Below are positions 1-52,185 of a stretch of DNA of 52,185 bases, one piece after another. Numbering within the stretch: the first letter of the stretch is position 1; every line of letters starts with the position of its first letter. The DNA is from an uncultured Candidatus Thioglobus sp. (GTDB lineage Bacteria; Pseudomonadota; Gammaproteobacteria; PS1; Pseudothioglobaceae), in NCBI GenBank assembly GCA_000205985.2, contig GG729986.1, positions 1-52,185 of the forward strand. Direction: 5' to 3'. Under the pieces are notes generated by a model. That model was not told where the DNA came from, did not search any database, and was given only the letters and a program-made list of their open reading frames with translations. The position numbers and the translations under genes were made by a program.

Positions 1-22
1 ACTAACTGGCAATTTAAAATCT

Positions 23-291
23 TTACTGTTTTGGAGTTAAAGTAGGCCAGTGCTTTTTAAGCGCTAACTTGGTGCTTTCATTGATGGCCATATTGGGAAA
101 CAAATGAGTAACAATTAAGTTCTCAACGTCTTCAATGGAACTTTTTCCTTGTGCTTTTGATTCTTTTAATGACAACAAAGCCTCTGTCATGATGTGTACT
201 GCGGCGACTTCAGGTGGAGGTTCGGCCGATACAGTGGTAGAAAATGCATTAAAAAAACAAAAACTAATATTGTAAAAATCTTTTTATTTAT
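23..291 (-). pseudogene. MlaC/Ttg2D-like phospholipid-binding protein, decayed remnant
   Basis: The minus strand is open from about 283 down to a stop at 23-25. The translation contains EDVENLIVTHLFP and LKKHWPTLTPKQ, which fit the first half of MlaC (Ttg2D, the periplasmic phospholipid carrier of the Mla pathway). The family normally continues about 100 residues past this point; here a stop follows directly. The only in-frame ATG is internal (188-190). A signal-peptide-like stretch (KKIFTILVFVFL) lies in the +1 frame, beginning at an ATA codon near 289-291, so start loss plus a frameshift plus a premature stop is a plausible history. A strong terminator sits just upstream. The window edge prevents checking for further fragments. 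Confidence 0.45.
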
Positions 292-311
292 TTTATTTTT
301 TAACAGTAAAA

Positions 312-344
312 AAGCCCAAATAATTTTTTAAATTATTTGGGCTT
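312..344 (-). terminator. Rho-independent terminator
   Basis: Perfect 15-bp inverted repeat (312-326 with 330-344) around a 3-nt loop, followed on the minus strand by a U run. It lies 20 nt downstream of the small secreted protein gene ending at 364 and separates it from the MlaC-like remnant. Confidence 0.85.
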
Positions 345-363
345 GATGTTCTGTTTATTTTTA

Positions 364-684
364 TTAAAAATTAACGGATAAAGAATATTCGATGCTTGGA
401 GCTAACTTGTTCGTGGAATCAGAATTAAGATTATCTAAACCTAAATCAATATTAACACTCGCATCATCCATGCCTCGAATCTTTTGCTTTAATCCACTGT
501 CCAAAGCCAAAACAAGACTGTTAGAATTGGTGCTTGGTTTTACTGTTGCAGAAACAAATCCTTGAGAATTTTTATCGTTTCCAAAAAATTTATTTGTGCC
601 AATTGAAATATCTGCGTTTACAAAAGAAGCAGATAACATGGCAACCATTCCTAGGATTGCTACTAAATAAATACGATTGTACAT
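364..684 (-). CDS. Small secreted protein, unknown function
   Basis: A 106-residue protein with a clear signal peptide (hydrophobic residues 6-20, likely cleavage after FVNA at about 24). The mature part is about 80 residues, rich in Ser, Asn and Asp, with alternating hydrophobic residues suggesting beta strands, and it ends in Phe as many outer-membrane beta proteins do. I do not recognise the family. A strong Shine-Dalgarno (GAGGAAGG) precedes the ATG. The gene stands alone between a terminator and a palindromic operator-like site, so it is probably a single regulated transcript. Periplasmic or outer-membrane location is inference. Confidence 0.7.
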   Translation of the reverse strand: MYNRIYLVAILGMVAMLSASFVNADISIGTNKFFGNDKNSQGFVSATVKPSTNSNSLVLALDSGLKQKIRGMDDASVNIDLGLDNLNSDSTNKLAPSIEYSLSVNF

Positions 685-721
685 ATGCCTTCCTCACCAA
701 AATAAAAAAATAAATCCACGC

Positions 722-739
722 CTAGCGAACGTTCACTAG
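722..739. promoter_or_regulatory. 18-bp palindrome, TetR-type operator-like
   Basis: CTAGCGAACGTTCACTAG is symmetric at 8 of 9 base pairs around its centre. Palindromes with a GAACGTTC core are typical of TetR-family operators. It lies 38 bp before the start of the secreted-protein gene (minus strand), next to AT-rich promoter-like DNA, so it would suit repression of that gene. No regulator gene is adjacent. Confidence 0.45.
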
Positions 740-853
740 TTGGTATTTTATAAATATAGTTAACCGTAAAAGCGCAATTGCCTTATGGGTTTTTCCTCCC
801 TGTTGCTCAGCACTATACACAAGCTAAACTTGAATTGCAAATTTAACAAGTCG

Positions 854-881
854 TTGCTTTATTTTTTATCAAGTCTATAAA
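854..881 (+). promoter_or_regulatory. Promoter of the RluA-family gene
   Basis: TTGCTT (854-859), 16-nt spacer, TATAAA (876-881). The -10 box abuts the ATG at 882, so transcription would begin near 888 and the next in-frame ATG at 891 becomes the likely start, on an almost leaderless message. Confidence 0.45.
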
Positions 882-890
882 ATGAATAAG

Positions 891-1715
891 ATGGTTCAAA
901 TCATTGAAAAAATAATTATTATTGAGCAAGAATCTCAAATTGCTATCGATGCAATATCCAGTCAATTGCCACTGTCAAAGCAAGTACTTAAATCAGCCAT
1001 GGATAAAGGTTGTGTTTGGTTAAAACGAGGTAAAAAAATCAATCGCCTACGGCGTGTTAAAAAACCGTTGAATATTGGTGATAAGGTTTTTGTTTACTTT
1101 AACGAAAAAATCCTATCATCGGTCGCTTCCCAACCTCAATTATTGCTCGATAAAAACGACTACAGTGTTTGGTTTAAGCCTGCGGGTGTATTTTCTCAAG
1201 GGTCTAAATGGGGGGATCATTGTGCACTCACACGATTGGTTGAAAAAAAATTAGATCGCCCTACTTTCTTAGTGCATCGACTTGACCGTGCCACCAGCGG
1301 GTTGATGCTGATAGCGCATACTAAAAATATGGCTCGTGATTTATCTAAAATGTTTGCCGATAGAAATATTGATAAAACTTACCTAGCCATTGTTGAAGGA
1401 AAATTCACTAAAGAAAAAATTACCCTTGAAAAGCCTATTGATGGCAAAAATGCCGTTAGTCATGTCACTCTTTTAGAGTCTGAAAAATTCAAATCATTAC
1501 TTAAAGTAAAAATAGAAACTGGAAGAAAACACCAAATTAGAAAACATTTGAGTGAGTTTAGCCACCCTATTATTGGCGATAGATTGTACGGTAATGCTGC
1601 AAAAAATCATCCAGAAGATTTACAACTACAAGCCATTCAACTTATTTTTAATTGCCCAATTGATAAGCAAACTGTAAAGATCAAACTAAACCAAGACGAA
1701 AGAATCAAACTCTAA
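891..1715 (+). CDS. RluA-family pseudouridine synthase
   Basis: Converts a uridine in rRNA or tRNA to pseudouridine. The RluA motif HRLDRATSG is present at about residues 129-137 with the catalytic Asp, followed by the LMLIAHT strand and a C-terminal segment containing GRKHQIRKHL. The N-terminal 75 residues look like an S4-type RNA-binding domain (SKQVLKSAMDKGCVWLKRG). Length (274 residues) is normal for the smaller RluA-type enzymes; which uridine is targeted cannot be told from sequence. ATG 882 is also in frame, but the -10 box ends at 881, so 891 is preferred. There is no Shine-Dalgarno before either. The stop overlaps the stop of the convergent small gene. Confidence 0.85.
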   Translation: MVQIIEKIIIIEQESQIAIDAISSQLPLSKQVLKSAMDKGCVWLKRGKKINRLRRVKKPLNIGDKVFVYFNEKILSSVASQPQLLLDKNDYSVWFKPAGVFSQGSKWGDHCALTRLVEKKLDRPTFLVHRLDRATSGLMLIAHTKNMARDLSKMFADRNIDKTYLAIVEGKFTKEKITLEKPIDGKNAVSHVTLLESEKFKSLLKVKIETGRKHQIRKHLSEFSHPIIGDRLYGNAAKNHPEDLQLQAIQLIFNCPIDKQTVKIKLNQDERIKL

Positions 1716-1954
1716 GAGCAATCTTTCTCTACTTCACGATCCCAGATCGCAGGAATGATAATGGTCAGACATTCAGCTACTGTTAAGTTTTCACAAATAG
1801 CAGGTTCTTCTTTTTCTGGATAAGATTGTTTTTTTACATCTTTATCGCTCTGCTGAACAACGACACTATCCTCTTGAACTGCAACACTTTGATCGGATTT
1901 TTGAGCATCAAAACCGAATAAGAGCAAAACCAGCAACAAAAAATATCTAATCAT
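1712..1954 (-). CDS. Small exported protein, unknown function
   Basis: About 80 residues. The N-terminus is a strong hydrophobic signal sequence (MIRYFLLLVLLLFGFDAQ), followed by a charged linker rich in Gln, Asp, Val and Lys, then a C-terminal part with three cysteines (ICENLTVAECL and a final DCS). I do not recognise it. An upstream ATG at 1963 is in frame but lies inside a TACAAT box, so the ATG at 1954 is preferred. The 3' end overlaps the convergent pseudouridine synthase by 4 nt. Periplasmic or lipid-face location is inferred from the signal sequence. Confidence 0.55.
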   Translation of the reverse strand: MIRYFLLLVLLLFGFDAQKSDQSVAVQEDSVVVQQSDKDVKKQSYPEKEEPAICENLTVAECLTIIIPAIWDREVEKDCS

Positions 1955-1961
1955 CACACTC

Positions 1962-1967
1962 ATTGTA
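1962..1967 (-). promoter_or_regulatory. -10 box (TACAAT) 7 nt before the start codon
   Basis: On the minus strand TACAAT ends 7 nt before the ATG at 1954, with no Shine-Dalgarno between. This predicts a leaderless transcript, as for several other genes in the window. Confidence 0.35.
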
Positions 1968-2037
1968 ACCCAATAAGGTTGAATCTATAAGATAATACCC
2001 ACATCTAGTACTCAATTATTATTAAGCAGGAAGGAAC

Positions 2038-2931
2038 ATGAAACGAATCTTTTTATTTTTAATGACCAACATTGCCATTATGGTGGTTTTAAGCATTACT
2101 CTAAGTCTATTGGGGGTTGACAGCTTACTTCAACAAAATGGTTCTGATTTAAACGTGCAAGTATTGGTCGTCTTTTCAGGGGTAATTGGTTTTGGTGGTG
2201 CGTTTATTTCACTGGCTATTTCTAAATGGATGGCTAAGCGCATGACGGGTGCTGTAGTGATTACCAGTCCAAGCACTAACATGGAAAAATGGCTGATTAA
2301 AACGGTTGAAAAACAGGCCAAAGTTGTCGGTATAAAAATGCCAGAAGTGGCTATTTTTCCATCCTCACAGATGAATGCTTTTGCCACAGGAATGAGCAAA
2401 AATAAAGCTTTAGTGGCGGTTTCTCAAGGCTTGCTAGACTCCATGGCGCAAGGTGAAATCGAAGCTGTGGTAGGCCATGAAATGAGTCATGTTGCGAATG
2501 GTGATATGGTAACTCTAACCTTGATTCAAGGTGTGGTTAATACATTTGTGGTATTTTTATCACGCATTATTGGTCACGTGGTTGATCGCGTTATTTTGAA
2601 AAATAATCGTGGTTATGGCATTGGTTATTTTGTAACGGTAATTTTTACACAAATTATCCTTTCCATTCTTGCGGCTGTAATTGTGATGTATTTTTCGAGA
2701 AAACGTGAATTTGTGGCCGACACGGGTGGCGCTGATTTAGCGGGTCATCAAAATATGATTAATGCACTTAAACGCCTAGCACAAAGAGAACCAGAGCCAC
2801 TACCTGAACAATTAGCTGCTTTTGGTATTGGCGAAAAACCTAAAAAAGGTTTGATGCATCTGTGGTCTTCACATCCACCACTAGAAGATCGAATTGAAGC
2901 CTTAGAAAAACGAGCCATGAATAGATCGTAG
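2038..2931 (+). CDS. htpX: HtpX, membrane zinc metalloprotease
   Basis: Inner-membrane M48-family protease that cleaves misfolded membrane proteins together with FtsH. Two N-terminal membrane segments (residues 5-25 and 38-58), zinc motif HEMSH at about 147-151, two further hydrophobic segments (about 160-180 and 195-220), and the third ligand region FVADTGGADL near 225. Length 297 matches the family (E. coli HtpX is 293). A good Shine-Dalgarno (AGGAAGGA) precedes the ATG. It begins the plus-strand run that continues with map 6 nt downstream, so the two are probably co-transcribed. Confidence 0.95.
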   Translation: MKRIFLFLMTNIAIMVVLSITLSLLGVDSLLQQNGSDLNVQVLVVFSGVIGFGGAFISLAISKWMAKRMTGAVVITSPSTNMEKWLIKTVEKQAKVVGIKMPEVAIFPSSQMNAFATGMSKNKALVAVSQGLLDSMAQGEIEAVVGHEMSHVANGDMVTLTLIQGVVNTFVVFLSRIIGHVVDRVILKNNRGYGIGYFVTVIFTQIILSILAAVIVMYFSRKREFVADTGGADLAGHQNMINALKRLAQREPEPLPEQLAAFGIGEKPKKGLMHLWSSHPPLEDRIEALEKRAMNRS

Positions 2932-2937
2932 TTTTTT

Positions 2938-3729
2938 ATGGCTATTGCAATCAAATCTGCCGATGAAATAGAAAAAATGCGAGTTGCCGGTCGTTTGGCA
3001 GCAGACGTTCTTGACATGATAGACCCTTATGTTAAAGCAGGCATTAGCACTAATGAGCTAGACAATCTGTGTCATGATTACATCGTTAATGTCCAAAACT
3101 CCATTCCTGCGCCACTGAATTATCATGGTTTTCCAAAATCAATTTGTACCAGTGTTAACAGCGTGGTTTGTCACGGGATTCCTGGAGATAAAATACTCAA
3201 AAAGGGAGATATTGTCAACATAGACATTACCATTATCAAAGATGGTTACCATGGCGATACTTCTAAAATGTTCATCATTGGTAAAGCCAGTGTTAAAGCT
3301 CAGCGTATTTGTAGAATTGCACAAGAGTGCATGTACATTGGCATTAATAAAGTAGGGCCTGGCGTTCGTTTGGGTGAAATCGGTAAGGCTATTGGCGCGC
3401 ACGCCGATAAAAATAATTGCTCCGTTGTGCATGATTATTGCGGACACGGTATTGGCTTAGATTTCCACGCCGAGCCCCAAGTTGTGCATTACAATGATGG
3501 AAATTCAGATTCTAGCCCAATTCTTGAGCCGGGCATGACATTTACCATTGAGCCTATGGTCAACATTGGTAGCTATGAAGTTGCCACTTCTAAAGTAGAT
3601 GGTTGGACAGTTACTACTAAAGATCGCTCACTTTCAGCACAATGGGAACACACTATTTTGGTTACAGAAAATGGTTGTGACATTCTAACGCTTAGAGAAG
3701 AAGAGAGTGATACGCTTATGCTAAAATAA
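2938..3729 (+). CDS. map: Methionine aminopeptidase, type I
   Basis: Removes the initiator methionine from nascent proteins in the cytoplasm. The pita-bread metal ligands are visible: VNIDITIIKDGYHGDTS (two Asp), GHGIGLDFHAEP (His), FTIEPM (Glu) and the final Glu in SAQWEHTI. The 263-residue length is typical of bacterial type I enzymes without a zinc-finger extension. It starts 6 nt after htpX, an unusual partner (map is more often beside rpsB), so translation may depend partly on htpX read-through; no clear Shine-Dalgarno is seen. Confidence 0.95.
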   Translation: MAIAIKSADEIEKMRVAGRLAADVLDMIDPYVKAGISTNELDNLCHDYIVNVQNSIPAPLNYHGFPKSICTSVNSVVCHGIPGDKILKKGDIVNIDITIIKDGYHGDTSKMFIIGKASVKAQRICRIAQECMYIGINKVGPGVRLGEIGKAIGAHADKNNCSVVHDYCGHGIGLDFHAEPQVVHYNDGNSDSSPILEPGMTFTIEPMVNIGSYEVATSKVDGWTVTTKDRSLSAQWEHTILVTENGCDILTLREEESDTLMLK

Positions 3730-3757
3730 CGTTTTTATTGTTCTGCATTTATACCCT

Positions 3758-4360
3758 TTGAAAAACTTAAGAAACTACTTCATATCTGGACTGCTTTTTT
3801 GGATTCCATTAGGCCTAAGCATTGTGGTTATCTCATTCTTTTTAGAGCTGGTTAACAACATCGTTCCTCCACAGTATCTACCAGAAGCCTTATTCAATTT
3901 AGACAAGACCATTCCCGGATCAGGCATTATTTGGGTTATATTAATCATGCTGGTCACTGGCGCATTGGTTAATAATTTTATTGGGCGAAAATTATTACAA
4001 CTGTGGGAAAAGTTACTCAATAAAATCCCTGGATTTAGAGGTATTTACAACGCTCTAAAAAAACTCTCCGACACAGTTTTGAGCCCATCCGGAGAAAGTT
4101 TTAAAAAAGCATTATTGGTTGAGTACCCTCGCAAAGGCATGTGGACCATTGCTTTTCAAACAGGAAGCTACCACGGTGAAGTGGAAAAAATTATTGGCGA
4201 AAAAATTATCAATTTATACGTACCAACAACGCCCAACCCAACCTCTGGATTTTTTATTATGATGCCTAAAAAAGACGTCATTGAACTTAAAATGAGCGTC
4301 GATGATGCTTTTAAACTAGTTATATCTACAGGTGTGGTTGCACCTGATCAAGGAACCTAA
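3758..4360 (+). CDS. DUF502 family membrane protein
   Basis: A 200-residue inner-membrane protein with two transmembrane segments (residues 8-30 and 50-72) and a soluble C-terminal domain. The motifs [20 protein letters not shown] and the segment ending [17 protein letters not shown] are hallmarks of DUF502, a widespread family of unknown function. The start is TTG (3758), chosen because the family begins with a short charged segment followed by the first helix. It lies 14 nt before aspS, and DUF502 genes are commonly found beside aspS, which supports the call. Confidence 0.88.
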
Positions 4361-4374
4361 CAAAGGATGAATTT

Positions 4375-6129
4375 ATGAGAACAGATTATTGTGGCGAATT
4401 AAACAAAGACAATATCGATCAAACGGTTGAATTATGCGGTTGGGTTAATCGTCGTCGTGATCATGGTGGCGTTATTTTTTTAGACATGCGCGATAAGCGT
4501 GGCATTGCTCAAGTAGTTATTAATCCGGAACATAAAAAAACATTTGAGATTGCCGAAGGTGTTCGATCGGAATTTGTACTAAAAATTACAGGTAAAGTTA
4601 TTGCGCGCGGTGAAGGCTTGATTAACCCAAAATTAGCCACCGGTGAAATCGAAGTTGTGGCCGATGAGATTGAAATTCTTAATACCTCTAAGCCTATTCC
4701 ATTTCAAATTGATTCAACCGATACTTCCGAAGAGGTTCGCCTTAAATACCGCTACTTAGATTTGCGTCGTGATGAAATGCAACAGCGCTTGCGCTTGCGT
4801 TCAAAGGTTACACACTTTATGCGTGAATTCATGGATAACAATGATTTCTTGGATATCGAAACCCCATTTTTAACCAAAGCCACCCCTGAAGGTGCGCGTG
4901 ATTATTTAGTACCTTCACGCACTCATCCAGGTGAGTTTTTTGCCCTACCACAATCACCGCAATTGTTCAAACAGCTGTTAATGATGTCAGGTTTTGAACG
5001 TTATTATCAAATCGTTAAATGTTTCAGAGATGAAGATTTACGTGCCGATCGTCAGCCTGAATTTACCCAGCTTGATGTTGAAACTTCGTTCATGGACGAA
5101 GATGAAATCATGGCAATGATGGAAGAAATGACACGTGGCATGTTTAAGTCTGTCATTGATGTTGACCTGCCCGCCGAATTTCCAACCATTACTTACGCAG
5201 ATGCTATGAGTTTGTATGGTGTTGATCGCCCTGACATGCGTATTTCTATGCAAATCACTGATATGGACGAGCTAATGCAAGGTGTTGACTTTAAGGTATT
5301 TTCAGGCCCTGCCAACGATGTTGAGAGTCGTGTTGCCGCACTCAGAGTACCAGGTGGTGCAACCATTAGTCGTAAAAATATTGATAAATACACCAAATAC
5401 GTAAGCATCTATGGTGCCAAAGGCTTAGCTTATATCAAACTGAATGAAGACGGCCCTGCTTCACCAATTTTAAAATTTTTAGGTGATGATGTAACTGCCA
5501 AAGTGATTGAGATGACTGGCGCACAAACGGGTGATATCATCTTCTTTGGTGCAGATAAAACCAAAATTGTGAATGAGGCCTTGGGTAACTTGCGTGAACA
5601 ATTAGCTAAGGATTTAGATCTATTTGATAAACAATGGGCACCTATATGGGTAGTTGATTTCCCAATGTTTGATGTTGATGGTGATGGCTCTCTAAATGCA
5701 ATTCATCATCCATTCACCGCACCAAGTGTCGATGCTAAAACATTAGAAAGTACAGCTGATACAGCGCTTTCTCGTGCTTATGACTTAGTCATTAACGGTA
5801 GTGAAGTAGGTGGTGGATCGATTCGTATTCATCAAGTTGAAATGCAACAAACCGTATTAAAGCTTCTGGGTATTTCTGATGATGAAGCCAAAGATAAATT
5901 TGGCTTTCTGCTTGATGCCCTTGAATATGGTTGCCCACCTCATGGTGGCATGGCATTTGGCCTTGATCGTCTAGTAATGATTATGACTGGTACAGATTCA
6001 ATTCGTGAAGTTATTGCCTTCCCTAAAACCCAAACTGCAGCTTGTTTATTAACCAATGCACCTGCTAGTGTGCCAAGGAAAGTACTTAGAGAGCTTAGTG
6101 TTAAAGTGAGCTTGCCAGAAAAAGACTAA
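4375..6129 (+). CDS. aspS: Aspartyl-tRNA synthetase
   Basis: Class II synthetase charging tRNA(Asp) in the cytoplasm. N-terminal OB-fold anticodon-binding domain (residues 1-110), class II motif 2 with [18 protein letters not shown] (about 217-234), the bacterial GAD insertion (about 280-420) and motif 3 [14 protein letters not shown] near 530. Its 584 residues match the bacterial type with GAD domain. Whether it is discriminating (Asp only) or also charges tRNA(Asn) is not decided here; no gatCAB is in the window. A purine-rich AAAGGATG precedes the ATG. Confidence 0.97.
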
Positions 6130-6145
6130 ACAATAAACAAGTAGC

Positions 6146-7093
6146 GTGTCAATTCAAGATCAAATAAAAGCCGAACTTAGGGCTCGCAACGCTGTACTGG
6201 TTGCGCATTATTACGTCAGTGGTGATTTACAAGATTTAGCACAAGAAAGCGGAGGCCTTGTTTCTGACTCATTAGAGATGGCACGCTTCGGACAAAATTG
6301 CGATGCAGACACTATCATTGTTGCAGGTGTTAAGTTCATGGGTGAGACGGCAAAAATCCTTTCTCCTGAAAAGACTGTTTTGGTGCTTGATGAAAGCGCT
6401 ACTTGCTCTTTAGATGAAGACTGTCCAATCGATGAATTTTCCAAATATTGTGATCAGCACCCAGATCGAAAAGTAGTGGTTTATGCCAACACTTCAGCAC
6501 AAGTTAAAGCGCGTGCTGACTGGGTAGTGACTTCGGGGAGTGCGCTTAAAGTGGTTAAGCATTTACACGATCAAGGAGAGAAAATCTTATGGGCGCCTGA
6601 TAGACACTTAGGCCACTATGTGCAGACTCAAACGGATGCCGATATACTTTTATGGCAAGGATCTTGCGTGGTACATGAGCGCTTTAAAGCAGATGCTTTG
6701 CAAACTTTAAAAGCCAAATACCCTGAAGCAGCTGTATTGGTACACCCTGAATCCCCTCAATCTGTGGTAGATTTAGCCGATGTGGTTGGCTCAACTACCG
6801 CACTCATTAATGCCGTAAAAGATAGAAACGAATCTACTTTTATCATTGCTACTGACAATGGTATTTTTCATAAAATGCATGAAGTGGCACCACACAAAAA
6901 ACTACTTGAAGCGCCCACTATGGGTGAAGGCGCAGACTGTGAATCTTGTGCACATTGTGAGTGGATGGCAATGAACACTTTAGATAACTGCTTAGATGTC
7001 ATAAAAACTAAAAAAAATGAAATATTAATCGACTTAACCGTTGCCAAAAAAGCAAAGGAATCTATTCAAAAATTACTCGACTTTACTGCATAA
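6146..7093 (+). CDS. nadA: Quinolinate synthase A
   Basis: Condenses iminoaspartate with dihydroxyacetone phosphate to quinolinate for NAD synthesis, using a [4Fe-4S] cluster. Cys-containing segments fit NadA: the [10 protein letters not shown] loop, GSCVVHE, and [13 protein letters not shown] near the C-terminus. [12 protein letters not shown] at about 21-32 is the usual N-terminal substrate segment. Length 315 is normal. The start is GTG, 16 nt after aspS, with only a weak ribosome binding site. nadB and nadC are not in the window. Confidence 0.95.
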
Positions 7094-7135
7094 AAGGTAA
7101 AATCTTAATTACTCGTATTCTCGGAGACATCGAAC

Positions 7136-7876
7136 ATGGCAGGACATTCTAAATGGCATAACATTCAACACCGAAAAGGCGCTCAAGATGCTAAGCGTGG
7201 TAAGATATTCACCAAATTAATTAAAGAAATTGTGATTGCTGCTAAAGTGGGTGGCGGCGTTATTGAAAACAACCCTTCTCTACGCATGGTAATCGATAAA
7301 GCTCTGGCTGCCAACATGAAGCGTGACACGATCGAAAGTGCGGTCAAACGTGGTTCTGGTGATCTGGATGGTGAAAATTATGACGAAGTGCGTTATGAAG
7401 GTTACGGACTTGGTGGTACCGCTATTATGGTTGACACTTTAACCGATAATCGTAACCGCACTGTGGCTGATGTGCGCCATGCATTCTCAAAACATGGTGG
7501 AAATTTAGGCACAGATGGTTCGGTGGCTTATTTGTTTAACAAACAAGGTTTTATTAGTTTTACTTCGGGTAATGAAGATCAAATTATGGAAGCCGCACTT
7601 GATGCAGGCGCAGATGATATTATTACTAATGATGACGGTTCTATTGATGTTATCACCACACCTGAAGACTTCTTTACGGTGAAAGATGCGCTCTCTGATG
7701 TGGGACTTGAAGCAAGTCATTCTGAAGTTACTATGGAGCCAGCTACGCGAGTTGAGCTTAATCTTCAAGATGCTGAAAAATTCATGAGACTCATTGATCG
7801 TTTAGAAGATTTAGACGACACGCAAGAGGTGTATCATAATGCCGATATTTCAGATGAGGTAATGGCGCAATTATGA
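7136..7876 (+). CDS. yebC: YebC/PmpR family regulator
   Basis: Cytoplasmic YebC/TACO1-type protein, described as a DNA-binding regulator and, in more recent work on the family, as a translation factor for proline-rich stretches. The [20 protein letters not shown] opening is the family signature and fixes the start. The 246 residues match the family. A GGAGACATCGA sequence precedes the ATG. It overlaps purL by 4 nt (ATGA), implying translational coupling. The usual neighbour ruvC is not here; ruvA is 23 kb away. Confidence 0.95.
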
Positions 7877-10800
7877 TTCATACCCATCAAGGTATTAGTG
7901 CTCTTGGCGCTTTTAAAACAAAGGCCTTACAAGTAAAAATATCTCAAGCGCAGCCTGGGTTAAATTTACTGAGTGCTGAATTTATTCATTTTTCTGATCT
8001 TAACGATGCGCTGACAGAGGTAGAAAAAAAACACCTTGATCAATTACTGTCTTACACGCAAGCATTGTCTGCCAACACTGCAAAATCCAGTATTATCGTT
8101 ATTCCAAGATTGGGCACAATTTCACCTTGGTCATCCAAAGCAACTGATATTGTGCACTTGTGCGATATTAACAAAATCAGACGTATTGAGCGTGCGACTA
8201 TTTATCATTTTGATGATGAAATTACCAATAAATCAGCAGTGCTTAGTTGTGTTATGGATAAGATGACCGAATCTGAACTTGGCAATATTGAAGATACTCA
8301 CACCTTATTTGATAATTTTGAAGCTCAACCATTCTCAAGTGTTGATATTTTAAATGATGGAAAATCAGCATTAGAAAAAACTAACACAGAACTTGGTCTT
8401 GCTTTATCTGCAGGCGAAATTGACTACTTAGTTGAAAGCTTCACCAGACTTGAGCGCAACCCAACAGATATCGAGCTAATGATGTTTGCACAAGCAAACT
8501 CTGAGCACTGTCGTCATAAGATTTTTAATGCTGATTGGACTGTTGACAATATTGAGCAAGCTAAAAGTTTATTCGCCATGATTCGTAACACTTATCATAA
8601 ACACCCTGAGGGTTTGCTTAGTGTTTATTCAGATAACTCTGCTGTTATGGCGGGCTATGACGGTGAACGCTTTTATGCTGACGAACAAGGTAAGTATGTA
8701 AGTTCTAACGAACACAGAGCAATTTTGATGAAAGTCGAAACTCATAACCACCCTACTGCCATTGCTCCGCATCCGGGTGCAGCAACAGGTTCAGGTGGTG
8801 AAATCCGTGACGAAGGCGCAACAGGACAGGGGTCTAAGCCTAAAGTTGGCTTGTGTGGCTTTAGTGTATCAAACCTAAAAATTAACAACGCTGGGCAGCC
8901 TTGGGAAGTTGAGCATGGCAAGCCTTCTCAAATTGTATCAGCGCTTGATATTATGCTAGAAGGCCCTATTGGCGCTGCTGCTTTTAACAATGAATTTGGC
9001 CGTCCAAATACACTAGGCTATTTCCGCACTTATGAACAAGCAACACCTGATGGTGATGTTCGCGGTTATCACAAGCCGATTATGCTGGCTGGTGGCTTGG
9101 GTCATATTCAAGAACAACATATCATAAAAGGTGAAATTCCTGTCGGCAGTAAGATTATTGTTCTGGGTGGTCCAGCTATGCTGATCGGCTTAGGCGGTGG
9201 CGCAGCCTCTTCAATTAAAAGTGGTGAGCAAAGTGAAGATCTAGACTTTGCTTCGGTTCAGCGTGCAAACCCTGAAATGGAAAGACGCGCCCAAGAAGTA
9301 ATTGACCGATGTGCCAATTTAGGCAGCGACAATCCAATTATTTCAATTCATGATATTGGCGCAGGTGGCTTATCCAACGGCCTACCAGAATTGGTAAACG
9401 ATTCTGGACGTGGTGGACGTTTTGAGCTTCGCAACATCCCAAATGATGACAACCAAATGTCACCACTTGAAATCTGGTGTAATGAATCACAAGAACGCTA
9501 TGTTCTTGCCATTGCTCCAGAAAGTCTAGATTTATTTGAGCGTATTTGTAAGCGTGAACGTGCACCATTTGCTGTATTGGGTGAATCAACCAAAGAGCAA
9601 GAATTGGTTTTAAGTGATGAGCTATTTGCAGACACACCAATTGATATGCCAATGTCTGTCTTACTTGGCAATCCACCTAAAGTGAGTATTGATGCGATTA
9701 CACAAAATATCGAACTTAACCCACTAGACACTAGCAACATCGAACTTGATGATGCCATTGATAGAATTTTACAGCTGCCAACAGTTGCCAGTAAAAACTT
9801 CCTAATCACCATTGGTGATCGCAGTGTAACAGGCATGGTTGCGCGTGATCAATTTGTGGGTCCGTGGCAAGTGCCAGTGGCTGATTGTGCTATTTCTGTT
9901 TCTGATTATGTGGGCTATAAAGGCGAAATTATGTCTTTGGGCGAGCGCACCCCACTTGCCTTGTGTGATGCAAATTCTGCAGCGCGTATGACCATTGGCG
10001 AATCATTAACTAATATGCTTGGCGGTTACGTTGAGGATATTCACGATATTAGCCTAAGTGCTAATTGGATGAGTGCCAGTGGTCACAAAGGTGAAGATGC
10101 TAAATTATTTGAAGCGGTTAAAGCAGTTGGTATGGATTTGTGTCCTGATCTGGGCTTAACAGTTCCAGTTGGTAAAGATTCTATGAGCATGAAAAGCTCA
10201 TGGCAAGATGAGAGTGGCACTGATAAATCAGTCACTTCTCCTTTATCATTAATTATTACTGCTTTTTCAAAAACACCGGATGTAAGGTGTCAAATAACAC
10301 CTTTACTGGATACAGACTCAGAATCTGAGTTGTTATTAATTGATCTTGGCTTTGCTCAAAATCGTATGGGCGGCTCGTGTTTGGCACAAGTTTATAATCA
10401 AGTGGGTAACGTCGCACCAAACCTTGATGATAGCAGCGTATTTAAATCATTCTTCACCGTTACCAACCAGCTTAATAAAGACGGGTTAATTAGTGCTTAT
10501 CACGATCGCTCTGATGGTGGCGTTATCACTACCTTGCTAGAAATGGCTTTTGCATCACACTGCGGATTAAATATTACAACAGATGCTAGTATTGAGCATT
10601 TATTTAATGAAGAGTTAGGCTGTGTGATTCAGGTTAAAGCAGAAAACAAGCAAGCAGTAAATGATGCATTAGTATCAGCTGGTCTTGGGCAGTGCACACA
10701 TTCAATTGCAACTATCAACACCACTGATACAATTGAAATTATCACTAACGGAAAATCCATTTATAGCCAATCTCGCTCTGAGCTACATTCACTTTGGTCA

Positions 10801-11706
10801 TCGACTTCTTATGAAATTTCCAAACTAAGAGACAATCCAGAATGTGCACAACAAGAATTTGACGCAGTTAGTCAATTAACAAGCGGTATTAAAACTGACT
10901 TAAGCTTTGATCTAAATCAGTCTGTTGTTACACCATATATTAAAACCAATGTTAAGCCTAAAATTGCCATTCTTAGAGAACAAGGTGTTAATGGCCAGGT
11001 TGAAATGGGTGCTGCATTTACCAAGGCTGAGTTCGATGCTATTGACGTACATATGAGCGACATTCTTTCTGGGCGAGTTTCGTTAGAAGAATTTAAAGGC
11101 CTAGTGGCTTGTGGCGGATTCTCTTATGGTGACGTGCTCGGCGCTGGACGAGGCTGGGCAAGTTCAATTTTATACAATGCACGTGCTAAAGATGAGTTCG
11201 AAACCTTCTTTAATCGTGAAGACAGCTTTGCATTAGGCGTGTGTAATGGCTGTCAAATGATTTCTAATCTAACTGAGATTATTCCAGGTTCGAAAAATTG
11301 GCCAAGTTTTTCTCGTAATGTATCAGAGCAATTTGAAGCACGCTTTTCAAGCGTTAAAATTGGTGAATCAAACTCAATATTTTTAGATGGCATGGCTGGA
11401 TCAACTATGCCAATTGCCATTGCACACGGTGAAGGCAAGGCGAGTTTTAATGGCAACAGCGCAAGTAATATTGCAATGCAGTACGTTGACCATAGTGGCA
11501 ACATTACCCAAAACTACCCTCACAATCCAAATGGATCGGACTTGGCAACTGCCGGTGTTACTAACGATTCTGGACGCGTTACCATTATGATGCCGCATCC
11601 TGAGAGAGTCTTCAGAGCAGTGCAACACTCTCATCATCCTAAAGATTGGGATGAACGTAGCCCATGGATAAGAATATTTGAAAATGCTAGAACTTGGGTT
11701 GATTAA
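7873..11706 (+). CDS. purL: Phosphoribosylformylglycinamidine synthase
   Basis: Large single-chain PurL, fourth step of de novo purine synthesis (FGAR plus glutamine plus ATP to FGAM). N-terminal PurS-like domain (residues 1-145), linker and two AIRS-like halves containing [16 protein letters not shown] and [19 protein letters not shown], and a C-terminal class I glutamine amidotransferase from about 1030 with nucleophile motif GVCNGCQM and the late MPHPERV containing His and Glu. Length 1277 is typical of proteobacterial PurL. It starts within the end of yebC and ends the long plus-strand run. Confidence 0.97.
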
Positions 11707-11723
11707 ACTTAAGGGTGCAACTT

Positions 11724-12053
11724 TTATACTTTAAGTAGTTTTTGCAAGAGCAAATCTTCAAGGTTTTGCCTTGAATCTAGGATTGCCATTATATAAACAA
11801 TGTCACCGCCTACTTTGTAGATAATTCTCCATGGTGCAGTTATTACTTCCCTATAAGTAGTAATTCCTTGTTTTTGCAACTCTGGTAGTATGCGACCCTT
11901 TAATGGAAAAAAATTGCTTGATTTGGCTGTTGATTTTATTTTTAAATAAACCTCATTTGCATTGAGAGGAGAATCTTTTTCAATATATTTAACTATGTTT
12001 AAAAGGTCGTTCTTTGCATTTAAAGTCCATTGAAGTTTATAAACTTTTTTCAT
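11724..12053 (-). CDS. ParE/RelE-superfamily toxin
   Basis: A 109-residue basic protein with the ParE fold pattern: an N-terminal helix (LQWTLNAKNDLLNIVKYI), then beta strands with TYREVITAPWRIIYKV, and a C-terminal strand containing DIVYIMAILDSRQNLE. ParE members poison gyrase and RelE members cut ribosome-bound mRNA; the RxNLE-like ending and YRE/WRIIY strand lean towards ParE, but the target is not settled by sequence. It follows the antitoxin gene with a 4-nt overlap, the usual order and coupling. It converges on purL with only 17 nt between stops. Confidence 0.85.
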   Translation of the reverse strand: MKKVYKLQWTLNAKNDLLNIVKYIEKDSPLNANEVYLKIKSTAKSSNFFPLKGRILPELQKQGITTYREVITAPWRIIYKVGGDIVYIMAILDSRQNLEDLLLQKLLKV

Positions 12054-12322
12054 TTTTTCAAAAGACTTTCCACCGCATTAAATACATCTTCTTCACTATG
12101 AAGACTACCATTTTTAATATCTTCTTCCGCAGCAGATAAAAGCTTTAAAAGAGAAATGGAGTTTTTCATATCTTCATAACTTTGAGGATCTTGAATAACC
12201 GCTTTCGCCTCTCCATTTTGCGTAATTACCATAGGCCTATGGGTCGCATTAATATGTTTCAACACATCAGCGGTTCTACTCTTTAAATAAGTAACAGGTT
12301 TTATATCATTAGCTAATTGCAT
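12050..12322 (-). CDS. Phd/YefM-type antitoxin
   Basis: A 90-residue antitoxin. The N-terminal part (MQLANDIKPVTYLKSRTADVLKHINATHRPMVITQNGEAKAVI, quoted here in pieces: VTYLKSRTADVL and PMVITQNGEAKAVI) matches the Phd/YefM DNA-binding fold, and the C-terminal acidic region (EEDIKNGSLHSEEDVF) would wrap the toxin. A Shine-Dalgarno (AAAGGA) precedes the ATG. It is the first gene of the two-gene module and probably represses its own promoter, which would lie in 12323-12400. Confidence 0.85.
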   Translation of the reverse strand: MQLANDIKPVTYLKSRTADVLKHINATHRPMVITQNGEAKAVIQDPQSYEDMKNSISLLKLLSAAEEDIKNGSLHSEEDVFNAVESLLKK

Positions 12323-12433
12323 GCAAAAATCCTTTCATTTAATTCAGTCTTAATATTGTACCAAATTCAGACCGATATAAAGACATGTTTTTTTACTCAC
12401 GTCTACTATCAAATTTTTAAAAAAAATTGAATA

Positions 12434-12455
12434 AATTACACTCTGACCCTAATTA
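12434..12455. repeat. REP-like motif (CACTCTGACCC core)
   Basis: AATTACACTCTGACCCTAAT resembles the ACTCTGACCC elements scattered in many gammaproteobacterial genomes, often near REP-associated Y1 transposases. Only one copy is seen in the window and no transposase is present. The recognition is from memory of the motif, so it is tentative. Confidence 0.3.
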
Positions 12456-12519
12456 TCTTTTAAAGCAAAAATAAAAACAAGTGCCTTTGCTGAATTTACA
12501 GAAAGTTTTTTACAGTACC

Positions 12520-12748
12520 AAAAGCCCACTAGATTTTTAAAAAATTTTGGAAATAATCCAAATCAAATACTTATCTCTTTAATAAAGGCTTTATCCGTAT
12601 CAAAACAGGTAAAAAATGGGCAATTTAATTGATTAAATAGGTGTTTTTATAGGTTTTTAGCCTTGATAAGATAGGCGTGATTCACTAAAGGCAATTGTAT
12701 TAGAAAATTTAGGAAATTTTACGAATGAGTGATTTTCTGTGTTTTTAT
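12520..12748. repeat. Dispersed intergenic repeat, copy 1
   Basis: AT-rich block sharing several segments with copies near 32.0 kb and 44.5 kb: a CAAAAGCCCA-like segment, AAAGGCTTTATCCGTATC (12585-12602), AAAATTTAGGAAATTTTA (12704-12721) and GTGTTTTTA (12740-12748). No reading frame of note. With the REP-like motif and the antitoxin leader it fills the 440-bp gap between the antitoxin and ygjP. Copies are diverged and have short indels relative to each other. Confidence 0.55.
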
Positions 12749-12752
12749 CGGG

Positions 12753-12758
12753 TTAAAT
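12753..12758 (+). promoter_or_regulatory. -10-like box 6 nt before ygjP start
   Basis: TTAAAT ends 6 nt before the ATG at 12765 and there is no Shine-Dalgarno. It also supports ATG 12765 over an in-frame GTG at 12729, which lies inside the dispersed repeat. Confidence 0.35.
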
Positions 12759-12764
12759 ACTCTT

Positions 12765-13415
12765 ATGAACTACCAATTGATTCGATCAAAACGTAAAACC
12801 TTAAGTTTGCAAATTAACAACAATGCTGAGCTAGTTGTACGTGCGCCAAATCGATTATCGGTTAATAAAATAGAACAATTTATTGATGAAAAATCTAACT
12901 GGATTAAAAAAAAATCACAATCTTCTCAATCTAATATACTTAAAAAACCTAGCTATATAGAAGGTGAAAAATTCTTATATTTGGGTAGTGAATACTCATT
13001 AAGTGTTAATACTACCCACGGTAAAAAATTGGGGTTTGATGGGCAAGTATTCAGCTTTAATGCGGGTGGAAAGCAGGAATTTTTAGCTTGGTATAAAGCT
13101 GCTTTTAAAAAAATCGCACTACCGCGTCTTGAATATTATGCAAAAAAGTATCATCTTAATTACAGCCAAGTAAGGCTAAAAAATCAAAAAACCTTATGGG
13201 GGTCATGCAGTGGCACAAACAACATTAACCTAAATTATTTACTTATAATGGCGCCAATGAGTGTGATTGATTATGTGATTGTGCATGAGTTATGCCACAC
13301 CATTCATAAGAATCACTCAAAGGATTTTTGGCATTTAGTTGAGCAAATATTCCCAAACTATAAGGCTGACAAAAGTTGGCTCAAAAAAAACGGCCATAAA
13401 TTACAAAATTTATAG
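12765..13415 (+). CDS. YgjP-type zinc metallopeptidase-like protein (DUF45)
   Basis: About 216 residues. The zinc motif VIVHELCHTIHKNHSKDFW near the C-terminus (HExxH plus a downstream His) and WGSCSGTNNINLNYLLIMAP before it are typical of the YgjP/DUF45 family, related to SprT-like metalloproteins. Cytoplasmic, substrate unknown. The N-terminal YQLIRSKRKTLSLQIN segment is the normal family start, so ATG 12765 was chosen; an upstream GTG would add 12 residues encoded by repeat DNA. The last codons overlap a hairpin that serves the convergent grxD gene. Confidence 0.85.
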   Translation: MNYQLIRSKRKTLSLQINNNAELVVRAPNRLSVNKIEQFIDEKSNWIKKKSQSSQSNILKKPSYIEGEKFLYLGSEYSLSVNTTHGKKLGFDGQVFSFNAGGKQEFLAWYKAAFKKIALPRLEYYAKKYHLNYSQVRLKNQKTLWGSCSGTNNINLNYLLIMAPMSVIDYVIVHELCHTIHKNHSKDFWHLVEQIFPNYKADKSWLKKNGHKLQNL

Positions 13416-13418
13416 CCG
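13391..13418 (-). terminator. Terminator of grxD lying inside the end of ygjP
   Basis: Arms 13391-13402 and 13407-13418 pair at 11 of 12 positions. On the minus strand the hairpin is followed by eight U residues, which on the plus strand are the lysine codons of ygjP. It lies 22 nt past the grxD stop. On the plus strand the run after the hairpin is only weakly U-rich. Confidence 0.7.
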
Positions 13419-13439
13419 CTCTTTGTTGAAGAAAGTTAG

Positions 13440-13766
13440 TTACTTATCGAACTTTGCAACCGCCTCTTCCATGGCACCCTTCAAGCTACCCATTTCAGCC
13501 ATTTCAACAATAATATCACCACCACCCATTAATTCAGAATTGAAGTAAATTTGTGGAAAAGTTGGCCAATCTTGAAATGCTGGTAAATTTTGCATCACTT
13601 CTTGATCTTCAAAGATATTTACATAAGCAAATTCAATACCTGTAGAAGCTAGTGTTTGTGCTGCTGTTGCTGAAAATCCACACTGTGGAAATTGAGGCGT
13701 TCCCTTCATATAAAGCACCACTGCTGCGCTATCTACTTGTTGCTGAATTCTTTCCATTACATCCAT
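13440..13766 (-). CDS. grxD: Monothiol glutaredoxin (Grx4 type)
   Basis: A 108-residue monothiol glutaredoxin. The active-site motif is CGFS (in FPQCGFSATAAQ, residues about 28-39), with the WPTFPQIYF and GGGDII segments that bind glutathione. Such proteins carry a bridging [2Fe-2S] cluster and move it to apo-proteins in the cytoplasm. Length matches E. coli GrxD (115). A good Shine-Dalgarno (CAGGAG) precedes the ATG, and a TAAAAT box lies about 45 nt upstream, so this gene has a normal leader, unlike its neighbours. Confidence 0.95.
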   Translation of the reverse strand: MDVMERIQQQVDSAAVVLYMKGTPQFPQCGFSATAAQTLASTGIEFAYVNIFEDQEVMQNLPAFQDWPTFPQIYFNSELMGGGDIIVEMAEMGSLKGAMEEAVAKFDK

Positions 13767-13827
13767 GATCTAACTCCTGAGTATTAATTATTAATAATTA
13801 CAAGTATTTTACTCGTATATTATCGTT

Positions 13828-14418
13828 TTATGATTTAATTGCTTGAGCAATTGTATACTTTTGCCCTTGCTTGAGTTTCTTATAATTGCCGAAAACGGAT
13901 TTAAAGTTATCCTTAATAAAATGACGCAAACCATTAATGGTGACAAAAGTAATTTTTCCACCTGGTTTTAATGCGTCATAAGCATCATAAAGAATAATAC
14001 TCAATTGCTCTCTGCCCACTTTTGCAGGCACATTTGATAGCACTTGATCAAAATAATCAGTCTTACCAACGGCAGAAAAAGCATCTGAAAGATAAGCTTG
14101 CGCATTATTAGTATTATTTAGCTTAGCATTAGTATTTGACAATTCAACGGCGATAAAATCTTTATCTACCATATGTACTTCACCCCTTGGGCAAGATTTA
14201 GCCACCGCCAAACCAATTGGACCATAACCACAACCTAAGTCAAGACATTTATCGGATTCTTGAATATCTACATGCTTTAAAAATAGCTGCGTACCTTCGT
14301 CAATTGCCCTTGGGCTAAACACGCCCCAACGGGTTTTAAACGTTAGATCATGATCCAATAAATTAACCTGGATGGTTAGATCTTGCTTTAATTTTGCTAT
14401 GTCATTTCGTAAATACAT
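13828..14418 (-). CDS. Class I SAM-dependent methyltransferase, small (MTS) domain
   Basis: 196 residues. SAM-binding motif CLDLGCGYGPIGLAVA (about 58-73) and the acidic motif VHMVDKD are clear, and the fold fits the RsmC/RlmG-like MTS domain without their N-terminal duplicate. The position that in RNA and DNA N-methyltransferases reads NPP(F/Y/I) here reads SNVPAKVG (about 133-140). The target is therefore uncertain and may not be a guanine amino group. The gene is divergent from trhP, with both promoters inside a 65-bp gap and an extended -10 box close to the ATG. Confidence 0.8.
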   Translation of the reverse strand: MYLRNDIAKLKQDLTIQVNLLDHDLTFKTRWGVFSPRAIDEGTQLFLKHVDIQESDKCLDLGCGYGPIGLAVAKSCPRGEVHMVDKDFIAVELSNTNAKLNNTNNAQAYLSDAFSAVGKTDYFDQVLSNVPAKVGREQLSIILYDAYDALKPGGKITFVTINGLRHFIKDNFKSVFGNYKKLKQGQKYTIAQAIKS

Positions 14419-14427
14419 GAGACGAGT

Positions 14428-14436
14428 ATTATATCA
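14428..14436 (-). promoter_or_regulatory. Extended -10 promoter of the methyltransferase gene
   Basis: TGATATAAT on the minus strand, a perfect extended -10, ends 9 nt before the ATG at 14418, with no Shine-Dalgarno. Transcription would begin within 2-3 nt of the start codon. Confidence 0.55.
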
Positions 14437-14468
14437 TGAGGCTATTAGGGGTATTAAACATGCCCACA

Positions 14469-14477
14469 TGATAAAAT
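14469..14477 (+). promoter_or_regulatory. Extended -10 promoter of trhP
   Basis: TGATAAAAT ends 6 nt before the ATG at 14484. No Shine-Dalgarno fits in the gap, so the message is predicted to begin at or next to the A of the start codon. Confidence 0.55.
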
Positions 14478-14483
14478 ACTCGC

Positions 14484-15839
14484 ATGAATAGACCTGAACT
14501 TTTATCTCCTGCTGGTAGCTTAAAGCACATGCGCTACGCTTACGCTTATGGTGCGGATGCTGTATACGCCGGGCAACCAAGATACAGTCTTAGAGTGCGA
14601 AACAACTCGTTTGATTTTGACGCTTTAAAACAAGGCATATTTGAAGCACATGAAAATGACAAAAAGTTCTTTGTTGCATCTAATATTATTCCGCATAATG
14701 CCAAAATAAAAACCTACATGAAGGATATTGAGCCAGTCATTGAACTTAATCCCGATGCGCTAATCATGGCCGACCCTGGTTTGATTATGATGGTTAAAGA
14801 GAAGTTTCCACAACAGGTGATTCATCTTTCTGTGCAAGCCAACACCATTAACTATGCCACAGTAAAATTTTGGAAAAATGCTGGTATTAGTCGAATTATT
14901 CTTTCGCGTGAATTGTCTCTTGATGAGGTAAAGGAAATTCGCCAAGAATGTCCTGATATTGAACTTGAAGTGTTTGTACACGGCGCACTTTGTATTGCTT
15001 ATTCAGGTCGATGTTTACTGTCAGGTTATTTCAACCATCGAGATCCAAATCAAGGATCGTGCACCAACTCTTGTCGTTGGAAGTATGACGTAAAAGAAGC
15101 AGAAGAAACCATTGAAGGCGACATTAAAGCGGTGGAGATAAAGGCGCCAATTGATCAAGTGGTGTTGCTAGAGGAGGAAGGTCGCCCTGGTGAACAAATG
15201 CCAGCTTATGAAGATGAGCACGGTACTTACATTATGAACTCCAAAGACCTGCGCGCTATTGAACACGTGCACACACTTACTGCTATGGGTATCGATTCTT
15301 TAAAAATTGAAGGTAGAACAAAGTCACACTACTACGCCGCTCGTACCGCGCAAGTCTATCGCAAAGCGATTGATGATGCGGTAGCCGGAAAAAAGTTTGA
15401 TCCAGAAGCATTCGGTGTATTAGAAAACCTAGCCAATAGAGGTTATACCGATGGCTTCTATCGTCGACACCAGCCAGAAGAACTGCAAACTTATTTTGAT
15501 AACTACTCAAGATCTCATCAGCAGCAAGTCGTGGGTGAGATTCTTGATTACAAAGATGGTAAAGCTTTTATTGAAGCAAAAAATAAATTTTCTGTGGGGG
15601 ACTCTATAGAAGTCATATTACCCAGTGGATGCTTTAACACCAAGGTAGAGTCAATGGTAACCGAGTACAATGAAGAGCTGGACGTGGCTAAAGGAAGTGG
15701 CTATCGTGTATGGATTCCTATGACAAAGATTGATCCAAATTTGGGCTTTATTGCTAAGAATTTTAACGAAAAAATTAAGATTAAAAATAAAAACATTCAA
15801 AAAGATCCGGAACAAAAAATTAGACGCCCTTCTTGGTAA
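14484..15839 (+). CDS. trhP: TrhP (YegQ), U32-family tRNA hydroxylation protein
   Basis: A U32 peptidase-like protein of 451 residues, close to E. coli TrhP/YegQ (453), which makes 5-hydroxyuridine at tRNA position 34 in a prephenate-dependent way. Motifs: AYAYGADAVYAGQPRYSLRV near residue 18, EVFVHGALCIAYSGRCLLSGY (quoted part: HGALCIAYSGRC) near 165-185, and GSCTNSCRWKYDV near 192, giving the conserved cysteines thought to hold a cluster. The shorter length argues against RlhA (YdcP, about 650). The gene stands alone after the divergent methyltransferase. Confidence 0.9.
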   Translation: MNRPELLSPAGSLKHMRYAYAYGADAVYAGQPRYSLRVRNNSFDFDALKQGIFEAHENDKKFFVASNIIPHNAKIKTYMKDIEPVIELNPDALIMADPGLIMMVKEKFPQQVIHLSVQANTINYATVKFWKNAGISRIILSRELSLDEVKEIRQECPDIELEVFVHGALCIAYSGRCLLSGYFNHRDPNQGSCTNSCRWKYDVKEAEETIEGDIKAVEIKAPIDQVVLLEEEGRPGEQMPAYEDEHGTYIMNSKDLRAIEHVHTLTAMGIDSLKIEGRTKSHYYAARTAQVYRKAIDDAVAGKKFDPEAFGVLENLANRGYTDGFYRRHQPEELQTYFDNYSRSHQQQVVGEILDYKDGKAFIEAKNKFSVGDSIEVILPSGCFNTKVESMVTEYNEELDVAKGSGYRVWIPMTKIDPNLGFIAKNFNEKIKIKNKNIQKDPEQKIRRPSW

Positions 15840-15863
15840 TTAAATAACCCTAAATGCATCAAG

Positions 15864-15869
15864 TATAAT
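15864..15869 (+). promoter_or_regulatory. -10 box (TATAAT) upstream of dxs
   Basis: A consensus TATAAT 27 nt before the dxs GTG, in the 57-bp gap after trhP. No good -35 is seen. It gives dxs a leader of about 20 nt. Confidence 0.45.
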
Positions 15870-15896
15870 GGCTCGTTTTAGTGAGATTTTTTCTAC

Positions 15897-17699
15897 GTGC
15901 TCGACCAAATTCAATCCCCTGCAGACATTAAACAACTGGACCTGGATCAGTTACAATCTTTAGTAGAAGAAATACGTGAATTTTTAATTGAGAATATTCA
16001 AAAAACTGGTGGCCATCTAGCGCCTAATCTTGGCACGGTTGAATTAACCGTTGCTATGCATTATGTCTTTAACACTCCAGATGATAGCTTTGTATTCGAT
16101 GTAGGTCATCAAGCCTATACGCATAAAATTCTTACCGGTCGAAAAAACAAAATGCATACACTGAGAAAAAAAGACGGTCTTAGTGGTTTTACCAAAATGA
16201 GTGAAAGTAAGCATGATTCCTTTGGTGCGGGACATTCATCTACCTCAATTAGTGCTGCACTTGGTATTGCCATTGGTAATCAAATTAATAAGATTGAGCA
16301 TAAATCCATTGCAATCATCGGTGATGGCGCTCTCACCGGTGGCATGTCTTTTGAAGCATTAAATCATGCGGGAGATTCAGATGCTGACTTACTCATCATT
16401 CTTAATGATAATGACATGAGTATTTCTAAAAATGTCGGTGCCATGAATAAATATTTAACCAAACTCATCTCTGGCAAAGTGTACTCAACCATGAAGTCCA
16501 AATCTTTAGGATTTTTAGAAAAAATGCCATTGGTTCGTGAATTCGCTAAACGCTCTGAAGAGCACCTTAAAGGTATGGTTTTACCAAGTACTTTATTCGA
16601 AGAACTGGGCGTTGATTACTTTGGTCCAATTGATGGGCATGATCTACCCATGTTGGTTAAAACTTTACAAAATTTAAAACAATTAAAAATACCACGCCTA
16701 TTGCACATTATTACTAAAAAAGGTTACGGTTTAGAAACAGCAGAAAACGATCCGTGTAAATTTCATGGTATCGCCCCTCCTTCGTCGGACACCTCTGGGT
16801 TGCCGAGTTATAGTGAAATTTTCGGTCAGTGGCTTTGTGACCGAGCAACGCATGACAAGGCACTCATGGCCATCACCCCTGCTATGTGCACCGGTTCTGG
16901 CATGGCTGCGTTTGAAGAGCAATTTCCTGAGCAATATTTTGACGTCGGTATTGCAGAACAACATGCCATTACCTTTGCAGGTGGTTTAGCCACTAAAGGC
17001 ATGAAACCTGTGGTTGCTATTTATTCAACGTTTTTACAGCGAGGATATGACCAGCTTATTCATGACATCGCTCTACAAAATTTAAACATTGTTTTTGCCA
17101 TTGACCGTGCAGGACTCGTGGGTAGTGACGGTGCAACCCATGCAGGTAGTTTCGATTTAAGCTTCTTAAGGTGCATTCCTAATTTAATCATCATGGCACC
17201 AAGTAGTGCAAGTGAAATGTATCGTATGCTTAATACAGCCTTTGAAACCAGTGGCCCAATCTGCGTACGCTACCCTAGAGGAAAATCTAACGAGTTCGAA
17301 TGTGCGTCAAATGAAACTTTGACTATTGGTAAAGGTAATGTTGTTAAACAAGGTAAAAAAATTGCAATTCTATCTTTTGGAACAATGCTGGAACAATCAC
17401 TCATTGCAGCAGAAAAGCTCAATGCCACGGTTGTTGACATGCGTTTTGTAAAACCATTGGACGAAGCATTAATTATCGAACTTGCCAGTTCACATAAACA
17501 ATTCATATCTATTGAAGACAATGTTATTACTGGTGGAGCAGGTAGTGCGATTAGTGAGTTCTTACATCAAAAACAAATTAGCATGCCTTTGAGTATTTTA
17601 GGCCTGCCTGATCAATTTACCGAGCAAGGCTCTCAAGAGGAATTGTATGCATTATATGGCTTAAATGCCAAAGGTATTATCAACGCTGCTGATTCATGA
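15897..17699 (+). CDS. dxs: 1-deoxy-D-xylulose-5-phosphate synthase
   Basis: Thiamine diphosphate enzyme joining pyruvate and glyceraldehyde 3-phosphate, first step of the MEP isoprenoid pathway. ThDP/Mg motif IGDGALTGGMSFEALNHAG (about 142-160), the FVFDVGHQAYTHKILTGR segment near 65, and the second pyrimidine domain with GIAEQHA and DRAGLVGSDGATHAG. Its 600 residues match the family. The start is GTG. The MEP-pathway gene ispG lies just downstream on the other strand and ispB 22 kb on. The 3' end overlaps the DUF2062 gene by 4 nt. Confidence 0.96.
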   Translation: MLDQIQSPADIKQLDLDQLQSLVEEIREFLIENIQKTGGHLAPNLGTVELTVAMHYVFNTPDDSFVFDVGHQAYTHKILTGRKNKMHTLRKKDGLSGFTKMSESKHDSFGAGHSSTSISAALGIAIGNQINKIEHKSIAIIGDGALTGGMSFEALNHAGDSDADLLIILNDNDMSISKNVGAMNKYLTKLISGKVYSTMKSKSLGFLEKMPLVREFAKRSEEHLKGMVLPSTLFEELGVDYFGPIDGHDLPMLVKTLQNLKQLKIPRLLHIITKKGYGLETAENDPCKFHGIAPPSSDTSGLPSYSEIFGQWLCDRATHDKALMAITPAMCTGSGMAAFEEQFPEQYFDVGIAEQHAITFAGGLATKGMKPVVAIYSTFLQRGYDQLIHDIALQNLNIVFAIDRAGLVGSDGATHAGSFDLSFLRCIPNLIIMAPSSASEMYRMLNTAFETSGPICVRYPRGKSNEFECASNETLTIGKGNVVKQGKKIAILSFGTMLEQSLIAAEKLNATVVDMRFVKPLDEALIIELASSHKQFISIEDNVITGGAGSAISEFLHQKQISMPLSILGLPDQFTEQGSQEELYALYGLNAKGIINAADS

Positions 17700-18190
17700 A
17701 AAAATTATTAAAACGCTACAGCCCTAACCCAGAAGAACTAAAAAATCATAAACACTTAGGCTGGCTTTCAGAGCATTTACATGAGCGCAGTTTATGGAAT
17801 TTTAATCGTCGATCAATTTCTAAAGCCTTTGCCGTTGGGTTGTTTTGCGCCTTTGTTCCCGTGCCTTTTCAGATGATACTGGCAGCGCCAGCTGCAGTCA
17901 TTTTTTCAGCTAATTTACCCTTATCCGTTGCTTTGGTTTGGATCACCAATCCAATCACTATGCCGCCTATTTACTATGGCTGTTATAAATTAGGCGCATG
18001 GATATTAGGTGTTGAAATCCAACAAGACTTTATCATGTCACTGGATTATGTTTGGGAAACGTTTGGTGTAATTTGGCAGCCTTTTTTACTGGGCTGCTTG
18101 ATTGTGTCTGCTGTTAGTGCCTTTACCGGCTATTGGGCCGTACAATCAATCTACCGATTCAGGGCTTACAAAAGAATGAACCGCCCTTAA
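17696..18190 (+). CDS. DUF2062 family membrane protein
   Basis: 164 residues with the DUF2062 signature: a charged N-terminal tail ([23 protein letters not shown], quoted part [18 protein letters not shown]), membrane segments at about 45-65, 70-95 and 118-140, and [19 protein letters not shown] in the middle. Function unknown; located in the inner membrane. It overlaps the dxs stop (ATGA), so the two are translationally coupled, and it converges on ispG with a 4-nt overlap at the stops. Confidence 0.85.
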
Positions 18191-19263
18191 GAGTCTTTTA
18201 ATTGAGCGCGTATTTGAGCCTCTAATTGATCCACCAATTGTGCATTATCTAGCTTAGAGTGAGTCTTGCCATTGATGTAGAGTAAATTAGGGCTGCCGCC
18301 GGTCAAACCAACAGACACCTCTTTGGCTTCACCTGGGCCATTGACCACACAACCAATTACCGCCACATCAATTGGATCAGTAATGTCTTCAAGACGAGAT
18401 TCCAATTCATTCACCACTGAAATAACATCAAACTTTTGTCGTGAACACGATGGGCAAGCAATCAAATTAATACCTTTTTTACGCAGGTGTAATGACTTTA
18501 GAATATCAAAACCCACCTTAACTTCATCAACGGGGTCAGAAGCCAATGACACACGAATGGTGTCACCTATTCCTTCCGAGAGCAGTAAACCTAAACCAAT
18601 GGAAGACTTAACTGCACCCGCTCTAAACGAGCCCGCTTCAGTAATACCCAAATGCAGTGGATTGTCAATCTGTGAAGCCAGTTGCTTATAGGCAAACACG
18701 GTCATAAAGATTTCAGATGCCTTAAGAGAGATCTTAAAATTATCAAAGTTAAGTTTATCCAAAATATCAATGTGCCTAAAGGCTGACTCCACCATGGCCT
18801 CAGGTGTTGGCTCGGTGTATTTTTTCTGAAGGTCTTTTTCTAAAGAACCGGCATTCACACCAATTCGAATAGGAATACCGTGATCTTTAGCCGAAGCCAC
18901 CACTTCGCGCACACGGTCCTCACGTCCAATATTGCCTGGATTAATACGTAAACAATCCGCCCCATATTCAGCCACTTTCAAAGCAATTTTATAATCAAAA
19001 TGAATATCGGTAATAAGTGGGATATTGGCTCTCTTTTTGATCTCTTTAAAAGCTTCTGCTGCCTCCATCGTTGGCACTGAAACACGTACTAAATCAGCCC
19101 CTGCATCCGCAATTGACTGGATCTGATTAAGCGTTGCACCTACATCACAAGTGTCTGTGTTGGTCATGCTTTGTACTGATATGGGTGCATCGCCACCAAT
19201 GGCAACATCGCCTACAAATATCTGTCTAGACTTTCTTCTTTTAATGCTGTGTACTGGCTTCAT
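18187..19263 (-). CDS. ispG: 4-hydroxy-3-methylbut-2-enyl-diphosphate synthase
   Basis: Also called GcpE: converts methylerythritol cyclodiphosphate to HMBPP, penultimate MEP-pathway step, using a [4Fe-4S] cluster. TIM-barrel N-terminal part starting [16 protein letters not shown] with [10 protein letters not shown], and C-terminal cluster ligands in [14 protein letters not shown] and [14 protein letters not shown]. Length 358 is typical. It overlaps the small upstream membrane-protein gene by 4 nt (ATGA), and that gene overlaps rlmN, so rlmN, the small gene and ispG form one operon, an order common in gammaproteobacteria. Confidence 0.96.
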
Positions 19264-19562
19264 TTATTTTCTCGATTATAATTTTGAACAACCTCATCTA
19301 ATTTTTCAAAATTATCAGTGATTGGAATAATGTATTCCTTCGAATCAACTTTCACAGGTAAAAATACAGTGCTTTGCTGTTCTTTTAAATCGTTTTCTGG
19401 CTCGCTGATTATGATTAAAGTAGAGTCTTGTTTTTCAACTACTTTGTTATCATTCAAATACCAATAGGTAATAGAAACAGCAAACAGCATAAATAAAATC
19501 CACCATTTTAAAATTCCCTTACTTTTCTTTTTTTGAGGGTAATAATTAATGCCTTCTATCAT
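19260..19562 (-). CDS. Single-pass membrane protein of unknown function
   Basis: 100 residues: a short Lys-rich cytoplasmic N-terminus ([10 protein letters not shown]), one transmembrane helix (residues about 18-36, [19 protein letters not shown]) and a 60-residue exported tail rich in acidic residues. It sits between rlmN and ispG, where gammaproteobacteria usually carry pilF and rodZ. It lacks the cytoplasmic helix-turn-helix of RodZ and the TPRs of PilF, so it is either a reduced relic at that locus or an unrelated protein. Overlaps both neighbours, so clearly in their operon. Confidence 0.7.
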
Positions 19563-20622
19563 TTTCAGTTCGCCTCGTTTTGTCTATTACTTTTCCTGCT
19601 AGTTGCCCGCAAGCGCCATCCACATCTTCACCACGAGTGCGTCTGGTCATTGTTCGAATTCCAGCTTGAAATAAAACATCTTGGAATTGCTTAATTGTAA
19701 ACGCTTTTGAAGTTTTGTACTGAGTTTTTGGAAAGGGATTAAAAGGAATCAAGTTAACTTTAGCTGAGATCCCTCGCAATAATTTTGCTAATTTTTTAGC
19801 GTGCTCCATCGTATCATTAACCCCGTCCAGCATTACGTATTCAAATAAAATATGACGCTCTTGTGTGCCTGAAGTTAGGTAGTTTTTACAAGCGGCCATC
19901 AGCTCCTCAATGGGATATTTTTGATTGATTGGAACCAATTCATCCCTTAGCTCATCATCGGGTGCGTGCAACGAAATGGCCAAACTAACTGGGGTAGTCT
20001 GCGCCATGCGATACAAAGCTGGAACAACTCCAGAAGTCGATATAGTCACCTTGCGTCTAGACAAACCAAATGCTAAATCATCGAGCAGTAAATCACAGGC
20101 ACTGTAAACCGATTTTTCATTAAGTAATGGCTCGCCCATGCCCATGAACACAACGTTGGAAATTTTCTTATTCTCATGACTTAAGTGCTCATTAGCAATG
20201 ATGATTTGAGCAATGATTTCAGCCGTGGTTAAATTACGATTAAAACCCTGCATTCCTGTCGAACAAAAAGTGCAGGCTAAAGAGCAACCCACTTGGGAAG
20301 ATATGCACAGCGTTCCTCGATCTTTCTCGGGGATGTAGACCATCTCAATATGATTATCAGAGCCTAAATCAATCAGCCATTTGATCAGCCCGTCTGAAGC
20401 AAAATTTTGACTGCTTATCTTAGGTAACTCCAATGTAGCAACCTGCAGTAATTTTTGCCTTAGTTCTTTACTCAGATTAAGCATTTGATTAAAATCAAAT
20501 TCATGTTGGTGGTAAATCCATTTCATGAATTGCTTGGTGCGATAAGGCTTTTCTCCCAATTTAGAGAAAAAAGTATCCAGCTCAGATTGAGACAGACCAA
20601 ATAAATTTTGTTTGTTTTGCAT
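19546..20622 (-). CDS. rlmN: 23S rRNA/tRNA adenine-C2 methyltransferase RlmN
   Basis: Radical SAM enzyme methylating A2503 of 23S rRNA and A37 of some tRNAs. The CxxxCxxC motif is in GCSLACTFCSTGMQGFNR, the SAM segment in NVVFMGMGEPLLN, and the late catalytic Cys in TRRTRGEDVDGACGQL. About 358 residues, normal. I chose the ATG at 20622 (MQNKQNLFG): a more upstream ATG at 20640 would lie inside the ndk terminator hairpin. It is the first gene of the rlmN-ispG operon. No Shine-Dalgarno is seen. Confidence 0.95.
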   Translation of the reverse strand: MQNKQNLFGLSQSELDTFFSKLGEKPYRTKQFMKWIYHQHEFDFNQMLNLSKELRQKLLQVATLELPKISSQNFASDGLIKWLIDLGSDNHIEMVYIPEKDRGTLCISSQVGCSLACTFCSTGMQGFNRNLTTAEIIAQIIIANEHLSHENKKISNVVFMGMGEPLLNEKSVYSACDLLLDDLAFGLSRRKVTISTSGVVPALYRMAQTTPVSLAISLHAPDDELRDELVPINQKYPIEELMAACKNYLTSGTQERHILFEYVMLDGVNDTMEHAKKLAKLLRGISAKVNLIPFNPFPKTQYKTSKAFTIKQFQDVLFQAGIRTMTRRTRGEDVDGACGQLAGKVIDKTRRTENDRRH

Positions 20623-20628
20623 TAATAA

Positions 20629-20661
20629 AAAAAATAGCACAGGCTAGCCGTGCTATTTTTT
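20629..20661 (-). terminator. Terminator of ndk
   Basis: Arms AAAAATAGCAC (20630-20640) and GTGCTATTTTT (20650-20660) enclose a GGCTAGCC loop region; a U run follows on the minus strand. It lies 20 nt after the ndk stop and 7 nt before the rlmN start. Confidence 0.8.
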
Positions 20662-20679
20662 AATATTTATTGGTAAAAA

Positions 20680-21105
20680 TTAACGAGTTCTTGGACAAAC
20701 GCCGTCTTTACCAAAAAAGTATTCAATTTCAATGGCAGCATTCTCAGCTGAATCAGAACCGTGCACAGCATTCTCATCCAATGAATTCGCAAAATCTGCA
20801 CGAATAGTACCTGCATCAGCTTCTTTAGGGTTGGTTGCACCCATGATTTCACGATGCTTAGCGACTGCGTTGTCCCCTTCTAAAACCTGAACCATCACTG
20901 GGCCAGAAGTCATGAATTCAACCAAGTCATTGTAAAAAGGACGATCCTTATGAACAGCGTAAAAACCACCTGCTAAATCAGAATCTAAATGCAGCATCTT
21001 TGCAGCAACAATTTTAAAACCTGCACTCTCAAAACGAGAATAAATTTGGCCAATGACATTTTTTGCTACTGCATCTGGCTTAATAATTGATAAAGTACGT
21101 TCCAT
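20680..21105 (-). CDS. ndk: Nucleoside diphosphate kinase
   Basis: Transfers the gamma phosphate between nucleoside triphosphates and diphosphates in the cytoplasm. The catalytic His is in [12 protein letters not shown] (about 115), with [15 protein letters not shown] at the N-terminus and the nucleotide-binding [17 protein letters not shown]. Length 141 is standard. A good Shine-Dalgarno (CGGAGATAT) precedes the ATG. It is a single gene between the hupB terminator and its own terminator. Confidence 0.97.
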
Positions 21106-21154
21106 GGATATCTCCGCTAAATAATAAAGCGACTATTTTACCAAAATATGGGCA

Positions 21155-21180
21155 ATAAAAAAGCACCCTAAGGTGCTTTT
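21155..21180 (-). terminator. Terminator of hupB
   Basis: AAAAGCACC (21159-21167) pairs with GGTGCTTTT (21172-21180) around a 4-nt loop; six U residues follow on the minus strand. It is 24 nt past the hupB stop. Confidence 0.85.
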
Positions 21181-21203
21181 AACAAAAACCTTGTTAGTTC
21201 TGT

Positions 21204-21476
21204 TTAATTAACCGCTTCTTTTAAAGCTTTACCTGCTTTAAATGCTGCTACTTTAGAAGCTTTAATCTGAATAGTGGCACCAGTTTGTGGGTTACGACCT
21301 GTGCGAGCTGCGCGATCTCTAACCACAAAACTACCAAAACCTGTAATTTGCACACCGTCGCCTTTTGCCATAGCGCTAGTAATTGCACCTGTTGTTGCGT
21401 TAAGTGCACGACCTGCGTCTGCCTTTGAAAGGCCTGATGTTGATGCAATTGCATCGATTAATTCTGATTTGTTCAT
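21204..21476 (-). CDS. hupB: DNA-binding protein HU
   Basis: A 90-residue histone-like nucleoid protein. [11 protein letters not shown] with [14 protein letters not shown], the beta-arm segment [21 protein letters not shown] and [19 protein letters not shown] are diagnostic of HU rather than IHF. It dimerises and bends DNA without strict sequence choice. A strong Shine-Dalgarno (AGGGGAGA) precedes the ATG. A TATAAT box 125-130 nt upstream gives a long leader with a stable hairpin, described separately. Confidence 0.95.
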
Positions 21477-21516
21477 TTTTTCTCCCCTGAAAAGTAAGTA
21501 ATTTTATTAAAACTAG

Positions 21517-21587
21517 ATGTTAGAGATTAGCTATTAAGGAGGTAAGAGAATGAAAAAGTAACTATCATTGTTGCTAACCCCCAACAT
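21517..21587 (-). promoter_or_regulatory. Structured 5' leader hairpin of hupB
   Basis: On the minus strand the segment at 21587-21573 pairs with that at 21531-21517 over all 15 positions, three of them G-U. The same three positions would be A-C mismatches in a plus-strand RNA, which points to the hupB strand. The 41-nt loop contains ACCUCCUUA (21543-21535), identical to the anti-Shine-Dalgarno end of 16S rRNA, and UUCUCUU, which can pair with the hupB ribosome binding site. A translational control element is inferred. Confidence 0.5.
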
Positions 21588-21599
21588 TTAGTACTCATA

Positions 21600-21605
21600 A
21601 TTATA
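21600..21605 (-). promoter_or_regulatory. -10 box (TATAAT) of hupB
   Basis: Consensus TATAAT on the minus strand, with a TTCTTT sequence 18 nt upstream as a weak -35. Transcription would start near 21593, giving a leader of about 117 nt that includes the hairpin. Confidence 0.5.
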
Positions 21606-21677
21606 AGGGGAAATTCTTTGTAAAAAGAACAAAATGCAAAAAAAAAAAAAACGATCCTAAAAGCTCTGTGTAACGGC

Positions 21678-22163
21678 TTATCGACTGCTTTCCTTAAGCG
21701 CTCTTTGTTTATCTCTTTGCCAGTCTCTGGCCTTAATATCTTGGCGTTTATCGTGGGATTTTTTACCCTTGGCAACACCAATCTCTAACTTTACCTTACC
21801 CCTTGTCCAATATAATTTGAGTGGCACAACCGTCGCCCCTTTTTGATTAATTTTATCTTTAATTCGATTGATCTCTAATCGGTTAAGGAGTAATTTTCTA
21901 GTGCGCGTTGGATCGGCGTTAACGTGTGTTGATGCACTTTTAAGTGGTGAGACATGTGCACCGAATAAAAACAGTTCGTTATTTTTTAAAATAACATAGC
22001 TTTCTTTAATATGCACTTTATTATCACGCAAACTTTTCACTTCCCAACCTTCTAAACTTAAGCCAGCTTCCAAGGTTTGTTCGATAAAATAGTCGTGTCT
22101 TGCTTTTTTATTAAGCGCGATCGTATTTGAACTTGTTTTTGATTTTTTAGATTTTTTACTCAT
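21678..22163 (-). CDS. smpB: SsrA-binding protein SmpB
   Basis: tmRNA partner in trans-translation, which frees stalled ribosomes. [31 protein letters not shown], in parts [14 protein letters not shown] and [13 protein letters not shown], and the basic C-terminal tail ([20 protein letters not shown]) are diagnostic. Length 161 matches the family. The start codon shares two bases with the start codon of the divergent ratA, so its promoter must lie within ratA. An in-frame stop two codons upstream excludes an earlier start. The tmRNA gene is not in the window. Confidence 0.96.
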
Positions 22164-22593
22164 GCATCATATTTCTAAAAGTGCCATTGTGCCTTATTCA
22201 ACTGAACAAATGTACCAATTGGTTAATCAAGTGGACGACTATCCAAACTTCCTTAACTGGTGCTCAAACGCCTCTATTTTAAAGCAAACTGACGACCAAA
22301 TTACAGCCTCGGTCAAGATTAATAAAGGCGCGTTTAACCAAAGCTTTACCACTATTAACACACTAACGCCCAATCAAAGAATTGATATGCAGCTCAAAGA
22401 CGGACCCTTTAAACATTTAAGCGGTGCTTGGATCTTTACTCATCTGAATGACAATGCTTGTAAAGTTGCTCTTGAACTTGAATTTAACTTCTCTTCAAAA
22501 TTATTGGATATAGCCATATCCCCTATTTTTACCTCAATTGCCAATTCTCAGCTTGATGCCTTTGTCTCTCGCGCTAAACAAATTTATAAATAA
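22162..22593 (+). CDS. ratA: RatA/PasT START-domain protein (Coq10-like)
   Basis: 143 residues with the START/polyketide-cyclase fold: [31 protein letters not shown], in parts [12 protein letters not shown] and [11 protein letters not shown], then a C-terminal helix [10 protein letters not shown]. coli RatA was described as blocking 50S-30S joining, but relatives (Coq10) bind ubiquinone, and the latter role is equally likely here. It is divergent from smpB, the conserved arrangement, with overlapping start codons and no visible Shine-Dalgarno. Its stop overlaps the rluE start (TAATG). Confidence 0.9.
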
Positions 22594-23117
22594 TGATTGT
22601 TCTGTTTAATAAGCCGTTTGGGGTATTGTGTCAATTTAGTGGCGAAGGCAAAACGCTGTCGGATTATATTGACATTAAAAACATCTATCCGGCAGGACGA
22701 CTCGATAAAGATTCAGAAGGATTAATAGTGCTAACGGATGATGGAAAATTACAACACCAAATCTCTCACCCAAAATTTGATAAAGAGAAAACCTATGTCG
22801 TGCAAGTTGAGGGCAGTATAACGGATAATGCCATTACTCAACTTTGCAGGGGTGTCGCGCTTAAAGATGGGATGACCAAACCAGCCAAGGCAAAAATTAT
22901 CACTAAACCCAGTTGGGTTTGGGACAGAATCCCGCCGATTCGAAAAAGACAAAATATTCCTACCTCATGGATAGAGTTGAGCATTACTGAGGGTAAAAAT
23001 CGGCAAGTCAGGCGTATGAGTGCACACGTAGGGTTTCCAACCTTGAGACTTATTCGCACTGAAATTGGCTCGTGGAGCCTGAAGCGGCTTCCACTTGGAA
23101 AATATGAATGCATTTAA
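22593..23117 (+). CDS. rluE: 23S rRNA pseudouridine synthase RluE
   Basis: 174 residues, RsuA/RluB/E/F class without an N-terminal S4 domain. Starts VLFNKPFGVLCQFS; catalytic motif AGRLDKDSEGLIVLTDDG with the nucleophilic Asp at about 38; RKRQNIPTSWIEL and EGKNRQVRRMSAHVGFPTLRLIR complete the family pattern. RluE makes pseudouridine at 23S position 2457 in E. coli. The start overlaps the ratA stop by one base and its end overlaps the DUF455 gene, so the three plus-strand genes are one unit. Confidence 0.93.
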   Translation: MIVLFNKPFGVLCQFSGEGKTLSDYIDIKNIYPAGRLDKDSEGLIVLTDDGKLQHQISHPKFDKEKTYVVQVEGSITDNAITQLCRGVALKDGMTKPAKAKIITKPSWVWDRIPPIRKRQNIPTSWIELSITEGKNRQVRRMSAHVGFPTLRLIRTEIGSWSLKRLPLGKYECI

Positions 23118-23892
23118 ACTGGCGCACAATGCGCTAATGAGTCGCTCTATTGATGAGAAAATCACCCTCACTAATGAACTGCAGCAACTAAAAGAAACTC
23201 ACCAGCTTAATTACCAATCACAACACTCAACTCAATCCATTCAAGATCCGGGACGACCGCAAAAACCCGATTTGGTTCGGTTTCAATCCGTACCTAAACG
23301 AGATGGATCGGATACTGGGTTAATTAAAACCATTCATGCTATTTGTCACATTGAATTTAACGCCATCAATTTAGCATTGGATGCAGTGTACCGATTCCAC
23401 GACATGCCGGATAAATTTTATCAAGATTGGATACAAGTGGCTTTTGAAGAAGCCAAACATTTCACTTTAATTAATAACTACCTATCTAACTTAGGTTATC
23501 ACTACGGAGATTTTGATGCCCACGATGGTCTATGGACCATGACTCATGACACTGATTATGACGTATTGGCCAGAATGGCGTTAGTGCCCAGAGTGTTAGA
23601 GGCCAGAGGTTTGGACGTTACCCCAAACATACAAAAAAAATTTCAACGCTCGAAATTTAAAAACATGGTGGAAATTTTAGATGTAATTTTTACCGATGAA
23701 ATAGGACATGTAAAAATTGGCAATCATTGGTTTCATTATCTTTGCCAACAAAGAGGTTTGGACTCTATGCAAACCTTTGATCGACTCGTCAAAAAACACA
23801 TTGGTGAAAAACTGCGTGGACCTTTTAACATCGAAGCACGAAAATTAGCAGATTTTTCAAACCAAGAACTTAAATATCTACAAGCTCTGTAG
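23104..23892 (+). CDS. DUF455 family ferritin-like protein
   Basis: About 262 residues. The helical bundle carries the di-metal pattern of ferritin-like proteins: ICHIEFNAINLALDA, VAFEEAKHFTLINNYL, RVLEARGLDVTP and IFTDEIGHVKIGNHWF supply the Glu and His ligands. DUF455 is known to fall in the ferritin-like superfamily and relates to MiaE-like hydroxylases, but its substrate is not established. ATG 23104 is chosen; a TTG 9 nt upstream is also in frame. It overlaps rluE by 14 nt. Confidence 0.85.
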   Translation: MNAFKLAHNALMSRSIDEKITLTNELQQLKETHQLNYQSQHSTQSIQDPGRPQKPDLVRFQSVPKRDGSDTGLIKTIHAICHIEFNAINLALDAVYRFHDMPDKFYQDWIQVAFEEAKHFTLINNYLSNLGYHYGDFDAHDGLWTMTHDTDYDVLARMALVPRVLEARGLDVTPNIQKKFQRSKFKNMVEILDVIFTDEIGHVKIGNHWFHYLCQQRGLDSMQTFDRLVKKHIGEKLRGPFNIEARKLADFSNQELKYLQAL

Positions 23893-23894
23893 TA

Positions 23895-24764
23895 TTATTT
23901 TAATCCACTCAGCCAAGTGTCAATTGTTTTAACCAGCACTTGAGAACTGCCATTTTCCTTGTAGTAATGATCTGCACCTTTAATGACCATCTGCGCATTC
24001 TTGGCATTAGCAGAAACATCCATCAAATCTTGCCTAGACTCTGAAAGTCGAACCACTCCTGGAAAATCATTCTCACCAAACACGTCCAACACTGGTGTCA
24101 ACATCTTATCAAGTGGAAAAGGTTTGATCAATTTTTGCTTGTAATCCGTTGCACCCATGCCTACGCCCACGTAGGCTGATATTTTAGAATCACCGTATTT
24201 ATCAATGTAACTCATCGACATGTGCGCACCGCAACCATGGCCAATTAAAATAATATTATCAACCCCACGTTGTTTGTAAAAATCAATTGCCGCTTCAATG
24301 CGCTCATGTGCATAAGGAAAAATCGGCACGTAATCGTAATATTTTGCTTTTTTGTCCAATACCGGCATTTGTACTGATAATGTATGCCAGCCTTTTTCCG
24401 CTAAACCAACCCTAAGTGGTTTAATGGTGCTTGACCAATTGGCATGATATCCACGAGAATGTAGAAGGACAACCCCGCCTTTAGGTGTATCGGCATCCGC
24501 TTCCATGAAAATACTAAATACTTCCCTGTCTTTTGATAATGGCAAAAATTCAACGTCACCATCCATCACAGATTCTTCAATCTCCCCCACCATACGGTCT
24601 TCTCTATCGAAATCGGGCTCTACTCCAATGAACTCGTTAAAAGAACGACGTAAACTATTAGGATCAAAATCACCAAAATTCGGCAATTCAGGCAAACCAA
24701 AAGGCAGCGCTAAAGAGGCTTGTGAAAACAACAAACCCATTATTAATATTAATCTACTCAACAT
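23895..24764 (-). CDS. DUF3530-type exported alpha/beta hydrolase-fold protein
   Basis: 289 residues. Signal peptide (MLSRLILIMGLLFSQASLA), then an alpha/beta hydrolase fold: VVLLHSRGYHANW (about 98-110) as oxyanion strand, nucleophile-elbow position IGHGCGAHMS (174-183), acid-strand VFGENDFPGV (228-237) and KGADHYY (262-268) as the His strand. At the elbow Ser is replaced by Gly, with Cys one position later, a pattern of the DUF3530 family that puts esterase activity in doubt. It is the last gene of the exported cluster and overlaps the Sel1 gene by 11 nt. Confidence 0.8.
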   Translation of the reverse strand: MLSRLILIMGLLFSQASLALPFGLPELPNFGDFDPNSLRRSFNEFIGVEPDFDREDRMVGEIEESVMDGDVEFLPLSKDREVFSIFMEADADTPKGGVVLLHSRGYHANWSSTIKPLRVGLAEKGWHTLSVQMPVLDKKAKYYDYVPIFPYAHERIEAAIDFYKQRGVDNIILIGHGCGAHMSMSYIDKYGDSKISAYVGVGMGATDYKQKLIKPFPLDKMLTPVLDVFGENDFPGVVRLSESRQDLMDVSANAKNAQMVIKGADHYYKENGSSQVLVKTIDTWLSGLK

Positions 24765-25296
24765 ATTCTCTCCTCAATTTATCCAGCGCCACTTGTGCAT
24801 CTGGATGGCCATTATTTTTCGCTCTAGTGAACCAAAAATAAGCGTGTTTAATGTCGGACTGTTCTAAGAACAACGATGCTAAATTAAACTGTGCGTATTC
24901 ATCTTCTTGATTAGCCGCTTTAAACCACCAATCATACGCCTTTTCTGTGTCTTTCTCCACCCCTGTGCCTCGATAATATAGCATGGCTAACTCGCTTTGA
25001 GCATAAGCAAGGCCTTGTTTCGCTGATTTTTCAAACCAAAAAAATGCTTTTTTCTCATCTTTAGGAGCGCCCAAAGCATGTAAATAGCTCAAGCCAATGT
25101 TGTTTTGCGCTGCTGCATGTCCTGCATCTGCTGCTTTTATCATCCATTTAAAGGCATCTGCATTACGACCTCTCTGTGAATAATCATAGCCAATCTTGTA
25201 CCAAGTATCGCTACGCTCATCAGCAGTAGCACTCAAATTTATTGTAAAAAAAAGGGATGCTATTAACACCCCTTTTATAACACTAATGTTTATCAA
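24754..25296 (-). CDS. Exported Sel1-repeat protein
   Basis: 180 residues: a signal peptide (residues 1-26, GVLIASLFFTINLSATA) and then four Sel1-type repeats of about 36 residues, for example AAQNNIGLSYLHALGAPKDE, YAQSELAMLYYRGTGVEKDT and YAQFNLASLFLEQSDIKHAY. Sel1 repeats form an alpha solenoid for protein contacts, so a periplasmic adaptor role is likely, partner unknown. It begins one base after the stop of rhodanese A and overlaps the DUF3530 gene, so the three are translationally linked. Confidence 0.85.
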   Translation of the reverse strand: MINISVIKGVLIASLFFTINLSATADERSDTWYKIGYDYSQRGRNADAFKWMIKAADAGHAAAQNNIGLSYLHALGAPKDEKKAFFWFEKSAKQGLAYAQSELAMLYYRGTGVEKDTEKAYDWWFKAANQEDEYAQFNLASLFLEQSDIKHAYFWFTRAKNNGHPDAQVALDKLRREYVE

Positions 25297-25297
25297 T

Positions 25298-25981
25298 TTA
25301 CTTTGTTGTTAAACCTAGTGATTTCCAAGCATTCATACCACCACGGTAGTATTTGATTTTATGCTCAGGGTAACCGATTGCTAACAATGCTCTGATTGAA
25401 GCTGGTGATTGACCACACCATGCACCATTACAGAAATTATAAATCGTCTTAGCATTACCAAAACCTAGTATGCCGTCTAAATCTTTAACACCGAATTTAT
25501 CAGTTAAGATTTCAACAACTGCCATTGGATCTTTAGCTAACGCCTTAGAATTCAACTTAGTAAATGGAACGTTGATTGCGTGTGGGATTGTGCCTTTCTT
25601 AACCCAACCCGGAGTACGTGCATCAACTACTAATAGTGTTTTATCGCCATTAGCAACATCACGTGCAGCATGGATCATATCAAGCTCTGTTACCATGTCA
25701 ACCTGTGAAGGTGCAAATGGATTGGTTGCATTGATACAGAACGGAGGACAAGGACGTGAAGTCTTTGCAAACGCAGGATCAATGGTATTTTTGTTGTCTG
25801 CATTACGTGAAATGCCTGCAACTTCTAAAACACCTTTAACAATTCCAACTGGCTTGCCTGCTTTTACTGCTGGCGCAGATGAAGTGTTATTCCAGTTAAA
25901 ACTAGAGTTTTGAAACGTTGCTGCTTGAGAACCTAAAGCAAACGTAGAAGCAACTGCTAATACAAATAATTTAATTTTCAT
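25298..25981 (-). CDS. Periplasmic rhodanese-like protein A
   Basis: 227 residues with a signal peptide (residues 1-20, cleavage after SQA). The rhodanese domain spans about 95-225: VVDARTPGWVKKGTIPHAINVPF, in parts LLVVDARTPGWVKKG and IPHAINVPF, an active loop CNGAWCGQSP (184-193) and YYRGGMNAWKSLG. A second cysteine pair, CPPFC (78-82), precedes the domain. The loop is longer than the usual CRxGxR and has two Cys. It may transfer sulfane sulfur in the periplasm; donor and acceptor are unknown. Differs from copy B by an extra 20-residue Asn/Ser-rich segment after the signal peptide. Shine-Dalgarno AGGAG present, directly after a terminator-like hairpin. Confidence 0.9.
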   Translation of the reverse strand: MKIKLFVLAVASTFALGSQAATFQNSSFNWNNTSSAPAVKAGKPVGIVKGVLEVAGISRNADNKNTIDPAFAKTSRPCPPFCINATNPFAPSQVDMVTELDMIHAARDVANGDKTLLVVDARTPGWVKKGTIPHAINVPFTKLNSKALAKDPMAVVEILTDKFGVKDLDGILGFGNAKTIYNFCNGAWCGQSPASIRALLAIGYPEHKIKYYRGGMNAWKSLGLTTK

Positions 25982-25996
25982 AATAATCTCCTAGAT

Positions 25997-26026
25997 AAAA
26001 AAGCACTTAACTAGTAAGTGCTTTTT
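25997..26026 (-). terminator. Terminator-like hairpin between rhodanese B and A
   Basis: AAAAGCACTTA pairs with TAAGTGCTTTT (25999-26009 with 26015-26025) around a 5-nt loop, with six U residues on the minus strand. It is 10 nt after the rhodanese B stop, and its U run ends 5 nt before the AGGAG of rhodanese A, so copy A is expressed by read-through or by its own promoter overlapping the hairpin. Confidence 0.75.
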
Positions 26027-26035
26027 ATGAATCAA

Positions 26036-26662
26036 TTACTTAGTTGTTAAGCCTAAAGATTTCCAAGCGTTCATACCACCACGGTAGTATTTGATCTTGC
26101 TTTCAGGGTAACCGATTGCTAACAATGCTCTGATTGAAGCTGGTGATTGACCACACCATGCACCATTACAGAAATTATAAATCGTCTTAGCATTACCAAA
26201 ACCTAGTATGCCGTCTAAATCTTTAACACCGAATTTATCAGTTAAGATTTCAACAACTGCCATTGGATCTTTAGCTAACGCCTTAGAATTCAACTTAGTA
26301 AATGGAACGTTGATTGCGTGTGGGATTGTGCCTTTCTTAACCCAACCCGGAGTACGTGCATCAACCACGAGTACCGATGTGTCACCATTGGCTGAATCAC
26401 GCGCAGCATGGATAACATCTAACTCTGTTACTGTTTCAACTTTTGCAGGTGCAAATGGATTGGTTGCATTGATACAGAACGGAGGACAAGGACGTGAAGT
26501 CTTTGCGAACGCAGGATCAATGGTTGCTTTGTTATCTTGATTACGAGAAATACCCGCAACTTCCATAACGCCTTTAACGATACCAACTGGCTTAGCCGTT
26601 ACAGCCGTTGATGCTAAGAATGCTACTGTTGCAGCACTTACTACTAATGTTTGAAGTTTCAT
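26036..26662 (-). CDS. Periplasmic rhodanese-like protein B
   Basis: 208 residues, tandem paralogue of protein A. Signal peptide residues 1-23 (cleavage after VTA), CPPFC at 59-63, active loop CNGAWCGQSP at 165-174, and a C-terminus almost identical to A. The two genes share a 262-bp tract with no difference (25366-25627 and 26104-26365), while the signal peptides and the segment around residues 72-100 have diverged, as expected for gene conversion between old duplicates. A strong Shine-Dalgarno (AGGAGAG) follows a terminator-like hairpin. Confidence 0.9.
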   Translation of the reverse strand: MKLQTLVVSAATVAFLASTAVTAKPVGIVKGVMEVAGISRNQDNKATIDPAFAKTSRPCPPFCINATNPFAPAKVETVTELDVIHAARDSANGDTSVLVVDARTPGWVKKGTIPHAINVPFTKLNSKALAKDPMAVVEILTDKFGVKDLDGILGFGNAKTIYNFCNGAWCGQSPASIRALLAIGYPESKIKYYRGGMNAWKSLGLTTK

Positions 26663-26682
26663 ACTTCTCTCCTCTTATATAT

Positions 26683-26706
26683 AAAAAAATGACTCATCAT
26701 TGAGTC
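26683..26706 (-). terminator. Terminator-like hairpin before rhodanese B
   Basis: GACTCA (26691-26696) pairs with TGAGTC (26701-26706) around a 4-nt loop, with seven U residues on the minus strand. It lies 50 nt after the small Cys-containing gene and about 20 nt before the rhodanese B start, directly ahead of its ribosome binding site. A run of nine C residues (26718-26726) lies just upstream. Confidence 0.65.
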
Positions 26707-26755
26707 TTTATTCATAGCCCCCCCCCAAGTAGACAGAGACCAAAAATTCTTGTTG

Positions 26756-26983
26756 TTAATCGCAGCTTGGCTCTTCTTCCAAATTGTGATTAGCGAAATA
26801 ATCCATTACACATTCTTCTTTCTCGTCATCTTCTTTACCGTCACAAGAATCTTGTGCAGCATCACGAATGACTTGTTTTTGTGCTTCTGTTGCATTAGCC
26901 TCCAAAGGCTTGACACCGTCCGTTGCATTTGCAAAAACATTAAAACTTAATAAAAATCCAAATAATATTGCTAGCTTCTTCAC
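26756..26983 (-). CDS. Small acidic exported protein with three cysteines
   Basis: 75 residues. Signal peptide (residues 1-20, cleavage after FANA), then a short acidic protein with Cys at 47, 58 and 74 (DSCDGKEDDEKEECV and a final PSCD). The start is GTG, fixed by a strong Shine-Dalgarno (AGGAGAGGAG). I do not recognise the family. It is the first gene of the minus-strand exported cluster and, being secreted and Cys-bearing, could be a thiol partner of the rhodaneses; that is inference only. Confidence 0.7.
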   Translation of the reverse strand: MKKLAILFGFLLSFNVFANATDGVKPLEANATEAQKQVIRDAAQDSCDGKEDDEKEECVMDYFANHNLEEEPSCD

Positions 26984-27109
26984 TACTCCTCTCCTTATTT
27001 ATCTTACTTGAAAACTCTATTTATACCATTTATATTGATAAATACAAGTTTTATTGCAACTATCTAAATATCATAATATTCTAATAATGCATAACCTATG
27101 TTATTTAGT

Positions 27110-27550
27110 TTAACCCATTTCATCCATGGCTTGGTTAGCCAATTCATCCGCTATATCATTTCCTTCGTTGCCACTATGGCCTTTAACCCAATGCCAATCC
27201 ACGTTATGTTGCTCGTTCAATGCATCAAGGCGTTTCCACAGTGCTACGTTCTTAACCGGTTTTCTATTTGCTGTTTTCCAGTCTTTGGCCTTCCAGCCAA
27301 CAATCCAGTCATTAATTCCGTGCATGACGTATTTAGAATCGGTAAATAAATCAATGGAAATCGTACTTGATTTAATCGCTTCTAATGCTTTAATCGCCGC
27401 CATGAGTTCCATTTGATTATTAGTGGTGCCTTTTTCCACACCTTTGAGTTTTTTATCATGATCGCCATAGCGCAACCAAACGCCCCAGCCACCTATGCCC
27501 GGATTTCCTCGACAACCACCATCGGTGTATATAATTATTTTATCCATCAA
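27110..27550 (-). CDS. rnhA: Ribonuclease HI
   Basis: 146 residues. Cleaves RNA in RNA-DNA hybrids. Catalytic acidic residues are visible in [12 protein letters not shown] (Asp 9), [14 protein letters not shown] (Glu) and [13 protein letters not shown] (Asp), with the last Asp in [11 protein letters not shown]. The [14 protein letters not shown] segment with the conserved His is also present. It overlaps the 3' end of the asparagine-synthase-like gene by 11 nt and is co-transcribed with it. The 3' end faces the exported cluster across a 126-bp gap. Confidence 0.96.
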
Positions 27551-29306
27551 TGTTTATTTGCAACCAATACTCAAGTAAAGCCAAATGCCAAAGTCTTGAT
27601 CCGTTTAATGCGGTCATGTACTGCTCCGGTTGATTAATAACTTTTTTCACAAAATCTTGATTATAAACACCTCGATTAATGCACTTGCTTGAATTTAAAA
27701 TATCAGCCATAAAATCTAGGAATTCACCGCGAATGTATTTTAGTGCCGGCATTGGGAAATAACCTTTTTTACGATCAATCACACTGTCGGGCAACAATCC
27801 TCTGGATATTTGTTTAAGTGGGTGCTTACCCTCTTCACTCATTTTTAAACTTGGTGGTATACTCAGTGCATGCTCTACCAGTCGATGGTCCATAAATGGC
27901 ACGCGTGCCTCCAGCCCCCAAGCCATGGTCATGTTGTCCACGCGCTTTACTGGGTCATCCACCACCAAACGAGTAATGTCGGTGCGAAATACTTTATCCA
28001 TAAATTCATCGGCGTGGGCTTTTGAAAACTCTTTGTTTAGCCAGGCATCAGTATGATTACCCGTGTGATATTTGGCATGCACCGTTTGTAAATACTCCTC
28101 ATAAGGTCTATCCACATAATGCTTAGAAAATCGCTCAACTTCCGTGCCTGATTCTGCTTGCATGCGTGGATACCAAAAATACCCCGCAAAAGCCTCGTCC
28201 GCGCCTTGACCTGATAACACCACTTTAATGTGCTTGGATACTTGCTCAGAAAGCAAATAAAAAGCCACAGCGTCTTGGCCTACCATCGGCTCATTCATGT
28301 TTGCCACTGCCTCACCAAGACGTGGCAACACTTGAGAATTACTGACCACGTATTTTTCATGGCGTGTATTAAACTGATTAACAATTTGATCTGAATATTC
28401 AAATTCTGAACCCTCTTCATCGCCAACGTCTTCAAAACCAATCGAAAAAGTACGGATGTCTTGATGCCCTGCCTCAGCCAGAAGTGCTACCAATAATGAA
28501 GAATCTAAACCACCGGATAGTAACACACCAATTGGTACGTCCGCTGCATCCATTCTTTTTAACACTGCATCGGTTAGCAATTCGTGCGTACGCTCAATGT
28601 ATTCATTATCGTTCAAACCAATTCGTTGAGCCTTGGGTTGCCAGTAAGTCGTTTCTTTAACCTTGCCATTCGGTTTAATGATAAGTGTAGTAGCCGGCTT
28701 GATTTTATTTACCCCACTTAAAATCGTATTCGGTGCTGGCACTACCGCGTGGAGCGAGAGCTGTTGTTGTAGAGCGACTGAGTTAATGTCAGTATCAGCA
28801 CCAATCGCCACCAAAGCTTGCGTATTCGAAGCAAAACTAAAAGCATCTTTGTTTAAATTAAAATAAAGTGGTTTAATCCCCATACGATCACGCGCAACAA
28901 ACAAATGATTTTGTTTTTTATCCCAAATACAAAAGGCAAACATACCATCAAAATGGGTAATGCAATCCTCACCCCACTGATGATAAGCTTTAAGAATGAC
29001 TTCGGTATCAGAATGCGAGAAAAACTCATAACCTTGTTTGATTAAATCTGCGCGTAAGGCTTTATAGTTGTAAATCGTGCCATTAAACACCAGCACTAAA
29101 TCCAACGTTTTATCCGCCATGGGTTGTGACGCATGATTAGACAAATCAATGATGCTTAAACGCTGATGCCCAAATCCGATCTTTCCATCCATCCATTCGC
29201 CAGACGCATCCGGACCACGGCGCGCAATCTTAGACATCATTACGCCTAAATCTTCAGGCTTAACGGTCTTATTATCAAATCTTAGCTGGCCACAAATACC
29301 GCACAT
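27540..29306 (-). CDS. Glutamine-dependent amidotransferase, asparagine synthase family (NAGGN type likely)
   Basis: 588 residues. N-terminal Ntn glutaminase domain with Cys2 ([10 protein letters not shown]) and [10 protein letters not shown]-terminal synthetase domain with the ATP-pyrophosphatase loop LSGGLDSS (263-270). The segments [52 protein letters not shown] and [17 protein letters not shown] resemble the N-acetylglutaminylglutamine amidotransferase subgroup, which makes the osmolyte NAGGN, more than plain AsnB. The usual partner (the ngg-type ligase) is not adjacent, so AsnB remains possible. Divergent from leuC; an extended -10 (TGATAAAAT) lies about 28 nt upstream. Confidence 0.88.
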
Positions 29307-29360
29307 ATAAAAATCACAAAGGTAAAATACGGTTATTTTATCAAGTATTACGAATCAATA

Positions 29361-30761
29361 ATGGCACAAACACTTTATGACAAACTGATGAGTGCACACG
29401 TGGTGCATGAAGAAAGTGGCACTTCATTGATTTATATTGATAGACAACTGATTCATGAAGTTACCTCACCGCAAGCCTTTGAAGGCTTAGCAATAGCAGG
29501 CAGAAAACCTTGGCGCATCGATGCCTCTTTAGCCGTGCCTGATCACAACGTACCCACCACGGAGCGCTCCAGTGGCGTAAGTGGCATTGAAGACCCGATC
29601 TCTAAATTACAAATTGAAACACTGGATAAAAACTGCAAAACGTTTGGCATTAATGAAATCACCATGAATGATGTTCGCCAAGGCATTGTCCATGTGGTTG
29701 GCCCTGAGCAAGGTGCCACCCTACCGGGCATGAGCATCGTTTGTGGCGATTCACACACTTCAACCCACGGTGCACTAGGTGCACTGGCTTTTGGCATTGG
29801 AACTTCTGAGGTTGAACATGTATTAGCCACCGGTTGTTTGTGGCAATCAAAATCAAAAAATCTTAAAATTGAAGTTAATGGTGCTTTAAACGAATACGTT
29901 AGTGCTAAAGACGTAGCGCTTTATATTATCGGCAAAATCGGCACGGCAGGTGGCACGGGTTACGCCATTGAATTTGCTGGTGACACCATTGAAAGTCTGT
30001 CCATCGAAGGCAGAATGACCCTGTGCAACATGGCGATTGAAGCCGGTGCGCGCGTGGGCATGGTTGCCGTGGATGACAAAACCATTGAGTACGTTAAAGG
30101 TCGCCCACTCGCTCCTACGAATGATGCATGGGATAAGGCTGTTAAATATTGGAACACCTTACACTCTGATGAAGGTGCGCATTTTGATAAGGTCATTAAT
30201 TTTGACGCCAAAGACATTAAATCACAAGTAACCTGGGGAACGTCCCCTGAAATGGTTATTAGTATTGACGGCATGGTGCCAGACCCCACCAAAGAAACGG
30301 ATGCCGTTAAGGCTGAAAGCATTCGCAATGCACTGAATTATATTCACCTTAAGGCCAATACACCCATTAACACCGTGAGCATTGATAAAGTCTTTATCGG
30401 CTCATGCACCAACTCTCGTATTGAGGATTTACGCATAGCCGCTCAAGTAACAAAGGGTAAATACATTGCTGACAACATCAAACTTGCTTTGGTGGTGCCT
30501 GGCTCTGGCCTAATTAAGGCGCAAGCCGAAAAAGAAGGTTTGGATAAAGTATTCACCGATGCTGGTTTTGAATGGCGTGAGGCAGGTTGCTCCATGTGTT
30601 TGGCGATGAACGCTGACAAGTTAGAAGCCGGTGAACGATGTGCATCCACCTCAAACCGTAACTTTGAAGGTCGTCAAGGTCAAGGCTCATTCACTCATTT
30701 AGTTAGTCCTGCGATTGCGGCCTCGAGTGCCATTGCTGGTCATTTCTCGAAGGTTAAATAA
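29361..30761 (+). CDS. leuC: 3-isopropylmalate dehydratase large subunit
   Basis: 466 residues. With LeuD it isomerises 2-isopropylmalate to 3-isopropylmalate in leucine synthesis, using a [4Fe-4S] cluster. Cluster cysteines are in [13 protein letters not shown] (about 347) and [10 protein letters not shown] (about 407-410). [20 protein letters not shown] is the aconitase-family signature. The stop overlaps the leuD start by one base (TAATG). leuA and leuB are not in the window. It is divergent from the amidotransferase gene with a 54-bp shared gap. Confidence 0.97.
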
Positions 30762-31375
30762 TGCAAGCATTTACCACACTAACATCAATTTCCATGCCAC
30801 TTGATCGCGCTAATATTGACACCGATGCCATCATCCCTAAGCAATTTTTAAAATCTATTAAGCGCTCTGGTTTTGGGCCCAACCTGTTTGACGAATGGCG
30901 TTATCTTGATCATGGCGAAGTTGGGATGGATAATTCAAAACGCCCACTGAATAAAGATTTTGTTTTAAACAACCCAGAATATCAAGGTGCGCAGATTTTA
31001 CTGACACGGGAGAACTTCGGCTGCGGATCCAGCCGTGAGCATGCCCCTTGGGCACTCGAAGACTACGGTTTTAGGGTAATCATCGCCCCTAGTTTTGCTG
31101 ATATTTTTTACAACAATTGCTTTAAAAATGGCATCTTACCAATCGTACAATCCAACGAAGTAATGGATAAACTGTTTGCCTTTAACGGCAAAATTAGTAT
31201 TGATTTGGATGCACAAACCATTAATGCAAATAATAAAACTTACTCCTTTGAAGTTGACGCTGAGCGTAAACGTCGTCTGATGAATGGCCTAGATGACATC
31301 GGTTTGACCTTGCAATACAAAGATGACATCAAAGCCTTTGAAAAGGGATATTTCAAAACTTATTCCTGGCTATAA
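30761..31375 (+). CDS. leuD: 3-isopropylmalate dehydratase small subunit
   Basis: 204 residues, the swivelling domain partner of LeuC. Starts [28 protein letters not shown], in parts [19 protein letters not shown], with the substrate loop [15 protein letters not shown] and [17 protein letters not shown]. Length is normal. Coupled to leuC by overlapping stop and start codons. ruvA follows 10 nt later and is probably in the same transcript. Confidence 0.97.
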
Positions 31376-31385
31376 TCTTTAAACT

Positions 31386-31973
31386 ATGATTGGGCAGTTA
31401 ACAGGAAAAATTTTAGAAAAAAATCCACCGGAAATCTTACTTGAAGTGGGTGGTATTGGTTATGAAATTCTATGCCCTATGTCGAGCTTTTACGAGATGG
31501 GTAGCAATGAAAATATCTCACTGCACACGCATTTTCACGTTAAAGAAGATGCACATACTTTATACGGTTTCATCTCTAAAGACGAAAAAATATTATTTCG
31601 TGAGTTGATTCGAGTCAACGGCATTGGCCCTAAAGTGGCACTTGCCATTCTCTCACATTTAAACGTGGCATCATTAATGAATGCAGTGGCGAATGAAGAC
31701 GATGCATTACTCGCCAAAACCCCAGGCATTGGCAAAAAGACTGCGCAAAAACTCATTGTTGAACTTAAAGACCGCTTGGAAAAATTAGAACTCAGCAGTA
31801 GCGCACATCAAATCATCACTGCTAGCAACTCCAATCCAAACACTATTAAAGCCTCACAAGCCCTTCAGGCACTCGGATTTAAAACCAAAGAAGCCGACAG
31901 AATGCTGAACGCCATCAACGATGATTCACTCTCAATTGAAGAGCTTATTCGTAAAGCGTTACAAAATAAATAA
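31386..31973 (+). CDS. ruvA: Holliday junction helicase subunit RuvA
   Basis: 195 residues. Binds Holliday junctions as a tetramer and loads RuvB. N-terminal OB fold (MIGQLTGKILEKNPPEILLEV, quoted part IGQLTGKILEK), two helix-hairpin-helix motifs (VNGIGPKVALAIL and TPGIGKKTAQKLIVELKDRL, shorter part PGIGKKTAQKL) and the C-terminal RuvB-contact domain (ASQALQALGFKTKEADRML). ruvB and ruvC are not nearby, so the usual ruvCAB order is broken. Follows leuD closely with no evident promoter. Confidence 0.96.
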   Translation: MIGQLTGKILEKNPPEILLEVGGIGYEILCPMSSFYEMGSNENISLHTHFHVKEDAHTLYGFISKDEKILFRELIRVNGIGPKVALAILSHLNVASLMNAVANEDDALLAKTPGIGKKTAQKLIVELKDRLEKLELSSSAHQIITASNSNPNTIKASQALQALGFKTKEADRMLNAINDDSLSIEELIRKALQNK

Positions 31974-32045
31974 AAATTTCGTAAATTTTTAAAATGAGAG
32001 AAAAATTCTCTTAAAATCCATCAAACTCAAGTCTAGAACTCAATA

Positions 32046-32150
32046 AAACCTTATTTTCAAGCCAAAAATAGCTGATTTTATTAAAAAAATACTACTGATA
32101 CAAGCCTTGTCCGCATCGGTTAAAAAAATTTGGCAAATTATTGAAATCAC
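32046..32150. repeat. Dispersed intergenic repeat, copy 2
   Basis: Shares with the 44.5 kb copy the ordered segments AAGCCAAAAATAGC, ACAAGCCTTGTCCGCATC and AAAAAATTTGGCAAATTATT, and with the 12.6 kb copy the CTTTGTCCGCATC and AAATTT parts. A related AAAATTTCGTAAATTTTTAA lies at 31975. It occupies most of the 209-bp gap between ruvA and the DUF255 gene. Confidence 0.5.
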
Positions 32151-32167
32151 CCCACAAAGTATAAGAT

Positions 32168-32176
32168 TGCTATAAT
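32168..32176 (+). promoter_or_regulatory. Extended -10 promoter of the DUF255 gene
   Basis: TGCTATAAT, a perfect extended -10, ends 6 nt before the ATG at 32183. No Shine-Dalgarno is present. A leaderless transcript is predicted. Confidence 0.6.
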
Positions 32177-32182
32177 CAAAGC

Positions 32183-34444
32183 ATGTTTAGACTGTTATTA
32201 TTTTTTATACCCACTTTAATATGGGCACACCCCATGGTTGATTTAGAACAAGCATATCTTGATAAAGGTTCGGACTACTCTCCTAGAACACAGCACCTTG
32301 ACAAACAAGGTCGTGCTAAGTTTGTTAATCATTTAATTTTAGAATCATCACCCTACTTACTGCAACACGCCCATAATCCAGTCAATTGGTATGCTTTTTC
32401 AGATGAGGCTTTTGATAAAGCTAAGGCAGAAAATAAGCCGGTTTTCATTTCCATTGGTTATGCCACTTGTCATTGGTGCCATGTGATGGAAGAGGAGAGC
32501 TTTGACGATGTTAAGGTGGCGGAGTTTCTCAATAAGCATTTTATTTCCATTAAAGTGGATCGTGAAATTCGCCCCGATGTCGATGCCACCTACATGAACG
32601 TTTCTCAGTTAATTAATGGCTCAGGTGGTTGGCCGCTCAATGCTGTTATATTATCGGATGGCAAGGCGTTTTTTGCCGGTACTTATTTTCCAAAAAAACA
32701 ATTACTAGACATTCTCTTACAAATACAAACACTTTGGAAAAATGAACAAAACAAAGTGATTAACCAAGCTCATGATATCGATAAAATCTTAAATAAATCC
32801 ACGGTTACGACTAAAGTGGGTATTAACAAAAACATTGTCTCTAAAGCTATTCAAGCGATATTAGATAATTTTGATGAACTTGAAGGTGGCTTTGGTGAGG
32901 CGCCAAAGTTCCCACACGAGACCATGTTATTGTTACTCATTGATGAGCAAAAACGCAATCCAACGGATGATCTTCTAAACGCCATTACTACAACGTTAGA
33001 CACCATGGCCAGCGGTGGATTCTATGACACTGTCGGTGGTGGTTTTCATCGCTACTCCACGGATAATTCTTGGCTGATACCGCATTTTGAAAAAATGCTT
33101 TACAATCAGGCACAACTCTCACTGATCTACACGCGCGCTTACCAACTTACACAGAAACCATTGTACAAACGCATTGCTAAACAAACACTGGATTACACTT
33201 TACGTGAGATGCAAGATACTAATGGTGGGTTCTTCTCGGCCACGGATGCGGACTCCGAAGATGAGGAAGGTACTTTCTTTGTTTGGTCGATCACAGAATT
33301 AAAAAATGTTTTAAACAAAGAAGAGTTTAAACGCTTTGACCAATACTTCGATTTATCAACTTACACTGACTTTGAAGGAAATCATGTTATTCGTTTTAAA
33401 GACGTTAATGATATTAATGAAAATGACTATAAGAAAATTGACGCCTTACTGACTAAATTGTACAAGCTTAGAATTAAAAGAGAGCCACCACTTACGGATA
33501 ACAAAGTTTTGCTTTCTTGGAATGCTCTAATGATTCCCAGTTTACTAGAGGCTGGCGATGTTTTTAACGAGACAAAATACACCGATGCTGGGGTGGCGCT
33601 TGCACGCTACTTAGACAATTTTAATAAAAATGGCCAACTCTATCGTGTATCCATTAATAACGAGTTACAAACCATCGCCTTATCTGAAGATTATGCGTAT
33701 TTAGCCAATGCCTATCTATCTGTGTTTGACTATACTCATGAGTCAATTTGGCTGGATAAAACCGTGCAATTGATCGATGACATGATGCAAAAATTCTGGG
33801 ATAAAAAGAAATTTGGTTTTAACATGACTCAAGATAAAAAATACTTAAACACCAATTACAAGGAATCTTACGATGGCGCCATTCCTTCAGCTAACGGCGT
33901 GGCCTACAAGGTTTTGGTTAAGCTTAATTATCGAGTCAATGGGCAAAAATTCTTTAAACAGGCGCAACAATTATTAAGTGCTTTTTCAGCTGAAATTACT
34001 CAAAATCCATACAACTACAGTTCCTTTGTTTTAGGGTTTAACAATGCTACTTTCGAAGAGTTGTCTAACGTCCAATACGCTTATGATGGCCGTATTCGCA
34101 TCCATACGCAAAGATTGAATAATCGAGTTGTGATTAACTTAACTCTAAATCCGCTGTGGCATGTGAATTCTAACCAGCCTTTACAGGATTCACTGATTGC
34201 CACACAAGTGAATAATTTAGATACGAAGCATTGGACAATCACACAGGCTATTTATCCAAAAGGCGAATTGGCGAAACTGGGTTTTTCAAAAGATGAAATA
34301 TCAATCTATAAAGACAAGGTAAGCATCGAGCTCAAACTCGAACAACACTCAGAAGATTATCACTCTCCAAGTCTAGAGCTCACACTGCAAGCTTGTAGCG
34401 ACAAAGTGTGTTTACCACCAACAACACTGACTTTAAAACCTTAA
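32183..34444 (+). CDS. Exported DUF255 thioredoxin-like protein with C-terminal DsbD-alpha-like domain
   Basis: 753 residues. Signal peptide ([15 protein letters not shown]), then a DUF255 (YyaL/SPATA20-type) domain: [19 protein letters not shown] and the redox-type motif [15 protein letters not shown] with CHWC at 96-99, followed by an alpha/alpha barrel (about 230-620, [41 protein letters not shown]). The last 115 residues resemble the N-terminal domain of DsbD, ending in a CSDKVCLPP motif (738-746). Most DUF255 proteins are cytosolic and lack this tail. A periplasmic thiol-redox role is inferred. It converges on the RND gene with a 4-nt overlap of stops. Confidence 0.85.
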
Positions 34445-37400
34445 GAGCTTTTATGAAAACGACTCACCCAGTGGACAAAATCATGATTGATAAGGTACAA
34501 ACACGGCAACAGAATCAAGGTCATTACCGTACCAAATAACAACCCATAGCCGAGTGATAATGCCATTGGTTGCAAAATATAATCCGTACCACCAATGCCA
34601 TAAGCCAAAGGAATTACGCCGGCCAATGTGGTTAATGTCGTGAGCACCACAGCCCGTAGACGATCTTTAGCACCACGAACAATGAACTCATGTGCCGACG
34701 TTGTTTTGTCAATCACTTTGTCTTTAAGGTAATTAAGGTGAGACACCAACACCAGTGAATCATTCACAATCACTCCCACTAAAGCTAATGTGCCGAGAAC
34801 GGCGAAAAAACTTAAAGTTTCACCGTGCAAGAAAAATGCCCAGATTACACCGATGACCGAAAAAGGAATAGCGCTAAGCACTAACAGTGGTTGCGTGTAA
34901 GAATTAAACAACAGCACTAATAATAAGAAAATACCAAAAATAGCCATAATAAAGGCGCTTTTAAAGCTGTCCATGGACTGCTTGGTTTCTTTGGCACCAC
35001 CCTCGCCTATTACGCGAACATTAGGGAAATTATTAGTCAAATCTAAACGCTCTAAAGCTTGGGTCATTACCTTACCTATGGTGGTGGTATCATCATCCAC
35101 ACTACCACTGAGCAAAGTGGATCGCTGACCATTGAAGTGATTAAAGTCGGGCTCTCCCTCAATTTCATGAATACTGGAAAATTGTGAAATCGGTATCAAA
35201 TGGCCTTTACGATTGTTGACCTTTAAAGTACTTATAAAGTCTTGCGAATGTTTTCCATCACCAAAATAAATCCTGAAATTAACATCGTTTTGTCCGTCAC
35301 GAATATCAGTGACGTCAATGCCCGTAAAGGCCGTTTTTAAATACTGGCTCACCACGGGAAAATCAATCTCCAATCGGGCCATTTTTTCAAAATCAAGCAC
35401 CACTTCAACTCGTGATTTTCCTGGTTCATCATCACGATTAATGTTATCCAGTCCTTTAATTGATAATAAAATCTTCTCAAGCTTATCTGCAGCTGCTTTA
35501 CGCTGAACGTTATCATTCCCAACTAGGCTAATCTCAACGTCCTCGCCCTGCGGTGGACCAGGCCTTCTGATGGAGAATTTCAACTTTTCAGCCAAGGAGA
35601 TCTCGCCCACCCTTGCTTTGAGTTGTTTTAACAATGATTTTGAAGTTTGAACTCTATCGCCTGATGGAGAGAGTTCAATGCTAAATTTGGCCACATGAGT
35701 AAAGTACTTGCCAACATCGGTGGTTACAGATTCTAGGTCCTCACCCACCACTTCGGTAACTAACGCCTCTACTTGCTTACTCACAGATTCGGTATGATCA
35801 AGCGAACTGCCCGCTGGCATTTGTAATCTAGCATTAATGGTATCAACACCCACCGCAGGAAAAAGCACAAACTTCATGTTGGTTTTGGCAAAATACAAAG
35901 AACCTGCTAACATCACTATAAAAACACTAATCACTAAATAACGCCACTTTAGTACAGCGGCTAAAAAACCCCCAAACCATACCTCTACGGCATCAAACCA
36001 GTTGGATTTTTTAATTTTTTCATGAGAACTGGCCAAATGTGCCGGCAATGCGATTGATACTTCTAAAAATGAAAGAATTAATGCAAAAATCACCACAATT
36101 GGGATTACATAAATAAACTTACCCATGGTGCCTTCCATTAAAAACATGGAGGAAAAAGCCAGTATGGTCGTTAGAATCGTAGTCACCACTGGCATAATAA
36201 CGCGTTTAAAACCACGGACAGTCGATTCAAATCGATCCTCCCCTTGTTGTTTGTAATGATGGATACTTTCTGCCACAATAATGGAATCATCCACCACAAT
36301 GCCAAGTACCAAAATCATTGCTGCCAATGACACTAAATTAATGGTTTCACCACTTGCCCCAAGCAGTGCAACGGTGCCTAACAAACTCACTGGTAAACTG
36401 ACCGCTACCCAAAAAGCCGTTTTAAAAGATAGAAAAGCACCCAACACAATGAGCACTAAAACCAATCCCATCATGCCGTTATTGGTTACAATCTTCAGAC
36501 GATTGCGCACGTACTTTGACATGTCTGATGAGTAGAAAATTCGCAATTGATGGTCGTACTTAGCATTCAGTTCAATGATTTTTTCTTTGACCAAATCAAC
36601 CGTTGTTATTACATCAGCCTGTTCTTGCTTGCGCACACGCAGAATAAAACCTTTTTTACCATTAATGCGGATAATGGATTTCTCCTCCACGTTGCCATTT
36701 TCAATACTAGCAATGTCCTTTAAACGTACCACCGGCCCTTCAAAAGTGGATTTAATAATAACATCCCCCACTGATTCAGCCTGATTAAATTTGGCCAATA
36801 CGACAATGATTTTCTCATCAGTATCACTATGATTTTGTCCAACGGTATAGCGCTTATTACGCTTAGCAATGGCATCAATAATCTGCGGTAGAGAGAGTTT
36901 ATGCTGATACAACTTGTCAGGCTTGATCCTAATTTGTATTTCTCGATCCAAGTAGCCATCTTTAACCACTTCAGACACACCCTCAAGCAGCTCAAGAGAA
37001 TCAGCAATGTTGTCGGTAATTTTTCTTAACTCGGCATAAGATAAATCTTGGGCACCAATACTGATCTTAATAATACTTTTTCTGGAAGTTTTTTGATCAC
37101 GAACGCTAGGTAGATCAACCACTTCTTCAGGTAAAGATTTAATTCGATTTACCGCATTTCTAATGTCTTGCTTTAGAGTGTCTACATCACTCACGTCTTG
37201 AGAAAGGGTAACGGCAATACTGGAACGCCCTTCTCGAGAAACTGAAGTGAAATTATCAATACCTGAAATATTATTAAGCTCATCTTCAATAAGGTTGGTA
37301 ATATTTTGTTCAACGTCCTCAGGTGAGGCGCCAGGATAAGATGTTGAGATGGTCATCATCTCAAAATCAACCAATGGAAATTGATCTCTTTGAATGTTGT

Positions 37401-37491
37401 TAAGGGTAAGCAGTCCGAGTGCAATCACACTCACGGTAAAAACCAGTGCTAATTTTTTTTGTCGAACAAAAAAATTAAGAATACTATCCAT
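34441..37491 (-). CDS. RND-family efflux transporter permease
   Basis: 1016 residues, AcrB/MdtB-like architecture: an N-terminal helix ([17 protein letters not shown]), a large periplasmic loop, six membrane helices in the middle, a second periplasmic loop and six C-terminal helices. The proton-relay pair is seen in [15 protein letters not shown] membrane-fusion partner gene is not adjacent (typA is upstream, the DUF255 gene downstream), so partners are elsewhere or the protein acts alone. Substrate cannot be predicted. An extended -10 lies 8 nt before the ATG, without a Shine-Dalgarno. Confidence 0.92.
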
Positions 37492-37499
37492 AACGGATT

Positions 37500-37508
37500 A
37501 GTATACCA
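37500..37508 (-). promoter_or_regulatory. Extended -10 promoter of the RND gene
   Basis: TGGTATACT on the minus strand ends 8 nt before the ATG at 37491, with no Shine-Dalgarno. The transcript is predicted to start 1-2 nt from the start codon. Confidence 0.5.
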
Positions 37509-37528
37509 ACAGTAGCACGTTTTGTTTT

Positions 37529-39349
37529 CTAGTCAGCTTTTTTATTGCGCACTCTTTTACGTGCAGTTTCACCAAGTACACGTTTACGAATGCGAATGTT
37601 ATGAGGCGTTACTTCCACCAACTCATCATCATCGATAAACTCTAAAGCTTGTTCAAGATCTAGCCTGATTGCCGGCGTCAGCACCACCGCTTCATCCGTA
37701 CCCGAAGCACGTACATTCGTCAGTTGCTTGCCTTTCATTACGTTAATCACCAAGTCTTTATCACGAGTATGAATGCCAACCACCATACCTTCATAAATAT
37801 CGGTATTGTGCTCAACAAAAAACTTTCCGCTCTTTTGCAAATTAAAGATTGCATAAGCCACGGCTTTACCTTGGTTCATTGAAATCAAAGAACCGTTAGA
37901 ACGTTGTCCAATGTTGCCAGGCTTTTGTGGTTTATAACCATCAAAGGTTGAGTTCATTAGGCCGGTTCCTGTGGTGGCGGTTAAGAAATCTGTTCTAAAG
38001 CCAATTAAACCACGAGCAGGAATGTCGAAGTCTAATTTTACTCGGCCATTACCATCAGGCATCATGTTGGTAAGTTCAGCTTTACGCTCACCAAGTTTCT
38101 CCATCACCGTGCCCTGATGTTGAGTTTCAACGTCCACACTCAAATCTTCAAATGGCTCACAAATCACACCATCAATTTCTTTTAAAATCACTTGTGGTCT
38201 ACCCACTGCCAGCTCAAAGCCTTCTCTGCGCATGGTTTCAATCAGAATCGATAAGTGCAATTCACCACGACCTGAAACAATAAATTCAGACGGATCTTCC
38301 GTATTTTCAACACGTAAAGCTACGTTGTAAATCAACTCTTTATCAAGGCGATCTCGAATATTTCTCGAAGTAATGTATTTACCATCTTGGCCCGCAAACG
38401 GTGAATCATTCACACGAAATGCCATCGATACCGTTGGCTCGTCCACACTAAGTGGTGGTAATGCCTCAATGGTTTCTGGATCACAAATGGTATCTGAAAT
38501 TGAAATACCTTCAATGCCAATGATGGCAGCAATATCCCCTGCTTCAGCACTGTTAGTATCAATTTTATCCAAACCAAGAAAACTTTGTAAGTTGGCAACT
38601 TTAGCCTTACGTGTTTTACCTTGTGCATCAGCCACTACAACTTGCATATTTTTCTTGATTGTGCCACGTGTAATTCTACCAATACCAATTGCACCGACAA
38701 ATGATGAATAATCAAGCGCTGTAATTTGCATTTGCAGTGGTGCATTAACATCCACATCAGGAGCTTTCACGTGTTTGACAATGGTCTCGAACATTGGTGT
38801 CATGTCGCCTTCGCGTACATTATCTTCAAGTGAAGCATAACCGTTAATACTGGATGCGTAAATAATTGGGAAATCCAATTGCTCATCAGTTGCACCAAGC
38901 TGATCAAACAAGTCAAACACTTGATCAATCACCCAATTAGGGCGCGCAGCATCTTTATCAATTTTATTAATCACCACGATTGGATTAAGACCTTGATCAA
39001 AAGCTTTTTTGGTCACAAAACGCGTTTGTGGCATAGGACCTTCTTGTGCATCTACCAACAACAACACTGAGTCCACCATTGACAATACACGCTCTACCTC
39101 ACCACCAAAATCAGCGTGCCCTGGAGTATCAACGATGTTAATACGATAATCGTTCCACTTAATGGCTGTATTTTTTGAGCTAATGGTGATGCCACGCTCT
39201 TTTTCCAAATCGTTTGAATCCATCATGCGCTCGGACGACTCAAAACGATCATCAAAGGTTTGAGATTGCTCAAGCAGTTTATCAACTAGTGTGGTTTTTC
39301 CATGGTCAACGTGTGCAATAATAGCAACGTTTCTGAGTTTAGTGTTCAT
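37529..39349 (-). CDS. typA: Translational GTPase TypA/BipA
   Basis: 606 residues. Ribosome-associated GTPase helping 50S assembly and stress adaptation. G1 motif [10 protein letters not shown]2 region [11 protein letters not shown]3 [10 protein letters not shown] and G4 NKIDKD are all intact; domains II, III and V follow, ending with the basic [15 protein letters not shown]-like tail ([20 protein letters not shown]). Length fits the family. Divergent from rlmE across an 80-bp gap; a GATAAT box on its strand gives it a leader of about 25 nt. Confidence 0.96.
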
Positions 39350-39415
39350 GCTTGATGGGTAAGTATAAAAAAGACACTATTATCCCGTAAAATGACCATC
39401 AATATTAGAAATTAT

Positions 39416-39424
39416 TGATATAAC
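39416..39424 (+). promoter_or_regulatory. Extended -10 promoter of rlmE
   Basis: TGATATAAC ends 5 nt before the ATG at 39430, with no Shine-Dalgarno. A leaderless or near-leaderless transcript is predicted. Confidence 0.5.
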
Positions 39425-39429
39425 TATTC

Positions 39430-40048
39430 ATGGGTAAAAAAGGCAGTTCTGGTCGTTGGATGAGTGAGCATCTTAACGATGAATATGTAAAACGCTCTCA
39501 AAAAGAGGGTTATCGCTCGCGTGCGGTCTACAAACTCACTGAAATTATTGAAAAAGATAAGTTTATCACCCGTGGTTCTCGCGTACTTGATCTGGGCGCA
39601 GCACCAGGCGGATGGAGTCAAATTGCCATCAAACTGGTAGGGAAAACTGGCCAAGTAATCGCCAGTGACATACTTGAGATCGAACCCATTACTGGGGGTG
39701 GATTTTTTACAAGGTGACTTTACACAAGACTCTGTTTACGAAGAATTATTAAACCTAACCCAAGGTAATAAAATGGATGCAGTACTCTCAGACATGGCGC
39801 CGAACATGAGTGGCCAGCTCTCAGTCGATATTCCAAAATCCATGTATTTGTGCGAATTAGCCCTCGACATGGCAATTAAAACACTCACGCCTAAAGGCTC
39901 TTTCTTTATTAAAATCTTTCAAGGTGATGGTTTTGATGGTTTTGTTAAATCCTGCAGAGACTCATTTGTCAAGGTCACCATTCGCAAACCTAAAGCCTCA
40001 AGGGCGCGCTCTAAAGAAGTATATCTACTGGCAAATACGCTAAAATAA
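39430..40048 (+). pseudogene. rlmE: 23S rRNA 2'-O-methyltransferase RlmE (FtsJ), frameshifted
   Basis: The first 92 codons give the N-terminus and SAM motif ([14 protein letters not shown]), then the frame breaks at a run of five G (39694-39698) and meets a stop at 39715-39717. Removing one G restores [16 protein letters not shown] and continues to the normal end ([11 protein letters not shown], the Lys-containing [24 protein letters not shown]). The restored protein is about 205 residues, as in E. coli (209). RlmE methylates U2552 of 23S rRNA. The rest of the gene shows no decay, so a recent mutation or a consensus error is likelier than an old pseudogene. ispB follows 6 nt later. Confidence 0.9.
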
Positions 40049-40054
40049 CTTTCT

Positions 40055-41026
40055 ATGAATAATTTTGCTGACATTCAAAAATTACTCAAATCAGACTTAA
40101 AAAAGACTGATAAAGTACTAATTAAACGCCTGAGCTCCAATGTAGCTCTCATTAATCAAATGAGTAGCTACATCATTAATGCAGGTGGTAAACGCTTACG
40201 CCCACTACTTTTACTACTTTGTGCTAAAGCAACGGGCTACCAGGGCAATCATCATCACCTAATGGCCGTGGTTATAGAGCTTATCCATACAGCCACCTTA
40301 CTGCATGATGATATTGTTGATGAATCAGCCACACGTCGTGGCAAAGACACAGCGAATGAAGTCTGGGGTAATGCTGCCAGCGTTCTGGTGGGTGATTTCC
40401 TGTATTCACGTGCCTTCGAGATGATGGTAGAACCTGATTCGATGCGCATTATGAAAATACTATCTAAAACCACCAACAGCATTGCTGAAGGTGAGGTACT
40501 GCAATTGCTCAACTGTCAAAATTCTGAACTATCAGAAGCAGAATACTTTAATGTGATTGAACGTAAAACCGCTTGCCTATTCCAAGCATCAACACAAATT
40601 GGCGGTATTTTATCCAATGCTGATGAAAAGCAAGAATTGGCTTTAAGAAATTACGGTTTGCATTTAGGCAACGCTTTTCAAATTATCGATGATGCACTCG
40701 ACTATGAATCAGATGCCCAAACCATGGGTAAAGAAGTCGGTGATGACCTCGCTGAAGGAAAAACTACCCTGCCCATGATTTGTGCTCTTTCCAGAACTCT
40801 CGGACAAGAACACGAACTATTAAAAAATGCTATCAACAACGCTGATAACAGCAAAATTGATAAAATTATTAAAATTTTAGACAGTGTGAACGCCTTTGAA
40901 TACACGCATAATAAAGCCCAAGAATCGGCCGATCTGGCTAAAAAATCACTAGCAATCCTAGAAGAATCTGACTATAAAAACGCACTCGTCTTATTGTGTG
41001 ATTTATCCTTACAACGTAAGTCCTAG
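40055..41026 (+). CDS. ispB: Octaprenyl/polyprenyl diphosphate synthase
   Basis: 323 residues. Trans-prenyltransferase making the quinone side chain. First Asp-rich motif LLHDDIVDESATRRG (DDxxD), second motif QIIDDALDYES, and GGKRLRPLLLLL at the isopentenyl-diphosphate site. Length matches E. coli IspB. It follows rlmE closely and overlaps dinG by one base (TAGTG), so rlmE, ispB and dinG are one transcript. Product chain length is not certain from sequence. Confidence 0.95.
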   Translation: MNNFADIQKLLKSDLKKTDKVLIKRLSSNVALINQMSSYIINAGGKRLRPLLLLLCAKATGYQGNHHHLMAVVIELIHTATLLHDDIVDESATRRGKDTANEVWGNAASVLVGDFLYSRAFEMMVEPDSMRIMKILSKTTNSIAEGEVLQLLNCQNSELSEAEYFNVIERKTACLFQASTQIGGILSNADEKQELALRNYGLHLGNAFQIIDDALDYESDAQTMGKEVGDDLAEGKTTLPMICALSRTLGQEHELLKNAINNADNSKIDKIIKILDSVNAFEYTHNKAQESADLAKKSLAILEESDYKNALVLLCDLSLQRKS

Positions 41027-43086
41027 TGCTAAGCGACACGCTTAAAGCACAAATCCGTCAGTCTTTTGAGGCCGCTAAAAACACCATGCCTGGCTTTGTT
41101 GTTCGCCATGCACAAAACAAAATGATTGCTGAAATATCCAAAACCTTAGCCGGAGAATATCCAGACACCAACCCTATTTTATGCGTTGAAGCGCCCACTG
41201 GAACCGGGAAAACCATGGCTTATCTTTTAAGTACCATCCCCATTGCTAAAGCCAATAAAAAGAAATTAATCATCTCCAGTGCCAACGTTGCCTTGCAAGA
41301 ACAACTACTGAATAAAGACATTCCAGAGACGCAAAAATACTGCTCTGTTGATTTTGAATACGCATTGGTCAAAGGTCGATCACGCTATGTTTGTATTCGC
41401 AATTTGGTTAATTTAGTCGAAGACAATGCCAGTGATAATAAGCTGTTTGATAACGACTTATTGTGGGACTCTCCACCCGGAAAATACCAGCTCGACCAAC
41501 TTAGTGATATGTTGCAAGATTATTCCAATAAAAAATGGAACGGTGAAATTGACGACCTAGAACAAACACCAGATCATTCATTATGGCCAAAAGTGGCTTG
41601 CAACCGTTTTACTTGTACGGCAAAAAGTTGTGAACTTTATAACGACTGTGCTTTTTTCAAAGCCAGAAAAAAAATCACTAAAGCCGATGTGATTATTGCC
41701 AACCACGATCTTATTTTAGCCGACCTTAGTACGGGCAATACCGTACTTCCCGATGTGGAAGAATCTATTTTTATCTTTGATGAAGCGCATCACTTGAGCC
41801 ATAAAGCGCTGTCACATTTCTCGCTCAGCACCAGCATCGAATTCATTAAAACCAGCATACGACAAACTCAAGGTGTCAGTGAGCAAGTGTGCAAAATCAC
41901 CCAGCAAGATCCAAGCGAAAACAACATTAAACAAATTGATGGTTATTTGGATGATTTAGTGCAATTGTTAAAAGAACTGGACTTTGATGAAGACGTTCAT
42001 CTTTTTGAACAAGGACAAGTGGATACACCTATCCAATCAATCTGCCAAAACCTACTCACATCCATTAGCTCCACTCACACTCAATTTGAAACTCTAAAAG
42101 AATCCTGGATCGATTATCTAAAAATAAAAATGGTAGACAAAACCATTGCTGACCCACTTAATAATGTTTTAGGAGAATGCGAGCAACATTTGTCTTCTAT
42201 CCTGTTACTGTTATCGTCCCTACTACAAGCCGATGAAGTCGGACAAGCACCTCACTCACGCTGGATTGAAAAAACCATTTTAGCTAACAAAAAAACCAAC
42301 TACATTCTCAACAGTGCGCAGATTGACGTGTCAAACAATTTGAACAATTTAATCTGGTCAAAAGTAGCAGGCGCCGTACTAACCTCAGCCACACTCTCAT
42401 CACTTGGAAGTTTTGCCCGACTTAACCAACAATTAGGCTTAACAAAAGATAAAAATCAATACTTGCGATTGCCCTCACCTTTTAACCTTAATGGTGTGGA
42501 CTTTATCGTTGCCAAATTTAAAAATAACCCAACTCAAATATACGAACACACTCAAGAGGTCGCCTCACAACTGTTAAAACGCATTGACCCCAACGAGGGG
42601 TCTTTAGTGTTGTTTGCTTCTAACAAGCAGATGCAAATGGTGGCTGATTTAGTTGAAAAAAAATTAGATTGCGATCTATTTATACAAGGAGAATTCTCTA
42701 AAAAACTCATCCTCAAAAAACACCAAGATCTTCGCAAACAAAACCAAGGTAGTGTCATTTTTGGACTTGATAGTTTTGCCGAAGGCGTTGACCTAAAAGG
42801 TGATAATCTCACTCATGTGATTATTGTCAAGCTACGTTTTAGCGTACCAAATTCACCGATTGAAAAAACCACACAAGATTACTTACAATCTCAAAATCGC
42901 AATCCATTCATGGAAATCTCACTACCTGATGCGTCTCTACGACTCATCCAAGCTTGTGGCCGACTGATACGCACGGAAACTGATACGGGAAAAATTACTA
43001 TTTTTGATAATCGTTTAACCACTAAATTCTACGGCAAACAATTACTTAACGCACTGCCGGGCTACAACATTGTTGTTGAATCGTGA
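41026..43086 (+). CDS. dinG: DinG-family ATP-dependent DNA helicase
   Basis: 686 residues. XPD-like superfamily 2 helicase with an iron-sulfur cluster. Walker A APTGTGKT (56-63), FIFDEAHHLSH as Walker B (DEAH), cluster cysteines in the segment from YVCIRNL to CNRFTCTAKSCELYNDC, and late motifs FGLDSFAEGVDLKG and IQACGRLIRTETD. Starts at GTG overlapping the ispB stop. Resolves R-loops and G4 structures in studied relatives. A terminator follows directly after its stop. Confidence 0.93.
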   Translation: MLSDTLKAQIRQSFEAAKNTMPGFVVRHAQNKMIAEISKTLAGEYPDTNPILCVEAPTGTGKTMAYLLSTIPIAKANKKKLIISSANVALQEQLLNKDIPETQKYCSVDFEYALVKGRSRYVCIRNLVNLVEDNASDNKLFDNDLLWDSPPGKYQLDQLSDMLQDYSNKKWNGEIDDLEQTPDHSLWPKVACNRFTCTAKSCELYNDCAFFKARKKITKADVIIANHDLILADLSTGNTVLPDVEESIFIFDEAHHLSHKALSHFSLSTSIEFIKTSIRQTQGVSEQVCKITQQDPSENNIKQIDGYLDDLVQLLKELDFDEDVHLFEQGQVDTPIQSICQNLLTSISSTHTQFETLKESWIDYLKIKMVDKTIADPLNNVLGECEQHLSSILLLLSSLLQADEVGQAPHSRWIEKTILANKKTNYILNSAQIDVSNNLNNLIWSKVAGAVLTSATLSSLGSFARLNQQLGLTKDKNQYLRLPSPFNLNGVDFIVAKFKNNPTQIYEHTQEVASQLLKRIDPNEGSLVLFASNKQMQMVADLVEKKLDCDLFIQGEFSKKLILKKHQDLRKQNQGSVIFGLDSFAEGVDLKGDNLTHVIIVKLRFSVPNSPIEKTTQDYLQSQNRNPFMEISLPDASLRLIQACGRLIRTETDTGKITIFDNRLTTKFYGKQLLNALPGYNIVVES

Positions 43087-43130
43087 AACACTTTACAAAA
43101 ATCTTCGATTTTCGTCTGAGTGTTTTATGC
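43086..43130 (+). terminator. Terminator of dinG
   Basis: Nested arms AAACACT/AGTGTTT (43086-43092 with 43119-43125) and AAAATC/GATTTT inside, followed by a T-rich stretch. It begins at the last base of the dinG stop codon. Confidence 0.6.
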
Positions 43131-43159
43131 TTTTCTAAGTTTCTCACTGTTTTCTCTGT

Positions 43160-44128
43160 TTAATTCTTTAAAATATTTAAATTTTCACCTAAACGATCAG
43201 CAAATACTTCATGGAAAACCTCCCTTGAGAGGGATCTTCCAGATGCAGAGATTAAAGCTGGTTCAGCCTCCGTCCACAAACCTACAGGATCGTCAGACCG
43301 AATAACCCAGCTAGTAACAGATTCATCGGGCAGAAAAACAATCACTGCTGGTCGCCCATCCCAATCAAAGAATCGTGAAGCATCATTCCAATCAAACGAC
43401 ACTGTATTTGGTGAATCAACAGATTTTAAGTCAGCCGTATCGTCTGGCCATCCTTCTTGGAAATCTTCTTTGGATATTACCTTGCCGTTTTTAAGTATAT
43501 CGCCAAGCGCTAAAGGAATAAAGCCACCACCACGATTGGGTGAAAACCAACCTTCCGCAGCTTCCTCAGATCGAGTAATGGCTGCTGGCCGTCCATCTAG
43601 TGAAAAGAAACGAATTGCGTTATTGAAATTGAAATCGGATTCTAAATCCTTTATGACTTCATCTTGCTTATTGCTATTACTTGATACATGGTTTCGCAAC
43701 ATATCTTCAATACGATATTTTTCTTTCAAAAAATTAAATATATTTGCATAACCTTTTTTGTCAAATTCATGCTCTAAGTACTTTTTAGCTAGCCCTATAA
43801 TTGTCAGTTGAATATCACCCATTGATGTATCCTCTTCTGAGAATTTATCAACAAAATAGAAGTACATATCCTCATAAAGTTGATAGGTTCTATATAAGGT
43901 GAAATGTTTTTGCAAGAAGGTAGCTCGATACCCTAGTTCGTACATTTGAGTTATCATTCCATCTCTAAGAAATTTTCTTTTTTTACTTAGCGATAAATTC
44001 AAGATTTGATTAGCGGATTTTTGAGATTGTAGCTTAGCATGCAACATTGCCGCAGCAAAAAGCATATCTTTTTGTTGCTTAAGTCCTTGATGACTTCTTG
44101 TTAATCCAAACAATAACCGCTTATCCAC
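43160..44128 (-). CDS. Unknown protein with an internal 65-residue duplication
   Basis: About 322 residues, no recognised family. The N-terminal 150 residues look all-helical and basic (KSANQILNLSLSKKRKFLR, YRATFLQKHFTLYRTYQLYE). The C-terminal half holds two copies of a unit of about 65 residues (about 165-228 and 245-310) built on the pattern N(N/D)A(I/S)RFF..DGRPA(A/V)I followed by an acidic stretch and Trp. No signal peptide. The GTG at 44128 is chosen because a TGTTACAAT box ends 7 nt before it; a TTG at 44161 is an alternative. It converges on dinG and lies in an accessory island with a toxin-antitoxin module. Confidence 0.65.
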   Translation of the reverse strand: MDKRLLFGLTRSHQGLKQQKDMLFAAAMLHAKLQSQKSANQILNLSLSKKRKFLRDGMITQMYELGYRATFLQKHFTLYRTYQLYEDMYFYFVDKFSEEDTSMGDIQLTIIGLAKKYLEHEFDKKGYANIFNFLKEKYRIEDMLRNHVSSNSNKQDEVIKDLESDFNFNNAIRFFSLDGRPAAITRSEEAAEGWFSPNRGGGFIPLALGDILKNGKVISKEDFQEGWPDDTADLKSVDSPNTVSFDWNDASRFFDWDGRPAVIVFLPDESVTSWVIRSDDPVGLWTEAEPALISASGRSLSREVFHEVFADRLGENLNILKN

Positions 44129-44135
44129 GTTTAAT

Positions 44136-44144
44136 ATTGTAACA
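44136..44144 (-). promoter_or_regulatory. Extended -10 promoter of the orphan duplicated-domain gene
   Basis: TGTTACAAT on the minus strand ends 7 nt before a GTG codon at 44128, in frame with the orphan gene. There is no Shine-Dalgarno before this or the upstream TTG. Confidence 0.4.
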
Positions 44145-44363
44145 CCTATCAAAAAAACCAAGTTAGTTAATCCACTTTGGCTCTTGAATTATTCTCCTTT
44201 CAAATAAAATCCAATCATTCTTATCGAAGTGAATGGTTGATTTTTCGGTGTTTGCACCCCAAAGATATTTCCTCGCTACGCTCACAGCAAACAAAGCGAG
44301 TTTAAAAAAACCAATGAACAAGATTAGAAAGGTTGAGATTGTTTTTAAGGTGAGCTCTTTTTG

Positions 44364-44417
44364 GATACTTTTTCTACTGCGCGAAGCCTACCCTTGGGGT
44401 GCACTAGAAAAAGTATC
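44364..44417. repeat. Inverted repeat with 13-bp perfect arms
   Basis: GATACTTTTTCTA (44364-44376) and TAGAAAAAGTATC (44405-44417) flank a 28-nt GC-richer core with TTGGGGTGCA. A matching inverted TGCACCCCAA lies at 44253-44262. No transposase or reading frame is visible. It may be a small MITE-like element or the hairpin of an untranslated RNA. Confidence 0.5.
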
Positions 44418-44466
44418 AGAGCCTAAACGAATAAATCTTTGATTTATGAGAAAGGATTTAACCAAA

Positions 44467-44642
44467 AAATATCAGAAATAATCAAAACGACCAATCAAAA
44501 CATTAAATTCCTAATTATTCTTATCTAAAAATAGCCATTTAAAGGCCAAAAACAGCCTGTTTAGGCGGTCTTTCCCTAGAAACAAGGCTTTGGCCAAAGC
44601 AATACAAAAAATTTAGGAAATTTTAAGAATAGTGTGTTTTTA
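44467..44642. repeat. Dispersed intergenic repeat, copy 3
   Basis: Begins with ATATCAGAAATAATCAAAAC, continues through AAGGCCAAAAACAGCC and ACAAGGCTTTGGCC, and ends AAAATTTAGGAAATTTTAAG...GTGTGTTTTTA. The last part is 18 nt identical to the copy at 12.7 kb, and the internal parts match the 32.1 kb copy. It ends 4 nt before the stop of the toxin gene. Together with the inverted repeat and the orphan promoter it fills the 517-bp gap from 44129 to 44645. Confidence 0.55.
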
Positions 44643-44645
44643 CGT

Positions 44646-44912
44646 TTACGGAAAAGATTTATAGATATCTTTTCTATGTAAAAAACGAATCACATGAATT
44701 TTTTCATTTTCATGACTAAAACCCAATCGATAATTACCTATTCTAATACGGAAATAAGCGTTATGCCCTTTGAGTTTTTTAATATTTTTGAATTGACTGA
44801 GGTTGTTATTAGATTCGAATGAATCCAAAATTATCTTAAGCTGTTTAACAACTTTAGCATCATTTAATCTAGTAATATCTTTTAGAAAAGCACGCTCAAA
44901 GCTAACTTTCAT
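44646..44912 (-). CDS. RelE/YafQ-type mRNA interferase toxin
   Basis: 88 residues. The fold pattern is RelE superfamily: an N-terminal KVSFERAFLKDITRL strand-helix, LKGHNAYFRIRIGNYRLGF strands and a C-terminal VIRFLHRKDIYKSFP with the His and Arg/Lys/Asp pattern seen in YafQ and mRNA-cleaving relatives. Likely cuts mRNA on the ribosome. It starts one base after the antitoxin stop. Not closely related in sequence to the toxin at 11.7 kb. Confidence 0.88.
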   Translation of the reverse strand: MKVSFERAFLKDITRLNDAKVVKQLKIILDSFESNNNLSQFKNIKKLKGHNAYFRIRIGNYRLGFSHENEKIHVIRFLHRKDIYKSFP

Positions 44913-44913
44913 A

Positions 44914-45114
44914 CTAGGCGTTTAATGCGTTAAACACCTCTTTTTTACTGACACAATCTTGTTGATCACTTGCTAGCAAAATATCACTAAACAGCTTGTC
45001 TTCTGAATCTTGCTCAACTAATTTGCAAAAATAATCACTAATATTGCTCTGAGTCTTAAACTGTGACAACAGTGCTTTTTCTATTTCTTTGTCATTTATT
45101 TTTACAGTTAACAT
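44914..45114 (-). CDS. Antitoxin of the RelE-type module
   Basis: 66 residues. A short ribbon-like start (MLTVKINDKEIEKALLSQF) followed by an acidic, helical C-terminus (LVEQDSEDKLFSDILLASDQQ). It does not resemble the YefM antitoxin of the first module. The ATG at 45114 is chosen because GGAGA lies just before it; an earlier in-frame ATG at 45150 lacks a ribosome binding site. It precedes the toxin as in most type II modules. Confidence 0.75.
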   Translation of the reverse strand: MLTVKINDKEIEKALLSQFKTQSNISDYFCKLVEQDSEDKLFSDILLASDQQDCVSKKEVFNALNA

Positions 45115-45159
45115 GGTGTTTCTCCAAAATTTATAATTCCATTTTAACAAATATCACTA

Positions 45160-45194
45160 AAAATTTCAGAAATAATGAAAACAGTGTGTTTTTA
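45160..45194. repeat. Dispersed repeat, partial copy 4
   Basis: AAAATTTCAGAAATAATGAA followed by AACAGTGTGTTTTTA matches the right end of copy 3 (GTGTGTTTTTA) and the left end of copy 3 (CAGAAATAAT.AAAAC). It lies upstream of the antitoxin, so copies 3 and 4 bracket the toxin-antitoxin module as direct repeats. Confidence 0.5.
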
Positions 45195-45200
45195 ACCAAA

Positions 45201-45224
45201 TCGACATAGGCATTGCTTATGTCG
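45201..45224 (-). terminator. Hairpin after trkH
   Basis: TCGACATA (45201-45208) pairs with TATGTCGA (45217-45224), and GC with GC inside. It lies 7 nt past the trkH stop. The U run on the minus strand is weak, so it may be a stabilising 3' hairpin rather than a full terminator. Confidence 0.45.
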
Positions 45225-45230
45225 ATAAAC

Positions 45231-46679
45231 TTAAAAACGCCAAAAAGCTTTATGCAATAACGCCATTAGCGTTAAGATTTCCAAGCGTCCAAGCAACATT
45301 GAAAAGCTTAAAATCCACTTTGCCGTATCACTAACACCGCCATAATTAGCGGCTACTTCACCCAAACCTGGGCCTAAATTATTCATGCTGGCTGCCGTTG
45401 CTGAAAAAGCACTGACTTGATCAAGACCTGTAAACATCAGTGCGATTAAAATAAAAATAAAAGCAATTACGTACAATGAAAAGAAACCCCAGACTGATAC
45501 CAATACTTGCTCAGAAACACTTCTTTGATTGAGCTTGATGTTAATTTGTGCACTGGGATGAATGAGTTTTTTAATCTCTTTCATGGCTAATTTAAACATA
45601 AGTAACACCCTAACTACCTTAATACCGCCACCCGTAGAACCTGCACAAGCACCAATAAAACTAACAAAAATTAACAGTACTGGCAAAACAAAAGGCCACT
45701 GAGAATAATTTTGAGAAGCAAAACCCGTGGTAGTTGCGATGGATACCGTTTGAAAAATGGCGTGTCTGAATGATTCGCCTGCCGTGTAATAGTATTCGGT
45801 GTTAAATAGATAAAAAGAAACCAATGCTGTGGTGACAGATAGAATGAACAGATAAGTTTTAAATTCTGAATCTTGCATGTAAGTAAAGGCGTTTTTCTTT
45901 TGCCAAACAAAGAAGTGCAAAGAAAAATTAATACCGGCTAAGAGCATAAATACAATAGCAACGGATTCAACTGCACTTGAATTAAAAAAACCAATCGAAG
46001 CATCGTGCGTGGAAAAACCGCCAATGGCAACGGTAGAGTAACTGTGCCCAATGGCATCAAACACATTCATGCCAGCCAGATAGTAACCAATGGCGCAGAT
46101 AATGGTGAAGCTAATGTAAATTTTCCACAGGGCTTTAGCAGTCTGTGTGAGTTTTGGTGTGAGTCTTTCTTTAGAAATACCGCTGGATTCTGCGTGATAA
46201 AGCTCCATACCGCCCACACCTAGCATTGGCAAAATAGCCACTGCTAATACAATGATACCCATACCGCCTAACCATTGCAGTTGCTGTCGGTAATACAAGA
46301 TCGCTTTGGGTAAATCGTCCAATCCAGAAAGTACGGTAGAACCTGTAGTGGTAAGACCTGACATGGATTCAAAAAAGGCATCACTAAATGACATTCTGAG
46401 TGATTCTGAAAGTAAGAATGGAATGGTCGCAAATAAAGACAAAACAAACCAAAAGCTAACCACCACTAAAACCCCTTCACGAATCCTGAAATCTTTTTTT
46501 GATTTTCTAAAAGGTAGCCATAGCACAAGCCCACTGAGTAACGTTAGTGCGAATGCCGACAAAAAGGATGAATATTGATTCTCAGCATAAATTAAATCAA
46601 CAATAACCGGCGGAAGATGGGTAAGACTAAAAACCATCAACAATAAGCCAATGGTTTTGAATACGATACTAAATTGCAT
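45231..46679 (-). CDS. trkH: Potassium uptake protein TrkH
   Basis: 482 residues, inner membrane, the K+ translocating subunit. Four selectivity-filter-like loops are visible as MSGLTTTGSTVLSGLDD, YSTVAIGGFSTHDASIG, TVSIATTTGFASQNYSQW and AATAASMNNLGPGLG, each with the conserved Gly. GACAGSTGGGIKVVR is the family motif. Length matches TrkH of E. coli (483). It follows trkA by 14 nt in an ntrYX-trkAH operon, a common proteobacterial arrangement. Confidence 0.95.
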   Translation of the reverse strand: MQFSIVFKTIGLLLMVFSLTHLPPVIVDLIYAENQYSSFLSAFALTLLSGLVLWLPFRKSKKDFRIREGVLVVVSFWFVLSLFATIPFLLSESLRMSFSDAFFESMSGLTTTGSTVLSGLDDLPKAILYYRQQLQWLGGMGIIVLAVAILPMLGVGGMELYHAESSGISKERLTPKLTQTAKALWKIYISFTIICAIGYYLAGMNVFDAIGHSYSTVAIGGFSTHDASIGFFNSSAVESVAIVFMLLAGINFSLHFFVWQKKNAFTYMQDSEFKTYLFILSVTTALVSFYLFNTEYYYTAGESFRHAIFQTVSIATTTGFASQNYSQWPFVLPVLLIFVSFIGACAGSTGGGIKVVRVLLMFKLAMKEIKKLIHPSAQINIKLNQRSVSEQVLVSVWGFFSLYVIAFIFILIALMFTGLDQVSAFSATAASMNNLGPGLGEVAANYGGVSDTAKWILSFSMLLGRLEILTLMALLHKAFWRF

Positions 46680-46693
46680 GAGTTTGATTAAAG

Positions 46694-48064
46694 TTATTCA
46701 TTCTCTGCAAACAAAGTCTCGACCACATGGATCTTACTCACATCGGTAAGCACTAATAACACGTGATCACCCTCTTCAATTACCAGTGTCCTTGAACCCA
46801 TGATTACTTCCTTGTTGCGCACTATCGAGCCCACTACTACGCCATCGGGAAGCTTGATTTCTTCAATTGTTTTACCCACAACATCTGAATGATCTTGATC
46901 GCCGTGCACGATCAGTTCAATGGCTTCAGCCTTGCCTTGACGCAATGAATGCACCATCATGGTATCGCCTTTACGAATGTGTGCCAAAATTCCACTGGCC
47001 GTGATTTGGTCAGGTGACACCACCATGTCCACGTCTTCACTTTGCTCAGCCAAATCTTCATAAACATTACGCTTAACCAAAGCAATGGTTTTGTGTGCAC
47101 CTAAACGTTTAGCCAGAATTGAAACGATCACATTAATTTCATCAGAATCAGTGAGTGCTAAAAATAAATCGGTACTTTCAATGCCCTCTTCGAGCAACAA
47201 CTCCTCATCCGAAGCATTACCATGCAAGACCAAGGTGTTGTCCAATTGATCGGCAATTTCACTAACCCTGGCCTTGTTTAATTCAATAATACGGACTTTG
47301 TGTTTATTTTCTAAAAATTTTGCTAAATCAAGACCAATGTGCCCGCCGCCAGCAATGATGATGTTTTTATAAGCTTTATCTAAACGCCTAAACTCTTTCA
47401 AAACTTTAGACACACTTTCTTTTTTAGTAACAAAATAAACGCGATCACCATCTTTGATTACGGTATCTCCATAAGCTGGAATTGCCCTACCATTACGATA
47501 TAAACTAACAATGCGCATGCGTGTTTTTGGCAAATGCAAGTGTAAATCCTTGATTGGATGACCAACGATTGGTGTGCCTGCATAAGCTCTGGTTTCCACT
47601 AACTGCACCAAACCATTTTCAAACTCAAATACTTGTTCTGCTCCTGGCTCTTCAACCACTCTTTTGATGTAATTGGTTACCAAGCTCTCAGGAGTAATAA
47701 CAAAATCAATAGGGATGGCACTGTCTGAAAACAGTTCTTTTCGATGCAAATACTCAGCGGTGCGAATACGTGCAACTTTTTTCTCCACCTTATACAAAGT
47801 GTGTGCCATTTGACAAGCGAGCATGTTGCCCTCGTCAGAACGAGTGACGGCAATCACCATGTCCATGTTTTTAATGTCTGCCTCTTCTAAAATATTAGGA
47901 TAAGAAGCATGCCCTAAAACGGTTTTAACGTCTAGATGTCGTTGTAATGATAAAAGATTAGTCTCATCTTTATCAATGATGGTGATGTCGTTTTCATCAT
48001 CGGATCCAAGGTACTTGGCCAGCGTAGAACCAACTTGACCTGCGCCCAGAATTAAAATCTTCAT
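46694..48064 (-). CDS. trkA: Trk system potassium uptake protein TrkA
   Basis: 456 residues, cytoplasmic gating subunit for TrkH. Two RCK units: the first NAD-binding Rossmann motif ILGAGQVGSTLAKYL (about 4-18) and the second IIAGGGHIGLDLAKFLENK (about 233-251), each followed by a TrkA-C domain. Length as in E. coli (458). It overlaps the response-regulator gene by 4 nt (ATGA). Confidence 0.96.
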   Translation of the reverse strand: MKILILGAGQVGSTLAKYLGSDDENDITIIDKDETNLLSLQRHLDVKTVLGHASYPNILEEADIKNMDMVIAVTRSDEGNMLACQMAHTLYKVEKKVARIRTAEYLHRKELFSDSAIPIDFVITPESLVTNYIKRVVEEPGAEQVFEFENGLVQLVETRAYAGTPIVGHPIKDLHLHLPKTRMRIVSLYRNGRAIPAYGDTVIKDGDRVYFVTKKESVSKVLKEFRRLDKAYKNIIIAGGGHIGLDLAKFLENKHKVRIIELNKARVSEIADQLDNTLVLHGNASDEELLLEEGIESTDLFLALTDSDEINVIVSILAKRLGAHKTIALVKRNVYEDLAEQSEDVDMVVSPDQITASGILAHIRKGDTMMVHSLRQGKAEAIELIVHGDQDHSDVVGKTIEEIKLPDGVVVGSIVRNKEVIMGSRTLVIEEGDHVLLVLTDVSKIHVVETLFAENE

Positions 48065-48645
48065 TTTTTGTCGATTCCTAAATCTTTTAATTTACGATAC
48101 AGTGTTGTCCTCTCCAGACCAGCAAGCTCAGCCACTTTAGCGATGTTATGATTATTACTGTCTAAATGGTGATTGAAATATTGTCGCTCAAAAATATTTC
48201 TGGCAGCTTTTAATGGAATGTCAAAATCAATGCCACTAATGGTTTTTTCTAACACTTTTCCGGTTTGTTGTTCGCTCAATATTTTACGCACAAGAGGCAA
48301 GATATCATGCAATGGTTTGGTTAAAAAATCAACCGCTCCTAGCTTAATCGCCTTGACCACGTCTTGATGTTCAGCATGGCCAGACATCATCACTACTGGC
48401 ATGGAAAAATCATCGTCCATCCACTCTTGCAATAAAGACATGCCGTCTTGACCAGGCATCCAAACGTCCATCATTACTAAATCAAACGTTTGTTCTTTAA
48501 CAATGGCTTTAGCCTCTTCGGCATTAGCAGCCAGCGCTACTTTATAGTTAACATCCTCTAAGGTGTCCATCATGGTTTCAGCGTTAATCGCCTCATCATC
48601 AATGATTAAGATATTTCCAATTACTACTGGGTCTGGGTCACTCAT
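48061..48645 (-). CDS. NtrX-like response regulator lacking the AAA+ domain
   Basis: 194 residues. Receiver domain with Asp16/Asp17, phospho-acceptor Asp60 (LVMMDVWMPGQDG) and Lys110 (FLTKPL). The C-terminal Fis-type helix-turn-helix (about 150-192) contains FERQYFNHHL and AELAGLERTTLYRKLKDLGI, like the NtrX C-terminus. The sigma-54 AAA+ domain of about 230 residues between them is absent, with no frame break, so it resembles RegA/ActR in layout. It lies between the ntrY-type kinase and trkA. It could be a plain DNA-binding activator or repressor. Confidence 0.88.
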   Translation of the reverse strand: MSDPDPVVIGNILIIDDEAINAETMMDTLEDVNYKVALAANAEEAKAIVKEQTFDLVMMDVWMPGQDGMSLLQEWMDDDFSMPVVMMSGHAEHQDVVKAIKLGAVDFLTKPLHDILPLVRKILSEQQTGKVLEKTISGIDFDIPLKAARNIFERQYFNHHLDSNNHNIAKVAELAGLERTTLYRKLKDLGIDKK

Positions 48646-48657
48646 TTCTTTCTCCTG

Positions 48658-50821
48658 TTATGCCTTGTAATCAAATTCTATAGTAACAATTGCACCGTGC
48701 GGTTCAACGTTACCTGCAAAAATTCGCCCATCGTGTTGCTCGATAATATTTTGTACAATGGCCATGCCTAAACCGCTACCTTTAACTTTAGTGGTTACGT
48801 AAGGCTCAAACACTCGGTCAATCACATCTCCATCAAAACCATGACCATCATCCTGAATACTTAAACGCACTATACCCTCAGATTCTAAATATTGAGAAAC
48901 AATCTTAACCACTAAGTTATGCTCATCTTCAGCGGATTCAGTTGAATTTTTAACCAAATTAATCAACACTCTGGAAATGCTATTTGCATCCAACAATAAC
49001 TCTGGGATATCACCTGATAAATCAAACTCAATACTGACGTTGCTTTGTGCATTGTAAAGTTCAGCCGATTGATAGATTATCGTATTTAAGTCACAAGGTC
49101 TTCTTTCAATCTGAGGCGTGTTGGCGTACTCCGCAAACGCGCTAACCATTGTATCCATCGACTTAACTTGTTCAATAATGGTATGGGTGGTTTTATCAAT
49201 AATTTCCAAATCCTTACCCTTGAGCGCATCTAAAAACTTATTTCGAAGTCGCTGAGCAGACAACAAAATTGGAGTAAGTGGGTTTTTAATTTCATGTGCC
49301 ATTCGAATCGCCACTTCACCCCAAGCCGCTTTTTTCTGCGCCCTGTGAAGTTGAGAGATGTCTTTAATGATAATCACATAGCCCAATGTTTTATCCTGGG
49401 TATCTAATGCCGTTCCTTGGCAAGTTAGAAGAATGTGTTTATTGGGTAACGAGAGTTCAATTTGTTCTTCCCATTCACCTAAGTTTTGTTTAAACTTATC
49501 CGCCGTCAATTCAAACAAAGGCTTAAGATAATTGTATTTAGCAGAGATAGTACCGCAAAGTTTGCCAATGAATTTCTTTTCATTATTAATGTTCAGCATC
49601 TTACCAATCACCGGATTAATCAACTGAATTCTTCTTTTTTGATCAAGACCAATCACACCATAAGAATACTTCAAAATGGTTTCTAAGTACAAGTTGTGTG
49701 TATCCAAACCCTCGCGAGAAGTTTTAATTTGTCTGGACATTTGATTAAAGTGCTTAATCAGTTCTTGCATGTCTTTGTTTTCTTCATGAATATCGACCGT
49801 TACGTCGTAATTACCCCTTGAGATCTCCCCTTGTGGCTAACGACAAATTATGCAAAGGCTTCATTAAATGATTCATCATTCGAAAAACAATCATCAATAC
49901 GCTCAAAATTGCCAGCAATACGGTGGATGAAAAATCAATCAAAAAACGTTTTTGAGTAACGGCTGTATTAGCAGAAAATGTAATTGTTTTTGTTCTATTG
50001 CTGAATGCTCTTACTTGACGTAAAAAACTCAATAAACCCGGATCCGTTGTGTACATAACATCAATCACAAAAAATTCTTTTATTGGAGCTCTGGCAATGT
50101 ATCTTGATGACATCTTAACTTGAATAACATTCGTTGTCTCATCCTCGTTAATTGTATAAGTCTGGTCTTTTGGCAACGACTGATCTTCAATTGAGCCACA
50201 GCTTTCAATGTCTGCAGTTTTAGCAACCAATTCTTCCTTTGAATCAAACAAGCTTATTTGACACGCCCAACCTCCATCAATCAGGCCATCAAGAAAGACT
50301 TTCATATCTTTTTTGTAATTTTTCGAATCTTTTTGAAAATTACCATAAGAAATAATAATGTCCAATAAACCTTTAGAGTGACCGGTGTAACGATCATCCC
50401 TTACTTCTTGAATGCCCTGATACAAACCATCGACTTGCTGAATAAAGCCAGCATTAAACTCTTCAAATGTTTTTTCTGAACTCCTAACATTTTCTTGAAT
50501 GGACTGAAAAGAAAACAGATAAAAAGACAAGACAGGTACAATCACCAAGATTGGTACAATTTTAATAAAAGACCAAGTAAACCTTGAACCAATAACATTG
50601 GCTTTAAGGTCCTGCTTTAGGTGCCTAACGTTACTTGAAATATAAAACACTGCAAGCAAGCTTAAAGTTACGTTGTAAGCAACTAAGGCTTGCCAGTACT
50701 GCGTAATAAACTTAGGATTAAGACCTAGATAAAACGTACCCGAAATCGAAATCAAAAACACGCCTAGCCAAAACCAAGCAGGTAGATTGTTTTTTAGTTT
50801 GAAAACTCGATTGAAAATCAT
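48658..50821 (-). pseudogene. ntrY: NtrY-like sensor histidine kinase, frameshifted
   Basis: Two consecutive frames give one kinase. The first 330 or so residues have four membrane helices and a periplasmic sensor region; the frame then breaks at a GGGG run (minus strand; 49827-49830). Removing one G restores LATREISRGNYDVTV and runs into DIHEENKDMQELIKHF, a HAMP segment. Downstream are a PAS region, HisKA with RMAHEIKNPLTPI, and HATPase motifs NLVKNSTESAED, DDGHGFDGD and GSGLGMAIVQ. The restored protein is about 720 residues, normal for NtrY. The kinase region shows no decay, so a consensus error or recent slip is as likely as real loss. Confidence 0.88.
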
Positions 50822-50893
50822 TCGCTAATCATTAGTGTTATTATTATTTTAGACCGATTATCTCATAAAAAATATACCGTTATCATTAATTGT

Positions 50894-50902
50894 TGCTAAA
50901 AT
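50894..50902 (+). promoter_or_regulatory. Extended -10 promoter of rnd
   Basis: TGCTAAAAT ends 6 nt before the ATG at 50909, and there is no Shine-Dalgarno. A leaderless transcript is predicted. Confidence 0.55.
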
Positions 50903-50908
50903 ACAACA

Positions 50909-51946
50909 ATGATACAAACACCAACACAACTGCGCGATTTTCTACATTCAATCAAAGATGAAACTGAACTGGCGATTGACACGGAATTCAAACGCGTTAA
51001 TACCTATTACCCAGTGCTGTGCTTAGTGCAAATAGCCACTAAAAAAAATACGGACTGCATTGATGTATTGACCTTGGATGACTTAAGCCCTTTGTTCGAC
51101 AAACTTTATCAAGACGATTGTTTGTGGATCGTGCACTCTGCTCGACAAGATATTGAGGCGTTGCATTACTTATCCAAACAACTACCAAAACAATTATTCG
51201 ACACTCAAATTGCCGCCAGTTTGGTCAATTACCCTGCCCAGATTTCTTACCAAGCGTTGACTGAATCATTGCAAAACGTACACTTGGAAAAAGCTTACAC
51301 AAGACTGGACTGGACCATTCGCCCTCTGCCCGATGAGGCCATTGAATATGCACTTGATGATGTGCGCTATTTACTTAAAAACTACCGCCAACTAAAAACC
51401 CAACTAGAAGTGGAAGAAAAATCCACTTGGATTGAGGAGGAAGGAAAATCATTGCTTGACATTAACCTTTACAACCCAGATATTAAGGATGCTTGGCAAA
51501 GAGTAAAAGGTTTTTCACGTCTGGCTAAAAAATATCAACTCAAAGCTGCACAGTTATCGGCATGGAGGGAGTACCAGGCAAAGAAAAAAAATAAACCCAG
51601 AAAATGGATCTTATCAGATGATAAGTTAATCAGTTACACATTGGGAAAAGATAAGCTTTCAGGGAAAACAAACAGCCTGTTCAATGAATTTCTTGGTCAT
51701 CACCCACACATTAACTCGATGAGCATAAATGTTGAAAAAAACAAAATAGTAACAAAAACTGAAAAATCCAAAAAAAATGAATTACAAAAACTGATACAAA
51801 AAATAGCAAATCAGTATAATCTAGATGATAAGATCATTGCCAATGGCAAGTCGTTATTGAGTTTTATTCGCGGTAATCGCTCAGTTATTTTTTTAAGCGG
51901 TTGGCGTTATCAAATTTTAAAAGAGGAATTAGAAAATGCAAAATAG
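50909..51946 (+). CDS. rnd: Ribonuclease D
   Basis: 345 residues. 3'-5' exonuclease of the DEDDy class acting on tRNA precursors. Exo I motif [15 protein letters not shown] (Asp, Glu), Exo [15 protein letters not shown] (Asp) and Exo [14 protein letters not shown] (Tyr and Asp). An HRDC domain follows (about 195-275). It is about 30 residues shorter than E. coli RNase D, at the C-terminal end. It overlaps ppa by 11 nt, so the two are co-transcribed. Confidence 0.94.
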
Positions 51947-52185
51947 TTTAAAGCCTGTTTCAGCAGGCAACATCCCTGAAGAAGTCAACGTTATTATTGA
52001 AATACCGGCAATGTCATCACCAGTCAAATACGAGATTGATAAAGAAACTGGTGCCATGTTTGTGGATCGTTTTATCTCCACACCGATGTTCTATCCGTGC
52101 AACTATGGCTTTGTACCGGAAACTCTAGCAGATGATGGTGATCCAGCTGATGTATTAGTAATTACACCTTACCCGCTAATCCACG
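51936..52185 (+). CDS. ppa: Inorganic pyrophosphatase (partial, runs off the window)
   Basis: The first 83 codons are in the window. [40 protein letters not shown] and [15 protein letters not shown] are diagnostic of family I soluble pyrophosphatase, including the metal-binding Asp residues. It hydrolyses pyrophosphate in the cytoplasm. The ATG at 51936 lies inside the end of rnd, with AAGAGGAA as ribosome binding site. The 3' end is not seen. Confidence 0.95.

What the first reader, a model, noticed from the sequence alone, without database searches (positions are those of the whole stretch)
23895..26983. Five-gene exported cluster around tandem rhodaneses: candidate uncharacterised periplasmic sulfur system
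All five consecutive minus-strand genes encode signal peptides: a small acidic protein with three Cys, two rhodaneses with CPPFC and CNGAWC pairs, a Sel1-repeat solenoid and a DUF3530 hydrolase-fold protein. The last three genes are linked by a 1-nt gap and an 11-nt overlap. The combination suggests a periplasmic path that accepts sulfane sulfur or oxidises thiols, with Sel1 as scaffold. It is not a known sox, dsr or tus set. Co-function is inferred from layout alone.
Basis: partly seen in the sequence, partly recalled or inferred. Interest (0 to 1): 0.65.

Follow-up and report, generated by a model that had tools for sequence, protein, structure and literature searches.

The report
Duplicated SoxL-type sulfur-transfer gene cluster
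In SUP05-clade sulfur-oxidising marine bacteria, two nearly identical exported sulfur-handling enzymes (relatives of SoxL, a known helper of thiosulfate oxidation) sit in a conserved gene cluster with three accessory proteins, and several independent signs tie them to the cell's Sox pathway.

Summary
Five minus-strand ORFs with signal-peptide-like N-termini lie at 23895-26983 with the stated gaps, conserved across dozens of Thioglobaceae (SUP05 clade) genomes. The reading as a separate, unknown periplasmic sulfur system is only partly right.

The rhodaneses are homologs of sox-operon rhodaneses (SoxL-type). Relatives sit in sox clusters in five unrelated families, once as soxX-soxA-soxK-rhodanese, twice fused to SoxK. 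Among 369 Gammaproteobacteria, 84 of 92 genomes with the rhodanese also have soxA. The host has Sox without SoxCD, plus rDsr.

New details: (1) the copies share a converted catalytic half (263 identical nt) but keep different N-termini; (2) rhod2's N-terminal motif occurs only once more in the genome, in SoxK; (3) DUF3530 adjoins such a rhodanese in three other families, once in a sox cluster, but here its catalytic serine is glycine; (4) terminator-like hairpins separate the genes, one with compensatory changes inside sel1, so this is no simple operon; (5) host-restricted relatives lose small, rhodanese and sel1 but mostly keep DUF3530.

Best reading: a duplicated, relocated SoxL module. Roles of the three-Cys protein, Sel1 and DUF3530 are inferred.

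The parts
26756..26983 (-). Small exported acidic protein, 75 aa, three invariant Cys (47, 58, 74), conserved C-terminus HNLEEEPSCD; found only in Thioglobaceae
   Evidence: no family or fold match
26691..26706 (-). Terminator-like hairpin between small and rhod1, similar hairpin at this place in most relatives compared
   Evidence: sequences of relatives
26036..26662 (-). rhod1: SoxL-type rhodanese, 208 aa, plain signal peptide, CPPFC (Cys 59, 63) and CNGAWC (Cys 165, 170)
   Evidence: sox-linked homologs
26103..26365 (-). 263-nt tract identical to rhod2 25365-25627: gene-conversion tract over the catalytic half
   Evidence: copies group by genome in the tree
25996..26026 (-). Terminator-like hairpin AGCACTTACTAGTTAAGTGCT plus T-run between rhod1 and rhod2 (approximate limits), present with changed stem sequences in many relatives
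   Evidence: sequence; relatives; not counted statistically
25298..25981 (-). rhod2: second SoxL-type rhodanese, 227 aa, N-terminal extension before the shared domain
25878..25900 (-). FNWNNTSS segment of the rhod2 N-terminus; the pattern's only other hit in the genome is the N-terminus of SoxK (HNWNAGSS, G000:C72:17214-17236)
25246..25272 (-). Terminator-like hairpin GGGGTGTT-AAT-AGCATCCC plus T8 inside the sel1 signal-peptide codons (approximate limits)
   Evidence: 97.8% pairing, 21 double-change cells; 39 of 20,000 synonymous versions as stable
24754..25296 (-). Sel1-repeat protein, 180 aa, TTG start, no Cys
23895..24764 (-). DUF3530 alpha/beta-hydrolase-fold protein, 289 aa; nucleophile elbow GHGCG (Ser replaced by Gly), Asp and His positions kept
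   Evidence: homologs beside SoxL-type rhodaneses in L138, L197, L201

Best explanation
The core is a duplicated, relocated SoxL module serving a Sox system that lacks SoxCD. Shown by sequence: both rhodaneses belong to the protein family encoded in sox operons (including the soxX-soxA-soxK-rhodanese order and SoxK-rhodanese fusions); they occur where Sox occurs; the host has soxY, Z, A, K and soxB but no detectable soxC; rhod2 shares an N-terminal motif with SoxK. Inferred: the first Cys of CNGAWC accepts sulfane sulfur from the SoxY carrier (or from thiosulfate), freeing SoxYZ for another round; the second Cys and the CPPFC pair help release the sulfur as polysulfide or to a thiol carrier, from where it feeds zero-valent sulfur and rDsr. 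The two copies keep one catalytic domain, homogenised by gene conversion, but different N-terminal addresses: rhod1 soluble, rhod2 tagged like SoxK (or lipid-anchored in some mussel-symbiont-type genomes). More weakly inferred: the three-Cys protein is a thiol or sulfur-carrier partner whose last Cys sits on a flexible tail; DUF3530, without its catalytic serine, is a binding or assembly protein made with Sel1 at a lower level by read-through of the hairpin.
For: Sox-operon homologs in five unrelated families: L079/L139, L134/L135 (SoxK fusion; SAXB model E 2e-24, slightly under its cut-off), L136, L137, L138. 84 of 92 genomes with the rhodanese have soxA, odds ratio 26, p about 1e-27 (not corrected for phylogeny). 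Within the family, genera g3 and g9 without dsrA or true soxB also lack the rhodanese. No soxC over cut-off in the family. Host sox genes at C72 and C62. Shared SoxK/rhod2 motif, two hits in 1.17 Mb and none for the reversed control, and BLAST of SoxK finds the rhod2 N-terminus in G016, G017 and G032. Conversion tract. DUF3530-rhodanese-soxXYZA in L138. Literature: SoxL proposed to take sulfane sulfur off SoxY where SoxCD is missing (PMC3368242); in a Thiodubiliella symbiont two rhodanese-like genes rank second and third in transcription, above soxAX and soxYZ (PMC10999363), not shown to be this pair.
Against: Not in the sox operon of the host. Most homologs in the class are not sox-linked; many lie between mfd and lol genes. 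L079 and L139 have both SoxCD and the rhodanese, so it is not simply a substitute for SoxCD. Several host-restricted genomes keep dsr and sox but lack or have lost the rhodanese, so it is not essential to the pathway. Direct comparison with Alvin_2171 was not possible. The NWN pattern was designed after seeing both sequences.
Confidence: 0.6

Rival explanations
1. The rhodaneses are Sox-related, but small, Sel1 and DUF3530 are merely neighbours: a stable genome block in a family of small genomes, with Sel1-DUF3530 in an unrelated envelope role.
For: Whole block including asnB, rnhA, DUF455 and rsuA is syntenic. DUF3530 stays open where rhodanese and sel1 decay. Hairpins separate the genes. Pseudomonas DUF3530 genes neighbour lptD (PMC11878206).
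Against: DUF3530 adjoins SoxL-type rhodaneses in three other families, once inside a sox cluster, and a second DUF3530 paralog sits near rhodanese paralogs in G014 and, more loosely, G035. Sel1 and DUF3530 orthologs are absent from the non-sulfur genera g3 and g9.
Confidence: 0.3
2. The rhodaneses are plain periplasmic thiosulfate sulfurtransferases that split thiosulfate to sulfite and a persulfide, independent of SoxYZ.
For: Rhodanese fold; this role is suggested for the two top-transcribed rhodaneses of a Thiodubiliella symbiont (PMC10999363).
Against: Repeated sox-operon location and SoxK fusion and the SoxK-like tag point to Sox partners rather than free thiosulfate.
Confidence: 0.2
3. 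The paired Cys make the rhodaneses thiol-disulfide oxidoreductases (protein-thiol oxidation or repair), not sulfur-transfer enzymes.
For: Two conserved Cys pairs in most homologs; weak similarity to the rhodanese/DsbD-like TsoB model (E 0.005).
Against: TsoB and PQQ_CXXCW matches are far below cut-off (15 of 805 and 14 of 128 bits). The third paralog keeps CNGxWC but lacks CPPFC. No Dsb-type gene in the cluster.
Confidence: 0.07

Closest known systems
SoxL of Allochromatium vinosum (Alvin_2171; soxXAKL)
   Same: Exported rhodanese of a Sox system without SoxCD; homologs of the window proteins occupy the same place behind soxX-A-K in L136
   Different: Here not in the sox operon, duplicated in tandem, with a SoxK-like tag on one copy and with small, Sel1 and DUF3530 genes beside it; direct sequence comparison with Alvin_2171 not possible
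SoxK / SAXB (SoxXA-binding protein, NF052674)
   Same: Family-specific N-terminal HNWN segment after the signal peptide is shared with rhod2; SoxK is fused to the homologous rhodanese in L134 and L135
   Different: The rest of the protein is unrelated to rhodanese
DUF3530 (PF12048)
   Same: 84 bits against a cut-off of 29.8; described as lacking a catalytic triad (PMC11878206)
   Different: Here linked to SoxL-type rhodaneses rather than lptD; Ser of the elbow replaced by Gly while Asp and His positions remain
Cytoplasmic Rhd-TusA-DsrE2 relay
   Same: Rhodanese passing sulfane sulfur towards rDsr
   Different: The window rhodaneses have signal peptides and no tusA or dsrE neighbours

Membership tests
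SoxL | Rhodanese domain | tested here: met
   PF00581, 45 bits against cut-off 22; fold match
SoxL | Exported (signal peptide) | tested here: inconclusive
   Clear by inspection for both copies and conserved in relatives; no predictor available
SoxL | Homologous to rhodaneses encoded in sox operons | tested here: met
   46% identity to the sox-operon member L079; L134-L139; one tree
SoxL | Encoded directly behind soxXAK in the same genome | tested here: not met
   Host sox genes are on C72 and C62, the cluster on C51. Not filed as the SoxL gene itself, but as SoxL-type
SoxL | Organism has Sox without SoxCD | tested here: met
   soxA and soxB found, no soxC in any Thioglobaceae over cut-off; host genome 85.5% complete
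SoxL | Speeds thiosulfate use by SoxYZ in vitro without more electrons | not testable with these tools
   Needs protein; feature recalled from the work of Welte and colleagues (2009), cited in PMC10952691
SoxL | Sequence similarity to Alvin_2171 itself | not tested
DUF3530 (PF12048) | Score over the family cut-off | tested here: met
   84.1 against 29.8 bits
Serine hydrolase of the alpha/beta fold | Nucleophile Ser in the G/A-x-S-x-G elbow | tested here: not met
   HGCG in the window and about 30 family sequences; HSC[GS] in L138, L197, L201
TsoB / PQQ_CXXCW rhodanese-like proteins | Score over the curated cut-off | tested here: not met
   15 of 805 and 14 of 128 bits

The most novel reading that the evidence does not exclude
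SUP05 bacteria run an expanded SoxL machine: two copies of one sulfurtransferase, one free and one addressed to the SoxXAK complex by a SoxK-like N-terminal tag, handing sulfur to a new small carrier whose reactive Cys sits on a C-terminal tail (as in SoxY or DsrC in principle), with a catalytically dead hydrolase-fold protein as assembly factor and hairpins that set falling expression along the cluster.
Probability: 0.2. Interest if true: 0.8.

Novelty: new variant of a known kind. Interest (0 to 1): 0.56.

Why it matters
SUP05/Thioglobaceae are major sulfur oxidisers of oxygen-poor oceans and deep-sea symbioses. How sulfane sulfur leaves SoxYZ when SoxCD is missing is an open step. A conserved, duplicated SoxL-type pair with named neighbours makes that step directly testable, and could explain the very high rhodanese transcription reported in a Thiodubiliella symbiont (PMC10999363).

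Tried and rejected
PDB sequence search gave only weak rhodanese hits. The predicted small protein had no fold match. All-against-all neighbour clustering of class-wide loci mostly showed housekeeping synteny (mfd, lolCDE) and antisense frames; sox is the meaningful link but only in a minority of loci. Sel1 genes near rhodaneses in L082, L084 and L205 were judged uninformative, since Sel1 repeats are common. A partner protein upstream of rhodaneses in L084-L086 and L215 is a different association. The ungapped paralog/ortholog comparison is unreliable for L011, L023-L025 and L027 because of indels; the tree in the same call, where copies group by genome, is the better evidence for concerted evolution. 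The papers on SUP05 that name rhodaneses do not describe this cluster.

Full report
Observation. The five ORFs and their spacing are as described. Pfam supports rhodanese, Sel1 and DUF3530; the small protein is unknown to Pfam and NCBIfam. The genome is 1.17 Mb in 92 contigs, 85.5% complete; the nearest named relatives are Candidatus Thioglobus, Ruthturnera, Thiodubiliella and Bathymodiolus thiotrophic symbionts.

Conservation. In loci from the family the order asnB-rnhA-small-rhod1-(rhod2)-sel1-DUF3530, then convergent DUF455-rsuA, recurs with few exceptions. Because the housekeeping flanks are conserved too, this alone is weak evidence of co-function. Some genomes have one rhodanese only (for example L006, L008, L010). 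The small protein is found only in this family (40 of 115 genomes searched); the close sel1 and DUF3530 orthologs follow the rhodanese. Genera g3 and g9, which lack dsrA and a SoxB above cut-off, lack the rhodanese. In genus g2, small, rhodanese and sel1 decay to different degrees (L098-L101) while DUF3530 stays open in L098, L099 and L100. That separates DUF3530 from the rest.

What the rhodaneses are. Outside the family, homologs lie in sox clusters: L079 and L139 (soxC-D-X-Y-Z-A-soxK-like-rhodanese-soxB), L136 (soxX-A-K-rhodanese, the anatomy reported for Allochromatium soxXAKL in PMC3368242), L134 and L135 (SoxK fused to the rhodanese), L137 (soxA-Y-Z-rhodanese beside an fccB-like gene) and L138 (DUF3530-rhodanese-soxX-Y-Z-A). 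Across 369 class genomes, 84 of 92 with the rhodanese have soxA, odds ratio 26, p about 1e-27, not corrected for phylogeny. soxC over cut-off is absent from all Thioglobaceae searched. In the tree, sox-linked members are scattered, so sox linkage is a recurring state of one family rather than a subgroup. Most homologs in the class are not sox-linked; many lie between mfd and lol genes.

Two copies. The window copies share 263 identical nt, while 49 of the other 292 aligned sites differ. Copies of one genome group together for six of the eight genomes in the tree, which indicates repeated conversion. N-termini stay different: rhod1 has a plain signal peptide; rhod2 carries an HNWN-type segment or, in several mussel-symbiont-type genomes, a lipobox. 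A similar segment follows the signal peptide of SoxK in most of the family. A degenerate pattern for it hits the host genome exactly twice, in rhod2 and soxK, with no hit of the reversed control, and BLAST with SoxK independently finds the rhod2 N-terminus in three relatives. The pattern was designed after seeing both sequences, so the count describes uniqueness and is not a blind test.

Partners. The small protein has three invariant Cys and the C-terminus HNLEEEPSCD; the model is a two-helix hairpin with a loose tail (pTM 0.61) without structural relatives. DUF3530 in this clade has HGCG where homologs next to SoxL-type rhodaneses elsewhere have HSC[GS]; the Asp and His positions are kept. 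A survey also describes DUF3530 as lacking a triad (PMC11878206). DUF3530 adjoins a SoxL-type rhodanese in L138, L197 and L201, 3 of roughly 53 loci outside the family.

Transcription. Terminator-like hairpins lie after small, after rhod1 and just after rhod2, the last inside the sel1 signal-peptide codons. For the last, 97.8% of cells pair over 29 distinct sequences, with 21 double-change cells against 4.3 in shuffles, and sliding the partner destroys it. In the window itself only 39 of 20,000 synonymous versions fold as well. The consensus scanner listed only the first hairpin on this strand, probably because the other stems run into their own A and T tracts. Whether they terminate, attenuate or protect RNA is unknown.

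Verdict. A duplicated SoxL-type module of the Sox pathway, with one supported neighbour association (DUF3530), one lineage-specific Cys protein and one Sel1 protein of untested role. Shown by sequence: homology, context, co-occurrence, conversion, motif sharing, hairpins. Inferred: sulfur transfer from SoxYZ, the carrier role of the small protein, non-catalytic DUF3530.

Noticed in passing
L216 (G017:C39:1-3500) and L217 (G035:C43:46500-51500): A SoxK-like domain is fused to the C-terminus of what reads as CcoP, the cytochrome c subunit of the cbb3 oxidase; similar long frames in G001, G010, G014, G023, G032 and G040. It could bring SoxXA to the terminal oxidase.
   Followed up: partly
L134:4236-5198 and L135:4959-5930: SoxK and the SoxL-type rhodanese form one fused protein of about 320 aa behind soxX-soxA.
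   Followed up: partly
G000:C20:1423-2954 (L093), also L091, L092, L102: A second DUF3530 paralog, with catalytic Ser kept, overlaps a TauE/SafE-type transporter gene; in G014 a further rhodanese paralog lies close by.
   Followed up: partly
G000:C25:3919-4608 (L089): A third rhodanese paralog, about 50% identical over the matched part, lacking CPPFC, among housekeeping genes.
   Followed up: partly
L084, L085, L086, L215: A conserved exported protein of unknown function lies directly upstream of a SoxL-type rhodanese.
   Followed up: no
L049:8345-8584: A second copy of the three-Cys small gene lies just beyond DUF3530 on the opposite strand.
   Followed up: no
L098-L101 (genus g2): Stepwise decay of small, rhodanese and sel1 with DUF3530 mostly intact, including a remnant that joins the rhod1 signal peptide to the sel1 end in L100.
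   Followed up: partly
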